Below, one piece after another: positions 1 to 44,399 of a stretch of DNA of 44,399 nucleotides. Source of the stretch: Myxococcota bacterium. GTDB taxonomy: Bacteria; Myxococcota_A; UBA9160; SMWR01. The translations under genes were made by a program, and so were the position numbers. The stretch lies in assembly GCA_039030075.1 (NCBI GenBank), contig JBCCEW010000038.1, positions 1 to 44,399 on the forward strand, given 5' to 3'. Within the stretch, counting starts at the first letter, position 1, and the number at the start of each line of letters is the position of its first letter. The notes under the pieces are model-generated. The model ran no database searches. It was not told the DNA's origin and worked only from the letters and a program-made list of their open reading frames with translations.

Positions 1-1
1 C

Positions 2-190
2 ACCCTGCCAGTTCTCATCGTGCTTCCCCCCGACGATGTCTACTTCATGGAGGAGGTGACGCGGCTGAGCTTGGGCTTCCTCGACGCTGGCGAACTGCTC
101 GAGCTCGATTCGGGAACCCACTGGGTCGCCCAGGAGCAGCCGGAGCGAATCGGCGAGATTCTCGCCGGGTTCTTCGGTCGCTCTCGCTAG
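2..190 (+). CDS. alpha/beta hydrolase, C-terminal fragment (5' end outside window)
   Basis: The reading frame is open from base 2 to the TAG at 188-190 and gives 62 residues. The sequence has the look of the last quarter of an alpha/beta-hydrolase fold enzyme: a hydrophobic strand followed by an Asp-Asp pair (LIVLPPDD), and then GTHWVAQEQPERI. In this superfamily the HW(V/I)xxE.PE motif carries the catalytic His and is followed by a final helix that packs on the core, here ending EILAGFF. The nucleophile elbow is outside the window, so substrate and subfamily cannot be assigned. It is transcribed towards the convergent MarR gene 30 bp downstream. Confidence is good for the fold and low for any specific activity. 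Confidence 0.7.
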   Translation, partial: TLPVLIVLPPDDVYFMEEVTRLSLGFLDAGELLELDSGTHWVAQEQPERIGEILAGFFGRSR

Positions 191-220
191 CCCACCCGGG
201 TTCGAGTCCCGCTCCAAGCG

Positions 221-730
221 CTAGGCGTCCGCTTCCCGAAAGTCCGCCGGGATCGGACAGTTTCGGCAGACCCGGTCGTCGCAGAGCCGGCAGAGCGTGC
301 GGCGTTCCAGGTCCGTCGTGTCCATGGACGCCAGCATCTTGTGCAGGAGCGACGCGAGGGTCTCCTGCTCGGTACTCGTTAGCGGCGCCAGCAGCGGCCG
401 GATCGCCGCGAGGCGCCCCTTGAGGATCTCCTCCCGCCGCGCGCGGCCTCGCTTCGTGACGTAGAGCGCCACCTCGCGCTTGTCGCGCCCGTCGCGACGC
501 TCGACCAACCCGTCTGCGACCAGCCGGTCGACGAGCCGCACGGTCCCGGAATGGGTGAGGCGCAGAATCTGTCGCAGTTGATCGTTGGACGGCCCCAGGT
601 CGTAGCCGATGACGACCAGTGCGGCGGGAGTCTCGCCGGCGTGGTTCAGGATCTCGCGAGCGCCGTCCTCGATCCGATTGGCCAGGGCGAGCCCCACGAC
701 GCCCAACAGGTTCGCGGTGCGGTTGACCAT
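221..730 (-). CDS. MarR-family transcriptional regulator with C-terminal four-Cys cluster
   Basis: This 169-residue protein starts at the ATG at 730; the frame is open further upstream, but that extension crosses the promoter and DUF3237 gene and is not coding-like. The middle matches the MarR winged helix: the recognition-helix region (LRLTHSGTVRLVDRLVADGL) followed by the wing (VERRDGRDKREVALYVTKRG). MarR proteins are dimeric, usually ligand- or oxidant-responsive repressors of adjacent genes. The odd feature is the C-terminus, with C147xxC150 and C155xxC158, which suggests a metal- or redox-sensing site. It is divergent from a DUF3237 gene, and a 19-bp inverted repeat lies in the shared promoter region, so autoregulation and control of DUF3237 are likely. 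The family call is firm; the signal sensed is unknown. Confidence 0.85.
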   Translation of the reverse strand: MVNRTANLLGVVGLALANRIEDGAREILNHAGETPAALVVIGYDLGPSNDQLRQILRLTHSGTVRLVDRLVADGLVERRDGRDKREVALYVTKRGRARREEILKGRLAAIRPLLAPLTSTEQETLASLLHKMLASMDTTDLERRTLCRLCDDRVCRNCPIPADFREADA

Positions 731-766
731 GGGACGAAGGTACGGGCGGTGTGCTCGATTATCGAC

Positions 767-795
767 TTGAAATATATGTGCGCGACGCACATAAT
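767..795 (+). promoter_or_regulatory. sigma70-type promoter of the DUF3237 gene
   Basis: TTGAAA at 767-772 and CATAAT at 790-795 are separated by 17 bases; each differs from consensus at one position. The expected transcription start is near 802, giving a leader of about 86 nt before the ATG at 888. The spacer is occupied by the inverted repeat listed separately. Confidence 0.6.
775..793. promoter_or_regulatory. 19-bp inverted repeat, probable MarR operator
   Basis: TATGTGCG (775-782) and CGCACATA (786-793) are perfect 8-bp inverted arms around a 3-nt spacer. They lie between the -35 and -10 boxes of the DUF3237 promoter and about 45 bp upstream of the MarR start. Arm length, symmetry and position fit a MarR dimer site that would block RNA polymerase. 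Binding is inferred. Confidence 0.65.
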
Positions 796-887
796 GGGAG
801 AAAGTCGAACGGAGAGCACACAGGACCCGATTCGAGCGGCCCCCATCCCCCCTCGACTCACCCGCGCCCGCCAGAGGAGAAGCCACG

Positions 888-1406
888 ATGCTCGACCAAC
901 TGAGAACCAGCGCCGACGACTGGGACGCGAACAGCCCCCCCGAGCTCGAGTTCCTGTTCGAAGCGCGGGTCAAGCTCCACCTCCCGCCGCTGGACGTGGG
1001 GGCCATGCCCGATGGCCAGCGCACGATCTTTCTGATCCAGGGCGGCACCTTCGAGGGGCCGCTCCTGCGTGGACGCGTCGTACCGGATGCTGGCGCGGAT
1101 TGGATCCGGATCCGCCCGGACGGCGCCGGGTTGCTGGACGTGCGTTTCTGTCTCGAAACGCACGACAACGCGCTGCTCTATCTGCATTGGCAGGGGCGCT
1201 ACTGGGCGGCGCCCGAGGATGCCGAGTACGCGCTGGATGTCGAGAAGCCGGACGATCCGGCCGGTGCCTGGCGCTACTACTTCCGGGCGGCACCGCTGTT
1301 CGAAACCGGCGATCCGCGCTACGCGTGGCTCAACGACATCATTGCCGTCACGAAGTCGCGAACCGGCGACGGCGGCCCGATCCACCGCGTCTTCGCCGTG
1401 AAGTGA
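888..1406 (+). CDS. DUF3237 family protein
   Basis: This 172-residue protein starts at ATG 888, preceded by GAGGAG at 874-879. It matches the uncharacterised DUF3237 family, which is usually about 150 residues: an N-terminal LEFLFEARVKL strand, the QGGTFEGPLLRGRVVP block, an ADWIRIRPDG block and a C-terminal RYYFRAAPLFETGDPRYAWL block with conserved aromatic residues. There is no signal peptide, so it is probably cytosolic. Members are thought to be small beta-barrel proteins; the biochemical role is not established, and they often sit beside catabolic genes. Control by the divergent MarR protein is likely from the operator in its promoter. It ends 15 bp from the convergent PEP-CTERM gene. 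Confidence 0.85.
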   Translation: MLDQLRTSADDWDANSPPELEFLFEARVKLHLPPLDVGAMPDGQRTIFLIQGGTFEGPLLRGRVVPDAGADWIRIRPDGAGLLDVRFCLETHDNALLYLHWQGRYWAAPEDAEYALDVEKPDDPAGAWRYYFRAAPLFETGDPRYAWLNDIIAVTKSRTGDGGPIHRVFAVK

Positions 1407-1421
1407 GGGGAACGCGGGTGC

Positions 1422-2189
1422 TCAGCGATGGCGCGAGCGCAGCGAGGCGAGGAGGCCGGTCGCGAGCGCTCCGCAGGCGAAGAGTGCGGCGCGTGTCGGC
1501 TCCGGCACGAACACGAGGGTCAACCTCGTGATGAAGTAGCCGTCGGGGATTCCCAGGCTTCCTCGCGCGATCCGGGTCGCCGACACGAGCTGTACGGCTC
1601 CGGCGCCGTTCGCCGTGCGACTGTCGAAGCCCTGAGCGGTGATGTTTCCGACCGCGCCGTTCTCTGTGGAGACGTTCGAGAGTTGCACGACGCCGGTCCG
1701 CCACGCGTCGAAGATGGGTGTCACGGTGGGGAGAGGGGTGAAGGGAATGGACCCGCCCAGGCCGAGGCCGCGCGTTCCCGCGATCGTGAGAGGGTTGTCA
1801 CGGAAGGTGGCGCCGCCGGGTGAGAGGAAGGTGCGGAGCCGGCCGGGGACGGCCATCGGTCCTCCGAGCACCATCATGCTCTCGGCGAAGTTCGCTGCAC
1901 CGATGCCGAAGAGCTCGAGCCGAACCGCTGCGAAGCTGGGCGTGGTCGCGCTGGTGGATCCGGTGAAGCCCGTGACGCCCGTGAATCCGTTGATCTCGTT
2001 CACGGGCGTTCGCGAGGATTCCCCGGTTCCGCTTCCCACCACGGAGATCACCGGGTCTCCGAAACCCGCGAAAATGGTCTGGGACCGTTCGCCGATCGCG
2101 ATCGTGCCGTCGAAGGGGAGCAGGTCGGCGGACGCCAGACTTGCTGCGAGGGTCGTTGCGAGCCATGTGAGGGACAGGGTGGGGCGCAT
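1422..2189 (-). CDS. exported protein with PEP-CTERM sorting tail
   Basis: This is a 255-residue secreted protein with a hydrophobic N-terminal signal peptide (about residues 1-22, ending near ASADLL). The low-complexity body is rich in Gly, Thr, Phe and Val (repeated FTGVTGFTGSTS-like text), with no recognised catalytic domain. The C-terminus has the tripartite exosortase signal: FVPEPT, a hydrophobic helix of about 18 residues (ALFACGALATGLLASL) and a basic tail RSRHR. PEP-CTERM proteins are normally cleaved and anchored or released by an exosortase and often linked to exopolysaccharide, but no exosortase is encoded in the window. The ATG at 2189 has a poor Shine-Dalgarno. A short palindrome lies at 2209-2222, just upstream. 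Function beyond surface targeting is unknown. Confidence 0.8.
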   Translation of the reverse strand: MRPTLSLTWLATTLAASLASADLLPFDGTIAIGERSQTIFAGFGDPVISVVGSGTGESSRTPVNEINGFTGVTGFTGSTSATTPSFAAVRLELFGIGAANFAESMMVLGGPMAVPGRLRTFLSPGGATFRDNPLTIAGTRGLGLGGSIPFTPLPTVTPIFDAWRTGVVQLSNVSTENGAVGNITAQGFDSRTANGAGAVQLVSATRIARGSLGIPDGYFITRLTLVFVPEPTRAALFACGALATGLLASLRSRHR

Positions 2190-2208
2190 CCAAGCATGCT
2201 ACCGGCTG

Positions 2209-2222
2209 TCACAAAAATGTGA
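2209..2222. promoter_or_regulatory. short inverted repeat TCACA-N4-TGTGA
   Basis: Perfect 5-bp arms (2209-2213 and 2218-2222) flank an AAAA spacer, in an unusually A-rich spot between the PEP-CTERM gene (start 2189) and the lipoprotein gene (start 2393). It could be an operator for the leftward gene. The arms are in the opposite order to a CRP site, so I do not call it one. Confidence 0.25.
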
Positions 2223-2392
2223 AGTCCGAGTCGAGTTCCGACCTGGCCCGGTGGCTCCATCTGCGAGATGCGGTTCCTCAGAGAGGCCTGATTTGACTCG
2301 GGATTGTTTCGAGGCCAAGGTGTGCGGCGCGCGCGAAAACGCAGCGGTCCGTCCCGCCTGACGCGCGGGTACGGCAACGCGTGGAGGTAGGG

Positions 2393-3409
2393 ATGAGGCC
2401 CTCGAAGTGGAAGTCTGCTGGATGCTTGGGGTTGTTGGTCTCCATGTCTCTGTTGGGTGGTTGCGCGACTCCTCAACCCCTCTTCCTGTCGACGCCCGCG
2501 CCCGTGGATGGCTTCGACCGGTGTCACCCGGAACGATTTCAGCCGACCGCGGAGTCGCGCACCTTCGAGCTCGAGCTTCCCGTCCGCAGTGATCGCGCTC
2601 GGGAGCTCGTTCATGACCACCTCTCGCTCTACAGCCTGGGCTGGGTGCGCGAGAGTCGCGGGCGGGTCATCGCGACCCGAGGTGCGGAGGTCCAGGGCCT
2701 GGTGGGGTTCGCGCGCAGTGCGAATCCCGCCGAGGAGGATGGCCTTCCTCAGCTGATCACGACGCAGCGCGATTTCGCCACGACCATCTCGTTCGAGTTC
2801 GAGGAACGCGCGTCTTCCACGCTGGTCCGCACCGAGAGCGATCCGACCTCGTTGGCGAACGCGAGTGCAGAGCTGTCCTACGGGGAAGCGATGCTGAAAC
2901 GAATCTCGTGCGCCGTCGCGCTGATGCGAGAGCTCGAGGGTGCGCCGAGTGCCGGGGCTGGCTCCGACGGCGCTGAGGTCCCGGCCGGTACCCCCGTGCT
3001 CCTCTACTTCGGTGAGACCGTGCGGTCGAACGCAGCGAAGGCGGGCGATGCGGTCACGCTTCGCGTCGCCCAGGACGTCTACGCCGATGGCAAAGTCGTC
3101 ATCGAGAAGGGCGCGCGGGCCCTGGGGGCGGTCCGGACCGCCGCCGAGTCGAAGGCGTTTCGAGGCGACGGCAGCCTGGGCCTGTCGATCGACTCGGTCG
3201 AGACGGCCGACGGCGGGACCGTCTCCGTGCGCTGGAAGGTCGACGAGAGCCTGGACCGGAGCCAGGGGCGGTTCGCGGCGTCGGGTCTGTTCGGAGGCGA
3301 GGGGGGCGGCCCCGGGCTACTGGGGCTCCTCACTGCGGCCAGTATCAGTGGCGCCGAGGTAGTGATCCCCATCGCGACCCCCGTGTGGGCGACGGTCGTC
3401 GCGCCCTGA
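2393..3409 (+). CDS. lipoprotein with C-terminal beta-domain, function unknown
   Basis: This 338-residue protein starts at ATG 2393, which has GGAGG at 2383-2387; the in-frame GTG at 2381 would place the SD inside the gene. Residues 1-24 form a lipoprotein signal with lipobox LLGGC. A middle region (about 35-175) of alternating strands is not recognised. The C-terminal part begins near GTPVLLYFGETV and carries the pattern of repeated export-linked domains in which 'GD.V.l.V..DV..dG.vVI.kGa.a.G.V' recurs (here VAQDVYADGKVVIEKGARA). That region probably forms a small beta barrel. It may be an outer-membrane or periplasmic surface lipoprotein. It lies between two CTERM genes but on the opposite strand. 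No enzymatic function can be inferred. Confidence 0.75.
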   Translation: MRPSKWKSAGCLGLLVSMSLLGGCATPQPLFLSTPAPVDGFDRCHPERFQPTAESRTFELELPVRSDRARELVHDHLSLYSLGWVRESRGRVIATRGAEVQGLVGFARSANPAEEDGLPQLITTQRDFATTISFEFEERASSTLVRTESDPTSLANASAELSYGEAMLKRISCAVALMRELEGAPSAGAGSDGAEVPAGTPVLLYFGETVRSNAAKAGDAVTLRVAQDVYADGKVVIEKGARALGAVRTAAESKAFRGDGSLGLSIDSVETADGGTVSVRWKVDESLDRSQGRFAASGLFGGEGGGPGLLGLLTAASISGAEVVIPIATPVWATVVAP

Positions 3410-3443
3410 TCGGAGGGCGTGTGCGTCGGTTGCCTGGCCGTCG

Positions 3444-4190
3444 CTAGGAAGCGCTTTGCCTTCGAAGGGTCCGGACGCCGCCGAGTCTGGCGAGCGCAAA
3501 GGCCGCGAGGACCACCGCGAACGGCGCGAGACTCGGAACCGGGGTGCCGGCGATCGGCGGGTCGGGGCAGCCGCCCGGGGTGAGTGACGCCTGCAGGCGG
3601 CTGTCGGCGGTCGCGCGACCGAGCCCCGAGGCCTGGCCGGTGACGTCGAGCCGGATCGTGTCGCCGATCCGGACCTCCACGTTGGGCTGAATGTCTTCGT
3701 CCCGGAACCAGCCGCGATCGCCGAGGGTGGTGGCGCGCTCGATCGTCTGGCTCCAAATCGTGGAAGCGCGAATCACGCGCATGATGTGCGCGGCGCCGTC
3801 GTAGGTGGTGTCGACGCCATCATCGCGGACGTAGATCTTCGAACAGAAGTAGACATCGACCGGGTCGCCGACCTGCTCGCCCGGACCGGGCTGGATCACC
3901 GCTCCGTAGTCCAGGATGAACCGCGCTCTCCGCGTGAGGTTGGAGGGGGTGAAGGCCCAGGCTCCGGCGCGGAGCAGGGTGCCCTGGTTCTCCTTCTCGT
4001 AGCCGATGATTCCATCGGCCGAGGCGAAGACGTCCATCGGCAGCGGGCAGCTCGTGCCCGAGAAGACGCCGGGGAGGATCACCCACTGGCATTGGTCGAT
4101 GGAGGTCTGGAAGGTGGCCGCGGTTCCCAGCGCAGGAACGCCAAGGAACAGGAGGGCCGCCGCCATGAACGCCCTGAGGATCGATCGCAT
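3444..4190 (-). CDS. exported protein with VPSL-type (IPTL/PEP-CTERM-like) sorting tail
   Basis: This 248-residue protein starts at ATG 4190. An N-terminal signal peptide of about 25 residues (RAFMAAALLFLGVPALGTAA) precedes a body that contains paired Cys residues and several strands. The C-terminus reads TPVPSLAPFAVVLAAFALA followed by a basic stretch with RTLRR. That is a short motif, a hydrophobic helix and a basic tail, as in C-terminal sorting signals. The motif is VPSL..F rather than VPEP, so it is closer to the IPTL-CTERM pattern than to PEP-CTERM. No catalytic motif is visible. The frame remains open far upstream to about 5381, but that extension is Arg/Pro-rich and non-coding in appearance. 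It lies 92 bp downstream of another CTERM gene on the same strand. Confidence 0.7.
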   Translation of the reverse strand: MRSILRAFMAAALLFLGVPALGTAATFQTSIDQCQWVILPGVFSGTSCPLPMDVFASADGIIGYEKENQGTLLRAGAWAFTPSNLTRRARFILDYGAVIQPGPGEQVGDPVDVYFCSKIYVRDDGVDTTYDGAAHIMRVIRASTIWSQTIERATTLGDRGWFRDEDIQPNVEVRIGDTIRLDVTGQASGLGRATADSRLQASLTPGGCPDPPIAGTPVPSLAPFAVVLAAFALARLGGVRTLRRQSAS

Positions 4191-4282
4191 TGGGGGACTC
4201 CGGGCGCTCGCCGCCGTCGGCGCGGACGATACCGACGCGCCGTGTCTATGCGCCAGGCTCGATCGGCGGGGACCTGCGCCGA

Positions 4283-4912
4283 CTACGCCCGAACGCGCGC
4301 TCGGCGCTGGCGCCAGGTCAAGCCGAGGAGGCCGACCCACACGAGCGAAGCCACGCCCGGTTCCGGGACCACCTGCCGGACGTCGAGCACCTCGATGTTC
4401 ATCATCAGGCGCCGCGCGGTGTCGATGTCGGGGCCGGCGATGAAGCGGAAGAGGTCGTCGGGCCGGCAGACCGCCGAACTCGTGCACTGGAGCTCGGAAA
4501 GGACGGCCGCTGCCGTCCACTCGAGGTCGAGGTTGTCGGCCGTGCGCGCGTAGAAGTTGGGCGCCGTATCTGCCGCTGCGAGCAGGTCGAGCTCGGCCGT
4601 CGTCCAATCCACGAAGCCGCCCTTCAGGATGGTGAAGTCGATGACGGTCATCGGTGCGCTGGCCGGGTCCGACTCTGCGACGTCGCTCAGCCTCACCGAG
4701 AAGACATCGTCGTTGAAGTAGTCGGCAACGGAGACCGCGAGGTTCCGGCGGATCGCGGACTCGGTGCTCCGAAAATCGCTGACGCGGAGGTTCTCCAGGC
4801 TCAGCCGGACATCCGCGGCCGCGGGAAGATTCTGGGCCAAGGCGACCACGGGCCCGAGGAGTGCGCAGAGCGCGACGGCAATGGAGAGGAGGGGGCGACC
4901 GGCTCGCAGCAT
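4283..4912 (-). CDS. exported protein with PEP-CTERM sorting tail
   Basis: This 209-residue protein starts at ATG 4912, with GAGG about 8 nt upstream of it. It has a signal peptide (LLSIAVALCALLGPVVALAQ), a body of about 155 residues with alternating strands and helices, and a C-terminal VVPEPG followed by a hydrophobic segment (VASLVWVGLLGLTW) and a basic tail RQRRARVRA, the classic PEP-CTERM signal. The body has no recognised domain. The same frame is open upstream into the DUF6010-like gene, but the intervening residues look non-coding, so the ATG with the SD and signal peptide is chosen. Anchoring by an exosortase encoded elsewhere is likely from family knowledge. Confidence 0.8.
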   Translation of the reverse strand: MLRAGRPLLSIAVALCALLGPVVALAQNLPAAADVRLSLENLRVSDFRSTESAIRRNLAVSVADYFNDDVFSVRLSDVAESDPASAPMTVIDFTILKGGFVDWTTAELDLLAAADTAPNFYARTADNLDLEWTAAAVLSELQCTSSAVCRPDDLFRFIAGPDIDTARRLMMNIEVLDVRQVVPEPGVASLVWVGLLGLTWRQRRARVRA

Positions 4913-5160
4913 GCAGGGGACCTCGTGACGTGACCTTCGGGGCGCACGAGATCCCATCGCGCGTTGCGCGAGCGTTCCCGGCCCTCCGGAGTGGCGCCCC
5001 GGGCTCGAATGTGGCGGGATCTTGCGGGCCCCCCGCACCAGCGCTGAAGGGTCGACCGCCTTCCGTCGCTCGGCCGGGTGTGTCCTTCGAGGCACACGTC
5101 GGCCGCGGTGCGAGTCGGGGTGGGGCCGCCGGACGACCTCTCCATCCGGCCCCGAACGCC

Positions 5161-5626
5161 TCAGGCGAGCGCGTCTTCCGGGCCGACGGCGTCGAAGCCT
5201 GTCGCGGGTCGCCACCAGGAACGCGCCGACCGCGATGTCGATCGCCGCGCAGAAGGCGGGGTACCAGGCGAAGACGCCCGGGTTCACGAAGAAGAGGTCG
5301 TGGCCGAGGTCGTAGAGTCCGTGACTCGCCCAGGCGACCCCCGCCAGCACCTTCACCTGGGGGAACCCGCCGCGCCAGCACAAGAGGCCCAGCGCGACGT
5401 AGGGCAGACCGGCCAGGAACTCGAGCCCGATCGCCCGCCCGTCCGCGGCGAGGGCCCCGAAGCCCATGTAGAAGAGTGGGAGCGCGACGAGGGAGAGCGA
5501 CCAGAGGAGGGCTTCGATCCGGTAGCGACGCGCCAGGGGGACGCTCACCGCGACGAACGCGAAACCGACCGCCGCGCCCACCACGTCAGGCCACACGGCG
5601 CAGCACCTCCTGCTCGAGGCCGACAC
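5161..5626 (-). pseudogene. DUF6010-like integral membrane protein, apparent one-base frameshift near its 3' end
   Basis: From ATG 5626 (or GTG 5596, which overlaps the GST stop) the frame encodes four to five hydrophobic helices and an HGLYDLGHDLFF / FAWYPAFCAAIDIAVGAF pattern typical of DUF6010 membrane proteins of about 150 residues. In the starting frame there is no stop; it runs through an Arg/Pro-rich stretch into the downstream PEP-CTERM gene. In the +1 frame, the bases after VATRDR read TGFDAVGPEDALA and stop at TGA 5163-5161, a natural-looking C-terminus. Removing one base near 5200 would restore a protein of about 154 residues. This may be a real mutation or an assembly error. It is probably co-transcribed with the GST gene. 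Function of DUF6010 is unknown. Confidence 0.6.
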
Positions 5627-6521
5627 CGAAGAGCTTCTCGAGACGGGCCTTCGCCCGGAACGCGCGATGCAGGAGGCGGTGCTTCCCCATCACGCCCTCC
5701 TGGAACGCGGGTCGCGTCTCGATGCGCTCGAACCAGGCGAACACCTCGGGGAAGCAGGCCTCGAAGGGATAGCCGCACTCGGTGAGCCGCATCGCCTTCA
5801 TCGCCCAGAGCACGTCCGCCATGGTGAGGTCGGCGCCCGCCAGGAAGGGGCGCCCGTCGCCGAGCTGCGTATCGAGGTCGCGAAACGCGTTGTTCAAGTT
5901 CTCGAGGTGCTCGGCGTAGACCGCCTCGGGGAAGCCGCCCTTGGCGCTCTGCCGGTCGTAGCCCTCGTAGAAGTCGATCAGGTTCTCGCCGTCGTGCTGC
6001 TCGCGCAGCAGTTGCTTGAGGTTCTGTTCTTCCTTCGCGTTCAAGCGACCGAGGCTGCCGAGGCCCCAGCGGAAAGTCACGAAGCGGATCGAGCGGTGGA
6101 GTTCCTTGCCGAGCCGGGTGAGGCGGGACGCTTCTTGTGCGATCTCCGTCTCTCCCGGGGGCACGAGTGGCGCGCCTCCGAAGGCCTCGTCGAGATACCC
6201 GATGATGTCCATCGACTCCAGATGCAGCTGTCCTTCGTGAACGAGTGCGGGAACGACGAGGTCGGGGTGGATCGCGGCGTAGGCGGGGGTCATGTGATCC
6301 TTGCGAACCAGCGAAACGCGTCGGCTGACCCAGCGGCCGGGCTCGCCTCGGATCGCGCTCGGGGAACCATCGTCGAAACGAACCTCGCGGCCACGGTGGA
6401 GTCCCTTTTCACGAAGGGCGAAGCGGACCCGCTGGGCGCAGGGAGCGCCGTCGAAGTGGAAGAGGTGGAGGCCCTCGAGGGTGTCGACGAGGGGGCTGGC
6501 GGGGTGGGGGACGTGGGCCAT
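5586..6521 (-). CDS. glutathione S-transferase family protein
   Basis: This 311-residue protein has an N-terminal thioredoxin-like GST domain (LHLFHFDGAPCAQRVRFAL, then LVVPALVHEGQLHLESMDII with the cis-Pro and the Glu-Ser glutathione-binding pair). A long alpha-helical C-terminal domain follows, with the AGADLTMADVLWA motif that contains the N-capping box and hydrophobic staple of GSTs. Members conjugate or reduce electrophiles in the cytosol. It is longer than typical GSTs (about 220) because of an insertion of about 60 residues between domains and a C-terminal extension. Start ATG 6521 is preferred over ATG 6527 because AAAGG lies 6 nt upstream of it. It is divergent from a TetR regulator, which probably controls it, and overlaps or abuts the membrane gene downstream. 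Confidence 0.85.
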   Translation of the reverse strand: MAHVPHPASPLVDTLEGLHLFHFDGAPCAQRVRFALREKGLHRGREVRFDDGSPSAIRGEPGRWVSRRVSLVRKDHMTPAYAAIHPDLVVPALVHEGQLHLESMDIIGYLDEAFGGAPLVPPGETEIAQEASRLTRLGKELHRSIRFVTFRWGLGSLGRLNAKEEQNLKQLLREQHDGENLIDFYEGYDRQSAKGGFPEAVYAEHLENLNNAFRDLDTQLGDGRPFLAGADLTMADVLWAMKAMRLTECGYPFEACFPEVFAWFERIETRPAFQEGVMGKHRLLHRAFRAKARLEKLFGVGLEQEVLRRVA

Positions 6522-6568
6522 GGGCATCCTTTCGGGAAGGGCGTGTTGCGGGCGGTGTGCCGAGCATA

Positions 6569-6597
6569 AATATGTACTAATGGTATAATAATGACAA
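6569..6597 (-). promoter_or_regulatory. candidate sigma70 promoter for the GST gene within an AT-rich TetR/GST intergenic region
   Basis: On the minus strand TTGTCA (6597-6592) and CATATT (6574-6569) are separated by 17 bases. The surrounding 30 bp is the most AT-rich stretch of this region and also has a TATAAT on the plus strand (6584-6589). An imperfect dyad with TAC...GTA (6575-6585) between the two boxes could be the TetR operator. The promoter is moderately supported; the operator is only a suggestion. Confidence 0.45.
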
Positions 6598-6639
6598 CCC
6601 GCGGGCGTTCTCTGTCCCGCGCACCGGAGTCCACCCACC

Positions 6640-7233
6640 ATGCCGCGCGGTCGCCCCCGCCAGTTCGACGAAGACACAGCCCTCACCGCGGCGATGCACC
6701 TCTTCTGGGAGAAGGGGCTGTCCGCGACCTCGCTCGACGACCTCGAGGCGGCGATGGGGATGAAGCGGCCCAGCATCTATCTCGCCTTCGGTGACAAGGA
6801 GGCGCTGTACCGGACGGCCCTCGAGCGGTTCTGCGGTCAGCTCACCGCAGGGGTCGACGAGGTTCTGGAGGGCTCGCAACCCCTCCGGCCCGCGCTCGTG
6901 GCGTTCTACGACCGGGCGATCGACGTCTACACCGCCACCGAACCTTCGATGGGTTGCCTGATGGTCTGCACGGCGCCCGCCGAAGCGCTGGTGCGTCCGG
7001 AGGTGGGTTCCGACCTGGCCGCGCTCCTGGCCCGCCTGGACCGTGCCTTTGCGCGCCGCCTGCGTCGCGCGATGGAAGAGAGGGAGCTTCCCCCCGACAT
7101 CGCGCCGGAACTCACCGCACAGCTGCTCCAGGCCACCCTGCAAACCGTTGCGCTGCGAGCGCGCGCCGGGGCGTCGAAGCGGTCGTTGCGAAAGCTCACC
7201 CGGCACGCGGTCGAGCGGCTGACCCGGTCGTGA
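6640..7233 (+). CDS. TetR/AcrR-family transcriptional regulator
   Basis: This 197-residue protein has a typical N-terminal TetR HTH: RGRPRQFDEDTALTAAMHLF, then LSATSLDDLEAAMGMKRPSIY with YLAFGDKEALY completing the recognition helix. The C-terminal ligand domain contains the GCLMVCTAPAEA block found in a subgroup of TetR proteins that regulate oxidoreductases and electrophile-detoxifying enzymes. It is divergent from the GST gene with 118 bp between start codons, so it is likely to repress GST and itself. The start ATG 6640 is immediately followed by the conserved RGRP sequence, supporting the choice. The effector is unknown. Confidence 0.9.
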   Translation: MPRGRPRQFDEDTALTAAMHLFWEKGLSATSLDDLEAAMGMKRPSIYLAFGDKEALYRTALERFCGQLTAGVDEVLEGSQPLRPALVAFYDRAIDVYTATEPSMGCLMVCTAPAEALVRPEVGSDLAALLARLDRAFARRLRRAMEERELPPDIAPELTAQLLQATLQTVALRARAGASKRSLRKLTRHAVERLTRS

Positions 7234-7373
7234 TCTGAGGTGTTCAGGATATCGAACAGGTGACACGTAGGGGTGTGGATTGGGTGGATGGCCTTCCGGG
7301 TCGTTCGCAGAGACATGATAGTGTGGCGCCAATCTCCAAGAACGTGCGCGCCACGTCATCGCCGAGGTCCCTC

Positions 7374-9080
7374 GTGAAGCTGTTGGTTTCCGTCGCATTC
7401 CTGGTTGGGGTCGGTCTGTCGGTTTTGGGGAGCTCCGCGGACTCGCGGGAGCTCGATGAGTTCAACTCGGGCGCGAGCGGTTCCGGGACCTTCTTCAGCT
7501 CGGGCTCCATGATCGGAGGCGAGCGGGATCACCGCCTGGCCACCGCGGGGACGACGGTGCAATACAGCGCACTCGGATCGAGCGGAGTCGTCTTGAACTT
7601 CGGCCCTGCTGACAACGTTCTCTACCAGATGGTCTACGACGGAGATGACGGCGATCCGACGGGCGCAGTGGCCGGTCTCGGGGGATCGGACTTGACCGAC
7701 GGCGGGACGGCCGACCGTTTCGTGGTCGAGGTGGTCGATGTCGTGGGTAGCGTGAACGTCGTGGTCGCGGCGGGAGAACAGACGAACCCGGTGGCTTCGG
7801 GGTTGATCACGGTCAGCGCCCCGGGTCGCTATGAGTTTCTATTCGACGACGTCGTCGGTGGCACTGGAGTCGATCTCACGAACGTGGGGGTGGTGCTGCT
7901 CGTTCTCTCGGGTCTGGATGCCTTGGAGACGATCACCATCGATCGATTCGCGACGGAAGGCGCCCCTCCAATCGACAGCTTTCTCGAGGAGTTCCCGTTG
8001 GTGATGGGTGGGAGCACCATCCAAGACACGGCGGACGCCGTGGGCGGTCAGCGGGACATCTGTGACTTCGGTGGGGCGCCCAACGCTCAGTATCTGGTGG
8101 AAAGGGGGGGCTTCGAGGTACTCCCGCCGCCGAACTCGGTGACGCTCGACCTCCAGTACGATCGTGACGACGACGTCTGTGCGTTGACACCTCAGCTGCA
8201 GATCGATCCGACGGGTGGTGGCGTGCGAGACCAGGTGGTCTTCGAGGTGGGGGCGGCGAGCCTGGGGGTCCTTTCGGCGCGCTTCCGGCTGGGTCCAGCG
8301 TCCGACGAATGGGTGGATACGCCGAGCCTAGTGATCACGGGGCCAGGAAAGTACCGCGTGCCCTTCGCCGATCTGACGCGCGGGGCGGGAATTCCCTCCG
8401 GAAATCTGGATTTCAGCGATCTCCGGTGGGTCCGAGGAAGAGTGACTGTCGCTGCATCGGGGTTCATCGATCTCGACGCGATCAAGATCGAACCCGCCCC
8501 TCCGCTCGACGACTTTACGGTGTCGGCCGTCGTCTCTGACTTCTCGATCCTCGATGACCCGTTCGTCGAGGGCGGCGAGCGCGATTTTTCGAGCCTCCCG
8601 GTTGGGTGGGACGTCGAGATCGCCGAGGGAATGCTGCAGCTCGCGAACAACGCGGGTGCGACCGGCGGGGTCACGGTCACCTACGACGGCGATGATGGAA
8701 CGACGTCAACCAGCTTTGGGCTCGACGTCGACGTCACGCGCAATGGCGCCCACGACCGTTTCGGCGTGACCGTGCAATCGGTGGTCGGAAACCCAACGGT
8801 GAACGTCCTCCTCTGGGACGATCAGCTCGTCTCTGGTTCTGCTGGGGCGCCTTGTCCGAATCCCGGAGTCTGCGAGATCGCGTTCTCTGGCTATCCGTCG
8901 GCGCTGGATCTGGAGACTGTGGCGCAGATGAGCCTCAACGTCGTCTTGCCACCCGGGGCTTCGATCTCCCTCGGCGAGCTCGGCACCGTGCTGCCGGAGC
9001 CTACGGGCGCATTGCCGCTGTCAAGCGGTCTCGCTGCGCTGTGGGCGAGTCCGCGACGCCGAGGCGGGAGGAAGGCGTAG
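7374..9080 (+). CDS. exported three-repeat protein with PEP-CTERM-like tail
   Basis: From GTG 7374 (GAGG 6 nt upstream; frame open to 7260) the protein has 568 residues. A signal peptide (LLVSVAFLVGVGLSVLG) precedes three tandem repeats of about 165 residues. Each starts with D.F and carries a GG(E/Q)RD motif, a Y-D-x-D-D calcium-like acidic turn, a DRF/DQV strand pair and a 'GPG(K/R)Y..PF'-like strand. The acidic YDGDDGD turns resemble Ca-binding loops. It ends LPEPTG, a short weakly hydrophobic segment and RRRGGRKA, a PEP-CTERM-like sorting tail with a poorer helix than usual. No enzyme domain is visible; a surface or matrix protein is the best guess. A palindrome TGTTC-N8-GAACA lies at 7241-7258, upstream of the gene. 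Confidence 0.75.
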   Translation: MKLLVSVAFLVGVGLSVLGSSADSRELDEFNSGASGSGTFFSSGSMIGGERDHRLATAGTTVQYSALGSSGVVLNFGPADNVLYQMVYDGDDGDPTGAVAGLGGSDLTDGGTADRFVVEVVDVVGSVNVVVAAGEQTNPVASGLITVSAPGRYEFLFDDVVGGTGVDLTNVGVVLLVLSGLDALETITIDRFATEGAPPIDSFLEEFPLVMGGSTIQDTADAVGGQRDICDFGGAPNAQYLVERGGFEVLPPPNSVTLDLQYDRDDDVCALTPQLQIDPTGGGVRDQVVFEVGAASLGVLSARFRLGPASDEWVDTPSLVITGPGKYRVPFADLTRGAGIPSGNLDFSDLRWVRGRVTVAASGFIDLDAIKIEPAPPLDDFTVSAVVSDFSILDDPFVEGGERDFSSLPVGWDVEIAEGMLQLANNAGATGGVTVTYDGDDGTTSTSFGLDVDVTRNGAHDRFGVTVQSVVGNPTVNVLLWDDQLVSGSAGAPCPNPGVCEIAFSGYPSALDLETVAQMSLNVVLPPGASISLGELGTVLPEPTGALPLSSGLAALWASPRRRGGRKA

Positions 9081-9107
9081 CGGCGCGGCGCCTCGGCGTG
9101 CGAGGAG

Positions 9108-9899
9108 CTATCGGGTCGCCGCGAGTCTGCGGAACACGCGAGCGCCCTCCGCGTCGCTCGGGTAGATCAACTCGACCCGCAGTTCGCTCAGGGTGACCTC
9201 GCGGGCCGTCTCGAAGCGAAGGGCGGCACTGTAGGTCGAGACGACGTCTGCTCCGATGCGGATGCGGGGCATGATCAGGGGGGCTTCGTCCCGCGGATCG
9301 AATGCGGGGCGCGGAACGTCTTCGAGCCAGGCGAACGCGCGATCGACGAGTTCCACCAGGCGAGGATCGCCAGAGCGCTCGGCACCGCGGCGCCGTCGCT
9401 CCGCGTTGACCCAGGCAATCTCTTCCCAGTTCTCGATGGCCGCCCTGCCAGGGGGTCCATAGAACTGGTCGATCAACTCCTCGGGTGTGCGTTCCAGCGC
9501 CCCCGGGAGCAAGCGTTCGTAAGTGGCATTGCACAGGCGTACGCGGCCGGTCTCTTCGATCACGGCGGCCGGGTAGGGCGCGTGGCCTTCGACCAGCGTT
9601 CGCAGGTCATCGAGGATCGGGAGGATCGAGGCGTCGTCGAGCGGTCGTTCGGCGTAGGCGCGAGGCAGCCCGGCGGATGCGAGCAGGTCGTTGCACTCGC
9701 GGACCGAGAGTCTCAGGGATTCGGCGATCCGCAGGATGACGTCGCGGCCGGGGCGCGAACGGCCAGTCTCGATGAACGAGACATGGCGCGGTGTGGTGCC
9801 GGCCCGCGTGGCGAGCTCGAGCTGGCTGACGCCGCGGGCGCGACGCCAATGGCGGAGCTGGGTGCCGAAGTCGCTCGGAGTCGCGGTCCGGCTCGGCAT
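9108..9899 (-). CDS. XRE-family regulator with MmyB-like ligand-binding domain
   Basis: This 263-residue protein starts at ATG 9899. Residues about 8-65 are an XRE HTH (LRHWRRARGVSQLELATRAG, TTPRHVSFIETGRSRPGRD). The rest matches the MmyB-like/PAS-like domain, with YPAAVIEETGRVRLCNATYE and a C-terminal block ending VELIYPSDAEGARVFRRLA. In this family the C-terminal domain binds small, often fatty-acid-like ligands, and the protein usually represses one divergent enzyme gene. Here the divergent gene encodes a DUF1579-like protein, and two TTCCC-N5-GGGAA elements in between are probable operators. The family call is secure; the ligand is unknown. Its 3' end is 27 bp from the convergent three-repeat gene. 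Confidence 0.9.
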   Translation of the reverse strand: MPSRTATPSDFGTQLRHWRRARGVSQLELATRAGTTPRHVSFIETGRSRPGRDVILRIAESLRLSVRECNDLLASAGLPRAYAERPLDDASILPILDDLRTLVEGHAPYPAAVIEETGRVRLCNATYERLLPGALERTPEELIDQFYGPPGRAAIENWEEIAWVNAERRRRGAERSGDPRLVELVDRAFAWLEDVPRPAFDPRDEAPLIMPRIRIGADVVSTYSAALRFETAREVTLSELRVELIYPSDAEGARVFRRLAATR

Positions 9900-9934
9900 C
9901 CCGCCAAGCTAGCGCAGGGGCGTGTCCGCGACGC

Positions 9935-9974
9935 TTCCCGGATAGGGAAAGGGCGCCGCTTCCCTGCCCGGGAA
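9935..9974. promoter_or_regulatory. two tandem TTCCC-N5-GGGAA inverted repeats, probable XRE operators
   Basis: Perfect 5-bp inverted arms with 5-nt spacers occur at 9935-9949 and 9960-9974. The centres are 25 bp apart, in the 141-bp region between the XRE gene and the divergent DUF1579-like gene. Duplication, symmetry and position argue for operators of the XRE dimer; binding is inferred. Confidence 0.65.
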
Positions 9975-10040
9975 TCGTGCGGACGCGGCGCGTCGGGAAC
10001 GATCTTCGAGCGCACCGCGCTTCGAAGAAGGAGTACCCGG

Positions 10041-10589
10041 ATGGTCGAGCAGCCCCAGGATCTGATCACCGACGAGACGGTCTCGACCTTTCTCGCCGGC
10101 CCCCCGGCCGAGATGGCGGACTTCGCGTTTCTGCTCGGGGAGTGGGAGCACGAAGCGATCCGCTACGACGCCCAGGGAAGCGTGCAGCGAACCCATCGCG
10201 GGCGCTGGCGCGCACGCACCATCGCCTCGGGGCGCATCGTGCTGGACGAGGTGATCTCTCTGCGTGCGGACGGAACGGAGATCGCCAGCATGGCCACGCT
10301 GCGGACCTTCTGTCCGACCCCCTCCCGTTGGGAGATGACGTTCTTGACCGCACACCAGCCCGCGCTTCCCATCTCGTTCGGCGGGGCGCGCGTTGGCGAC
10401 GAGCTTCACCTCGAGGTGCGGGTGGCAGGTGCGCCGGAGGCACCGTGCCTCGCGAAGGTTCGCTTCTTCGACATCCAGCCCGACCGGTTTCGCTGGGAGC
10501 AATCGATGCGCAGCGGCGAAGACGCGTACGAAAAGTCGGTGGAGATCTCGGCATCGCGCACGTCTGAGGTCTGGCGCCTCCCAGGCTGA
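10041..10589 (+). CDS. DUF1579-like protein
   Basis: This 182-residue protein starts at ATG 10041, preceded by GAAGGAG at 10027-10033. The sequence has FLLGEWEHEAIRYDAQG near residue 35 and GRWRARTIASGRIVLDEV, resembling the DUF1579 / calycin-like small beta-barrel proteins whose function is uncharacterised. There is no signal peptide or membrane segment. Its target role is suggested only by context: it is divergent from a MmyB-type XRE regulator with paired operators in the shared promoter, so expression is probably switched by that regulator's ligand. It ends 53 bp before the convergent histidine-kinase gene. Confidence 0.65.
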   Translation: MVEQPQDLITDETVSTFLAGPPAEMADFAFLLGEWEHEAIRYDAQGSVQRTHRGRWRARTIASGRIVLDEVISLRADGTEIASMATLRTFCPTPSRWEMTFLTAHQPALPISFGGARVGDELHLEVRVAGAPEAPCLAKVRFFDIQPDRFRWEQSMRSGEDAYEKSVEISASRTSEVWRLPG

Positions 10590-10642
10590 GTTCCAGGTCG
10601 GCTCGAGGCAAGCAGCGTCGCCGTGCCGGAGGCCGGGGCGGC

Positions 10643-12499
10643 TCAGATGTCGGCACCGCGGAAGGCGGGGGACCGGGCCCGGAACGCGGCAGCTCGGGGA
10701 GAACCCACCGGCCCGGCCGCGCTGCGAACGGCCTCCACCAGATCGGCGGCCGAGAACGGCTTCGAAACGAAACGGTAGTCGGCCGGGATGTCGCGGCGGG
10801 CCATCACGTCGTCGCGATCGAATCCGCTCATCAGTACGATCGGGAGCGTCGGGGTTCGCTGACGCAGCGCTTCGGCCACCTCGCAGCCGTTCTGCTCGGG
10901 CATGGTGAGATCGAGCAAGGCCGCGTCGATGACCGGCTCGCTGCTCGCGAGCTCGAGCGCGATGCGTCCGCTGCTCGCTTCGAGCACACGGAAGCCCGCG
11001 CGTTCGAGGAGACGGCGCGCGACCCTGCGGACGCTGGGTTCGTCGTCGACCAGGAGGACGGTGCCCGTTGCGCTGGGGATCGCGCGCGTAGCGGTCGCGG
11101 GCGCCTCGGCCAGACCTGGGGTGTAGGGCAACAGGAAGCGAACGCGCGTGCCTCGTCCGGGGGCCGTGGAGACGGCCAGGGCGGCATGGTGCCGTTCGGC
11201 GATGCCCTCCACCGCCGCCAGGCCGAGCCCGCTGCCCCCTTGTTTCGTGCTGAAGAAGGGCTCGAAGATCTGGCCCTGGATGACGTCGTCCATCCCAGGG
11301 CCGTTGTCTCGCACCTCGAGGTACGCGTAGTCGCCGGGCGCGTGAGCGCTCCCGAAGCGCATGGCTTGGAGCGCGCCATCGTTCACGGGTTCGATGCCCC
11401 AGTCGACGTCGATCGTTCCCCCTCCGCTCCGGCAGGCATCGACGGCGTTCTGCACGAGGTTGATCAGCACCTGATCGAGCTGGGCGCCGTCGGCCTCGAC
11501 CGTCAGTGCGTGCGGGGTGCCCCGTTCGCGGATCTGGACGCCAGTCGGAAGCGACGAGCGGAGCACGCGCGCCACTTCACGGACACGGGTTCCGAGGTCG
11601 ATCCGCGCCACCTCGGGTTCGGCCTGGCCCGCGTATGCCAACAGCTGGTGCGTCAGGCGGGACGCATGTTCGGTGGCCGCGCGCGCGTCCTCCAGCGTCG
11701 CTCCGACCGATGCGGGGAGGTCGGTCTCGTGGGTGGCGAGCTCGAGGTTGCCGCCGATGGCGGTGAGGAGGTTGTTGAAGTCGTGCGCGATGCCGCCGGC
11801 CATGAGCCCCAGCGATTCGCGCCGCTGGGCCGCTTGCATGGCTTGCTGCATGGCGAGCCGCTGCTCGTTGGCCGCGGTGGCCTCGCGGAGAGCCTGAGCG
11901 GCAGCTTGTTCCCGCTCTTCCGCGCGGCGTCGGAGCGCGTTCTGCCGCATCACCGAGTTTCGCCGCGTCACGAACACGGCGACACTGGCGAGGAGCCCGG
12001 TCCCGAAGCGCACCGTCCACTCGCTCCAGGCCCCTTCGAGCGGCCAGAGGAGGGCCAGGGGAGCGAGCCAAGCGGTGGCGAGTACGGCGAGCGCCCCCAT
12101 GAACCAGCCGGGGCGCAAGAAGCCATACCCTGCGGCGAACGCCGCAAGGGTCATGTACACGCCGTGACTCGGGTCTCCGAGGATCCAGAGTTCGCGCGCG
12201 TTCACGAGTGAGACGAGCGCGACCAGGCACAGCAACCAAGGGTGAGCGGCTCGTTCGGAGACGCCCTGGTGGGCTTGCACGCGCCAGCACACGAGCAGCA
12301 CGAGCGCCGCGATCCCGTGCGCGACCTGCTGTTCGCCCGCGTACTCCTCGGGGCGCCCGAGCCAGGGTCCCACCAGGGCGACGGTCAGGTAGAGCGAGCC
12401 GAGTGCCAGGAACGCGGGAGCGACCAGTTCGGCCGCGACCTGATCGAGGATACGCAGATCGCGGTCTACGCCAGTCGCCTCTTCGCGATCGCGATGCAT
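10643..12499 (-). CDS. hybrid sensor histidine kinase with C-terminal receiver domain
   Basis: This 618-residue protein has about five or six membrane helices in residues 25-180 and no obvious periplasmic sensor domain, so the membrane region may itself sense. A linker coiled coil follows, then HisKA with phospho-acceptor H239 (GGIAHDFNNLLTAI) and HATPase_c with NLVQNAVDA, DNGPGMD, FEPFFSTK and GSGLGLAAV boxes. Residues about 490-605 are a receiver with the acidic LLVDDE pocket, phospho-Asp D530 (ALLDLTMPE) and the conserved Lys in VSKPF. It therefore autophosphorylates and relays internally; no partner regulator or Hpt gene is adjacent. The AHDFNNLL H-box is the type common in Myxococcota and Proteobacteria hybrid kinases. 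The signal is unknown. Confidence 0.93.
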   Translation of the reverse strand: MHRDREEATGVDRDLRILDQVAAELVAPAFLALGSLYLTVALVGPWLGRPEEYAGEQQVAHGIAALVLLVCWRVQAHQGVSERAAHPWLLCLVALVSLVNARELWILGDPSHGVYMTLAAFAAGYGFLRPGWFMGALAVLATAWLAPLALLWPLEGAWSEWTVRFGTGLLASVAVFVTRRNSVMRQNALRRRAEEREQAAAQALREATAANEQRLAMQQAMQAAQRRESLGLMAGGIAHDFNNLLTAIGGNLELATHETDLPASVGATLEDARAATEHASRLTHQLLAYAGQAEPEVARIDLGTRVREVARVLRSSLPTGVQIRERGTPHALTVEADGAQLDQVLINLVQNAVDACRSGGGTIDVDWGIEPVNDGALQAMRFGSAHAPGDYAYLEVRDNGPGMDDVIQGQIFEPFFSTKQGGSGLGLAAVEGIAERHHAALAVSTAPGRGTRVRFLLPYTPGLAEAPATATRAIPSATGTVLLVDDEPSVRRVARRLLERAGFRVLEASSGRIALELASSEPVIDAALLDLTMPEQNGCEVAEALRQRTPTLPIVLMSGFDRDDVMARRDIPADYRFVSKPFSAADLVEAVRSAAGPVGSPRAAAFRARSPAFRGADI

Positions 12500-12576
12500 G
12501 GGCGACAGTCTAGGGGGAGCACCTGGTGGGTGCGCAAGATGGGGCGGGTCCGAGTGGGGCGGTTCCGTCCCACCCG

Positions 12577-12599
12577 CAGTGGATGGGCTCGGGCCACTG
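12577..12599 (-). terminator. weak hairpin downstream of the HSL-family hydrolase gene
   Basis: CAGTGG (12577-12582) pairs with CCACTG (12594-12599) around an 11-nt loop, 22 bp past the hydrolase stop. There is no T-tract, so it is at most a partial terminator between this gene and the kinase gene downstream. Confidence 0.25.
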
Positions 12600-12620
12600 G
12601 GGAACGGGCGAGCTCTGCGC

Positions 12621-13700
12621 TCACGCCGCGACGCGTCGCGCGAAGCCGTGGATGTCGCGGACCGTGGCCGCGTAGACGTCGGGCATCGCAGCTGGCGCGA
12701 GGCAGTCGCCCGCGTGGCAGGTGCCGTTGACGGTCCGGCCCACGGCGGGAACGCCGGCGGCGACCAGCTTGCGGTAGTAGACGAGGCCTTCGTCGCGCAA
12801 GGGGTCGAGCTCGTTCACCGAGATGGTGTGGGGGGGCAGCCCCTGCAGGTCGCGTGGCGTGGCGTGGTAGGGCCAGGCGAGAGGGTTCGTGGCGTTCTTG
12901 CCGTCCGGGTCGTAGACCTTCGCGAGCGCGCCCATCGTCGTGCAGCTCAGGAAGTAGCCGTCGTTCTCGACGAGGGAAGGGAGTTCCGGCGGCGGCTGTC
13001 CGTAGCCTCCGAAGATGTAGGGGCATTGGGCGTAGATGCCGGCGATCTGGTCGATCCAGCCCTCGCGGTTCGCCTTGAGCCCCGTCGCGATCGAGAGATT
13101 GCCGCCTCCGGATTCGCCGGACACCACAAGGTGCGAGATGCCGAGTTCCGCGCGGTGCTCGTGCACCCACTGAACAGCGCTCGCGCAGTCGTTCAAGCCA
13201 GCGGGGAAGGGGTGGTCACCGAGCGAACCCCCGCCGTTGCGGAACTCGACGCCGACCACGACCAGCCCCGTGGATGCGAGCTCGTCTCGCCAGCGCGCAG
13301 CATAGGCGCTCTCAGCGGTGAGGATCACCATGCCGCCGCCGTGGATATGCACGACGCAGGGCAGGGGGCCGGCGGCGTTCGCGGGCCGATGCACGTAGAG
13401 CGGGATCGAATGGTCGTCGACACCGCGGATCGTCTCGGTCTCGACCGATACGCCGGTGATGTCGGGTACGTCTCCGAGCAGAGCGCTGAACGACTGCATG
13501 TGTTGGGGCTCGGCTGCCCGGCAATACTCGAGCAGCTCTGGGTAGGACGAGTCTGCGCTCACCGGTACCGGCGGCGGTTCGCCGCCAATGCCGACTTGCG
13601 CCAACGCAGCCAACATGCGCGGGTCGGCCCGCGGGTCGTTCTCGAGTAGGAGGTTCGGGTCGCCGAGACGACCGGGCAGAGCAGGGCGCGAAGACGTCAT
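12621..13700 (-). CDS. alpha/beta hydrolase, hormone-sensitive-lipase (type IV) family esterase
   Basis: This 359-residue protein starts at ATG 13700; an upstream ATG at 13736 is possible. It has the HIHGGGM oxyanion-hole motif (HGGG of the HSL family), the nucleophile elbow GESGGG with S197, the acid region [10 protein letters not shown] with Asp, and a C-terminal Cys-His-Ala-Gly-Asp stretch that supplies the catalytic His. Enzymes of this family hydrolyse short-chain esters and lactones in the cytosol. There is no signal peptide. It sits 66 bp downstream of the TetR gene in the same direction and may be in its operon. A specific substrate cannot be named. Confidence 0.9.
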
Positions 13701-13766
13701 GGCTTCGTCGTACACCGGAACCGGCCCGCGTGGCAAGCGTTGCGAAACGCTGGACGGGGAGGGTAC

Positions 13767-14384
13767 CTAGCGGGCGACGCCACCCAGCACGACGCCGACC
13801 AGCGCATCGAGCTGTGGCTTGCGCTCGATCGTGACGATCGGGCGATCGGCCAGCTGGCTGCGCAGCAGGCCGAGCAGGATCGCCTGCAAGCTGTGGGCGG
13901 TGGCCGTCACGTCGAGATCCGCGCGGAGCTCGCCGCGCGCGATGCCCTGCCGCAGGATGCGCGCCAGGGTACGACGGGTGGTTTCGAGAGCGGCCTGGGT
14001 GGCGCCGGCGTCGGTGGCGAGGTCCGATTGCGCGGCCTCGGAGATCACGACCTGGGCCGCGGTGACGCGCCAGCTGTCGGCGAGGCCTTCGCGAAGCCAG
14101 CGTTCGATCGCGCCGCAGGCCGTCTCGCAGGAAGCGACGCTGTCTTCGAGCCACGCTCGCCAATCGTCGATCATGTAGGCGTGCAGAGCCGTGAGCAGCG
14201 CCCCTTTGCTCGGAAACTGCTTGTAGAGCCCGGCGCGTGAGATCCCGGCCTGCTCGGCGATCGACACCATGCGCGCGTGCGCGTACCCCTCCTTTGCGAA
14301 ACAGGCGGCGGCCGTGCGCAGAATCGTCTCGCGCGAAGAGCCCGGCTCGACGCCGGCGGTCGATGTCACCGGTGCGCGTCTCAC
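13767..14384 (-). CDS. TetR-family regulator, translationally coupled to the upstream unknown gene
   Basis: This 205-residue protein starts at GTG 14384, which overlaps the stop of the preceding gene in a GTGA (4 bp) arrangement. The N-terminus has the TetR HTH: RETILRTAAACFAKEGYA, then MVSIAEQAGISRAGLYKQF with the recognition helix and FPSKGALLTAL. The C-terminal domain is a helical ligand-binding domain with no recognised subfamily. Coupling to the unknown gene and proximity to the HSL esterase suggest that it regulates this cluster. A palindrome upstream of the operon (15698-15725) is a candidate operator. The effector is unknown. Confidence 0.9.
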   Translation of the reverse strand: MRRAPVTSTAGVEPGSSRETILRTAAACFAKEGYAHARMVSIAEQAGISRAGLYKQFPSKGALLTALHAYMIDDWRAWLEDSVASCETACGAIERWLREGLADSWRVTAAQVVISEAAQSDLATDAGATQAALETTRRTLARILRQGIARGELRADLDVTATAHSLQAILLGLLRSQLADRPIVTIERKPQLDALVGVVLGGVAR

Positions 14385-15652
14385 GTGCGCAGCGGTCGGC
14401 GCTGGATCATCTGAAACTCGAACCCGCGACTGATCCGCGCGATCTGGACTTCCGGCGGTTCCTGCCAGGGGTCGCTCTGCGGGTCGATCACGACCTCCCA
14501 GGCGAAGCGTGCGTCGCCGGCGTCGATGGCGTGCACCTGGGCCCGCGGATTCACCATCCCGGCGATCGCCTGCAACGCCGGATGCGGTTCCGCGGAAAGG
14601 CTTCCGAACGGGGAATGAGCGTCGGCTTCTTCGAGGGCTGGGCAATCCCGGATCGAGACGCGGGCCCGATCGTTCGCGACCACTTCGACCCGAAAGTCCA
14701 GGTAGGTGCGCGGCTGGAAATGCGGATGGAGTTGAAAGATGGTGGCGACCGTCGCGATGTCGTCCTTCGGCGGGAGGAGGCGCTTCAGGCGGTGCGCGGC
14801 CATACCTGCCGCGCCCGTCCAGGCCTTTCGACCGAGGTCGCGTGCCGCCTCCTCGCCGTGGCGCTGTTCCACGTTGAGAAGCAGGGACCGGCTGAGCAGG
14901 TGGGCCTGGACTGCAGCTTCCTGGCAGACGATCAGCAGGGCGCGGTGCGAGAGGTCCTCGAGCTGGAATCCCGGGTCGAAGGCACCGCTGTAGTCCGGGA
15001 GTCCGCCGGGCTCGCGTTCGGTGTCGGGAAGCGCGATGGGGACCGCTGCGATCCGGGTCTCCCGCATGCGCGGCAGGTTGGGATGCTGCTCGTAGGGCGT
15101 CGGGTCCTGGTCGTCGATGAACACGGTCCAGTGGCAGTGGGGCCAGCGCGGTCCGGGATGCGCGACGCGTGGCGGCCGGTACACCGGGCGCATCTTCATC
15201 AAGGGGTGCGTGGCGGCGGCGGTCGCGTCGAAGGTGGGGTCCTCGATGTCGTGACACATGGTCTTGACGCGCTTGTCGCCGAAGGGCTCCACGTCCATCA
15301 AGGCACCACAGTGCGCGAGCCAGAACGCGCCGGACTGCGGGGAGTCGACCCGAAACTGGAAGTCCATGAATTGATGGGGGGAGCCGATCTCGAGCTGGAG
15401 CCCCTTGAAGACGGTCGTGACGTCGTCGCCCTCGAACCCCAAGGCCCGCTGCATGCGCTGCGAATAGATCGGGCTGGCGCCCATCCACTCGTCGATCGAG
15501 AGCTGGGTCTGTGCGGCCTCCCCGACGAGTCGGGTCGCGAGGGGGAGGGCGACCCGGTCCTGCAGGTGGCCGATCAACAGGTACTCGCGACCGAGGTGAC
15601 AGAGCTCCTGGCGGGACAGGTCGGCGAGCGCGTGGTGGGGCGCGTAGGGCAC
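14381..15652 (-). CDS. conserved hypothetical protein, about 420 residues
   Basis: This 423-residue protein starts at GTG 15652, with GGAGGA at 15661-15656 on the minus strand giving good spacing. I recognise no named domain. Features include WMGASPIYSQRMQRALGF near residue 56, then FWLAHCGALMDVEPFGD, MCHDIEDPTFDATAA and WPHCHWTVFIDDQDP. It therefore has several conserved His/Cys positions plus a Trp-rich stretch, which suggests a metal or cofactor site rather than a structural role. It appears cytosolic, without signal peptide or membrane segments. It is the first gene of an operon with TetR and probably the esterase. It could be a hydrolase or a cofactor-binding oxidoreductase; I do not assign a function. 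Confidence 0.6.
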   Translation of the reverse strand: MPYAPHHALADLSRQELCHLGREYLLIGHLQDRVALPLATRLVGEAAQTQLSIDEWMGASPIYSQRMQRALGFEGDDVTTVFKGLQLEIGSPHQFMDFQFRVDSPQSGAFWLAHCGALMDVEPFGDKRVKTMCHDIEDPTFDATAAATHPLMKMRPVYRPPRVAHPGPRWPHCHWTVFIDDQDPTPYEQHPNLPRMRETRIAAVPIALPDTEREPGGLPDYSGAFDPGFQLEDLSHRALLIVCQEAAVQAHLLSRSLLLNVEQRHGEEAARDLGRKAWTGAAGMAAHRLKRLLPPKDDIATVATIFQLHPHFQPRTYLDFRVEVVANDRARVSIRDCPALEEADAHSPFGSLSAEPHPALQAIAGMVNPRAQVHAIDAGDARFAWEVVIDPQSDPWQEPPEVQIARISRGFEFQMIQRRPLRT

Positions 15653-15697
15653 GGGTCCTCCAGGAGGCGCTGCGGTGGCGCGCCGGAGGACGGCAAG

Positions 15698-15725
15698 GTA
15701 GACGAAAATCGTTGATTCTGTCTAC
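15698..15725. promoter_or_regulatory. palindrome GTAGAC-N16-GTCTAC, candidate TetR operator
   Basis: Perfect 6-bp arms (15698-15703 and 15720-15725) flank 16 nt containing a partly symmetric ATC...GAT core. It is 46-73 bp upstream of GTG 15652, where a weak -35 like TAGACA overlaps it on the minus strand. Position and symmetry suit autoregulation by the TetR protein of the same operon. Confidence 0.45.
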
Positions 15726-15786
15726 TTCGGGGCGAGGCGCAGCCAGCGGGGGGACGGCGGGACGCGTCCATTCCGAGCGGCGGACT

Positions 15787-15820
15787 CGGGAGCAGGAGCC
15801 GCGTGGGACTCCTGCTCCCG
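15787..15820 (-). terminator. strong hairpin downstream of haloperoxidase gene
   Basis: The 12-bp perfect stem CGGGAGCAGGAG (15787-15798) pairs with CTCCTGCTCCCG (15809-15820) around a 10-nt loop. It begins 15 bp past the haloperoxidase stop on the minus strand. There is no clear T-tract, so it may be a rho-independent variant or an mRNA 3'-end stabiliser. Confidence 0.6.
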
Positions 15821-15834
15821 GGGACTCGTGGCCG

Positions 15835-17598
15835 CTAGGCCGTCTGGACCTCGCCTTCCTTGATCTGCACGTAGGTGCCATCGAAGAGGGTGAGGTCGAA
15901 GCCTTCGAAGGCCTCGTTGAAGGTGCGGCTGTAGTCGGCCAGCACGCCCAGCGCCTGGCGCTCGCCGATGAAGTTGCCGCGGCCGTCGCTGCGGTAGTGC
16001 ATCCCGGCGCCGTCGCGGGCGTGGGTGATGTTGGTGACGAGCTTGTTGAGCTCGCCGCCCACCGTCAGCGGGGGGCCCGAGTAGGGCTCCAGGGAGGTCC
16101 CGTCCCGACTCGGCATGACCGGATTCGGGATCACGAAGTCCTCGTTGAAGACGCCCTTCAGGATCGTGGCGGCAGCGGCCACGAAGGTCGAGTGACCGCC
16201 CGGATACGCCGGGTGGGCCGGCGAACCTTCCGGGTAGCCCATCGGGAGGAGTCCGTCGTTCCGGGTGTGGCCGGTGTCGTTGGCCGCGATGATCCGCGCG
16301 AGCCCATCCGAGTCCATGATCTCCTGGTGCACGCCGTAGTCGCGCAGGCCCCGGAGCTGGACGTTGATGCGCGCCGCGAAGGCCTCCGGGCGCAGTCGTC
16401 GGTGGGCGAGCCACTTCTGGTACCAGGCGCCGGTGAGACCGAGCCGCGGGCCGTGCGTCACGAGGTGCGTGATGTCGGCCGGGCCGAAGTTGACGAAGCC
16501 CTGCTGCGTCGTCGACATCGACCGCAGGTACGGGTTGTTGACCGAAAGCGCGTCGTCGCCGTAGCCCAGCAGGATCATCGCGGCGTAGAGCCCCGACTGT
16601 ACCGGGAAGTCGACGTGGACGAACTCCGCGAGGGCCCGCATCGTCGACAGGTACGTCTTGGCACCGCCGAAGGTGGTGCCGACGCGGGGTGCTGCGCCGC
16701 GCTGGATGCGCTTGTACTCGTAGAAGTCCTTCATGAAGTCGTTGGCGCTGCCCGCGACCGGGGCGTCGTAGCGACCGTCGACCTCGAGCCGCCCGAAGAA
16801 GAACGGCTGCAGGAGGAACTGGCTCACGAAGGGGCCGACCTCGGCGCCCGGCAGCGTCCCGCGGAAGAGCGTGGCCGGCGTCACCGGACTCCCGTCCGCC
16901 GTGAAGATGTCGGACCGCGAGAAGGCGTTGAGGTCCGCGGCCGCGGCAGCGATCGTCGGATCGCTCTCGTAGTCCGCGAACGGAATGTCGCGGGTCAGCG
17001 CGTACCAGTAGAGCTCACCCATCTCGGCCGCGGTCTCGGCGCTCGTGAACGTGGGAGCCGGGAGCATCCGCATGTCGTTGCCGTCGATGCCAAACATCTC
17101 GTAGGCGTAGGCCGCCTGCGGGCTGACGAGTCGAATGCGGTTCGGGTCGTTCGGTCGCCCGACGCGGATCTGCTCGAAGTGGCCGGGATACCCGGATTCG
17201 AGCGCGCGCAGGAACGAGCGGTAGCTGGCGCGACCCACCTCGCCCATGCTGTTGTGGCGCAGCGTCTTCGAGAAGCTGGCGCGGTAGTCGTGATAGAGAC
17301 CCTCGTCACCATTGACCGGCTGCACGTCCGGGCCGTTGTCGAGGATCTTGTACGCGTCCGCGGCGTCGAGGCGCAGCTGGAACGCCTTTTCGCGCCGCAC
17401 CGCGCGGCTATCGCCGAAGACCGGGTGGGTTCCGTAGGTGTAGGCCTCCGCTCGGCCGGGCAGCATGGTCGCCGTGCCGGCGGCAGCGGCGATGCCAGCC
17501 CCCACCCGCACGAAATCGCGACGGCTCAGGCCCTCTTCGAGCCCCCCGTCCAGGTCCAGATCGATCGCGTCTTCGAGCGTCCGCTTGTCTCGCGCCAC
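15835..17598 (-). CDS. vanadium-dependent haloperoxidase (PAP2 superfamily), Tat-exported
   Basis: This 587-residue protein starts at GTG 17598, preceded by AAGGAG; the frame continues upstream without coding character. Residues 25-29 are SRRDF followed by a hydrophobic run (VGAGIAAAAGTATM) and RAEA, a twin-arginine signal, so the protein is exported folded. Vanadate-pocket residues are visible: K395 with R403 (KWLAHRRLRP, spacing 7 as in algal bromoperoxidases), G468-H469 in HPAYPGGHST, and R528-H534 (RDGAGMH). The Ser of the usual SGH is Gly here. Such enzymes oxidise halides with peroxide to make hypohalous species. It is likely periplasmic or extracellular. The strong hairpin follows its stop. 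The family call is firm; halide preference is unknown. Confidence 0.92.
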   Translation of the reverse strand: MARDKRTLEDAIDLDLDGGLEEGLSRRDFVRVGAGIAAAAGTATMLPGRAEAYTYGTHPVFGDSRAVRREKAFQLRLDAADAYKILDNGPDVQPVNGDEGLYHDYRASFSKTLRHNSMGEVGRASYRSFLRALESGYPGHFEQIRVGRPNDPNRIRLVSPQAAYAYEMFGIDGNDMRMLPAPTFTSAETAAEMGELYWYALTRDIPFADYESDPTIAAAAADLNAFSRSDIFTADGSPVTPATLFRGTLPGAEVGPFVSQFLLQPFFFGRLEVDGRYDAPVAGSANDFMKDFYEYKRIQRGAAPRVGTTFGGAKTYLSTMRALAEFVHVDFPVQSGLYAAMILLGYGDDALSVNNPYLRSMSTTQQGFVNFGPADITHLVTHGPRLGLTGAWYQKWLAHRRLRPEAFAARINVQLRGLRDYGVHQEIMDSDGLARIIAANDTGHTRNDGLLPMGYPEGSPAHPAYPGGHSTFVAAAATILKGVFNEDFVIPNPVMPSRDGTSLEPYSGPPLTVGGELNKLVTNITHARDGAGMHYRSDGRGNFIGERQALGVLADYSRTFNEAFEGFDLTLFDGTYVQIKEGEVQTA

Positions 17599-17920
17599 GT
17601 GAGCTCCTTCGAGCGAAGACGCAGTTCTCCCGATGCGTCTCGCCGGTCGTGAATGGTGTGGATCTCCCTCTGAGGGCCGGGAGCGGTGAGCTGGGCCCAC
17701 CGCTTCGCTGGTGAGTGAGTGGTGATCGGCCCGGAATTCGTGACAGCGGAATTTTCGAGCGAAACGGCCCCTCGTCGCGTTTCATCGACCGCTGCGCGGG
17801 CGTTGCGCCTGCGTTTCCGCTCGGCGGAGCGGGCCGAGGCTCGGCGACCGGCGGCGCCGAGAGCGGCCAGGGAGATGCGGCGACGCATCAGGTGCCGGCA
17901 ACTAGGGCATCAATCCGGGC
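17599..17920. other. 322-bp region between divergent haloperoxidase and pyruvyl transferase genes, no gene seen
   Basis: It holds the haloperoxidase Shine-Dalgarno next to 17599 and presumably promoters in both directions. Frames open in this stretch are Arg/Pro/Ser-rich with no start-associated SD. I see no strong palindrome or convincing -35/-10 pair. Confidence 0.5.
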
Positions 17921-19042
17921 GTGCCCACGGCCGATACGGAGGGAACCCCTCGGAGGACCGGTCGGCCGGTGTACGTCCTGCTCAGCGGAGCGAAATGCAA
18001 CCTCGGCGACTTCTGGATCGTCGAGCGGGCCGTCGCGCTCTTGCGCGCACTGCGCCCCGACCGCGCACTCGAGGTGGTGCCGGGTTGGGAGCCCCTGGAT
18101 GAGAAATCCGAGGCGCTCCAGTCCGCGCGCGCAGTCCTGATTCCGGGCGGACCAGGCTACCAGCCGGGCTTCCATCCCGAGGTCTACCCGCTGGTGCCCG
18201 ACCTGCAGCGCCTGCCGTGCCCGGTCGTTCCGATCGGGGTTGGTTGGAAAGGGCGCGGTGGCCGGGATCGCGACGTCGCGGCCGTTCGTTTCTCCGACGC
18301 CTCCCTGGCGGCACTGCGGTGGATGGACGAACGGACCGAAGCGCTCGGGTGTCGCGACCCGCTGACCGAGCAGCTGCTCCACCGCCACGGCTTCGCGAAC
18401 GTGGAGATGGTGGGCTGCCCGGTGTGGTACGACCTCGCGCATCTCGGCGAGAGCGTGGATGGCGAGGCTCCAATCGAGCGCATCGTCTTCACGCCGCCCG
18501 AATCGCCGCTCCTGGCGGATCAGGCGGTGGCGGTGGCAGAACGCGTGGCACGCCTCTGGCCCGATGCCGAGCGGATCGCGGCCTTCCACCGCGGACTCGC
18601 CACGACCGGGCCGTGGATCGGGGAGGCGGACATCGCGCATCACACGGGGCTATCGCAGCGGCTGGCGTCCCTCGGCTATCGATCGATCGACGTGACCGGG
18701 TCGCCGGAGAAGGCGCGCTTCTACGCCGACTGCTCCCTCCACGTGGGCTACCGGCTCCATGCCCACCTCGACTTCGCGAGCCGCCGACAGCGCACGCTGC
18801 TGCTCGAAGAGGACGGACGCGGGGCGGGCGCTTCATTGGGGCTCGCGCTCGAGGGGATTCCCGCGTTCCTCCCGCGTACCTGGTGGCGGCGCGTTCACCG
18901 GGCCGATCCGGGCGTGCCCGATCGGATCGAGGCCCGGCTGCACCGCGAACGCGATACCGGGTTCGCTGCGTATACCACCTTGGGGCCGACCCTCGATGTG
19001 CACTTCGAGACGATGCGCCGTTTCCTGCTGCGGCTGCCCTGA
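17921..19042 (+). CDS. polysaccharide pyruvyl transferase family protein
   Basis: This 373-residue protein starts at GTG 17921 (weak SD; an inner GTG before YVLLSG is possible). It has the N-terminal CNLGDFWIVERAV (residues 26-38), matching the G-N-x-GD motif of PF04230. A middle LIPGGPGYQPGF follows, and then the C-terminal GYRLHAHLDFASRRQRTL block with H280, matching the family's 'GxRLH' nucleotide-sugar or PEP-binding motif. Members add pyruvyl ketals to surface polysaccharides or act in related wall-polymer modification in the cytosol. It stands alone, apart from a fucose-pathway gene 6 kb away. The donor and acceptor are not defined. Confidence 0.85.
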   Translation: MPTADTEGTPRRTGRPVYVLLSGAKCNLGDFWIVERAVALLRALRPDRALEVVPGWEPLDEKSEALQSARAVLIPGGPGYQPGFHPEVYPLVPDLQRLPCPVVPIGVGWKGRGGRDRDVAAVRFSDASLAALRWMDERTEALGCRDPLTEQLLHRHGFANVEMVGCPVWYDLAHLGESVDGEAPIERIVFTPPESPLLADQAVAVAERVARLWPDAERIAAFHRGLATTGPWIGEADIAHHTGLSQRLASLGYRSIDVTGSPEKARFYADCSLHVGYRLHAHLDFASRRQRTLLLEEDGRGAGASLGLALEGIPAFLPRTWWRRVHRADPGVPDRIEARLHRERDTGFAAYTTLGPTLDVHFETMRRFLLRLP

Positions 19043-19059
19043 GCCCGGAACCCCGGGCT
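19042..19059. terminator. hairpin between convergent pyruvyl transferase and MaoC genes
   Basis: AGCCCGG (19042-19048) pairs perfectly with CCGGGCT (19053-19059) around AACC, beginning at the stop codon of the pyruvyl transferase gene. It could stop transcription from either side. No T-tract is present. Confidence 0.45.
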
Positions 19060-19083
19060 TCGGGTGAGATTCGCGCGGCGCGG

Positions 19084-20034
19084 TCAGATCGAGAGCATCA
19101 GGTCGACCTCGGCCAGCTGCACTACGCGTCCGCGCTGGTTCACCAGCTGCAGTCCGTAGGTGAGGACACCGCGGACGGGTTGGCTGCGCGTCTTGCGCAG
19201 GCGCTCGGGCCGGAAGCGCACCTCGAGGGTGTCGCCCCAGTAGATCGGGGCGACGCTGCGCCAGCGGTCGCCGAGGTGCCCCGCGGTCATCTCGCCGCCG
19301 GCCATGGGCAGGCGCAAGAATTCGCGCAGCCAGCTCCCGAACGCGAGGCAGAAGGCCAGCATGGGGGGCACGGTGCGGGCCCCGAAGCGGCTGGTCGCGG
19401 CGAAGGGCGCGTCGAGGTAGAGGGGGTGGAGGTCGCCGCTGAAGTTGCAGAACCCGACCACGTCGCTCTCGGTGATCGTGCGCACGCGGGCCCGGCCGCG
19501 CGGACCGTGGGCGAAGACGGCCTCGGCCCCGAGGCGGGTGTCGCCGTCGAGAGGCGGCGCGGCCTCGACGCGCCAGGGGGCAGGAGCGACCGGCGGGTCC
19601 TCGCGTGACACCAGGAGGTGTCCGCGCGTCACCTGGCGTCCATCCTGGGTCGCCACTTCGAAGCCCGTGGGCGTCCCGGACCGGGGATCGGCCAATCCGT
19701 CCGCCGCGATCGGGTCGGCGGTGCAGAAGTGCAGGGTGTCGTCGAAATGGACGACGTCCTCGAAGCGAACCGCCAACGCCGACGGCACCGCGTCGGCTGC
19801 GTCGCAGCCCAGCGCTGCGGGCCGGTAGAGGGTGAGCGCGCCGAGGGCCCAGCTCGCGCTCAAGAGCCCGTGCGCGAAGCCGCGTCCGGCCGGCGTCTGG
19901 GCCCCGAGGTGGTGGTCGAGATGGATGCGCGCGTAGTCGCCGGTCAGCGCGGCGAACTGAGCCACCGCGTCTCGGGTCACTGTGCGCTGCCCGAAGGCGT
20001 CGTCGGGCGGCGCTTCCGCCTGGGGAGGAGTCAA
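19084..20034 (-). CDS. double-hotdog MaoC-like dehydratase/hydratase
   Basis: This 316-residue protein is taken from TTG 20034, four bases after the stop of the small gene upstream, with GAAGG 8 nt before it; longer starts (for example ATG 20120) would overlap that gene. The N-terminal hotdog has GDYARIHLDHHLGAQTP and RGFAHGLL, the hydratase Asp/His motif (D..xxxH) of MaoC enzymes. The C-terminal hotdog has FSGDLHPLYLDAPFA, a second GD.HP.H-like motif. Both halves therefore keep catalytic-type residues. MaoC-like proteins hydrate enoyl-CoAs or act in related lipid or polyketide pathways. It is a standalone gene except for the small upstream gene. The substrate is unknown. Confidence 0.8.
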   Translation of the reverse strand: MTPPQAEAPPDDAFGQRTVTRDAVAQFAALTGDYARIHLDHHLGAQTPAGRGFAHGLLSASWALGALTLYRPAALGCDAADAVPSALAVRFEDVVHFDDTLHFCTADPIAADGLADPRSGTPTGFEVATQDGRQVTRGHLLVSREDPPVAPAPWRVEAAPPLDGDTRLGAEAVFAHGPRGRARVRTITESDVVGFCNFSGDLHPLYLDAPFAATSRFGARTVPPMLAFCLAFGSWLREFLRLPMAGGEMTAGHLGDRWRSVAPIYWGDTLEVRFRPERLRKTRSQPVRGVLTYGLQLVNQRGRVVQLAEVDLMLSI

Positions 20035-20038
20035 CGCG

Positions 20039-20218
20039 TCAGCCTTCGTCCGCCGGCTTCCACCCCTGCTCGCGCCAACCGCATTCCTGGGTTCGCGCGT
20101 CGGTCCGCTGGCACTCCCATACATGGTTCGTCTCGAGAGACGAGCACTGCCGCATCGACACGCTGATCGCGACCGCGAGCAGGGCCAGGGCGAGGAGGGG
20201 AAGCAGGAAACGGACCAC
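20039..20218 (-). CDS. small exported Cys-containing protein (59 residues)
   Basis: This gene is too short for routine ORF lists. GTG 20218 has AAGG 5 nt upstream and the frame ends at TGA 20041-20039. The N-terminus is a strong signal-like helix (VRFLLPLLALALLAVAISV); the mature part has C25, C36 and C46 and a repeated WEC / QEC context (VWECQRTDARTQECGW). The predicted protein is membrane-anchored or exported, with potential for a disulfide. Its stop is 4 bp before the TTG of the MaoC gene and its 3' end supplies that gene's SD, so it is likely co-transcribed and translationally coupled. No homologue is recognised by eye. Support is SD, signal helix and tight coupling, so the call is moderately strong. 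Confidence 0.6.
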   Translation of the reverse strand: MVRFLLPLLALALLAVAISVSMRQCSSLETNHVWECQRTDARTQECGWREQGWKPADEG

Positions 20219-20383
20219 GGAGACCTTGGGGAGCGCGCCGGAGTGGGCGCCGGGGGATCCCCAGGGTACGCCAAGCCCGCGCCCGGCTGGGCCCCGAGTG
20301 AGACGGGCTCTCTTGTCGGGCGCCGCCTGGCGATCTCAAGCCCTGGGGGCGTCGGGCCGTTCCGCAGAAGGAAGGAGGCGCAG

Positions 20384-20905
20384 ATGGGCGAAACCACCCG
20401 GTGGAGGGGGCTCGAGGGCAGCCGCGCGGCGGGGTTCTGGGCGCTCTGGTTCCTGTCGAGCTGCGCCTTCGCCTCCGCGATGGCCGAGGTCTACAACTAC
20501 GCCTCGATCTGGGGCGGCCGCGGCGACGTCTTCTTCGACTACTTCATCCCGATTCCGGTCGCGACCGGAACCCTGCACTGGCCGTCTCTCCTGATCGCCG
20601 GCGCGTTGGCGGCGGGGACCGTGGGCGCGACGGCGCGCGGCTTCCGAACCCGGCTCCTTCTCCTCGGCGCGGTGTTCGGGGTCGGGGTCGCGATGCTCGG
20701 CGGCCCGGATCGACCCATCGAGTACCTCTGGGCGATCATCAGTCCGCGCATGACCCGCATCTACTCGCTGAACCACAACCCACTTGCGCTCTTCGTGATC
20801 AGCGATGCGGTTCTCGCCATGATCTTCAGCTTCACGGTGTGTCGCTGGTTCGTGCCGGCTCGCGTTCGCGCCGGGGCGACCACGCCGACGGTGCCTCCTG
20901 CGTAG
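20384..20905 (+). CDS. small polytopic membrane protein, unknown function
   Basis: This 173-residue protein starts at ATG 20384 with AAGGAGG 5 nt upstream. It has about four hydrophobic segments (residues about 15-36, 62-80, 85-103 and 134-155), with short charged loops and a conserved-looking NYASIWGGRGDVFFDYFIPI stretch between the first two. No catalytic or transporter motif is recognised. It stands alone, divergent from the small-protein/MaoC pair. It is an inner-membrane protein by prediction, and the role is unknown. Confidence 0.75.
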   Translation: MGETTRWRGLEGSRAAGFWALWFLSSCAFASAMAEVYNYASIWGGRGDVFFDYFIPIPVATGTLHWPSLLIAGALAAGTVGATARGFRTRLLLLGAVFGVGVAMLGGPDRPIEYLWAIISPRMTRIYSLNHNPLALFVISDAVLAMIFSFTVCRWFVPARVRAGATTPTVPPA

Positions 20906-21067
20906 GGACGCATCCTCGCTGCCCGCTGCGTGAGCAGCGTGCAGATGCGCCGGCGGCCGATCGTGCCGCCTCGGGGCGGGTTGCGCCGATGCGAGCACGC
21001 CTCCCCTGGCATGAACCCTGCACTCCATAGGTGCGAAGCCCACCGAGAAGCGAGGGGGGAGGGAGCC

Positions 21068-21280
21068 ATGGGTCGAGTCTGTGCTTGGTGTCGAACGGCG
21101 CTACGGGGAGTGACGCACTCTCACGAGGCCGTCAGTCACGCGCTCTGCGCCGGTTGCCTGGACGACTTGCGCGCGGCATTGCCGCTCTCGGGGGTGCGCT
21201 TGGACGAGTCGGGGCCGGCCGGTCTCGGCGAACTCGGATCCGACCCGGGTCTCGTGCGCATCGAGTCCGGCACCTCGTAG
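21068..21280 (+). CDS. small CxxC zinc-ribbon protein
   Basis: This 70-residue protein starts at ATG 21068 with an AG-rich SD. VCAWCRTALRG and SHALCAGCLDDLRAAL place two CxxC pairs about 25 residues apart, with a Ser-His just before the second. This pattern matches the 'SHGICPxC' zinc ribbon often found at the C-terminus of signalling proteins or as a standalone small protein. Zn binding is inferred. The last part of the gene overlaps the convergent glycosyltransferase by 145 bp; only the first 40-45 residues look conserved, so the tail could be noise or a real overlap. The function is unknown. Confidence 0.55.
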   Translation: MGRVCAWCRTALRGVTHSHEAVSHALCAGCLDDLRAALPLSGVRLDESGPAGLGELGSDPGLVRIESGTS

Positions 21281-22995
21281 ATCTCGATGTAGACCTCGCC
21301 CCGCACGCGGCGGTGCTGGGCCAGCGCGTCACCGGCGATGAGTTCTCTTGCCGAGTTCTCACGGAAATCCATCGCGGCGACGAGGCGCCAGTGCGGTCGC
21401 CGCGCGAAGTACCAGCGGAAGAGATCCTTGTGGGACTCCTGGCGCTGCAGCCAGGAGTTGCGGATGCCGCGACCGATCCACACCACGTAGCGAGGCGGAT
21501 GCGATTCGGCCTCGGCGATGAAATCGCGTTGCATCTGCTGGGCGTAGGCATGCTCTTCCATCAACGGGTAGGCGTACATGAACCCGGTCGACGCCCGGCG
21601 CTGGGCATAGAAGTAGAGCTGAGGCTCGGAGCCCAGCACGAGGATCCGGTCCTCGGGTTCCGAGTGCTCGCGTAGGAAGTCCGCAATGCCGAGGGATTCC
21701 GCGAACGGGTTCCCGGTGCCATAGGTCGTCCGCACCACGGCTTCCGGGGACAGGGTGAACAGGTAGGCGTGCTGTCCCCAGACGGCATGGGCGAGGGCAG
21801 CGACCCCGAGCCCGACGGCCGCCAGGCGCGGCCAGGGCGCGGGGCGCGGGAACCGGTGGACGACGGCTTGTAGCGCCATTCCGGCTGCCAACGCGACGGC
21901 GGGGAGCACCAACACGAAGTAGTGGGGGCGGAACAAGAAGCCCGGGGCGATCGCGATCGCCGAGAACACGGCGAAGCTCGCGAGGCGCGGCCAGGCGGTG
22001 CGCTGGGTGCGGTCGAGGAGAGGGGCCACGCTCCAGCCCGCGATCGCGAGCGCCACGATGCCAGGGGCCGCCCGGAGGATCGGCGTCGCACTGAACTGCA
22101 GATATCCCAGGCCGGTTTCGAACGGTACCCGTGACGCGTAGGCCTGCGCGTAGGAGAAGGTCCAGAACCAGAAGGCGTCGGCAGCGCCGGCCCACGCGTA
22201 GCTGGCGAGCGTCAACAGATAGGGCACGACGCTGCCCGCGCCGTACGCCAGGAGTAAGCGGAAGCCAGGGGCGAGGCCGACGCGCGCGATGTGGAGACCG
22301 ATCCACACCCCACCCAGCGCCAGGAAGGCAACGCCGTGCTGCTTCACCAGGAAGCCGGTCCCGGTCAGGAGTCCGGCGCCGACGATCCAGCGCAGGTCGT
22401 TGCGGTCCAGTCCGTGCACCAGCGCGCAGAGGCCCGCGATCGCCCAGGGCAGCACGAAGTGTTCGGCATTGGCGAACAAGCCTTGCACGGGCTGCAGCAG
22501 GGAGAGCACCGCGAAGCAGGCGGCGGCGCCGAGGCCCGCGATGGGGCCCGAGAGCTGTCGGCCCAACCAGAAGAGGGCGCCGATCACGGCGGCATTCGCG
22601 ATCAGCAGTCCGGCGTGGATGGCCGAGACGCTCTCTCCGAAGACCCCGAAGATGCCCGCGTAGGTGGCGTAGATCCCGGGCAGTTTCATGTTGTAGAACG
22701 CGACGTACGGGAGCTGTCCATCGAGCAGGAGTTGAGCTCCGTAGGCGTACTCGCCCTCGTCCCGTTCGAGGGGAACGGACAGCAGTCGCCAGCGCGTAGC
22801 GGCGGCGGCCAGCAGGATCCCCAACAGGCCGAGGCGCTCCCCCAGGCGACTGGGTCCGGCCCGAGTCGGTGCTGCGGGCGGAGCCGTCGGGGGTGTTGCC
22901 GGGCTGCTGGCCGGGCTCTGGGAGTCGTCGCCCACCCAGGGATCTTCGAGGGATTCGGCGCGCTTCGCCAGCGGCGCGCGGCCGGCGCGGCGCAC
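21136..22995 (-). CDS. GT39-like membrane glycosyltransferase
   Basis: This 619-residue protein is called from GTG 22995; GTG 22935 is an alternative, since the first about 50 residues are Pro/Ser-rich and neither start has a clear SD. About 10-12 membrane helices are predicted. In the first periplasmic loop the ERDEGEYAY motif (residues 77-85) carries the Asp-Glu pair typical of the dolichyl/undecaprenyl-phosphate-sugar-dependent GT39/PMT-type GT-C fold. Such enzymes move a lipid-linked sugar onto a surface acceptor. The C-terminal third is a soluble periplasmic domain ending EVYIEIYEVPD; the final about 43 residues overlap the antisense zinc-ribbon gene and are Ser/Arg/Pro-rich. No pathway partner is adjacent. 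Confidence 0.85.
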   Translation of the reverse strand: MRRAGRAPLAKRAESLEDPWVGDDSQSPASSPATPPTAPPAAPTRAGPSRLGERLGLLGILLAAAATRWRLLSVPLERDEGEYAYGAQLLLDGQLPYVAFYNMKLPGIYATYAGIFGVFGESVSAIHAGLLIANAAVIGALFWLGRQLSGPIAGLGAAACFAVLSLLQPVQGLFANAEHFVLPWAIAGLCALVHGLDRNDLRWIVGAGLLTGTGFLVKQHGVAFLALGGVWIGLHIARVGLAPGFRLLLAYGAGSVVPYLLTLASYAWAGAADAFWFWTFSYAQAYASRVPFETGLGYLQFSATPILRAAPGIVALAIAGWSVAPLLDRTQRTAWPRLASFAVFSAIAIAPGFLFRPHYFVLVLPAVALAAGMALQAVVHRFPRPAPWPRLAAVGLGVAALAHAVWGQHAYLFTLSPEAVVRTTYGTGNPFAESLGIADFLREHSEPEDRILVLGSEPQLYFYAQRRASTGFMYAYPLMEEHAYAQQMQRDFIAEAESHPPRYVVWIGRGIRNSWLQRQESHKDLFRWYFARRPHWRLVAAMDFRENSARELIAGDALAQHRRVRGEVYIEIYEVPDSMRTRPGSDPSSPRPAGPDSSKRTPESGNAARKSSRQPAQSA

Positions 22996-23018
22996 TAGGA
23001 TCGCGGGCGGAGGCCCCG

Positions 23019-23681
23019 GTGGAGCGCACGCCCGAGCCCGAGCTGATGGAGGACCTGGATCAAGCCGCTGCCTATGCGGCGGCGGATTTCGCGTCCGTGA
23101 ACGCCGATTTCGTGGCCCGCTTTCGCTCGCTCGCTCCCGGCCTCACGGCGGGCCGCGTGATCGATCTGGGCTGCGGGCCCGGCGACATCCTGGAGCGCTT
23201 GTGCACGGCCCTCCCGGGGCTGGAAGCCGTGGGCCTGGATGGGTCTGCGGCCATGCTCGCCCACGCCCATCGCGCGTTCGAGGCTGCGGGCCTCGCGGAG
23301 CGGGTGCGTTGGGTCGAAGGACGGCTGCCCGAGGCGCTTCCGGCCGAGCGCTTCGATGCCGTCCTCTCGAACAGTCTGCTCCATCATCTCCCCGATCCAG
23401 CCGTCCTGTGGGATGCCGTCGGGGCGTTGGCGGCGAGCGGCGCGTGGGTGCAGGTCGTCGATCTCCTGCGTCCCACGGCCGCCAGCGACGTGGATCGTCT
23501 GGTCGAGACCTATGCCGCCGACGAACCGCCGGTCTTGCAGCGGGATTTCCACGCCTCGCTTCATGCCGCCTTTTCGGTGGACGAGGTCTGGGCGCAGCTC
23601 CAGCGGGCCGGTTTCGCTGGGGACCTGGCACTCGAGGTCATCAGCGATCGACACTGGGCCGTGACCGGTCGACTGTCCTAG
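23019..23681 (+). CDS. class I SAM-dependent methyltransferase
   Basis: This 220-residue protein starts at GTG 23019, with GGAGG 5 nt upstream. Motif I is VIDLGCGPGDILERL; EAVGLDGSAAML gives the acidic ribose-binding residue, and FDAVLSNSLLHHLPDP is motif IV, as in methyltransferases of the type-11 group. It is cytosolic. There is no specific substrate clue. It is followed 45 bp downstream by the DNA glycosylase gene in the same direction, which may be incidental. Confidence 0.88.
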   Translation: MERTPEPELMEDLDQAAAYAAADFASVNADFVARFRSLAPGLTAGRVIDLGCGPGDILERLCTALPGLEAVGLDGSAAMLAHAHRAFEAAGLAERVRWVEGRLPEALPAERFDAVLSNSLLHHLPDPAVLWDAVGALAASGAWVQVVDLLRPTAASDVDRLVETYAADEPPVLQRDFHASLHAAFSVDEVWAQLQRAGFAGDLALEVISDRHWAVTGRLS

Positions 23682-23725
23682 GCGCGGGTGCGGCGCTTCG
23701 CGCGTCGCTCCGCCAAACTGGGCCC

Positions 23726-24310
23726 ATGCCCGCGGCCGCGAAGCGTCGTTGCGATTGGTGCGGCGACGATCCGCTCTATCGCGCGTACCACGACGAAGAG
23801 TGGGGCGTACCGGTGCACGAGGACCGGACGCTCTTCGAGTTTCTCCTGCTCGAAGGGGCGCAGGCCGGGCTCTCGTGGATCACGATCCTTCGCAAGCGGG
23901 AGGGCTACCGGAAGGCCTTCGCGGACTTCGACCCGGTGAAGGTCGCGCGCTTCCGTCCCGAACGGCTGGCGCGTTTGCTCGAGAACCCCGACATCGTGCG
24001 CAACCGCCTGAAGGTGCACGGTGCGGTCAAGAACGCGCGGGCCTTTCTCGCGGTGCAGAAGGAGTTCGGCAGTTTCGACGCCTACCTGTGGTCGTTCGTC
24101 GACGGCGTGCCGGTCCAGAACCGCTGGCGCAAGAACGGCCAGGTGCCGGCGCGCACGCCCCTGTCCGACGCGATCAGCAAGGACCTGAAGCGCCGCGGTT
24201 TCACCTTCGTCGGGTCGACGATCGTCTACGCCTACCTGCAGGCCGTCGGCGTCCTGAACGACCACCTCACGGGCTGCTTCCGCCACGCCCCCTTGGCCCG
24301 CAAGCGCTAG
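23726..24310 (+). CDS. tag: DNA-3-methyladenine glycosylase I
   Basis: This 194-residue protein starts at ATG 23726. It contains RCDWCGDDPLYRAYHDEEWG, in which C9 and H22 are the Tag zinc ligands, and a C-terminal NDHLTGCFRH with His and Cys as the second pair. LEGAQAGLSWITILRKRE contains the Glu of the 3-methyladenine pocket, and NRWRKNGQVPARTPLSD and KRRGFTFVGSTIVYAYLQA match the family. Tag removes N3-methyladenine from alkylated DNA, initiating base-excision repair. Length and motifs fit the family closely. Its stop lies 4 bp from the end of the convergent fucose gene. Confidence 0.95.
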   Translation: MPAAAKRRCDWCGDDPLYRAYHDEEWGVPVHEDRTLFEFLLLEGAQAGLSWITILRKREGYRKAFADFDPVKVARFRPERLARLLENPDIVRNRLKVHGAVKNARAFLAVQKEFGSFDAYLWSFVDGVPVQNRWRKNGQVPARTPLSDAISKDLKRRGFTFVGSTIVYAYLQAVGVLNDHLTGCFRHAPLARKR

Positions 24311-24313
24311 GGG

Positions 24314-25300
24314 CTAGGCCGCGTCGACCCGCATCGGGTGGGCCTCGCGGTTGACGACCTCGTCCCAGTGTTCGAGCAGCCACGCGTAGGTGGTGCGAAC
24401 GCCGTCCTCGAGGGAGACCCGATGGCGCCAGCCCAGGCCGTGGAGTTTGCTCACGTCGAGCCGCTTCCGGGGCATGCCGTCGGGCTTGCTCGTGTCGAAG
24501 CGCAGGTCGGCCTCGGGGTGGACCGTATCCCGAAGCATCTCGGCGAGCGCCCGGATCTCGATGTCCTCACCCGTGCCGATGTTCACGTGCTCCTCGTCCT
24601 CGTAGTCGCGCATCAACACGAGGCAGGCGTCGGCGAGGTCGTCGACGTGCATGAACTCGCGCCGCGGCGTGCCGCTGCCCCAGATCGTGACCTCCCGGTC
24701 GCCGCGCAGCTTCGCTTCGTGAAAGCGTCGCATCAGGGCGGGCAGGACGTGGGCCGCCTCGAGGTCGAAGTTGTCGCCGGGCCCGTAGAGATTCGTGGGC
24801 ATGCCCGAGATGAAGTTGCAGCCGTACTGCTTCTTGTAGGCCGAGCAGAGCTTGATCCCCGCGATCTTCGCGATCGCGTAGGCCTCGTTCGTGGGTTCGA
24901 GGGGGCCGGCGAGGAGGTTGCCCTCGTCGATGGGCTGGGGCGATTCCCGGGGATAGATGCAGGAGCTTCCCAGGTAGAGCAGCTTCTTCACCGAGAAGAG
25001 ATGCGCGGCGTGCACGACGGTCGCGTGAATCATCAAGTTGTCGTAGATGAAGTTCGCGGGTCGCTTCGAGTTCGGCAGGATGCCGCCGACCGTACCGGCC
25101 ACGAGGTAGACGTACTCGGGGCGGTTGGCGCGGAACCAGTAGTTCACGGCGGCCTGGTCGCGGAGGTCGAGCTGGTCGCGGGTGGCCCTGAGTACGCGCG
25201 TGAAGCCTTCGGCTTCGAGGCGGCGCATGATCGCAGATCCCACCAGGCCGCGGTGTCCCGCCACGAACACCGGCGCATCGAGCGGCAGCGGCTCCCCCAT
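24314..25300 (-). CDS. fcl: GDP-L-fucose synthase
   Basis: This 328-residue protein starts at ATG 25300. It is a short-chain-dehydrogenase-type epimerase: the dinucleotide-binding GHRGLVG (residues 15-21), S112-S113-C114 within LGSSCIYP, and Y141xxxK145 (YAIAK), all matching GDP-4-keto-6-deoxy-mannose epimerase/reductase. GSGTPRREFMHVDDLADA also matches. It uses NADPH to make GDP-L-fucose for surface glycans. The expected partner GDP-mannose 4,6-dehydratase (gmd) is not in the window. Assignment rests on motifs and family pattern. Confidence 0.93.
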   Translation of the reverse strand: MGEPLPLDAPVFVAGHRGLVGSAIMRRLEAEGFTRVLRATRDQLDLRDQAAVNYWFRANRPEYVYLVAGTVGGILPNSKRPANFIYDNLMIHATVVHAAHLFSVKKLLYLGSSCIYPRESPQPIDEGNLLAGPLEPTNEAYAIAKIAGIKLCSAYKKQYGCNFISGMPTNLYGPGDNFDLEAAHVLPALMRRFHEAKLRGDREVTIWGSGTPRREFMHVDDLADACLVLMRDYEDEEHVNIGTGEDIEIRALAEMLRDTVHPEADLRFDTSKPDGMPRKRLDVSKLHGLGWRHRVSLEDGVRTTYAWLLEHWDEVVNREAHPMRVDAA

Positions 25301-25371
25301 GGCCCAGAACGTAGTCGAGTCGCCCGGCGTCGCCCATGTGGGACGCGACGGCGAGGCCGCGTCGTGGCGCG

Positions 25372-27213
25372 CTAGCCCTCGCTTCCGACACCGCTGCAAG
25401 CGCCGCCGATCCGATCGAACTCGGCGGGCGAGAGCCAGCCGGGCCAGCTCGCCAGCGTGCGGTAGGTCTCGCAGCGCTCGTTCTGGGATTCGAAACGCGG
25501 GTCGCCTTCCATCCGCGCGAGCACTGATTGGCTGCTGACCGTCGCGCGAGACACGCGAATGCCTCCGTCCTGCGCGGTGTCGAGCACGAGGTAGCGACCG
25601 TCGCCCCAGTCGGGCCACTCCGGCAATTCCCCCTGGCGGCCCTGACCCGGATCGCCGGTCGCCGCGAACTGGGTCCAGTACGAGGTCATCGCCGCGGACA
25701 GTGCTTCCGCCTGGGGACGTCGCTCGTCCGAGAAGATGTACTGGGTGAAGTCACCGAGGCTCAGGCGGCCGAACACGAAGGGCACTTCCATGGCACGCGC
25801 TGCGCCGACGATGGTCCCGATGTCGAGCCACGCGAGGTCGGGCTGCTCGTCCCAGTCGAAGCGGTAGCCATAGACGCTCGCCCCTTGAGCCGCGCGCATC
25901 GTGGTCGCGGGTTCGTCGACGCCGCGCGCCTTCCACATGAGCGAGAGGTACTCGGCGTCGCGCAGGTAGCGCGCCTCGTCCCCCGAGCCGAAGGGCAGGC
26001 CGAGCAGCTGCCAGACACTCGCCGAGCTGTAGAGCAGGAACAGGTTGTGTTCGTCTCGGTTGCCCCCGATCAAGATGGGGACCTGGTGGTAGTTGCCCGC
26101 CGCGAGCACGCGCAGCGGGTCGGCCTTCGGTAGCACGTGGCCGTCGCGGAAGAGCTGGGGGTGGTCGTAGATGCGCCCCTGGGTCTCGCCGCGGTACGCC
26201 TCGAGCAGCTGGGCCGTTGTGGCGCTCCGCAGGACCTCGCGGGTCTGGGCGTCACTCAAGGCGCGCACCCGCTTCCGCGCATCTTCCTCGTTGCTCGCAT
26301 TGCCGGCGAGCACGAGCAGCTGCGCCACGACTTCCGAGGAGCTCCGCCGGTGGCCCGGCTTGGGGTCGTCCACCAGGTTGCGCGCGGTGTCGAGGGGAGT
26401 CGTGTGGAGACTGCCACTCTGCAGGATCGCGCGATGGAAGAGTCCCTCGGCACGGGGCGAGAGCAGCAGGGAGTAGATGTTGGTGGCCCCGCTCGACTCG
26501 CCGAAGATGGTGACGCGGTCCGGGTCGCCCCCGAAGTTCGCGATGTTCGCCTGGACCCAATCGAGCGCCGCGATGATGTCGAGGGTGCCGAAGTTTCCGG
26601 AGCGGTCGTCGGTGCTGGAACCGCTCTCGTGCAGCGCCGGGTGCGAGAACCAGCCCAGGGCGCCAAGTCGGTACTGCAGCGTCACGACGACCACGTCGCG
26701 GCTCAGCGCGAGCGTGCCGCCGTCGTGGGTCGCGGCCGAGCCGATCGTGTTGTTGCCACCGTGGATCCACACCATGACGGGCAGGCGCGCGGCGCCTTGG
26801 GGGACCGCTTCCGCACCGAAGTGGGGCGCGTAGACGTTCAGGCTGAGGCAGTCCTCGTTGCCGGTGACTTCGCCCGTACCCGACGCCGCGCTCGTCACGC
26901 CCACGGGGCGCGCGAACTGGGCGCAGGCGGGGCCGTGCGCGAGCGCGGCCCGGACTTTCGTCCAACGCTCGGGCGGGCGCGGGGCGCGCCACCGCAGGGC
27001 GTCCGTCGGCGGCGAGGCATACGGGATCCCGAGCCACGCGTGGGCGCCGCGCAGCGGCGAGAAGCCGACGACCTCGCCCTGGTCGATCACCCGCAGCGAA
27101 GACAGGTCGAGCCCGAGCGTGGGCTGATACTCGACCTTCGTTCCTTCCCGCGTGGCCCAGAAACCAAGGACCGCGAGAGCGAGGATTACGACTGCTGCGA
27201 AATCACCACGCAT
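25372..27213 (-). CDS. type-B carboxylesterase with altered catalytic His position
   Basis: This 613-residue protein starts at ATG 27213, with an N-terminal hydrophobic anchor (VVILALAVLGFWA). The carboxylesterase/cholinesterase fold is evident from GIPYASPP, EDCLSLNVYAP, VMVWIHGGNN, the nucleophile elbow GESSGA with S240 and the acid E388 (GGNRDEHNLF). The region that should hold the His, 'GAxHxxE(L/I)PFVFG' in relatives, reads GAARAMEVPFVFG, so residue 473 is Arg instead of His. The DNA codon is CGT; one transition would give CAT. The protein may be inactive, may use another base, or a sequencing or assembly error may be present. It is likely secreted or membrane-attached. A hydrolase of esters is inferred only if the triad is intact. 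Confidence 0.85.
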   Translation of the reverse strand: MRGDFAAVVILALAVLGFWATREGTKVEYQPTLGLDLSSLRVIDQGEVVGFSPLRGAHAWLGIPYASPPTDALRWRAPRPPERWTKVRAALAHGPACAQFARPVGVTSAASGTGEVTGNEDCLSLNVYAPHFGAEAVPQGAARLPVMVWIHGGNNTIGSAATHDGGTLALSRDVVVVTLQYRLGALGWFSHPALHESGSSTDDRSGNFGTLDIIAALDWVQANIANFGGDPDRVTIFGESSGATNIYSLLLSPRAEGLFHRAILQSGSLHTTPLDTARNLVDDPKPGHRRSSSEVVAQLLVLAGNASNEEDARKRVRALSDAQTREVLRSATTAQLLEAYRGETQGRIYDHPQLFRDGHVLPKADPLRVLAAGNYHQVPILIGGNRDEHNLFLLYSSASVWQLLGLPFGSGDEARYLRDAEYLSLMWKARGVDEPATTMRAAQGASVYGYRFDWDEQPDLAWLDIGTIVGAARAMEVPFVFGRLSLGDFTQYIFSDERRPQAEALSAAMTSYWTQFAATGDPGQGRQGELPEWPDWGDGRYLVLDTAQDGGIRVSRATVSSQSVLARMEGDPRFESQNERCETYRTLASWPGWLSPAEFDRIGGACSGVGSEG

Positions 27214-27737
27214 GCTTCAGGGGGACTCGAGAAAACGTCGGGGGCTCGTTGGGGTCGGGCGCTGGGCTGTGCGCGGACCCGCGGGGAGGTTCCCAGCGGC
27301 GAGACGCGGCCACGACGGGGAGGGTCGGAGACCGGAAGCCGGGAACCCAATAGAGAGATAGGAACGAAACGCGAACAGAATACCCCGTGGGCCCAAGGGC
27401 GGTAAAGGATCCGAGCCCGTGCAGCCAGGTAGGTCCCCGTTCGGGGGGTCCTCGTTTCAGGGGGTTGGCCGAGACCGGCAGCGGAGTGGCAAGTGAGCGG
27501 CAGCCGAGCGCGCGACGCACGGATCGATGCGGGTGCGCATCGCAGGGAAGGGTTCGCGTGCATGCGGTGATCCGCGGGTTCGGTCAGTCGGACTTTCCGA
27601 TTCGCGGATGTCGCGCGATCCCCTGCGCAGAAAGGGTATTCTGGATCGCGAGCCCTCCGGGGCCGGGATGACGGATCGGCTTGACCAGAGCGGTGGCCGG
27701 AATCTAGTTTGCACAGCCGCACCGCAAGGGGAGAGCG
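27214..27737. other. 524-bp intergenic region upstream of the TonB operon, several hairpins, no gene
   Basis: No frame here has an SD plus coding-like composition. I see three perfect or near-perfect hairpins: 27435-27446 (CCCCG/CGGGG), 27525-27542 (CGATGCG-GGTG-CGCATCG) and 27570-27609 (outer ATCCGCG/CGCGGAT with inner TCGG/CCGA). A weak promoter-like TTGACC is at 27681-27686. AAGGGGAG just before ATG 27738 is the SD. It may be a structured leader or just GC-rich sequence that folds by chance. Confidence 0.4.
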
Positions 27738-28652
27738 ATGATCACCCGTCTTCTCCGGGGACGGATCCCGAACGCCCGGTCGATTCTTACGGTCCGCCGC
27801 GATCCGTCCCGCCGTCCGTCCGTCACTGCGAGCCGCGTACCCGCTGCTTGGCTCGTGGCCGTGTCGGTGTGTTTGTTCGCGGCTCCGGCAGCCACACAAG
27901 ACGCGGAGCGGCGTGACGCCTCTTCGCTGGCGGTGTCCCCGGTGCTGGTCGAGTCCACGCGGGTGCGAACGCGCGCCAATGGCGAGGGCGTCGAAGCCCA
28001 GAAGCAGATCGACGCGCTCGCAGAAGAAGCCGACGAGTTGCTTGCCCGATACAACACCGCCGTCGAGCAGCTGGCTTCATTGCGCGAGTACAACGATCGC
28101 ATGCAGTCCTTCGTCGACGACCAGGACGCCCAGGTCGCGAAGCTGCGCGGCGAGCTCGAGCAGGTCGACGCCGTCGGCCGCAGCGTGACGCCGCTGATGC
28201 TGCGCATGATCGCGGCGCTCGAATCGTTCGTGGCACTCGATGTCCCATTCCTGATCCGGGAGCGCACCGAGCGGATCGAGCGGTTGCGCCGCATGATGGT
28301 GCGCGCCGACGTGACGCTGTCGGAGAAGTACCGGCGGATCATGGAGGCCTACCAGATCGAGACGGAGTACGGCCGGACGATCGAGGCCTACCGCGGACCG
28401 CTGTCCCCGAACGGTCACGGTGCCACCGTCGACTTCCTGCGCTTCGGCCGCATCGCGCTCCTCTACCTGAGCCTCGATGGCGAAGAGGTCGGAATGTGGG
28501 ACGCGCAAGCCCGAGACTGGCGCCCGCTCGACCCGTCGTACCGCACTGACATCCGCAACGGTCTGCGCGTCGCGCGCAAGCAGATCGCGCCCGATCTGAT
28601 CTCGTTGCCGCTCGTCCAACCCGGGCCGGGCGGTCCGAAGGTTGGTGGCTGA
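27738..28652 (+). CDS. DUF3450 periplasmic protein, first gene of the TonB operon
   Basis: This 304-residue protein starts at ATG 27738 with AAGGGGAG as SD. After a hydrophobic export segment (WLVAVSVCLFAAPAATQ, residues about 35-52), residues 85-145 form a coiled coil (QKQIDALAEEADELLARYN...), followed by the DUF3450 core with FLIRERTERIERLRRMM and YRTDIRNGLRVARKQ. DUF3450 proteins occur as the first gene in TtpC-ExbBD-TonB operons of Vibrio-like and other Gram-negative systems, where they are thought to be periplasmic accessories. Its stop TGA shares a base with the ATG of the next gene (TGATG), so translation is coupled. Regulation is not visible beyond the leader region. Confidence 0.9.
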   Translation: MITRLLRGRIPNARSILTVRRDPSRRPSVTASRVPAAWLVAVSVCLFAAPAATQDAERRDASSLAVSPVLVESTRVRTRANGEGVEAQKQIDALAEEADELLARYNTAVEQLASLREYNDRMQSFVDDQDAQVAKLRGELEQVDAVGRSVTPLMLRMIAALESFVALDVPFLIRERTERIERLRRMMVRADVTLSEKYRRIMEAYQIETEYGRTIEAYRGPLSPNGHGATVDFLRFGRIALLYLSLDGEEVGMWDAQARDWRPLDPSYRTDIRNGLRVARKQIAPDLISLPLVQPGPGGPKVGG

Positions 28653-30148
28653 TGCAGAGGTGGCGCATCCAGCATCCCGCCTGGCTGACTCTCGCCGTCG
28701 TGATGGCGTGCTCGGTCGCGTTCGCGCAGGAGGCCGACGAGCCGGCAGAGGCGGCCGTGGACACGGCCACTGCGGGAAACGATCCCGGGTCTGCGGAGGC
28801 TGGGACGGCCGCCGAGGCCGAAGAGAAGGCCGCGCCGGAAGAAGACCGGGGTCCGCTCGACGAGGGGCTGTCCGATCGCGTGAAGGCGCGCGTCGCCCGC
28901 GAGTCGCAGGAAGACCGTGAGCGAAGGACCGTCTTCCAGCAGCAGCGAGACGAGCTCGCGGGCAACGTGAAACGCCTCGAGGGGCAGGTGCGCGCTGCCG
29001 AAGCGCGGGGCGTGTCGCTCGACGAGCGCTATGCCGCCAACGAGATCGAGATCGAGACCCTCGGAGAGCGACTCACCGAACGCCTCGGGCAGATGGGCGA
29101 ACTCTTCGGCGTCGTACGCCTGGTGTCGACGGATCTGAGCGCCGGGACCTGGCAGTCGCTGACGAGTCTGGGGCTCGAGGCGCGCAACAAGACCCTCGAT
29201 CGCCTCGGTCGGAGTTCGGACCTGCCTTCGACGCAGGACCTCGAGCGGCTGTGGTACGCGCTTCAGCTCGAGCTCACCGAACAGGCGAAGGTCTCTGCCT
29301 ACGAAGTGCCGGTGATCCTCGAAGAGGACAAGAAGGAAAAGAAGGTGCTCCGCACCGAGAACCGGCAGGTGATTCGCGCCGGTCCCTTCACGGCGATCTC
29401 CGACGGCGACTACGTCCAGTGGGCGCCCGAGCATCAGATGGTGCGGACCCTCGCACGCCCTCCGCCGCCCCAGTACGCGAACACCGCGGAGCGCTTCGGT
29501 CGCGCTCCCGGTGAGATCGGTCGCCTGGCGGTGGATCCGAGCCGCGGAGCGCTCCTCGTCGCGCTGACGGCCACGCCGAGCCTTTGGGAGCGCGTCCAGC
29601 AGGGCGGTGCCGTCGGCTACACGATCATCGGTCTCGGGATCGCTGCGTTCCTGCTCGGGGTGGTTCGCCTGGTGGTGCTCACGCTCACTCAACGACGCAT
29701 CGACGCCCAGCGCAAGCGCTCCGAGTCGAGCCAGGAGAACCCGCTCGGTCGGGTGCTCGGCGTCTACGAGGAGTACCACGATGCGGATCCCGAGTTTCTC
29801 GAGCTGAAGCTCGACGAGGCGCTGCTGCGGGAACGCAGCGGCGTCGAGCGGTTTCTATGGCTGGTGCAGACAGTCTCCATCGTTGCCCCGCTCCTCGGGC
29901 TGCTGGGCACGGTCACGGGCATGATCCAGACCTTCCAGGCCATCACGCTGTTCGGTGCCGGCGACCCGAAGATCATGGCGGGTGGTATCTCCGAGGCGCT
30001 GATCACCACCACGCTGGGGCTGGTGACGGCCATTCCGCTGGTGTTGCTCTACGCGCTGATCTCGAACCGCGCGAAGAGCATCAATGACCAGTTGGACGAA
30101 TACGGCGCGGGGTTGGTGGCCGACCGGCTCGAGCGAGGGCTCGAATGA
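28652..30148 (+). CDS. TtpC-like MotA/TolQ/ExbB proton channel family protein with large periplasmic region
   Basis: This 498-residue protein starts at ATG 28652, overlapping the previous stop. Residues about 1-26 are a signal-like helix, followed by a Glu/Ala-rich segment, a coiled coil (about 70-160) and a periplasmic domain. The first ExbB-type helix is at about 325-350 (GYTIIGLGIAAFLLGVVRLV). The second and third helices contain VAPLLGLLGTVTGMIQTF and ITTTLGLVTAIPLVLLYAL, characteristic of MotA/TolQ/ExbB. It is therefore a TtpC-type protein and an inner-membrane part of a TonB energiser. The usual next genes, exbB2 and exbD2, are absent; tonB follows directly, overlapping by 4 bp (ATGA). 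Confidence 0.92.
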   Translation: MQRWRIQHPAWLTLAVVMACSVAFAQEADEPAEAAVDTATAGNDPGSAEAGTAAEAEEKAAPEEDRGPLDEGLSDRVKARVARESQEDRERRTVFQQQRDELAGNVKRLEGQVRAAEARGVSLDERYAANEIEIETLGERLTERLGQMGELFGVVRLVSTDLSAGTWQSLTSLGLEARNKTLDRLGRSSDLPSTQDLERLWYALQLELTEQAKVSAYEVPVILEEDKKEKKVLRTENRQVIRAGPFTAISDGDYVQWAPEHQMVRTLARPPPPQYANTAERFGRAPGEIGRLAVDPSRGALLVALTATPSLWERVQQGGAVGYTIIGLGIAAFLLGVVRLVVLTLTQRRIDAQRKRSESSQENPLGRVLGVYEEYHDADPEFLELKLDEALLRERSGVERFLWLVQTVSIVAPLLGLLGTVTGMIQTFQAITLFGAGDPKIMAGGISEALITTTLGLVTAIPLVLLYALISNRAKSINDQLDEYGAGLVADRLERGLE

Positions 30149-30738
30149 CCCGGTACGTGTTCTCGACCGCGATGGCGCTGCTCGTCACGTTTGCGCTCTT
30201 CTGGACGATGCAGGCTTTGATCACCGTTGGCTACAAGCTCCTCGATGGCGGGGAGCAGCTCAGCGTCGAGTTCGTGCGGCTGCGTCGGGACACCACGCCG
30301 CAGGCCACGAAGCGTCCACCGCCGAAACGGGAGAAGCCGAAGCAAGCGCCGCCGCCGCCCCAGATCCGCGCCTCGCGGTCGAACCTGGACCCGGGCGAAG
30401 GGGTTGCTCAGATTGCGCCCGACATCGACGCCTCGGCCGGCGTCGAGGCGGCGATTGCGGGCGGCGGCAGCGACCGCGGCGCCGTGCCTCTGGTGCAGCC
30501 CGAGCCCGAGTATCCGATCGCGCTCGAGCAGCGCGGGATCACGGGCTGGGTGACCGTCGAGTTCTGGGTGACGAAGACCGGCTCGGTTCGCGACCCGGTG
30601 ATCATCGCCGCGCGTCCGAAGCGGGTGTTCAACCAGGCGGCACTCAAGGGCGTCCGACGCTGGAAGTACAACCCGAAGATCGTGAACGGCGAGCCCATCG
30701 AGACGAAGGAGCGGTTCACCTTGGAGTTCCGACCGTGA
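30145..30738 (+). CDS. tonB: TonB-family energy transducer
   Basis: This 197-residue protein starts at ATG 30145, within the stop of the ttpC-like gene. One N-terminal membrane helix (STAMALLVTFALFWTMQALI) is followed by a Pro/Lys-rich stretch (KRPPPKREKPKQAPPPP) that spans the periplasm and a C-terminal TonB fold (residues about 125-197) with YPIALEQRGITGWVTVEF and AALKGVRRWKYNPKI. TonB contacts outer-membrane receptors and transmits energy from the inner-membrane motor. The C-terminal motif YP..A...G.xG.V is present. The motor here seems incomplete because no exbD lies nearby. The nearby TonB-dependent receptor at 35478 is a plausible client. Confidence 0.93.
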   Translation: MTRYVFSTAMALLVTFALFWTMQALITVGYKLLDGGEQLSVEFVRLRRDTTPQATKRPPPKREKPKQAPPPPQIRASRSNLDPGEGVAQIAPDIDASAGVEAAIAGGGSDRGAVPLVQPEPEYPIALEQRGITGWVTVEFWVTKTGSVRDPVIIAARPKRVFNQAALKGVRRWKYNPKIVNGEPIETKERFTLEFRP

Positions 30739-32090
30739 GGCGGCTCTTCGCCGGAGTGTGTGTCGTGCTCGCGATGGGTCTCGCGCTACCCGCCATCGCC
30801 CAGGAGGCGGAAGGGGAAGGCGACGAGCCGCAGAAGCGTCGCGGTTGGCGACGCCAGGCCGAGCCCGAAGACGGTGCCCAGCAAAAGGCGCTGCGCCCCC
30901 ACCCGAAGGTCTACGAGCGCCACGCGAAGGCCCTCGAGCTCATCTTCGAGGAGAAGTGGGACGAAGCTCAGGCTCAGCTCGACAAGCTGTTTCTGCGTCG
31001 GTACAGCGCCTATGACGTCGCGACGGTCCAGGCCGACTACGGCTTGATCGCGAACGGCCGTGGCGATCGTCCCGAGGCCCGACGGCGCTTTCAGCTGGCG
31101 ATCGACGCGGGCGGGTTCCCGCCCAGCAACGCGGCGGACATGCGCTTCAAGATCGCGGGCCTGTGGATGCAGGACGAGGAATGGTCGAAGGCGGCCGAGA
31201 CTCTGGAAGCCTGGTTCGACGAGACGCCCGACGAGCCCAACGCGAGTTCCTACTACCTGTTGGGTCTCTGCTACTACCAGGACCGCGCCTACGAGAAAGC
31301 GCTCGAACCGGTCGAGACCGCGGCGACGCTCACCGACGAGCCGAAGGAGGCGTGGCTGCAGCTGCTCCTGGCGCTTCACCTGATCGAGAAGCGCTACGAG
31401 GCCGCGATTCCTGTGCTGCAGGCGCTGGTGTCCGAGTACCCGAAGCAGAGCTACTGGAAGAGCCTGTCGACGGTACACGGTGCGCTCGGTAGCTACGAGA
31501 AGGCGCTCGTACCCCTGCAGCTCGCCTATGAGGACGGTCAGGTGGAGGCCGGACCCGATCTGCTTCGCATGGCGCAGCTGATGATGTTCGTCGGGCTGCC
31601 TTATCGCGCGGCCGAGGCGCTGCAGACCGCTCTCGATGCGGGCGCGGTAGAGGGCGACGAAGAGGCTCTCACCATGCTCGGCAACAGCTGGATTGCGGCG
31701 CGCGAGTACAAGTCGGCGATCCCGCCGCTCAATCGCGCCGCCAGTCTCGCCGAGAACGGCGAGCTCTACGTGCGCCTCGCTCAGGTCCACGTCCAGCGCG
31801 AGGAATACGAGCCCGCGGCGGAGGCGCTCGGTCGCGCCCTCGACAAGGGCGGCTTGCGCAGTCCGGGCGACGCCCAGCTGTTGCTCGGCATCGTGAACTA
31901 CAGCCGCAAGCGCCCGGCACTGGCGGAGCGTTCCTTCCAGCGCGCCGCGGGGCACAAGGAAACCCGCGGTGAGGCGGAAGTCTGGTTGCAGCACCTCGCG
32001 CAGGAGCGGGCCCAGGCCGAAGCCGCGGCCGCGGCCGCAGCCGCAGCCGCGGAAGCCGCCGCCGAAGCGGCGGCGCGGGGCGAGGCCTAG
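30735..32090 (+). CDS. TPR-repeat periplasmic protein of the TonB operon
   Basis: This 451-residue protein starts at GTG 30735, whose GTGA overlaps the tonB stop by 4 bp. A signal peptide (FAGVCVVLAMGLALPAIAQ) precedes a Lys/Arg-rich linker and about eight TPR-like helical repeats between residues 55 and 405 (for example SYYLLGLCYYQDRAYEKAL). It ends in an Ala-rich tail (QAEAAAAAAAAAAEAAAEAA). In TtpC-type operons a TPR gene often follows tonB; it probably acts in the periplasm as a scaffold. Its stop and that of the convergent membrane gene share the CTAG at 32087-32090. Confidence 0.88.
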   Translation: MRRLFAGVCVVLAMGLALPAIAQEAEGEGDEPQKRRGWRRQAEPEDGAQQKALRPHPKVYERHAKALELIFEEKWDEAQAQLDKLFLRRYSAYDVATVQADYGLIANGRGDRPEARRRFQLAIDAGGFPPSNAADMRFKIAGLWMQDEEWSKAAETLEAWFDETPDEPNASSYYLLGLCYYQDRAYEKALEPVETAATLTDEPKEAWLQLLLALHLIEKRYEAAIPVLQALVSEYPKQSYWKSLSTVHGALGSYEKALVPLQLAYEDGQVEAGPDLLRMAQLMMFVGLPYRAAEALQTALDAGAVEGDEEALTMLGNSWIAAREYKSAIPPLNRAASLAENGELYVRLAQVHVQREEYEPAAEALGRALDKGGLRSPGDAQLLLGIVNYSRKRPALAERSFQRAAGHKETRGEAEVWLQHLAQERAQAEAAAAAAAAAAEAAAEAAARGEA

Positions 32091-34201
32091 CGCGCCGGGC
32101 GAACCCGGGGCGGCACGATGCCCTGGGTGAGCCAGGGAACCTCCGCGCGCACCAGGAAGGGCGTTCGAGCGAGCGCGCTGCGCCGGGCTTCGGATGTCTC
32201 GAGGATCGCGAAGGCGCGGGCGGTTTCCGTGAGGCCTCGCAGCAGGCGATCGCGCTCTTGTTCGGGCGGGGCCGCGTCCAGGACGCGGAGTGCATCCTGG
32301 GGACGCTCCATCCGCAGCAGCGTCCACGCGAGCCGACGGCGAATACCGAGGCGGTCCGGGTGCGCGCGGAGTAGGGGCTCGTCGATCGCGAGGGCTTCGC
32401 GGTAGGCACCGAGCGTGGTGTAGAGCGCCGCGGTGCGCTGACGATCCGCCAGTCGGTTGCTGCCGCGCAGCGGCTGGAACGCGCGTGGCACCACGCCGTG
32501 GGCGACGCTCCATTCCGGGGCGTTTGCGAGCAGCTGGGACACGACGAGCCCGCGCTCGCGGTCGAAGGGGATGCCGCGCGAGGCGTAGTAGCGCGCGACG
32601 CGCGCGAAGTTCTCCGCGTTGCGGGGGACGTTGCGCAGGTACACCGCGCTCTGCAGGTTTCGGAACACCAGGCGCCAGCCGGGCGTTCCCTCGAGGTGTC
32701 CTGCCGTGTAGGCCCAGGGACGGTGGGGGTTCCCGGTCTCGGGGAGTCGGATTCCCAGGAAGACATCGATCTGGAGCCGGTCGAGGAGCGCGGGGAAACT
32801 ATCCCCGGGTTCCGCCCCCTGGCGCGCGTCGATCGCGGCCAGCGCGGTGACGGTTTCCTTGGGCATGTTGAGGGAGCCGTTGATCAGCGTCTTCAGCTGC
32901 GGTGCGAGCCAGTAGCCGGCGAACCCACCCTGGAAGTAGTCGGTGTAGAGATGCCCCTCGAGCTCGGTGTCCGCGAGCCACCAGAGCGCATGGGTCGCGT
33001 ACTTCTGGAGTGCGTAGGGCGTTGCATAGCCGCTCCACGTCTGGGGCAACCCGCGCGTGACGAGCGGCCAGTCGCCCCGCTGGAAGAACGCGGCGACCAG
33101 GAGCAGCAGCGTGCCCGCGATCGCGAGCCCGCCGGCGCTGCGACGCAGCAAAGCACGCAGCGCCGGTCGTTCGGCACGCACGAGCCACAGTACGATCAGG
33201 CTGCCCAGCCAGAGGAAGCGCGACGCGAAGAGCAGGAGCGCGCCCGAGAGCGCGGCGGACGATGCGAGAGCGCCTTCCTGTCCCGAGATGCGATCGAGGC
33301 GGCGCAGAAGTCGCACCACGACCGCGAGCGTCGCAATCAACAGCGCCCATACGAGGGTCCACGCCAGGGGAGTCGGGGGGACCCCGGTGGTGGGGAAGGC
33401 GAAGAGCGAGACCGGCGACCACTCGTCGAGGACGACGCCGAGGTCGGTGGTCTCCCCGCCAGCGGCGAAGTAGGCGAGGTAGGCGTCGGCGCCCGAGGGA
33501 TTCGCGAGACCCGCCGCCAGCATGCCGACGAGCGCGACCGCGAGCGCGACTGCCCGTGTCCAGCCCTCGCTCCGTGCGCGTTCCGACAGCCAGTGCGCGC
33601 AGAGTACGCCTCCGAGTGCCGCGGCGACGAGCAGCGGCCCGAGCAGAAACGCGGCGTGGAGCTGTGCCCAGAGACCGACGATGGCTACGGCCGCGAGGAC
33701 CCGACCGGGACCGGGGGCTTTGCGGGGAACGATGAGCAAGGCGACGACGGCGAACGCGGCGAGGAGGGTGAACAGATGCGGGCGCAGCTGTACGAGCCGG
33801 TAGGTCGAGAGCAGCCAGAAGATCACCACGCCGCCGCTCGCCGCCGCGGCGCTGCCCGCCGCGCGCCGCAGCAGTCCCCACAACATGCCCGACGCGGCGA
33901 GGACGAGCGCCACGTGCAACGCGCGCAGACCCTGGAAGCCCGTCAGCTCGAGGAGGCGCGCGAAGCCCGCGTCGGCGAGCCAGGCGGCCGTGTGTGGGGG
34001 GCCTGCTGGCGAGTCGAGCAGTGGGTCCTCTGCGAGGTGAGGGCCTTCGCTCGCAAACGCCTGTCCGAGTCCGAGATGCCACCAAAGGTCGTCGGTGAAG
34101 ATCGGCTGGCCCGCCGCCACCAACACGGCGGCGCCCGTGAGCCACGCGATCCCGTGGATCCCCCACCTCGCCCAGGCGGCCCCCGACGCCGTTGCGCTCA
34201 T
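32087..34201 (-). CDS. polytopic membrane protein with TPR-like C-terminal domain, glycosyltransferase-like family
   Basis: This 704-residue protein is called from ATG 34201 (the upstream extension is Arg/Pro-rich). About 10-11 membrane helices precede a soluble C-terminal part (residues about 430-704) with TPR-like repeats (for example NRLADRQRTAALYTTLGAY). Near the N-terminus IFTDDLWWHLGLGQAF, with paired Asp and WWHL, matches a widespread family of GT-C-like membrane proteins in delta-type Proteobacteria and Planctomycetes, and the FPRPHLFTLL-like helix (VQLRPHLFTLLAAFAVV) also fits. The DD motif suggests a glycosyltransferase-type active site, but function is unproven. It lies convergent to the TonB operon and upstream of the beta-barrel gene in the same direction. 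Confidence 0.7.
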   Translation of the reverse strand: MSATASGAAWARWGIHGIAWLTGAAVLVAAGQPIFTDDLWWHLGLGQAFASEGPHLAEDPLLDSPAGPPHTAAWLADAGFARLLELTGFQGLRALHVALVLAASGMLWGLLRRAAGSAAAASGGVVIFWLLSTYRLVQLRPHLFTLLAAFAVVALLIVPRKAPGPGRVLAAVAIVGLWAQLHAAFLLGPLLVAAALGGVLCAHWLSERARSEGWTRAVALAVALVGMLAAGLANPSGADAYLAYFAAGGETTDLGVVLDEWSPVSLFAFPTTGVPPTPLAWTLVWALLIATLAVVVRLLRRLDRISGQEGALASSAALSGALLLFASRFLWLGSLIVLWLVRAERPALRALLRRSAGGLAIAGTLLLLVAAFFQRGDWPLVTRGLPQTWSGYATPYALQKYATHALWWLADTELEGHLYTDYFQGGFAGYWLAPQLKTLINGSLNMPKETVTALAAIDARQGAEPGDSFPALLDRLQIDVFLGIRLPETGNPHRPWAYTAGHLEGTPGWRLVFRNLQSAVYLRNVPRNAENFARVARYYASRGIPFDRERGLVVSQLLANAPEWSVAHGVVPRAFQPLRGSNRLADRQRTAALYTTLGAYREALAIDEPLLRAHPDRLGIRRRLAWTLLRMERPQDALRVLDAAPPEQERDRLLRGLTETARAFAILETSEARRSALARTPFLVRAEVPWLTQGIVPPRVRPAR

Positions 34202-34262
34202 GGGGCGGAGTGTGCCCGGTGTCGGGGGATTCGCCGACCCCGTGCGACGCCCGAGCCCGGCG

Positions 34263-35339
34263 CTACTCGCCGACCCAGCGGAAGCGCACCCCCACGCCCG
34301 CGCGGTAGGCCCAGCGTTCGTGCTCGATGGTGAAGGTGGCCGATTCGCCGAACTCGTTCGAGACGAAGAGCGTTTCGCGCAAGCTTCCGGCGAAGCGATA
34401 CAGACGCCCGGAGACGAAGACACTCATGACGATCGAGCTGGCGCGGGCGGTATCGGCCTCGAGCTCGAGGCCGGGCCCGAAGCCGTAGTAGCGGACCTTG
34501 CGCTTTGCCGAGAGCGAGATGAATCGGAAGTCGTTCAGTGTGGTCGTGGGCTCGATCAGCTGAACCGCACGGTTGACCACGCCACTCACCTCGACTTCCT
34601 GACGGATGAACTCGAAGGAGGGCTTGACGCGCAGGCGTCGATCGAAGGCGTCGATGGTGAACGCCAGGCCCGCTCCGCCGGACCAGAGCAGCCGATCCAA
34701 CTGTGTGCGCGCGCGCGAGCCCTGGCCACGAATCGCGACCTCGAAGATGCGCTGATCGAAGGCCGGCAGGATCGGGGGCGCGAAGGCGCCCGGTGAACCG
34801 CCGCCGGCCAGGTTGCGCTCGAAGCCGAAGGTGGCCGCCAGGTCGATGTGGGCGAATACCCGGGGCATCAGGAAGCGCTCGGTCAAGCGCGGCGTCATCA
34901 GCTCGAAGGAGCCGCCGACCATCGTCGTGACGTTCGTGTCGGAACCGTCCCCGTTCTGGGCGATCGTGGTGCCGAAGTTCCGAGGGACGTCGGAGTTCGG
35001 ACAGACGTCCCCGTTGAAGATGTCCGGGAACGGTGGATTCCGATCCAGAAAGCAACCCGCCGGGAACGGCGGTCCGGCGATCTCGGTCGAGTCGATCCGA
35101 CCCTCGGCTTCCTGGCGAATGATGTCGAAGTAGGCGGAGAACGACGGCACCCAGAGTTCGGATTCGTCGCGCTGCTCGGTCGCCGACGCAAGATTCGGTG
35201 CCGACAGCAGGAGTACGCCGAGCAGGAAGCACATCCACCAGCGATGGCGGTGGGAAAGCGAGTAGCTCGGAGTGGACGGACGCGGAGCTTGCGCCCGAGT
35301 GCGCGCACCGGGTGCGGGGGGAGACGGAACTAAGCGCAT
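34263..35339 (-). CDS. outer-membrane beta-barrel-like exported protein
   Basis: This 358-residue protein is called from ATG 35339; ATG 35234 (before CFLLGVLLLSAPNLASA) is an alternative start with a cleaner but less basic signal. After the signal peptide, the body shows strongly alternating hydrophobic/polar strands (for example FTIDAFDRRLRVKPSFEFI and SIVMSVFVSGRLYRFAGSL) and ends in an aromatic-rich strand (AYRAGVGVRFRWVGE), consistent with a beta barrel. There is one Cys pair near residues 95-115. No catalytic motif is seen. It is divergent from the TonB-dependent receptor; 138 bp separate the starts, a region with a promoter and a palindrome. Function is not known. Confidence 0.7.
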   Translation of the reverse strand: MRLVPSPPAPGARTRAQAPRPSTPSYSLSHRHRWWMCFLLGVLLLSAPNLASATEQRDESELWVPSFSAYFDIIRQEAEGRIDSTEIAGPPFPAGCFLDRNPPFPDIFNGDVCPNSDVPRNFGTTIAQNGDGSDTNVTTMVGGSFELMTPRLTERFLMPRVFAHIDLAATFGFERNLAGGGSPGAFAPPILPAFDQRIFEVAIRGQGSRARTQLDRLLWSGGAGLAFTIDAFDRRLRVKPSFEFIRQEVEVSGVVNRAVQLIEPTTTLNDFRFISLSAKRKVRYYGFGPGLELEADTARASSIVMSVFVSGRLYRFAGSLRETLFVSNEFGESATFTIEHERWAYRAGVGVRFRWVGE

Positions 35340-35410
35340 CGAATCATTCTGACGAGACGAGTCCGACGCGGCAAGGAAACCCAAAAAAGGTCTCCGGCCT
35401 TCGGACCGGT

Positions 35411-35441
35411 TTGACGCCGCCTCCCGCATCAGAGATGATGC
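35411..35441 (+). promoter_or_regulatory. candidate sigma70 promoter of the TonB-dependent receptor with overlapping palindrome
   Basis: TTGACG (35411-35416) and GATGAT (35434-35439) are 17 bp apart. The palindrome GCATC-N6-GATGC (35426-35441) overlaps the -10 box, as an operator would. The sequence does not resemble a Fur box. The expected start is near 35446, about 32 nt before ATG 35478. Confidence 0.4.
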
Positions 35442-35477
35442 GTTCTCTCGCGGGATGTGGCAAGGCAAGCTTCCTTG

Positions 35478-38165
35478 ATGAATTCGATTGTTCCGGCGCG
35501 ACAGCTGCGCCCTGATGTACCCCGGTCCTGGGCCGTCTTTCTCGCGAGCCTGTTGCTGATTTCAGCGACGGCCTCGTCGCCCATCGCCGCTGAGGAGGAT
35601 GAGCGGGACGCGACGATCCTCTTGGCGCAGGCCGATGCGTCGGTCGATGACGAGGTCGAAGACGATGATTCGTCCGGGCCGCCCGAAGGCGTGCAGATCA
35701 TGCGCGTGCGGGGCCGCGGTATCGACGCCATCGAGACCGAGGTCCCCTCTTCGCTGACCCAGTTCAACGCGGCGGACATCGAAGCGCTCGGCGCGCAGAA
35801 CATCTCGGATCTCTCTCGGGTCACGCCGAACGTCAACATCATCCAGCCCGGCGCCACCCAGTCGATCTTCTTCATCCGCGGCGTCGGCCTGTCGGACTTC
35901 AGCGCGAACGCGACCGGCGCGGTCGCGGTGTTCCAGGACCGCGTCGCCATCAATGCGGCGGCGATCCAGACCGGTCAGCTCTACGACATCGGCGACATCC
36001 AGGCACTGCGAGGCCCACAGGGTACGGGCGCATACCGCAACGCCTCGGCGGGCGCGATCGCGGTGACCTCGCGGCGCCCGACGGGTTCCTACGCGGCGAA
36101 CCTGCGCGCCACCTTCGGTCGCCGTGCCGCGGACGGCGGCAAGGGGGCACTTCACGCCTTCCTGCAGGACTACGAAGGCGCGATCGAGATGCCGATCGTC
36201 GAGGACTGGTTCTCCGGGCGGTTCGCCTTCCGCCTGCGCGATTCGGACCCGTACAAGACGAACGGTTGCGGCAATGCGCCTCCCTTCGGTTCGCGCCTGG
36301 CGCGGAACCCTCCCGCGGTTCTCCCAGCAGATGCTTCGATCTGCGGCGAGCTCTCCCAGGACCTGATTCCGAATCCGAACCCGGGCGCGGGAGTGCTTGG
36401 CATCTCCTTGATTCCTGTGGGCCTCAACCGCCGCGTCCAGTTCGAGCACAACTGGGCTGCGCGGGGGACATGGGCCATCACGCCGCCGGAGATGGAGACG
36501 AAGATCTTCTTCAACCTCCACGGCAGCCGGCTCAACCAGGACAACGTCTACGGCCAGGCGATCGGGTTCGGGCGTATTCAGGGCTTCCCAGGCGGCGACC
36601 GCGTGTTCGGTGGCATCACGGATGACGGCTATCAGGATCGCGACCTGATTCCCCAGATCGAAGCCGTCTGCGATCGCAACGCCGCGCTCGCCTGTCAGAA
36701 CCCCTTCGCCCAGGCGCTGCTCGAGACCAGCCTGACCCAGCGGCCCCTCGACGCCCGTCCGTTCCGCGGCGACTACAACCGCGACGGGCGCGTGACCCGA
36801 GATGCCTATGGCGGGTTCTTCGAGATCGAGAGCAAGATCGCCGACCTCGATGTGAGCCTGCTGACCTCGTGGGATCAGTACCGACGTTTCACCCGCGGCG
36901 ACAACGACTTTACGCCCGAGATCTTCTTCGAGATCGACGAAGACGACAAAGCCTGGCAGACCTATCAAGAGGTGAAGGTCGGCGGTGAGCTCGCGCGCGA
37001 GCCCTTCGAGTGGGAGATCGGCGGCTTCTATCTCCAGGAAAGCCTCGACGTGCTGGCCAACACCGCCGCAGGGATCGACGCCGGGACCATCCGCGACTAC
37101 AGCCAGCGCATCTGGAGCACGGGCGTCTGGGGAAGCTTCGCGTGGGACTTCCTGGACGAGCTGACCCTCGAGGGCGGCGTGCGCTTCAACTACGAGCGCA
37201 AGACCTTCCGCTTCGACCGGTCCCTGGCCTTCGGCGGCGGCATCCGTCCCCAGGACGCGATCGACCAGGAAGAGGTCTGGCAGACGCCGACTGGCAAGAT
37301 TCAGCTTCGCTACCACCTCTACGAGAACGCCAGCATCTACGCCCAGTACAACCGGGGCTTCAAGGCGGGCCACTTCAACGCGTTGAATACCGGCGAAACC
37401 CAGGACCCGGCGGAAGACGAGTTCGTCGACGCCTGGGAAGTCGGTTTCAGCGGGCGCTTCCTCGATCAGCGTCTCCAGATGTCAGGCGCCTTCTTCTACT
37501 ACCGGTACCAGGACTACCAGCTCTTCCTCTTCTCGAACGCCGCGAACGGCGGACCGGTCCTCGAGATCGTCAACGCGAGTCAGGCCGAGAACTTCGGCGC
37601 CGAGCTCGAGATGCGCTTGAAGCCGCTCGAAGGTTGGGCGCCGCGCATCATCGAAGGGCTCGAGATCACGGGCAACGCGAGCTGGCTGCACGGCGAGTTC
37701 ATCGACTTCCAGATCCAGCGCGAGGCGCGGTTGGCCGGTTTCGTGGTTTCGTTCGTGCAGGACTTCTCGGGCGATCAGCTGCAGAACGCGCCCGAGTGGA
37801 AGGTGTCCGGCAACGCGAGCTGGGAATTCGACCTGGGGAAGTACGGCTACCTGATTCCCTTCTATCAGTTCAGCTACCAGGACGACATCTTCTACGGCGT
37901 CAACGAGGGTGAGGGCAATATCGACTTCGACGGCACCAGCCTGTTGCCGCGTCACGCCATCGGTCAGAAAGCGTTTTGGCTGCACGACCTGCGACTCACC
38001 TACCGCACGCCCGGCGGCTCGATCGAAGTGGCCGGCTGGGTGCGCAACGTGACCGACGAGGTCTACAAGAACTTCGCCTTCGACGCGAGCGTCGTGTCCC
38101 GCGTGATCATCAACTTCGTGGGCGAGCCGCGTACGATCGGCGTCGACGTCACCGTCAACTTCTAG
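35478..38165 (+). CDS. TonB-dependent outer-membrane receptor
   Basis: This 895-residue protein is called from ATG 35478 (GTG 35457 is also in frame). A signal peptide (WAVFLASLLLISATASSPIA) is followed by an acidic linker, then GVQIMRVRGRG, a possible TonB box, and the plug domain (LTQFNAADIEALGAQNISDL, then IFFIRGVGLSDF and LRGPQGTGAYRNASAGAI). A 22-strand-type barrel occupies the remainder, with aromatic-rich strands and a terminal Phe (VDVTVNF), as outer-membrane proteins require. Such receptors import siderophores, B12 or glycans. The barrel resembles receptors grouped with iron complex transporters of Sphingomonad-type, but the substrate is not readable. It presumably relies on the TonB system encoded 5 kb upstream. 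Confidence 0.95.
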   Translation: MNSIVPARQLRPDVPRSWAVFLASLLLISATASSPIAAEEDERDATILLAQADASVDDEVEDDDSSGPPEGVQIMRVRGRGIDAIETEVPSSLTQFNAADIEALGAQNISDLSRVTPNVNIIQPGATQSIFFIRGVGLSDFSANATGAVAVFQDRVAINAAAIQTGQLYDIGDIQALRGPQGTGAYRNASAGAIAVTSRRPTGSYAANLRATFGRRAADGGKGALHAFLQDYEGAIEMPIVEDWFSGRFAFRLRDSDPYKTNGCGNAPPFGSRLARNPPAVLPADASICGELSQDLIPNPNPGAGVLGISLIPVGLNRRVQFEHNWAARGTWAITPPEMETKIFFNLHGSRLNQDNVYGQAIGFGRIQGFPGGDRVFGGITDDGYQDRDLIPQIEAVCDRNAALACQNPFAQALLETSLTQRPLDARPFRGDYNRDGRVTRDAYGGFFEIESKIADLDVSLLTSWDQYRRFTRGDNDFTPEIFFEIDEDDKAWQTYQEVKVGGELAREPFEWEIGGFYLQESLDVLANTAAGIDAGTIRDYSQRIWSTGVWGSFAWDFLDELTLEGGVRFNYERKTFRFDRSLAFGGGIRPQDAIDQEEVWQTPTGKIQLRYHLYENASIYAQYNRGFKAGHFNALNTGETQDPAEDEFVDAWEVGFSGRFLDQRLQMSGAFFYYRYQDYQLFLFSNAANGGPVLEIVNASQAENFGAELEMRLKPLEGWAPRIIEGLEITGNASWLHGEFIDFQIQREARLAGFVVSFVQDFSGDQLQNAPEWKVSGNASWEFDLGKYGYLIPFYQFSYQDDIFYGVNEGEGNIDFDGTSLLPRHAIGQKAFWLHDLRLTYRTPGGSIEVAGWVRNVTDEVYKNFAFDASVVSRVIINFVGEPRTIGVDVTVNF

Positions 38166-38195
38166 CCCGCTCTCGCGGCGGTCCGATCGGCGGGG

Positions 38196-39617
38196 CTAGG
38201 GCAGCGAGTACCCGAGCGCTCGCAGCTGGTTGAGTTGAATCTCGTCGAGCTCGAGAGTCGGCGCGTCGTCCTTCCAGGGCGGCTCGCGCTCGAGATAGCG
38301 CTCGGCTTCGTCGCGGAGGCGCGCCGTCACTTCCGGGTTCTCTTCCGCCACGTTCTGGAGCTCGCGGCGGTCCTGGTCGGCGTCGAAGAGCTCCTCCACG
38401 GTATTGCCCTTCGGACCCCGCACCATCACGTAGCGGAAGCCCTTCTCCGAAACGGACACCGTGGGCGAGATCGTGTCGACGCGTTGGCCCCAGGTCTGGT
38501 CGAGGTGGGCGACCGCGACGGTCTCGTCGGCGGGCGGCGTCTCCGAGCGCAGCTCGGCGAGCATCTCGGGCACGCGCGACCGACCGTCCGTGTCTTCCAG
38601 GGCGGGCAGCCCGAGCATGTCGAGGATCGTCGGCCAGATGTCGACGTTCTCGGTGCGCTGCTTCACGACCAGGCCCGGCTGGAGGCGGAAGGGGAGGCCG
38701 AAGATCAAGGGCACCTCGGTGGTCTCGGGGTACACGGTACGCGCGTGTCCCTCGAAGCCGCGCTCGCCGAAGGCCTCACCGTGGTCGGAGCCGATCACGA
38801 TCAGCGTCTTGTCCAGCTGTCCCGCCTCGTAGAGGTGCCCGAAGAGCTGGTCGAGGATGTAGTTCACCCGCAGGATCGAGTTGTCGTAGATGTCGGCATT
38901 GCCGGTACCGAACTTCGCCGAATCCGAGTCGTAGACGAACTCGTGGAGGTCCATGAGGTGCAGGTACAGGAACCAGCGCTCCCGCCCGTACGCCCGCAGG
39001 AACTCGACCGCGCCTTCGACGACGTCCACGTCGGTGCCGCCGTGGGTGACGGTGGGGTTCTCGCGGCGAACGTCGCTGGCCACGGGCTTGAAGTTGGGCC
39101 GGGTGTAGATCTCGAAGCCCTGGTCGAAGCCGAAGTAGCCTTCCACCCAGCCGTTGCGCCAGATGCCGGCCGTCCGGAAGCCGGCCTCGCGGAAGATCTC
39201 GGCGGGCATCTTCGCCTGCTCGGGAATGGTGTGGTCGAAGCGCGTGACACCGGCCCGGGTGGGGTGGTAGCCGGTCCACAGCGACGCCATCGAACACTTC
39301 GTCCAAGACGATTGCGAGAGGTGGCGATCGAAGCGGACGCCCTGGTACGCGATCGCGTCGAAGAAGGGCGAGGTCGGGCGGGTATAGCCATAGGTGCGCA
39401 GACGGTCGGCGCGCAGGGTGTCGACCAGGATGAAGAGGACGTTGACGTCGTCCCGCTCGCGCAGGGCCTCGAAGGCCTCGACGCCTCCGATCGGGCGCGG
39501 GTCCTCGGGAACGTCTTCGCCCCAGGGGTTCGCGAAGTAGAGCGCGAACGCGACGACTGCCGCGATCAACCAGGGGCCGGGCCCACGAACGAAACGACCA
39601 AGTGCGTTGGATTCCAT
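38196..39617 (-). CDS. sulfatase-fold hydrolase/transferase with Thr at the nucleophile position
   Basis: This 473-residue protein starts at ATG 39617. A single N-terminal anchor helix (LIAAVVAFALYFANPW) is followed by the alkaline-phosphatase/sulfatase superfamily core. FILVDTLRADRL supplies the first metal-binding Asp (D66), and SSWTKCSMASLWTGYHP is the equivalent of the C-x-P-S-R sulfatase signature. Aligning to the conserved TG, the Cys/Ser that becomes formylglycine is Thr106 here. GSDHGEAFGERG is the DH metal site. Thr is used as nucleophile by LtaS/EptA-like transferases, so it may be a phospho- or sulfo-transferase rather than a true sulfatase. It is membrane-anchored with the active domain probably periplasmic. 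It is divergent from the TPR lipoprotein gene. Confidence 0.85.
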   Translation of the reverse strand: MESNALGRFVRGPGPWLIAAVVAFALYFANPWGEDVPEDPRPIGGVEAFEALRERDDVNVLFILVDTLRADRLRTYGYTRPTSPFFDAIAYQGVRFDRHLSQSSWTKCSMASLWTGYHPTRAGVTRFDHTIPEQAKMPAEIFREAGFRTAGIWRNGWVEGYFGFDQGFEIYTRPNFKPVASDVRRENPTVTHGGTDVDVVEGAVEFLRAYGRERWFLYLHLMDLHEFVYDSDSAKFGTGNADIYDNSILRVNYILDQLFGHLYEAGQLDKTLIVIGSDHGEAFGERGFEGHARTVYPETTEVPLIFGLPFRLQPGLVVKQRTENVDIWPTILDMLGLPALEDTDGRSRVPEMLAELRSETPPADETVAVAHLDQTWGQRVDTISPTVSVSEKGFRYVMVRGPKGNTVEELFDADQDRRELQNVAEENPEVTARLRDEAERYLEREPPWKDDAPTLELDEIQLNQLRALGYSLP

Positions 39618-39732
39618 GGACGCGCAATCTAGCGAAGCCCGAGCGCCGCGCGGCCCTCTGGCGCGCCGATTCGCGCGGTGCAGATCCCTGATTTTGGGGC
39701 GCTTTGAGGCCGAGGCGAGCGGGGAGGGCGGT

Positions 39733-39738
39733 TATACT
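39733..39738 (+). promoter_or_regulatory. -10 element (TATACT) for the TPR lipoprotein gene, near-leaderless transcript suggested
   Basis: TATACT lies 9 bp before GTG 39747, so transcription would start within about 2 nt of the start codon. No SD precedes the GTG and no good -35 lies 17 bp upstream. A leaderless mRNA or a slightly different start is possible. Confidence 0.3.
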
Positions 39739-39746
39739 CCGCGCCC

Positions 39747-41963
39747 GTGCCGTACCAACACCTGCTTCGAACTCGATGGATCCTTCTCCTGCTCGCCTGC
39801 GTGCTGGGCGTCGTCGCATGCGAGCCCGCCGACCCGCTGCCCGGCTTGATCGCGCGGCAGGAGCAGGGCGACTACGCGGGAACGATCGAGCCGCTGAGGG
39901 CGCTGCTCGAGGAGCGCCCCGACGATCCCGAGGTCCAGTACCACTACGGCATCTCCTTGCTCACCACCGGCCAGCAGTCGCTCGCCATCTGGCCCTTGCG
40001 TCGCTCGATGGAGAACGAGGCGTGGCTCAGCAAGGCGGCCCTGCCGCTGGCCGCCTCGTTCATCGGGACCGGGGCCTACGACGACGCGATCGAGACCACC
40101 AACCAGGTGCTCGAGGCCGAGCCCGACAATGTGAACGCACTGTTGGTGCGGGCCGACGCGCAGATCCGCTCGCGCCGCTTCTATGAAGAGGCGCTGGCCG
40201 ACGTCGAGAAGATCCTCGAGATCGATCCGGACAACACCCTCGCCCTGGTTCCACGAGCGGTGGCCCTGCTGGCGCTCGAGCGCACCGAAGAGGCGGGCGA
40301 CGCCCTGGCCGTGCTCGAGGAGTCCTACCGCGACGACAGCCTCGGTCTCCACGGCAACTCGGGGATGTGCGCGGCGCGGGCGACCTTTGCGAAAGAAAAA
40401 GGGGAGCTCGCGAAGGCCGACGAGATCTTTGCGGACTGCCTCGAGCGCTTTCCCTCCGATGGCATCGTGATCAAGGAAGCGAGCGCCTTCTACGACTCCC
40501 AGGGCCGCCCCGAGCGCACCCAGGAAGTGCTGGAAGAGGCACTCGAAGCCGATCCGAGCCTGATGGCGCTCCGCTCGAACCTGGCGATCCGCCTGCGCGC
40601 GGAGGGGAAGACCGACGAGGCGATCGAGCTGCTGCGCGAGGGCACGAACGTGCCGGTTCCCGACAAGGCGGCCGAGGCCTGGGCCGCGATCGCGGCCTTC
40701 CATGTGGAGCAGGAGGATTACGCCGCCGCGGTCTCGGACCTCGAGAACGCGCGCCGACTCGACCGCAGCGAGAACAAGACCCTCGAGCTCACCTACGCAG
40801 ACGTGCTGGCGCTGGCGGGGCAATTCGACGAGGCCCTCCGCGTGGCCGACGGCTTCGACATTCCCGCGTACCAGTCGATGGTGCGGGGTCGGGTGGCGCT
40901 GGAGCGCGATCAGCCCGCCGAGGCCCTGCGGTACTACTACGAAGGGGTACGGCTCTGGCCCGACAACCCGATCGCTCGCTACTACGCCGCGATCGCCGCC
41001 GAGCGTGTCGGCGACTTCGCGCGGGCGGTCGAGGACTACCGCTACGCGATGCGGATCGACGCGAAGGCCACGGACGCTCACCTGCGGCTGGCGCGTCTGC
41101 ATCGCGCTGCCGGGCGCTACGACCTGGCGCTGTCCGCGGTGGCGTTCCAGAGCGGCGGACGCGAGGCCGAGTTCGAGTCCGGCCTCTTCGAGCTCGAGAC
41201 TCTCGGGCAGATGGGACGCCTCGAGAACCTGCCCCAGCTCGAGAAGCGACACGGCGAGAGCGAGCACTGGGGCGCGATGGTCGCCGCCCTCGCCGACGGC
41301 GTCGCGCAGACCGAGGGCCCCGAGGCCGCGATCGCACTGATCGAAGCCCGCGAAGACGTGCAGCTCGCTTCGCCGACCCACGTGGCCGCGCTGGATGCGC
41401 TGTCGCGCCACCTGATCGACGCGGGCAAGGCTGACGAGTCGCTGAAGCGGGTCGAGGCCGCACTGGCCGCGAACCCGGGCGATGCGCACCTGAAGGCGCT
41501 GCAGGGGCGCTCGCTGCGCGCGGCGGGGCGACCGGAGAGCGCGGTGCGCGAAGCCTTCGAGGCCGCGCTGGCGAGCGATTCCGAGGACGCGGTCGCGCTG
41601 CGCGGTCTGGCCGAGCTCGATGCGGCAGGCGGCAACGTCGAAGGCGCGATGGCGCGCTACGACGCGTTGATCGCGGCGCATCGCGATGATCTCGAGGCGC
41701 CGGTCGTCGCTGCGCGCTTGCTCGCAGAGGCGGGCCGCACCGAGGACGCCGAGGCAACCCTGAAGCGGTTGCTCGACAAGCACCCCTACGTCCACGAGGC
41801 CGCATCGCGGCTGGCGGCGCTGCGCGTGGCGCGCGGCGCGGAACCCACCAAGACCCTCGAACTCGCGCGTCGCGCGGTGTTCTTCGGCGGTGGCGCCGAA
41901 GCCGAGGCCTTCCTGGCGACGCTCGTCGAGGCCGAGCCGAGCGAGTCGCCCGAAGCGGGCTGA
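39747..41963 (+). CDS. large TPR-repeat lipoprotein
   Basis: This 738-residue protein starts at GTG 39747. Residues 1-25 form a lipoprotein signal with lipobox VVAC. Roughly eighteen TPR-like helical pairs follow (for example DDAIETTNQVLEAEPDNVNA, ERTQEVLEEALEADPSLMAL and EAPVVAARLLAEAGRTEDAE). It is a periplasmic or outer-membrane scaffold by family pattern. The arrangement, a TPR lipoprotein of this size in a genome with PEP-CTERM proteins, recalls the PEP-CTERM-system lipoprotein PrsT, but the similarity is only general and there is no exosortase gene nearby. It lies 8 bp before the end of the convergent repeat lipoprotein gene. The -10 element sits almost at the start codon. Confidence 0.85.
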   Translation: MPYQHLLRTRWILLLLACVLGVVACEPADPLPGLIARQEQGDYAGTIEPLRALLEERPDDPEVQYHYGISLLTTGQQSLAIWPLRRSMENEAWLSKAALPLAASFIGTGAYDDAIETTNQVLEAEPDNVNALLVRADAQIRSRRFYEEALADVEKILEIDPDNTLALVPRAVALLALERTEEAGDALAVLEESYRDDSLGLHGNSGMCAARATFAKEKGELAKADEIFADCLERFPSDGIVIKEASAFYDSQGRPERTQEVLEEALEADPSLMALRSNLAIRLRAEGKTDEAIELLREGTNVPVPDKAAEAWAAIAAFHVEQEDYAAAVSDLENARRLDRSENKTLELTYADVLALAGQFDEALRVADGFDIPAYQSMVRGRVALERDQPAEALRYYYEGVRLWPDNPIARYYAAIAAERVGDFARAVEDYRYAMRIDAKATDAHLRLARLHRAAGRYDLALSAVAFQSGGREAEFESGLFELETLGQMGRLENLPQLEKRHGESEHWGAMVAALADGVAQTEGPEAAIALIEAREDVQLASPTHVAALDALSRHLIDAGKADESLKRVEAALAANPGDAHLKALQGRSLRAAGRPESAVREAFEAALASDSEDAVALRGLAELDAAGGNVEGAMARYDALIAAHRDDLEAPVVAARLLAEAGRTEDAEATLKRLLDKHPYVHEAASRLAALRVARGAEPTKTLELARRAVFFGGGAEAEAFLATLVEAEPSESPEAG

Positions 41964-41970
41964 CCGCGAT

Positions 41971-43161
41971 CTAGGGCGTGTAGTCCGTCGGCGGCTTTTT
42001 GAAGCGGTCCTGGCGCAGCATGTAGCTGCGCTTGCGCACGCCTTCCGGCAGCTCGATCGTCTCCAGATGCGCGTGGGCGGCGTCGTAGTCCCGCTCGAGC
42101 CAGGCGCGGGCGATGATCGTCACCGTGCGCTCCCGCAGCGGCACGTCGCTGAAGGACTTCACGTACTCGATGGTGGTCGCCGGGTCGCGGCCGCTGATGG
42201 CCTTCGCATACACCGAGAGCGCGGGCTCGGCCCAGCGTTCGACCGGGCGCTCTTCGGCCCAGGCCAGTGCGGCCGTCACGTCGTTGCGAAACCAATCGCG
42301 GTAGGCCTCCATCACGCCATCGTCGCGATCCTTGCCGGCGGGCAGCGTTTCGAGCCAACCGAGCGCCGCCAGCGGATCCTGTCGCGCCCAGCGTGTTCCT
42401 ACGCGGCGCGCGAGCCCGCTGGGGCGGGCATCGCCTTCAGTGATCCGCGGCGCCGCGAGCTTCGCTGCGTGTGCGGGATCGAGGACGGCAAGGGAGCTGT
42501 GCACGCGCGGAATCATGACGCGCCGGAAGCGCGGATCGGGTAGGGCGTCCGCCCAGGCAACGGCCTTCTCGCCGCCGAGTGCAGCGACGCGCCGTCGCGC
42601 CAGGACTTCGGCACGGGTCTGCTGGGTCACCTGATCCGTGAGGCCCTGGATGTGCTCCTCGAGCCCGGGCTGCCCCGACTCGTCCCAGCCGACCAGGGCG
42701 GCGGTGACGGCGTTGTCGCGCTGGACGTCGAAGCGCAGGGCCTCGGCGTGGCGGATGGCGGCTTCCGGATCTCGCTGGGCCCAGCTGCGGAACACCGCCG
42801 CCGACACGGCCCCGCTCATCGCCCGCCAGTCGGTCTGGGTCCATTGGAAGGCGGCTTCCGGATCAGCGGCCGCCCACCAGGCGGCCATGGCGACGACCTC
42901 CGGGTCGCCCGCTTCCAGGCTCGACCCGGCGTACGCCTCGAAGACCGCGTTGCGCTCGGCCACCGGCGTCTCGACCAGGAAGCTCGCGAAGCGGGCCTGT
43001 CGGCGGAGCGGGTCGGGCTCGGCGAGGAGCGCCGCGGCGCGGGCCGCCGGATCGCTCGGCAGAGCGTCGGCCGCGCGGGCTTCGGTCGGGTCTTCGGGTG
43101 CGCCGCAGGCGGTACAGAGGGCCAGCGCGGCGAGCGAAATCGAGAGAGAGAAGCGTCGCAT
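41971..43161 (-). CDS. lipoprotein with WA..DP.AA..W helical repeats
   Basis: This 396-residue protein starts at ATG 43161 (ATG 43179 also possible) with a lipoprotein signal and lipobox LCTAC. The mature part contains at least five spaced occurrences of a motif like 'W(A/F)xx(D/N)PxAAxxW': AWWAAADPEAAFQWTQ, RSWAQRDPEAAIRHAE, TRWARQDPLAALGWLE, DWFRNDVTAALAWAEE and AWLERDYDAAHAHLE. It is predicted to be an alpha-solenoid. Comparable repeat proteins are known from Planctomycetes and Verrucomicrobia, without defined function. It is divergent from the secreted-protein gene at the end of the window, so the 305-bp regulatory region could serve both. Confidence 0.8.
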   Translation of the reverse strand: MRRFSLSISLAALALCTACGAPEDPTEARAADALPSDPAARAAALLAEPDPLRRQARFASFLVETPVAERNAVFEAYAGSSLEAGDPEVVAMAAWWAAADPEAAFQWTQTDWRAMSGAVSAAVFRSWAQRDPEAAIRHAEALRFDVQRDNAVTAALVGWDESGQPGLEEHIQGLTDQVTQQTRAEVLARRRVAALGGEKAVAWADALPDPRFRRVMIPRVHSSLAVLDPAHAAKLAAPRITEGDARPSGLARRVGTRWARQDPLAALGWLETLPAGKDRDDGVMEAYRDWFRNDVTAALAWAEERPVERWAEPALSVYAKAISGRDPATTIEYVKSFSDVPLRERTVTIIARAWLERDYDAAHAHLETIELPEGVRKRSYMLRQDRFKKPPTDYTP

Positions 43162-43281
43162 GGGCGGCAGTCTACGCATGGGCGATCGATCGGCAATCGA
43201 ATCGTTTCGCCTGAGGCGATATCGCGCCAACCCCGCAGCTTCAAAGCATTTCTGCGAGTTTCCCTGCGAAAAGAACGCGAT

Positions 43282-43308
43282 TTCCCGAAATGGGAAGAGT
43301 TTTTCCCA
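43282..43308. promoter_or_regulatory. overlapping inverted repeats TTCCC-N5-GGGAA and TGGGAA-N6-TTCCCA
   Basis: TTCCC (43282-43286) and GGGAA (43292-43296) form the same TTCCC-N5-GGGAA element seen twice near the XRE gene at 9935-9974. TGGGAA (43291-43296) also pairs with TTCCCA (43303-43308). They lie about 100-125 bp upstream of the predicted sigma54 start, the usual distance for an enhancer-binding-protein site. Confidence 0.5.
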
Positions 43309-43347
43309 TCCCCAGCGATCGGTCATGTCAACATGCCCAAAAAACCG

Positions 43348-43373
43348 AGGGAATTCAGGTACATGAATTCCCT
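43348..43373. promoter_or_regulatory. 26-bp perfect palindrome with 10-bp arms next to the sigma54 promoter
   Basis: AGGGAATTCA and TGAATTCCCT are perfect inverted arms around a 6-nt GGTACA spacer. They end 5 bp before the -24 element, too close for a typical enhancer site, so repression or DNA bending is as likely as activation. Confidence 0.6.
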
Positions 43374-43378
43374 TGACC

Positions 43379-43395
43379 TTGGCATGGGGATTGCT
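43379..43395 (+). promoter_or_regulatory. sigma54 (RpoN) promoter of the terminal secreted-protein gene
   Basis: TTGGCATG at 43379-43386, GGGA, then TTGCT at 43391-43395 matches the sigma54 consensus TTGGCACG-N4-TTGCW with one mismatch. The invariant GG (43381-43382) and GC (43393-43394) are exactly 12 bp apart as required. The expected start is near 43406, 61 nt before ATG 43467. Confidence 0.75.
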
Positions 43396-43466
43396 GCCTA
43401 ATAACCCCATCGGTTCGCGCGCTCCCTTCGAGGTTCGGAGGGGCATTCCAAATCCGAGGAGACAAA

Positions 43467-44399
43467 ATGAGACTCAGTCGACTTGCGCTGATTGGCGTAT
43501 CCGCCATCAGCCTGTTAGTTGCCGGCTCGGTCCAGGCGCAGACGTATATCATCAGCGCCAAGGCCGGTTCGGCGACGGGTGGCTTCATCGACTTGCCCGC
43601 AGTGGGCGCGTCGCCCTGCCCGTCGATCACCCAGGGCTTCCGCATCGGAACGATGGTTCCGCAGACGGCTACGCCGCCCATCACGGGCATGACGCCCGCC
43701 AACACCCAGAGCGCGATTGCGTTCCCGGGCGGCTGCATGCGCGGCAACCCGGCGGTGCAGACCGTGATGGCCACGGGCACGATGGCCGGCGCCCAGTTCA
43801 CCGTGCCCACGAGCGTGATCAGCGCTCCGGCGACCATGGTGAACAACGTGCCGGTGCCGCTGGTGCCGAACCTCCAGCAGCTCGCCACGAGCTTCAACTT
43901 CGCGGGCCCGATGTCGGTGCCCTTCGAGGCCCAGAACCAGACGATGGCGACGGGCAACAACACGGGCGTGTGGCGCCGCATGCGCGCCGGCGCTTGGACG
44001 ACCCAGACGGGTCGCGCCGGGTCCAACTTCACCTGGTGCATGGGTTCGCCGCCGAACCCGCTGTGCACGAACATCACGGGTGCGGGCGCGGCTTCGCCGG
44101 GCATCATCAAGAACACCGCGGGCGTGAACGCCTTCGGTGGCACGATGGGCCTGGTGCTGACGACGGGCACTAACACCTCGTCCCTCGCGGTGCTGGGCCT
44201 GCCCGGTCTGCCGGGCGGTGTTGGCCTGCAGGTGATCGTGGGCATGGGCTCGCGCGCAGCGGGTCGTGGCTATGCCGCGTACGACACGGACATGCTGGCT
44301 TCGGGTCCGATCTTCCTGATGTACACCCTGACCATGACGGGCCCGTTCGGCCTGGTGGGCATGGTGTCGACCCCGATCCCGAACATGCTGCCCGCGGGC
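43467..44399 (+). CDS. secreted low-charge Gly/Thr/Met-rich protein, 3' end outside window
   Basis: ATG 43467 has GAGGAG 5 nt upstream; 311 codons are open to the window end with no stop. An N-terminal signal peptide (RLALIGVSAISLLVAGSVQA) precedes QTYIISAKAGS. The rest is rich in Gly, Thr, Ala, Met, Pro and Asn with very few charged residues (only four acidic residues are seen), plus six Cys scattered from residue about 50. Thr/Met/Gly phrases recur (for example MATGTMAGAQFT). Codon use is strongly biased to GGC, ACG, CCG and GTG. No domain is recognised; a matrix or surface structural protein is plausible. The C-terminus, where a CTERM tail might lie, is not in the window. The dense upstream control region suggests conditional high expression. 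Confidence 0.75.
   Translation, partial: MRLSRLALIGVSAISLLVAGSVQAQTYIISAKAGSATGGFIDLPAVGASPCPSITQGFRIGTMVPQTATPPITGMTPANTQSAIAFPGGCMRGNPAVQTVMATGTMAGAQFTVPTSVISAPATMVNNVPVPLVPNLQQLATSFNFAGPMSVPFEAQNQTMATGNNTGVWRRMRAGAWTTQTGRAGSNFTWCMGSPPNPLCTNITGAGAASPGIIKNTAGVNAFGGTMGLVLTTGTNTSSLAVLGLPGLPGGVGLQVIVGMGSRAAGRGYAAYDTDMLASGPIFLMYTLTMTGPFGLVGMVSTPIPNMLPAG

Follow-up and report, generated by a model that had tools for sequence, protein, structure and literature searches.

The window (the whole stretch of DNA analysed here, 44,399 bp) is an entire contig, C38, of a 5.76-Mb genome (G000) that is 95% complete in 55 contigs. Its last gene runs past the end of the contig, which is also the end of the window. 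Elsewhere in the window, 10643–12499 (− strand) encodes a hybrid histidine kinase that includes a receiver domain. The last gene and the features in front of it are as follows.

43259–43263, + strand: outermost half-site, TTTCC, roughly 22 bp before the next site; one half only fits the dimer consensus
43272–43285, no strand assigned: putative activator dimer site A, AGAACGCGATTTCC, 8/10 to GGAAA-N4-TTTCC (two mismatches)
43293–43306, no strand assigned: putative activator dimer site B, GGAAGAGTTTTTCC, 9/10 to GGAAA-N4-TTTCC (one mismatch)
43349–43372, no strand assigned: 24-bp palindrome, GGGAATTCA-GGTACA-TGAATTCCC, of differing geometry and adjoining the −24 box
43379–43395, + strand: predicted sigma54 (−24/−12) promoter, TTGGCATG-GGGA-TTGCT, assigned from sequence and a consensus count, with equivalents before most homologues
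43406, + strand: predicted transcription start, placed from the −12 position
43456–43462, + strand: ribosome-binding site, GAGGAGA, assigned from sequence
43467–44399, + strand: secreted protein gene, 311 aa readable, with a signal-peptide-like N-terminus, open at the contig end

The original prediction held that a near-consensus sigma54 promoter, preceded by a phased array of six TTCCC/GGGAA half-sites, stands in front of a gene for a secreted, surface or matrix protein. The promoter bears this out: its GG and GC lie in the correct −24/−12 register, it scores 8/8 on the consensus count, and a start at 43406 is consistent with it. The strict form of the sigma54 site has only three copies in the genome, with one in a reversed control. 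Taken alone, a match of this kind would be weak evidence for a promoter, so the case is carried by conservation and by the sites upstream.

Those half-sites are where they were said to be, with TTCCC starting at 43260, 43282, 43303 and 43368 (spacings of 22, 21 and 65 bp, as claimed) and GGGAA at 43292 and 43349. Dinucleotide shuffles of 43200–43378 contain 1.03 half-sites on average, none of 5,000 shuffles reaches six, and any other 125-bp stretch of the window holds at most five. Two points of the prediction needed revision. Palindromic pairs are present, but three rather than two can be drawn, as one GGGAA (43292) serves in more than one of them; the geometry conserved elsewhere is that of the pair 43292/43303 (site B) alone. 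The phased array upstream of the promoter also stands, but its unit is better read as a GGAAA-N4-TTTCC dimer site, and the TTCCC half-site was dropped as the unit in favour of a GG-N10-CC dimer site after comparison. Site B stands 87 bp before the −24 element, counted to the T of its TGG, and sites A and B are 21 bp apart, which resembles the spacing of about 20 bp upstream of the candidate activator gene described below. The palindrome at 43349–43372 has another spacing (its arms are separated by N6), is not the recurrent unit and has no comparative support in relatives. By eye, a same-genus homologue of the window gene (L050) also has a palindrome beside its −24 box, of different sequence.

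The product of the window gene is probably a PEP-CTERM-sorted surface protein. Its C-terminal sorting tail would fall beyond the contig end, and the assignment follows from two relatives, a paralogue on contig C7 with 83% identity and a homologue from the same genus with 48%, both of which end in LPEP-type sorting tails; the tail of the paralogue scores 14.5 bits with TIGR02595 against a cut-off of 16. Elsewhere in the window, 1434–1508 and 4301–4369 (both − strand) hold weak PEP-CTERM-like tails that fall short of the cut-off. The named relatives of the gene are metagenome-assembled genomes of Myxococcota or Deltaproteobacteria, which makes a myxococcotal host probable, and a profile of the secreted family finds matches in 45 of the 80 genomes of the order, many of them distant or partial. 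A weak match to the family lies at 1551–1703 of the window (− strand). The AlphaFold model of the family has a mean pLDDT of 32 and is unusable.

The motifs were sought upstream of homologues, as the original prediction had proposed. Among close homologues whose N-terminus can be read, most are preceded by a sigma54 site of at least 6/8, and the activator dyad precedes some. Six homologues (L040, L042, L043, L047, L050 and L054) share a common dyad near GGAAA-N4-TTTCC. Two further homologues, in G032 and G012, carry the site without mismatch, at 134 and 132 bp respectively from a sigma54 site of 7/8 that follows it. In other genera, too, some homologues show this arrangement of dimer site and sigma54 promoter. 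Six others (L041, L044, L045, L048, L049 and L051) keep the sigma54 site and lack the GGAAA-N4-TTTCC site. Five of these (L041, L044, L045, L048 and L049) carry a different 15-bp dyad, GGYGGATTNTGCRCC, at −112 to −114, and L052 carries it at −205; its fit in these upstream regions is 11–14 of 14 scored positions. This suggests that another activator acts on the same promoter in those homologues. Upstream of the 83% identical paralogue on C7 there is neither a sigma54 site nor an activator site. As judged by sequence, the DNA before the window gene is a real, conserved on-switch of the sigma54 type, which would stay off until an activator protein is bound close by.

How widely is this predicted switch used? 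The genome has four exosortase (PF09721) matches above the cut-off and 93 TIGR02595 (PEP-CTERM) matches, most above theirs. Gene starts were picked with a simple score for signal peptide and ribosome site, and some may be wrong. On these starts, a forward sigma54 site of at least 6/8 precedes 5 of the 93 genes, against two on the reverse-strand control, and one of at least 7/8 precedes four, against none. GGAAA-N4-TTTCC with at most one mismatch is found at three of the five sigma54-bearing genes and at 0 of the 88 others (Fisher p = 8e-5). We therefore rejected the idea that all PEP-CTERM genes form a single regulon, given that only 5 of 93 have a sigma54 site of at least 6/8; the predicted switch covers only a few of the roughly 93. 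One further gene, an LDLR-repeat gene with an LPEP tail (C5:2070), was set aside, as it has a sigma54-like site and no activator site.

Across the whole genome, the dyad occurs 46 times when up to one mismatch is allowed, against 24 in a reversed control. Counting neighbouring sites separately, a sigma54 site of at least 7/8 stands at a distance of 81–159 bp from 9 of the 46, which fall into six loci, compared with 0.68% of random positions. The enrichment seen within this genome is partly circular, as the motif was derived from homologues together with three promoters already known at that point, those of C3, C6 and the window; the scan added C5, C7 and C49, and the independent cases for the motif are the C5 and C7 promoters and the G032 and G012 homologues. 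The C49 locus lies in a coding frame, and sites at C49:3030, C31:7079 and C2:325345, all within long open frames, were treated as chance. All seven promoters of the set in this genome have GGAA-N6-TTCC 81–159 bp before the −24 element; across spacers of 0–12, the only match besides N6 is a single one at spacer 2. Downstream of them are the window gene, four PEP-CTERM genes unrelated to it, an AAA/HisKA regulator gene and a cluster by a fused exosortase. The cluster, downstream of the C7 promoter (L211, 222–226 kb), lies next to a gene that fuses exosortase and EpsI and encodes a protein with thrombospondin-type-3 repeats as well as two PEP-CTERM proteins, and the regulator gene, downstream of the C5 promoter (L210:1367–3310, − strand), has weak sigma54-activator-like AAA, AAA lid and HisKA matches. 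In the order as a whole, where the genomes are relatives and their sites are not independent events, the exact motif occurs 340 times in 80 genomes against 82 in the reversed control, and 75 times against 4 in the family of this genome.

The most likely activator of the window promoter, on present sequence evidence, is an NtrC-type response regulator encoded at C31:12912–14363. It has the GAFTGA loop and, like AtoC, NtrC and ZraR, receiver, sigma54-interaction and Fis-type helix-turn-helix (HTH_8) domains, although it falls below the curated cut-offs of those three families. Searching the genome with the PrsR profile (TIGR02915) returned 51 matches, 22 above 140 bits, and a comparison of coordinates found the dyad with at most one mismatch upstream of this gene only among the 22. 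Exosortase, EpsI, chain-length and polysaccharide genes lie near it, and exosortase/EpsI or chain-length genes adjoin its orthologue, wholly or partly, in nearly all relatives examined. Orthologues are 73–89% identical in 18 of the 21 other genomes searched, with second-best matches at 49–55%. In 18 genomes tested, this one included, the region upstream of the gene contains the dyad with no more than one mismatch in 13, where shuffles give a mean of 0.34 and a maximum of 2; allowing two mismatches raises the count to 17. The N6 spacer is prominent (16 against 3 or fewer). We infer from these upstream sites that the gene may be autoregulated. In this genome no sigma54-like site lies beside its upstream dyads, so it may be regulated otherwise than the window promoter.

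The original prediction had also pointed to the published PrsK/PrsR system, and this link was not supported. In proteobacteria, a sigma54 site and an activator motif ending in TTTACA precede 99 of 167 PEP-CTERM genes and are assigned to PrsR and PrsK (Haft et al. 2006, PMC1569441). The layout there is alike in its −24/−12 promoter and upstream motif or dyad at genes for PEP-CTERM-type products, and in its response-regulator activator, often encoded near exosortase and exopolysaccharide genes. However, motif 1 of that system is 17 nt long and ends in TTTACA, whereas the site here is GGAAA-N4-TTTCC; by eye, neither TTTACA nor TGTAAA occurs in 43200–43378 of the window. The best PrsR match in this genome reaches 416.4 bits against a cut-off of 502.6 (the C31 regulator scores 402.5), PrsK (TIGR02916) exceeds its cut-off in none of 18 genomes, and only about 5 of 93 PEP-CTERM genes here have the arrangement. 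We therefore rejected PrsR/PrsK as the regulator and regard its governing the window gene as highly improbable. A mapped −24/−12 start and measured RpoN dependence are on record for pepA, a PEP-CTERM gene of Aquincola tertiaricarbonis (PMC9850573), a different organism; here the promoter is predicted, with a GGAAA-N4-TTTCC dyad upstream of it. DVUA0057 of Desulfovibrio vulgaris, an exopolysaccharide-operon response regulator, binds upstream of PEP-CTERM genes in DAP-chip data (PMC3333781); it resembles the C31 protein as a response regulator in an exopolysaccharide context, and its regulon is without a validated binding motif. We found no report of the GGAAA-N4-TTTCC motif in the literature, where our coverage of subscription journals was thin.

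A more serious competitor, though still an unlikely one, is that the sites and promoter are real and read by another NtrC-family protein, with the C31 gene merely one of the targets. Any of the 22 substantial PrsR-profile matches could be the activator, and the AAA/HisKA gene under the same type of promoter indicates that regulators can be targets. Against this, the C31 gene alone among the 22 has the upstream site, and it is strongly conserved together with its sites in an exosortase/polysaccharide locus. It is also very doubtful that the TTCCC/GGGAA elements are sites of a repressor or global DNA-binding protein unrelated to sigma54 activation. The palindrome at 43349–43372 does adjoin the −24 box, and a repressor bound there could obstruct polymerase, but in every promoter of the set in this genome the dimer sites stand 81–159 bp upstream of the sigma54 site, a usual distance for an activator, and they recur in other genera.

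We consider it likely, then, that the window gene is driven by an enhancer-dependent sigma54 promoter belonging to a small PEP-CTERM/exosortase-linked set and read by an NtrC-family regulator, most likely the C31 protein. RNA polymerase with sigma54 would sit on 43379–43395, held closed, until dimers of the response regulator, bound two helical turns apart on the GGAAA-N4-TTTCC sites at 43272–43306, open the promoter through a DNA loop. The product would be secreted and probably PEP-CTERM-sorted at the surface.

On this account, the window case varies the known PEP-CTERM/sigma54 arrangement, from which it departs in its putative activator and in its site. A broader reading, to which we give about even chances, is that in this Myxococcota order an exosortase-linked NtrC-type regulator with a DNA code of its own, GGAAA-N4-TTTCC, replaces PrsR for a few PEP-CTERM genes, and that homologous sigma54 promoters in other genera have switched to a second activator site, GGYGGATTNTGCRCC. 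If true, that switch would be a case of one activator being exchanged for another while the promoter is conserved. The small size of the set suggests that most PEP-CTERM genes of such a genome lie outside this control. In the papers we found, no regulation of PEP-CTERM genes is described for uncultured Myxococcota; a conserved, testable candidate regulator and its site can now be named for surface-protein genes of these bacteria.
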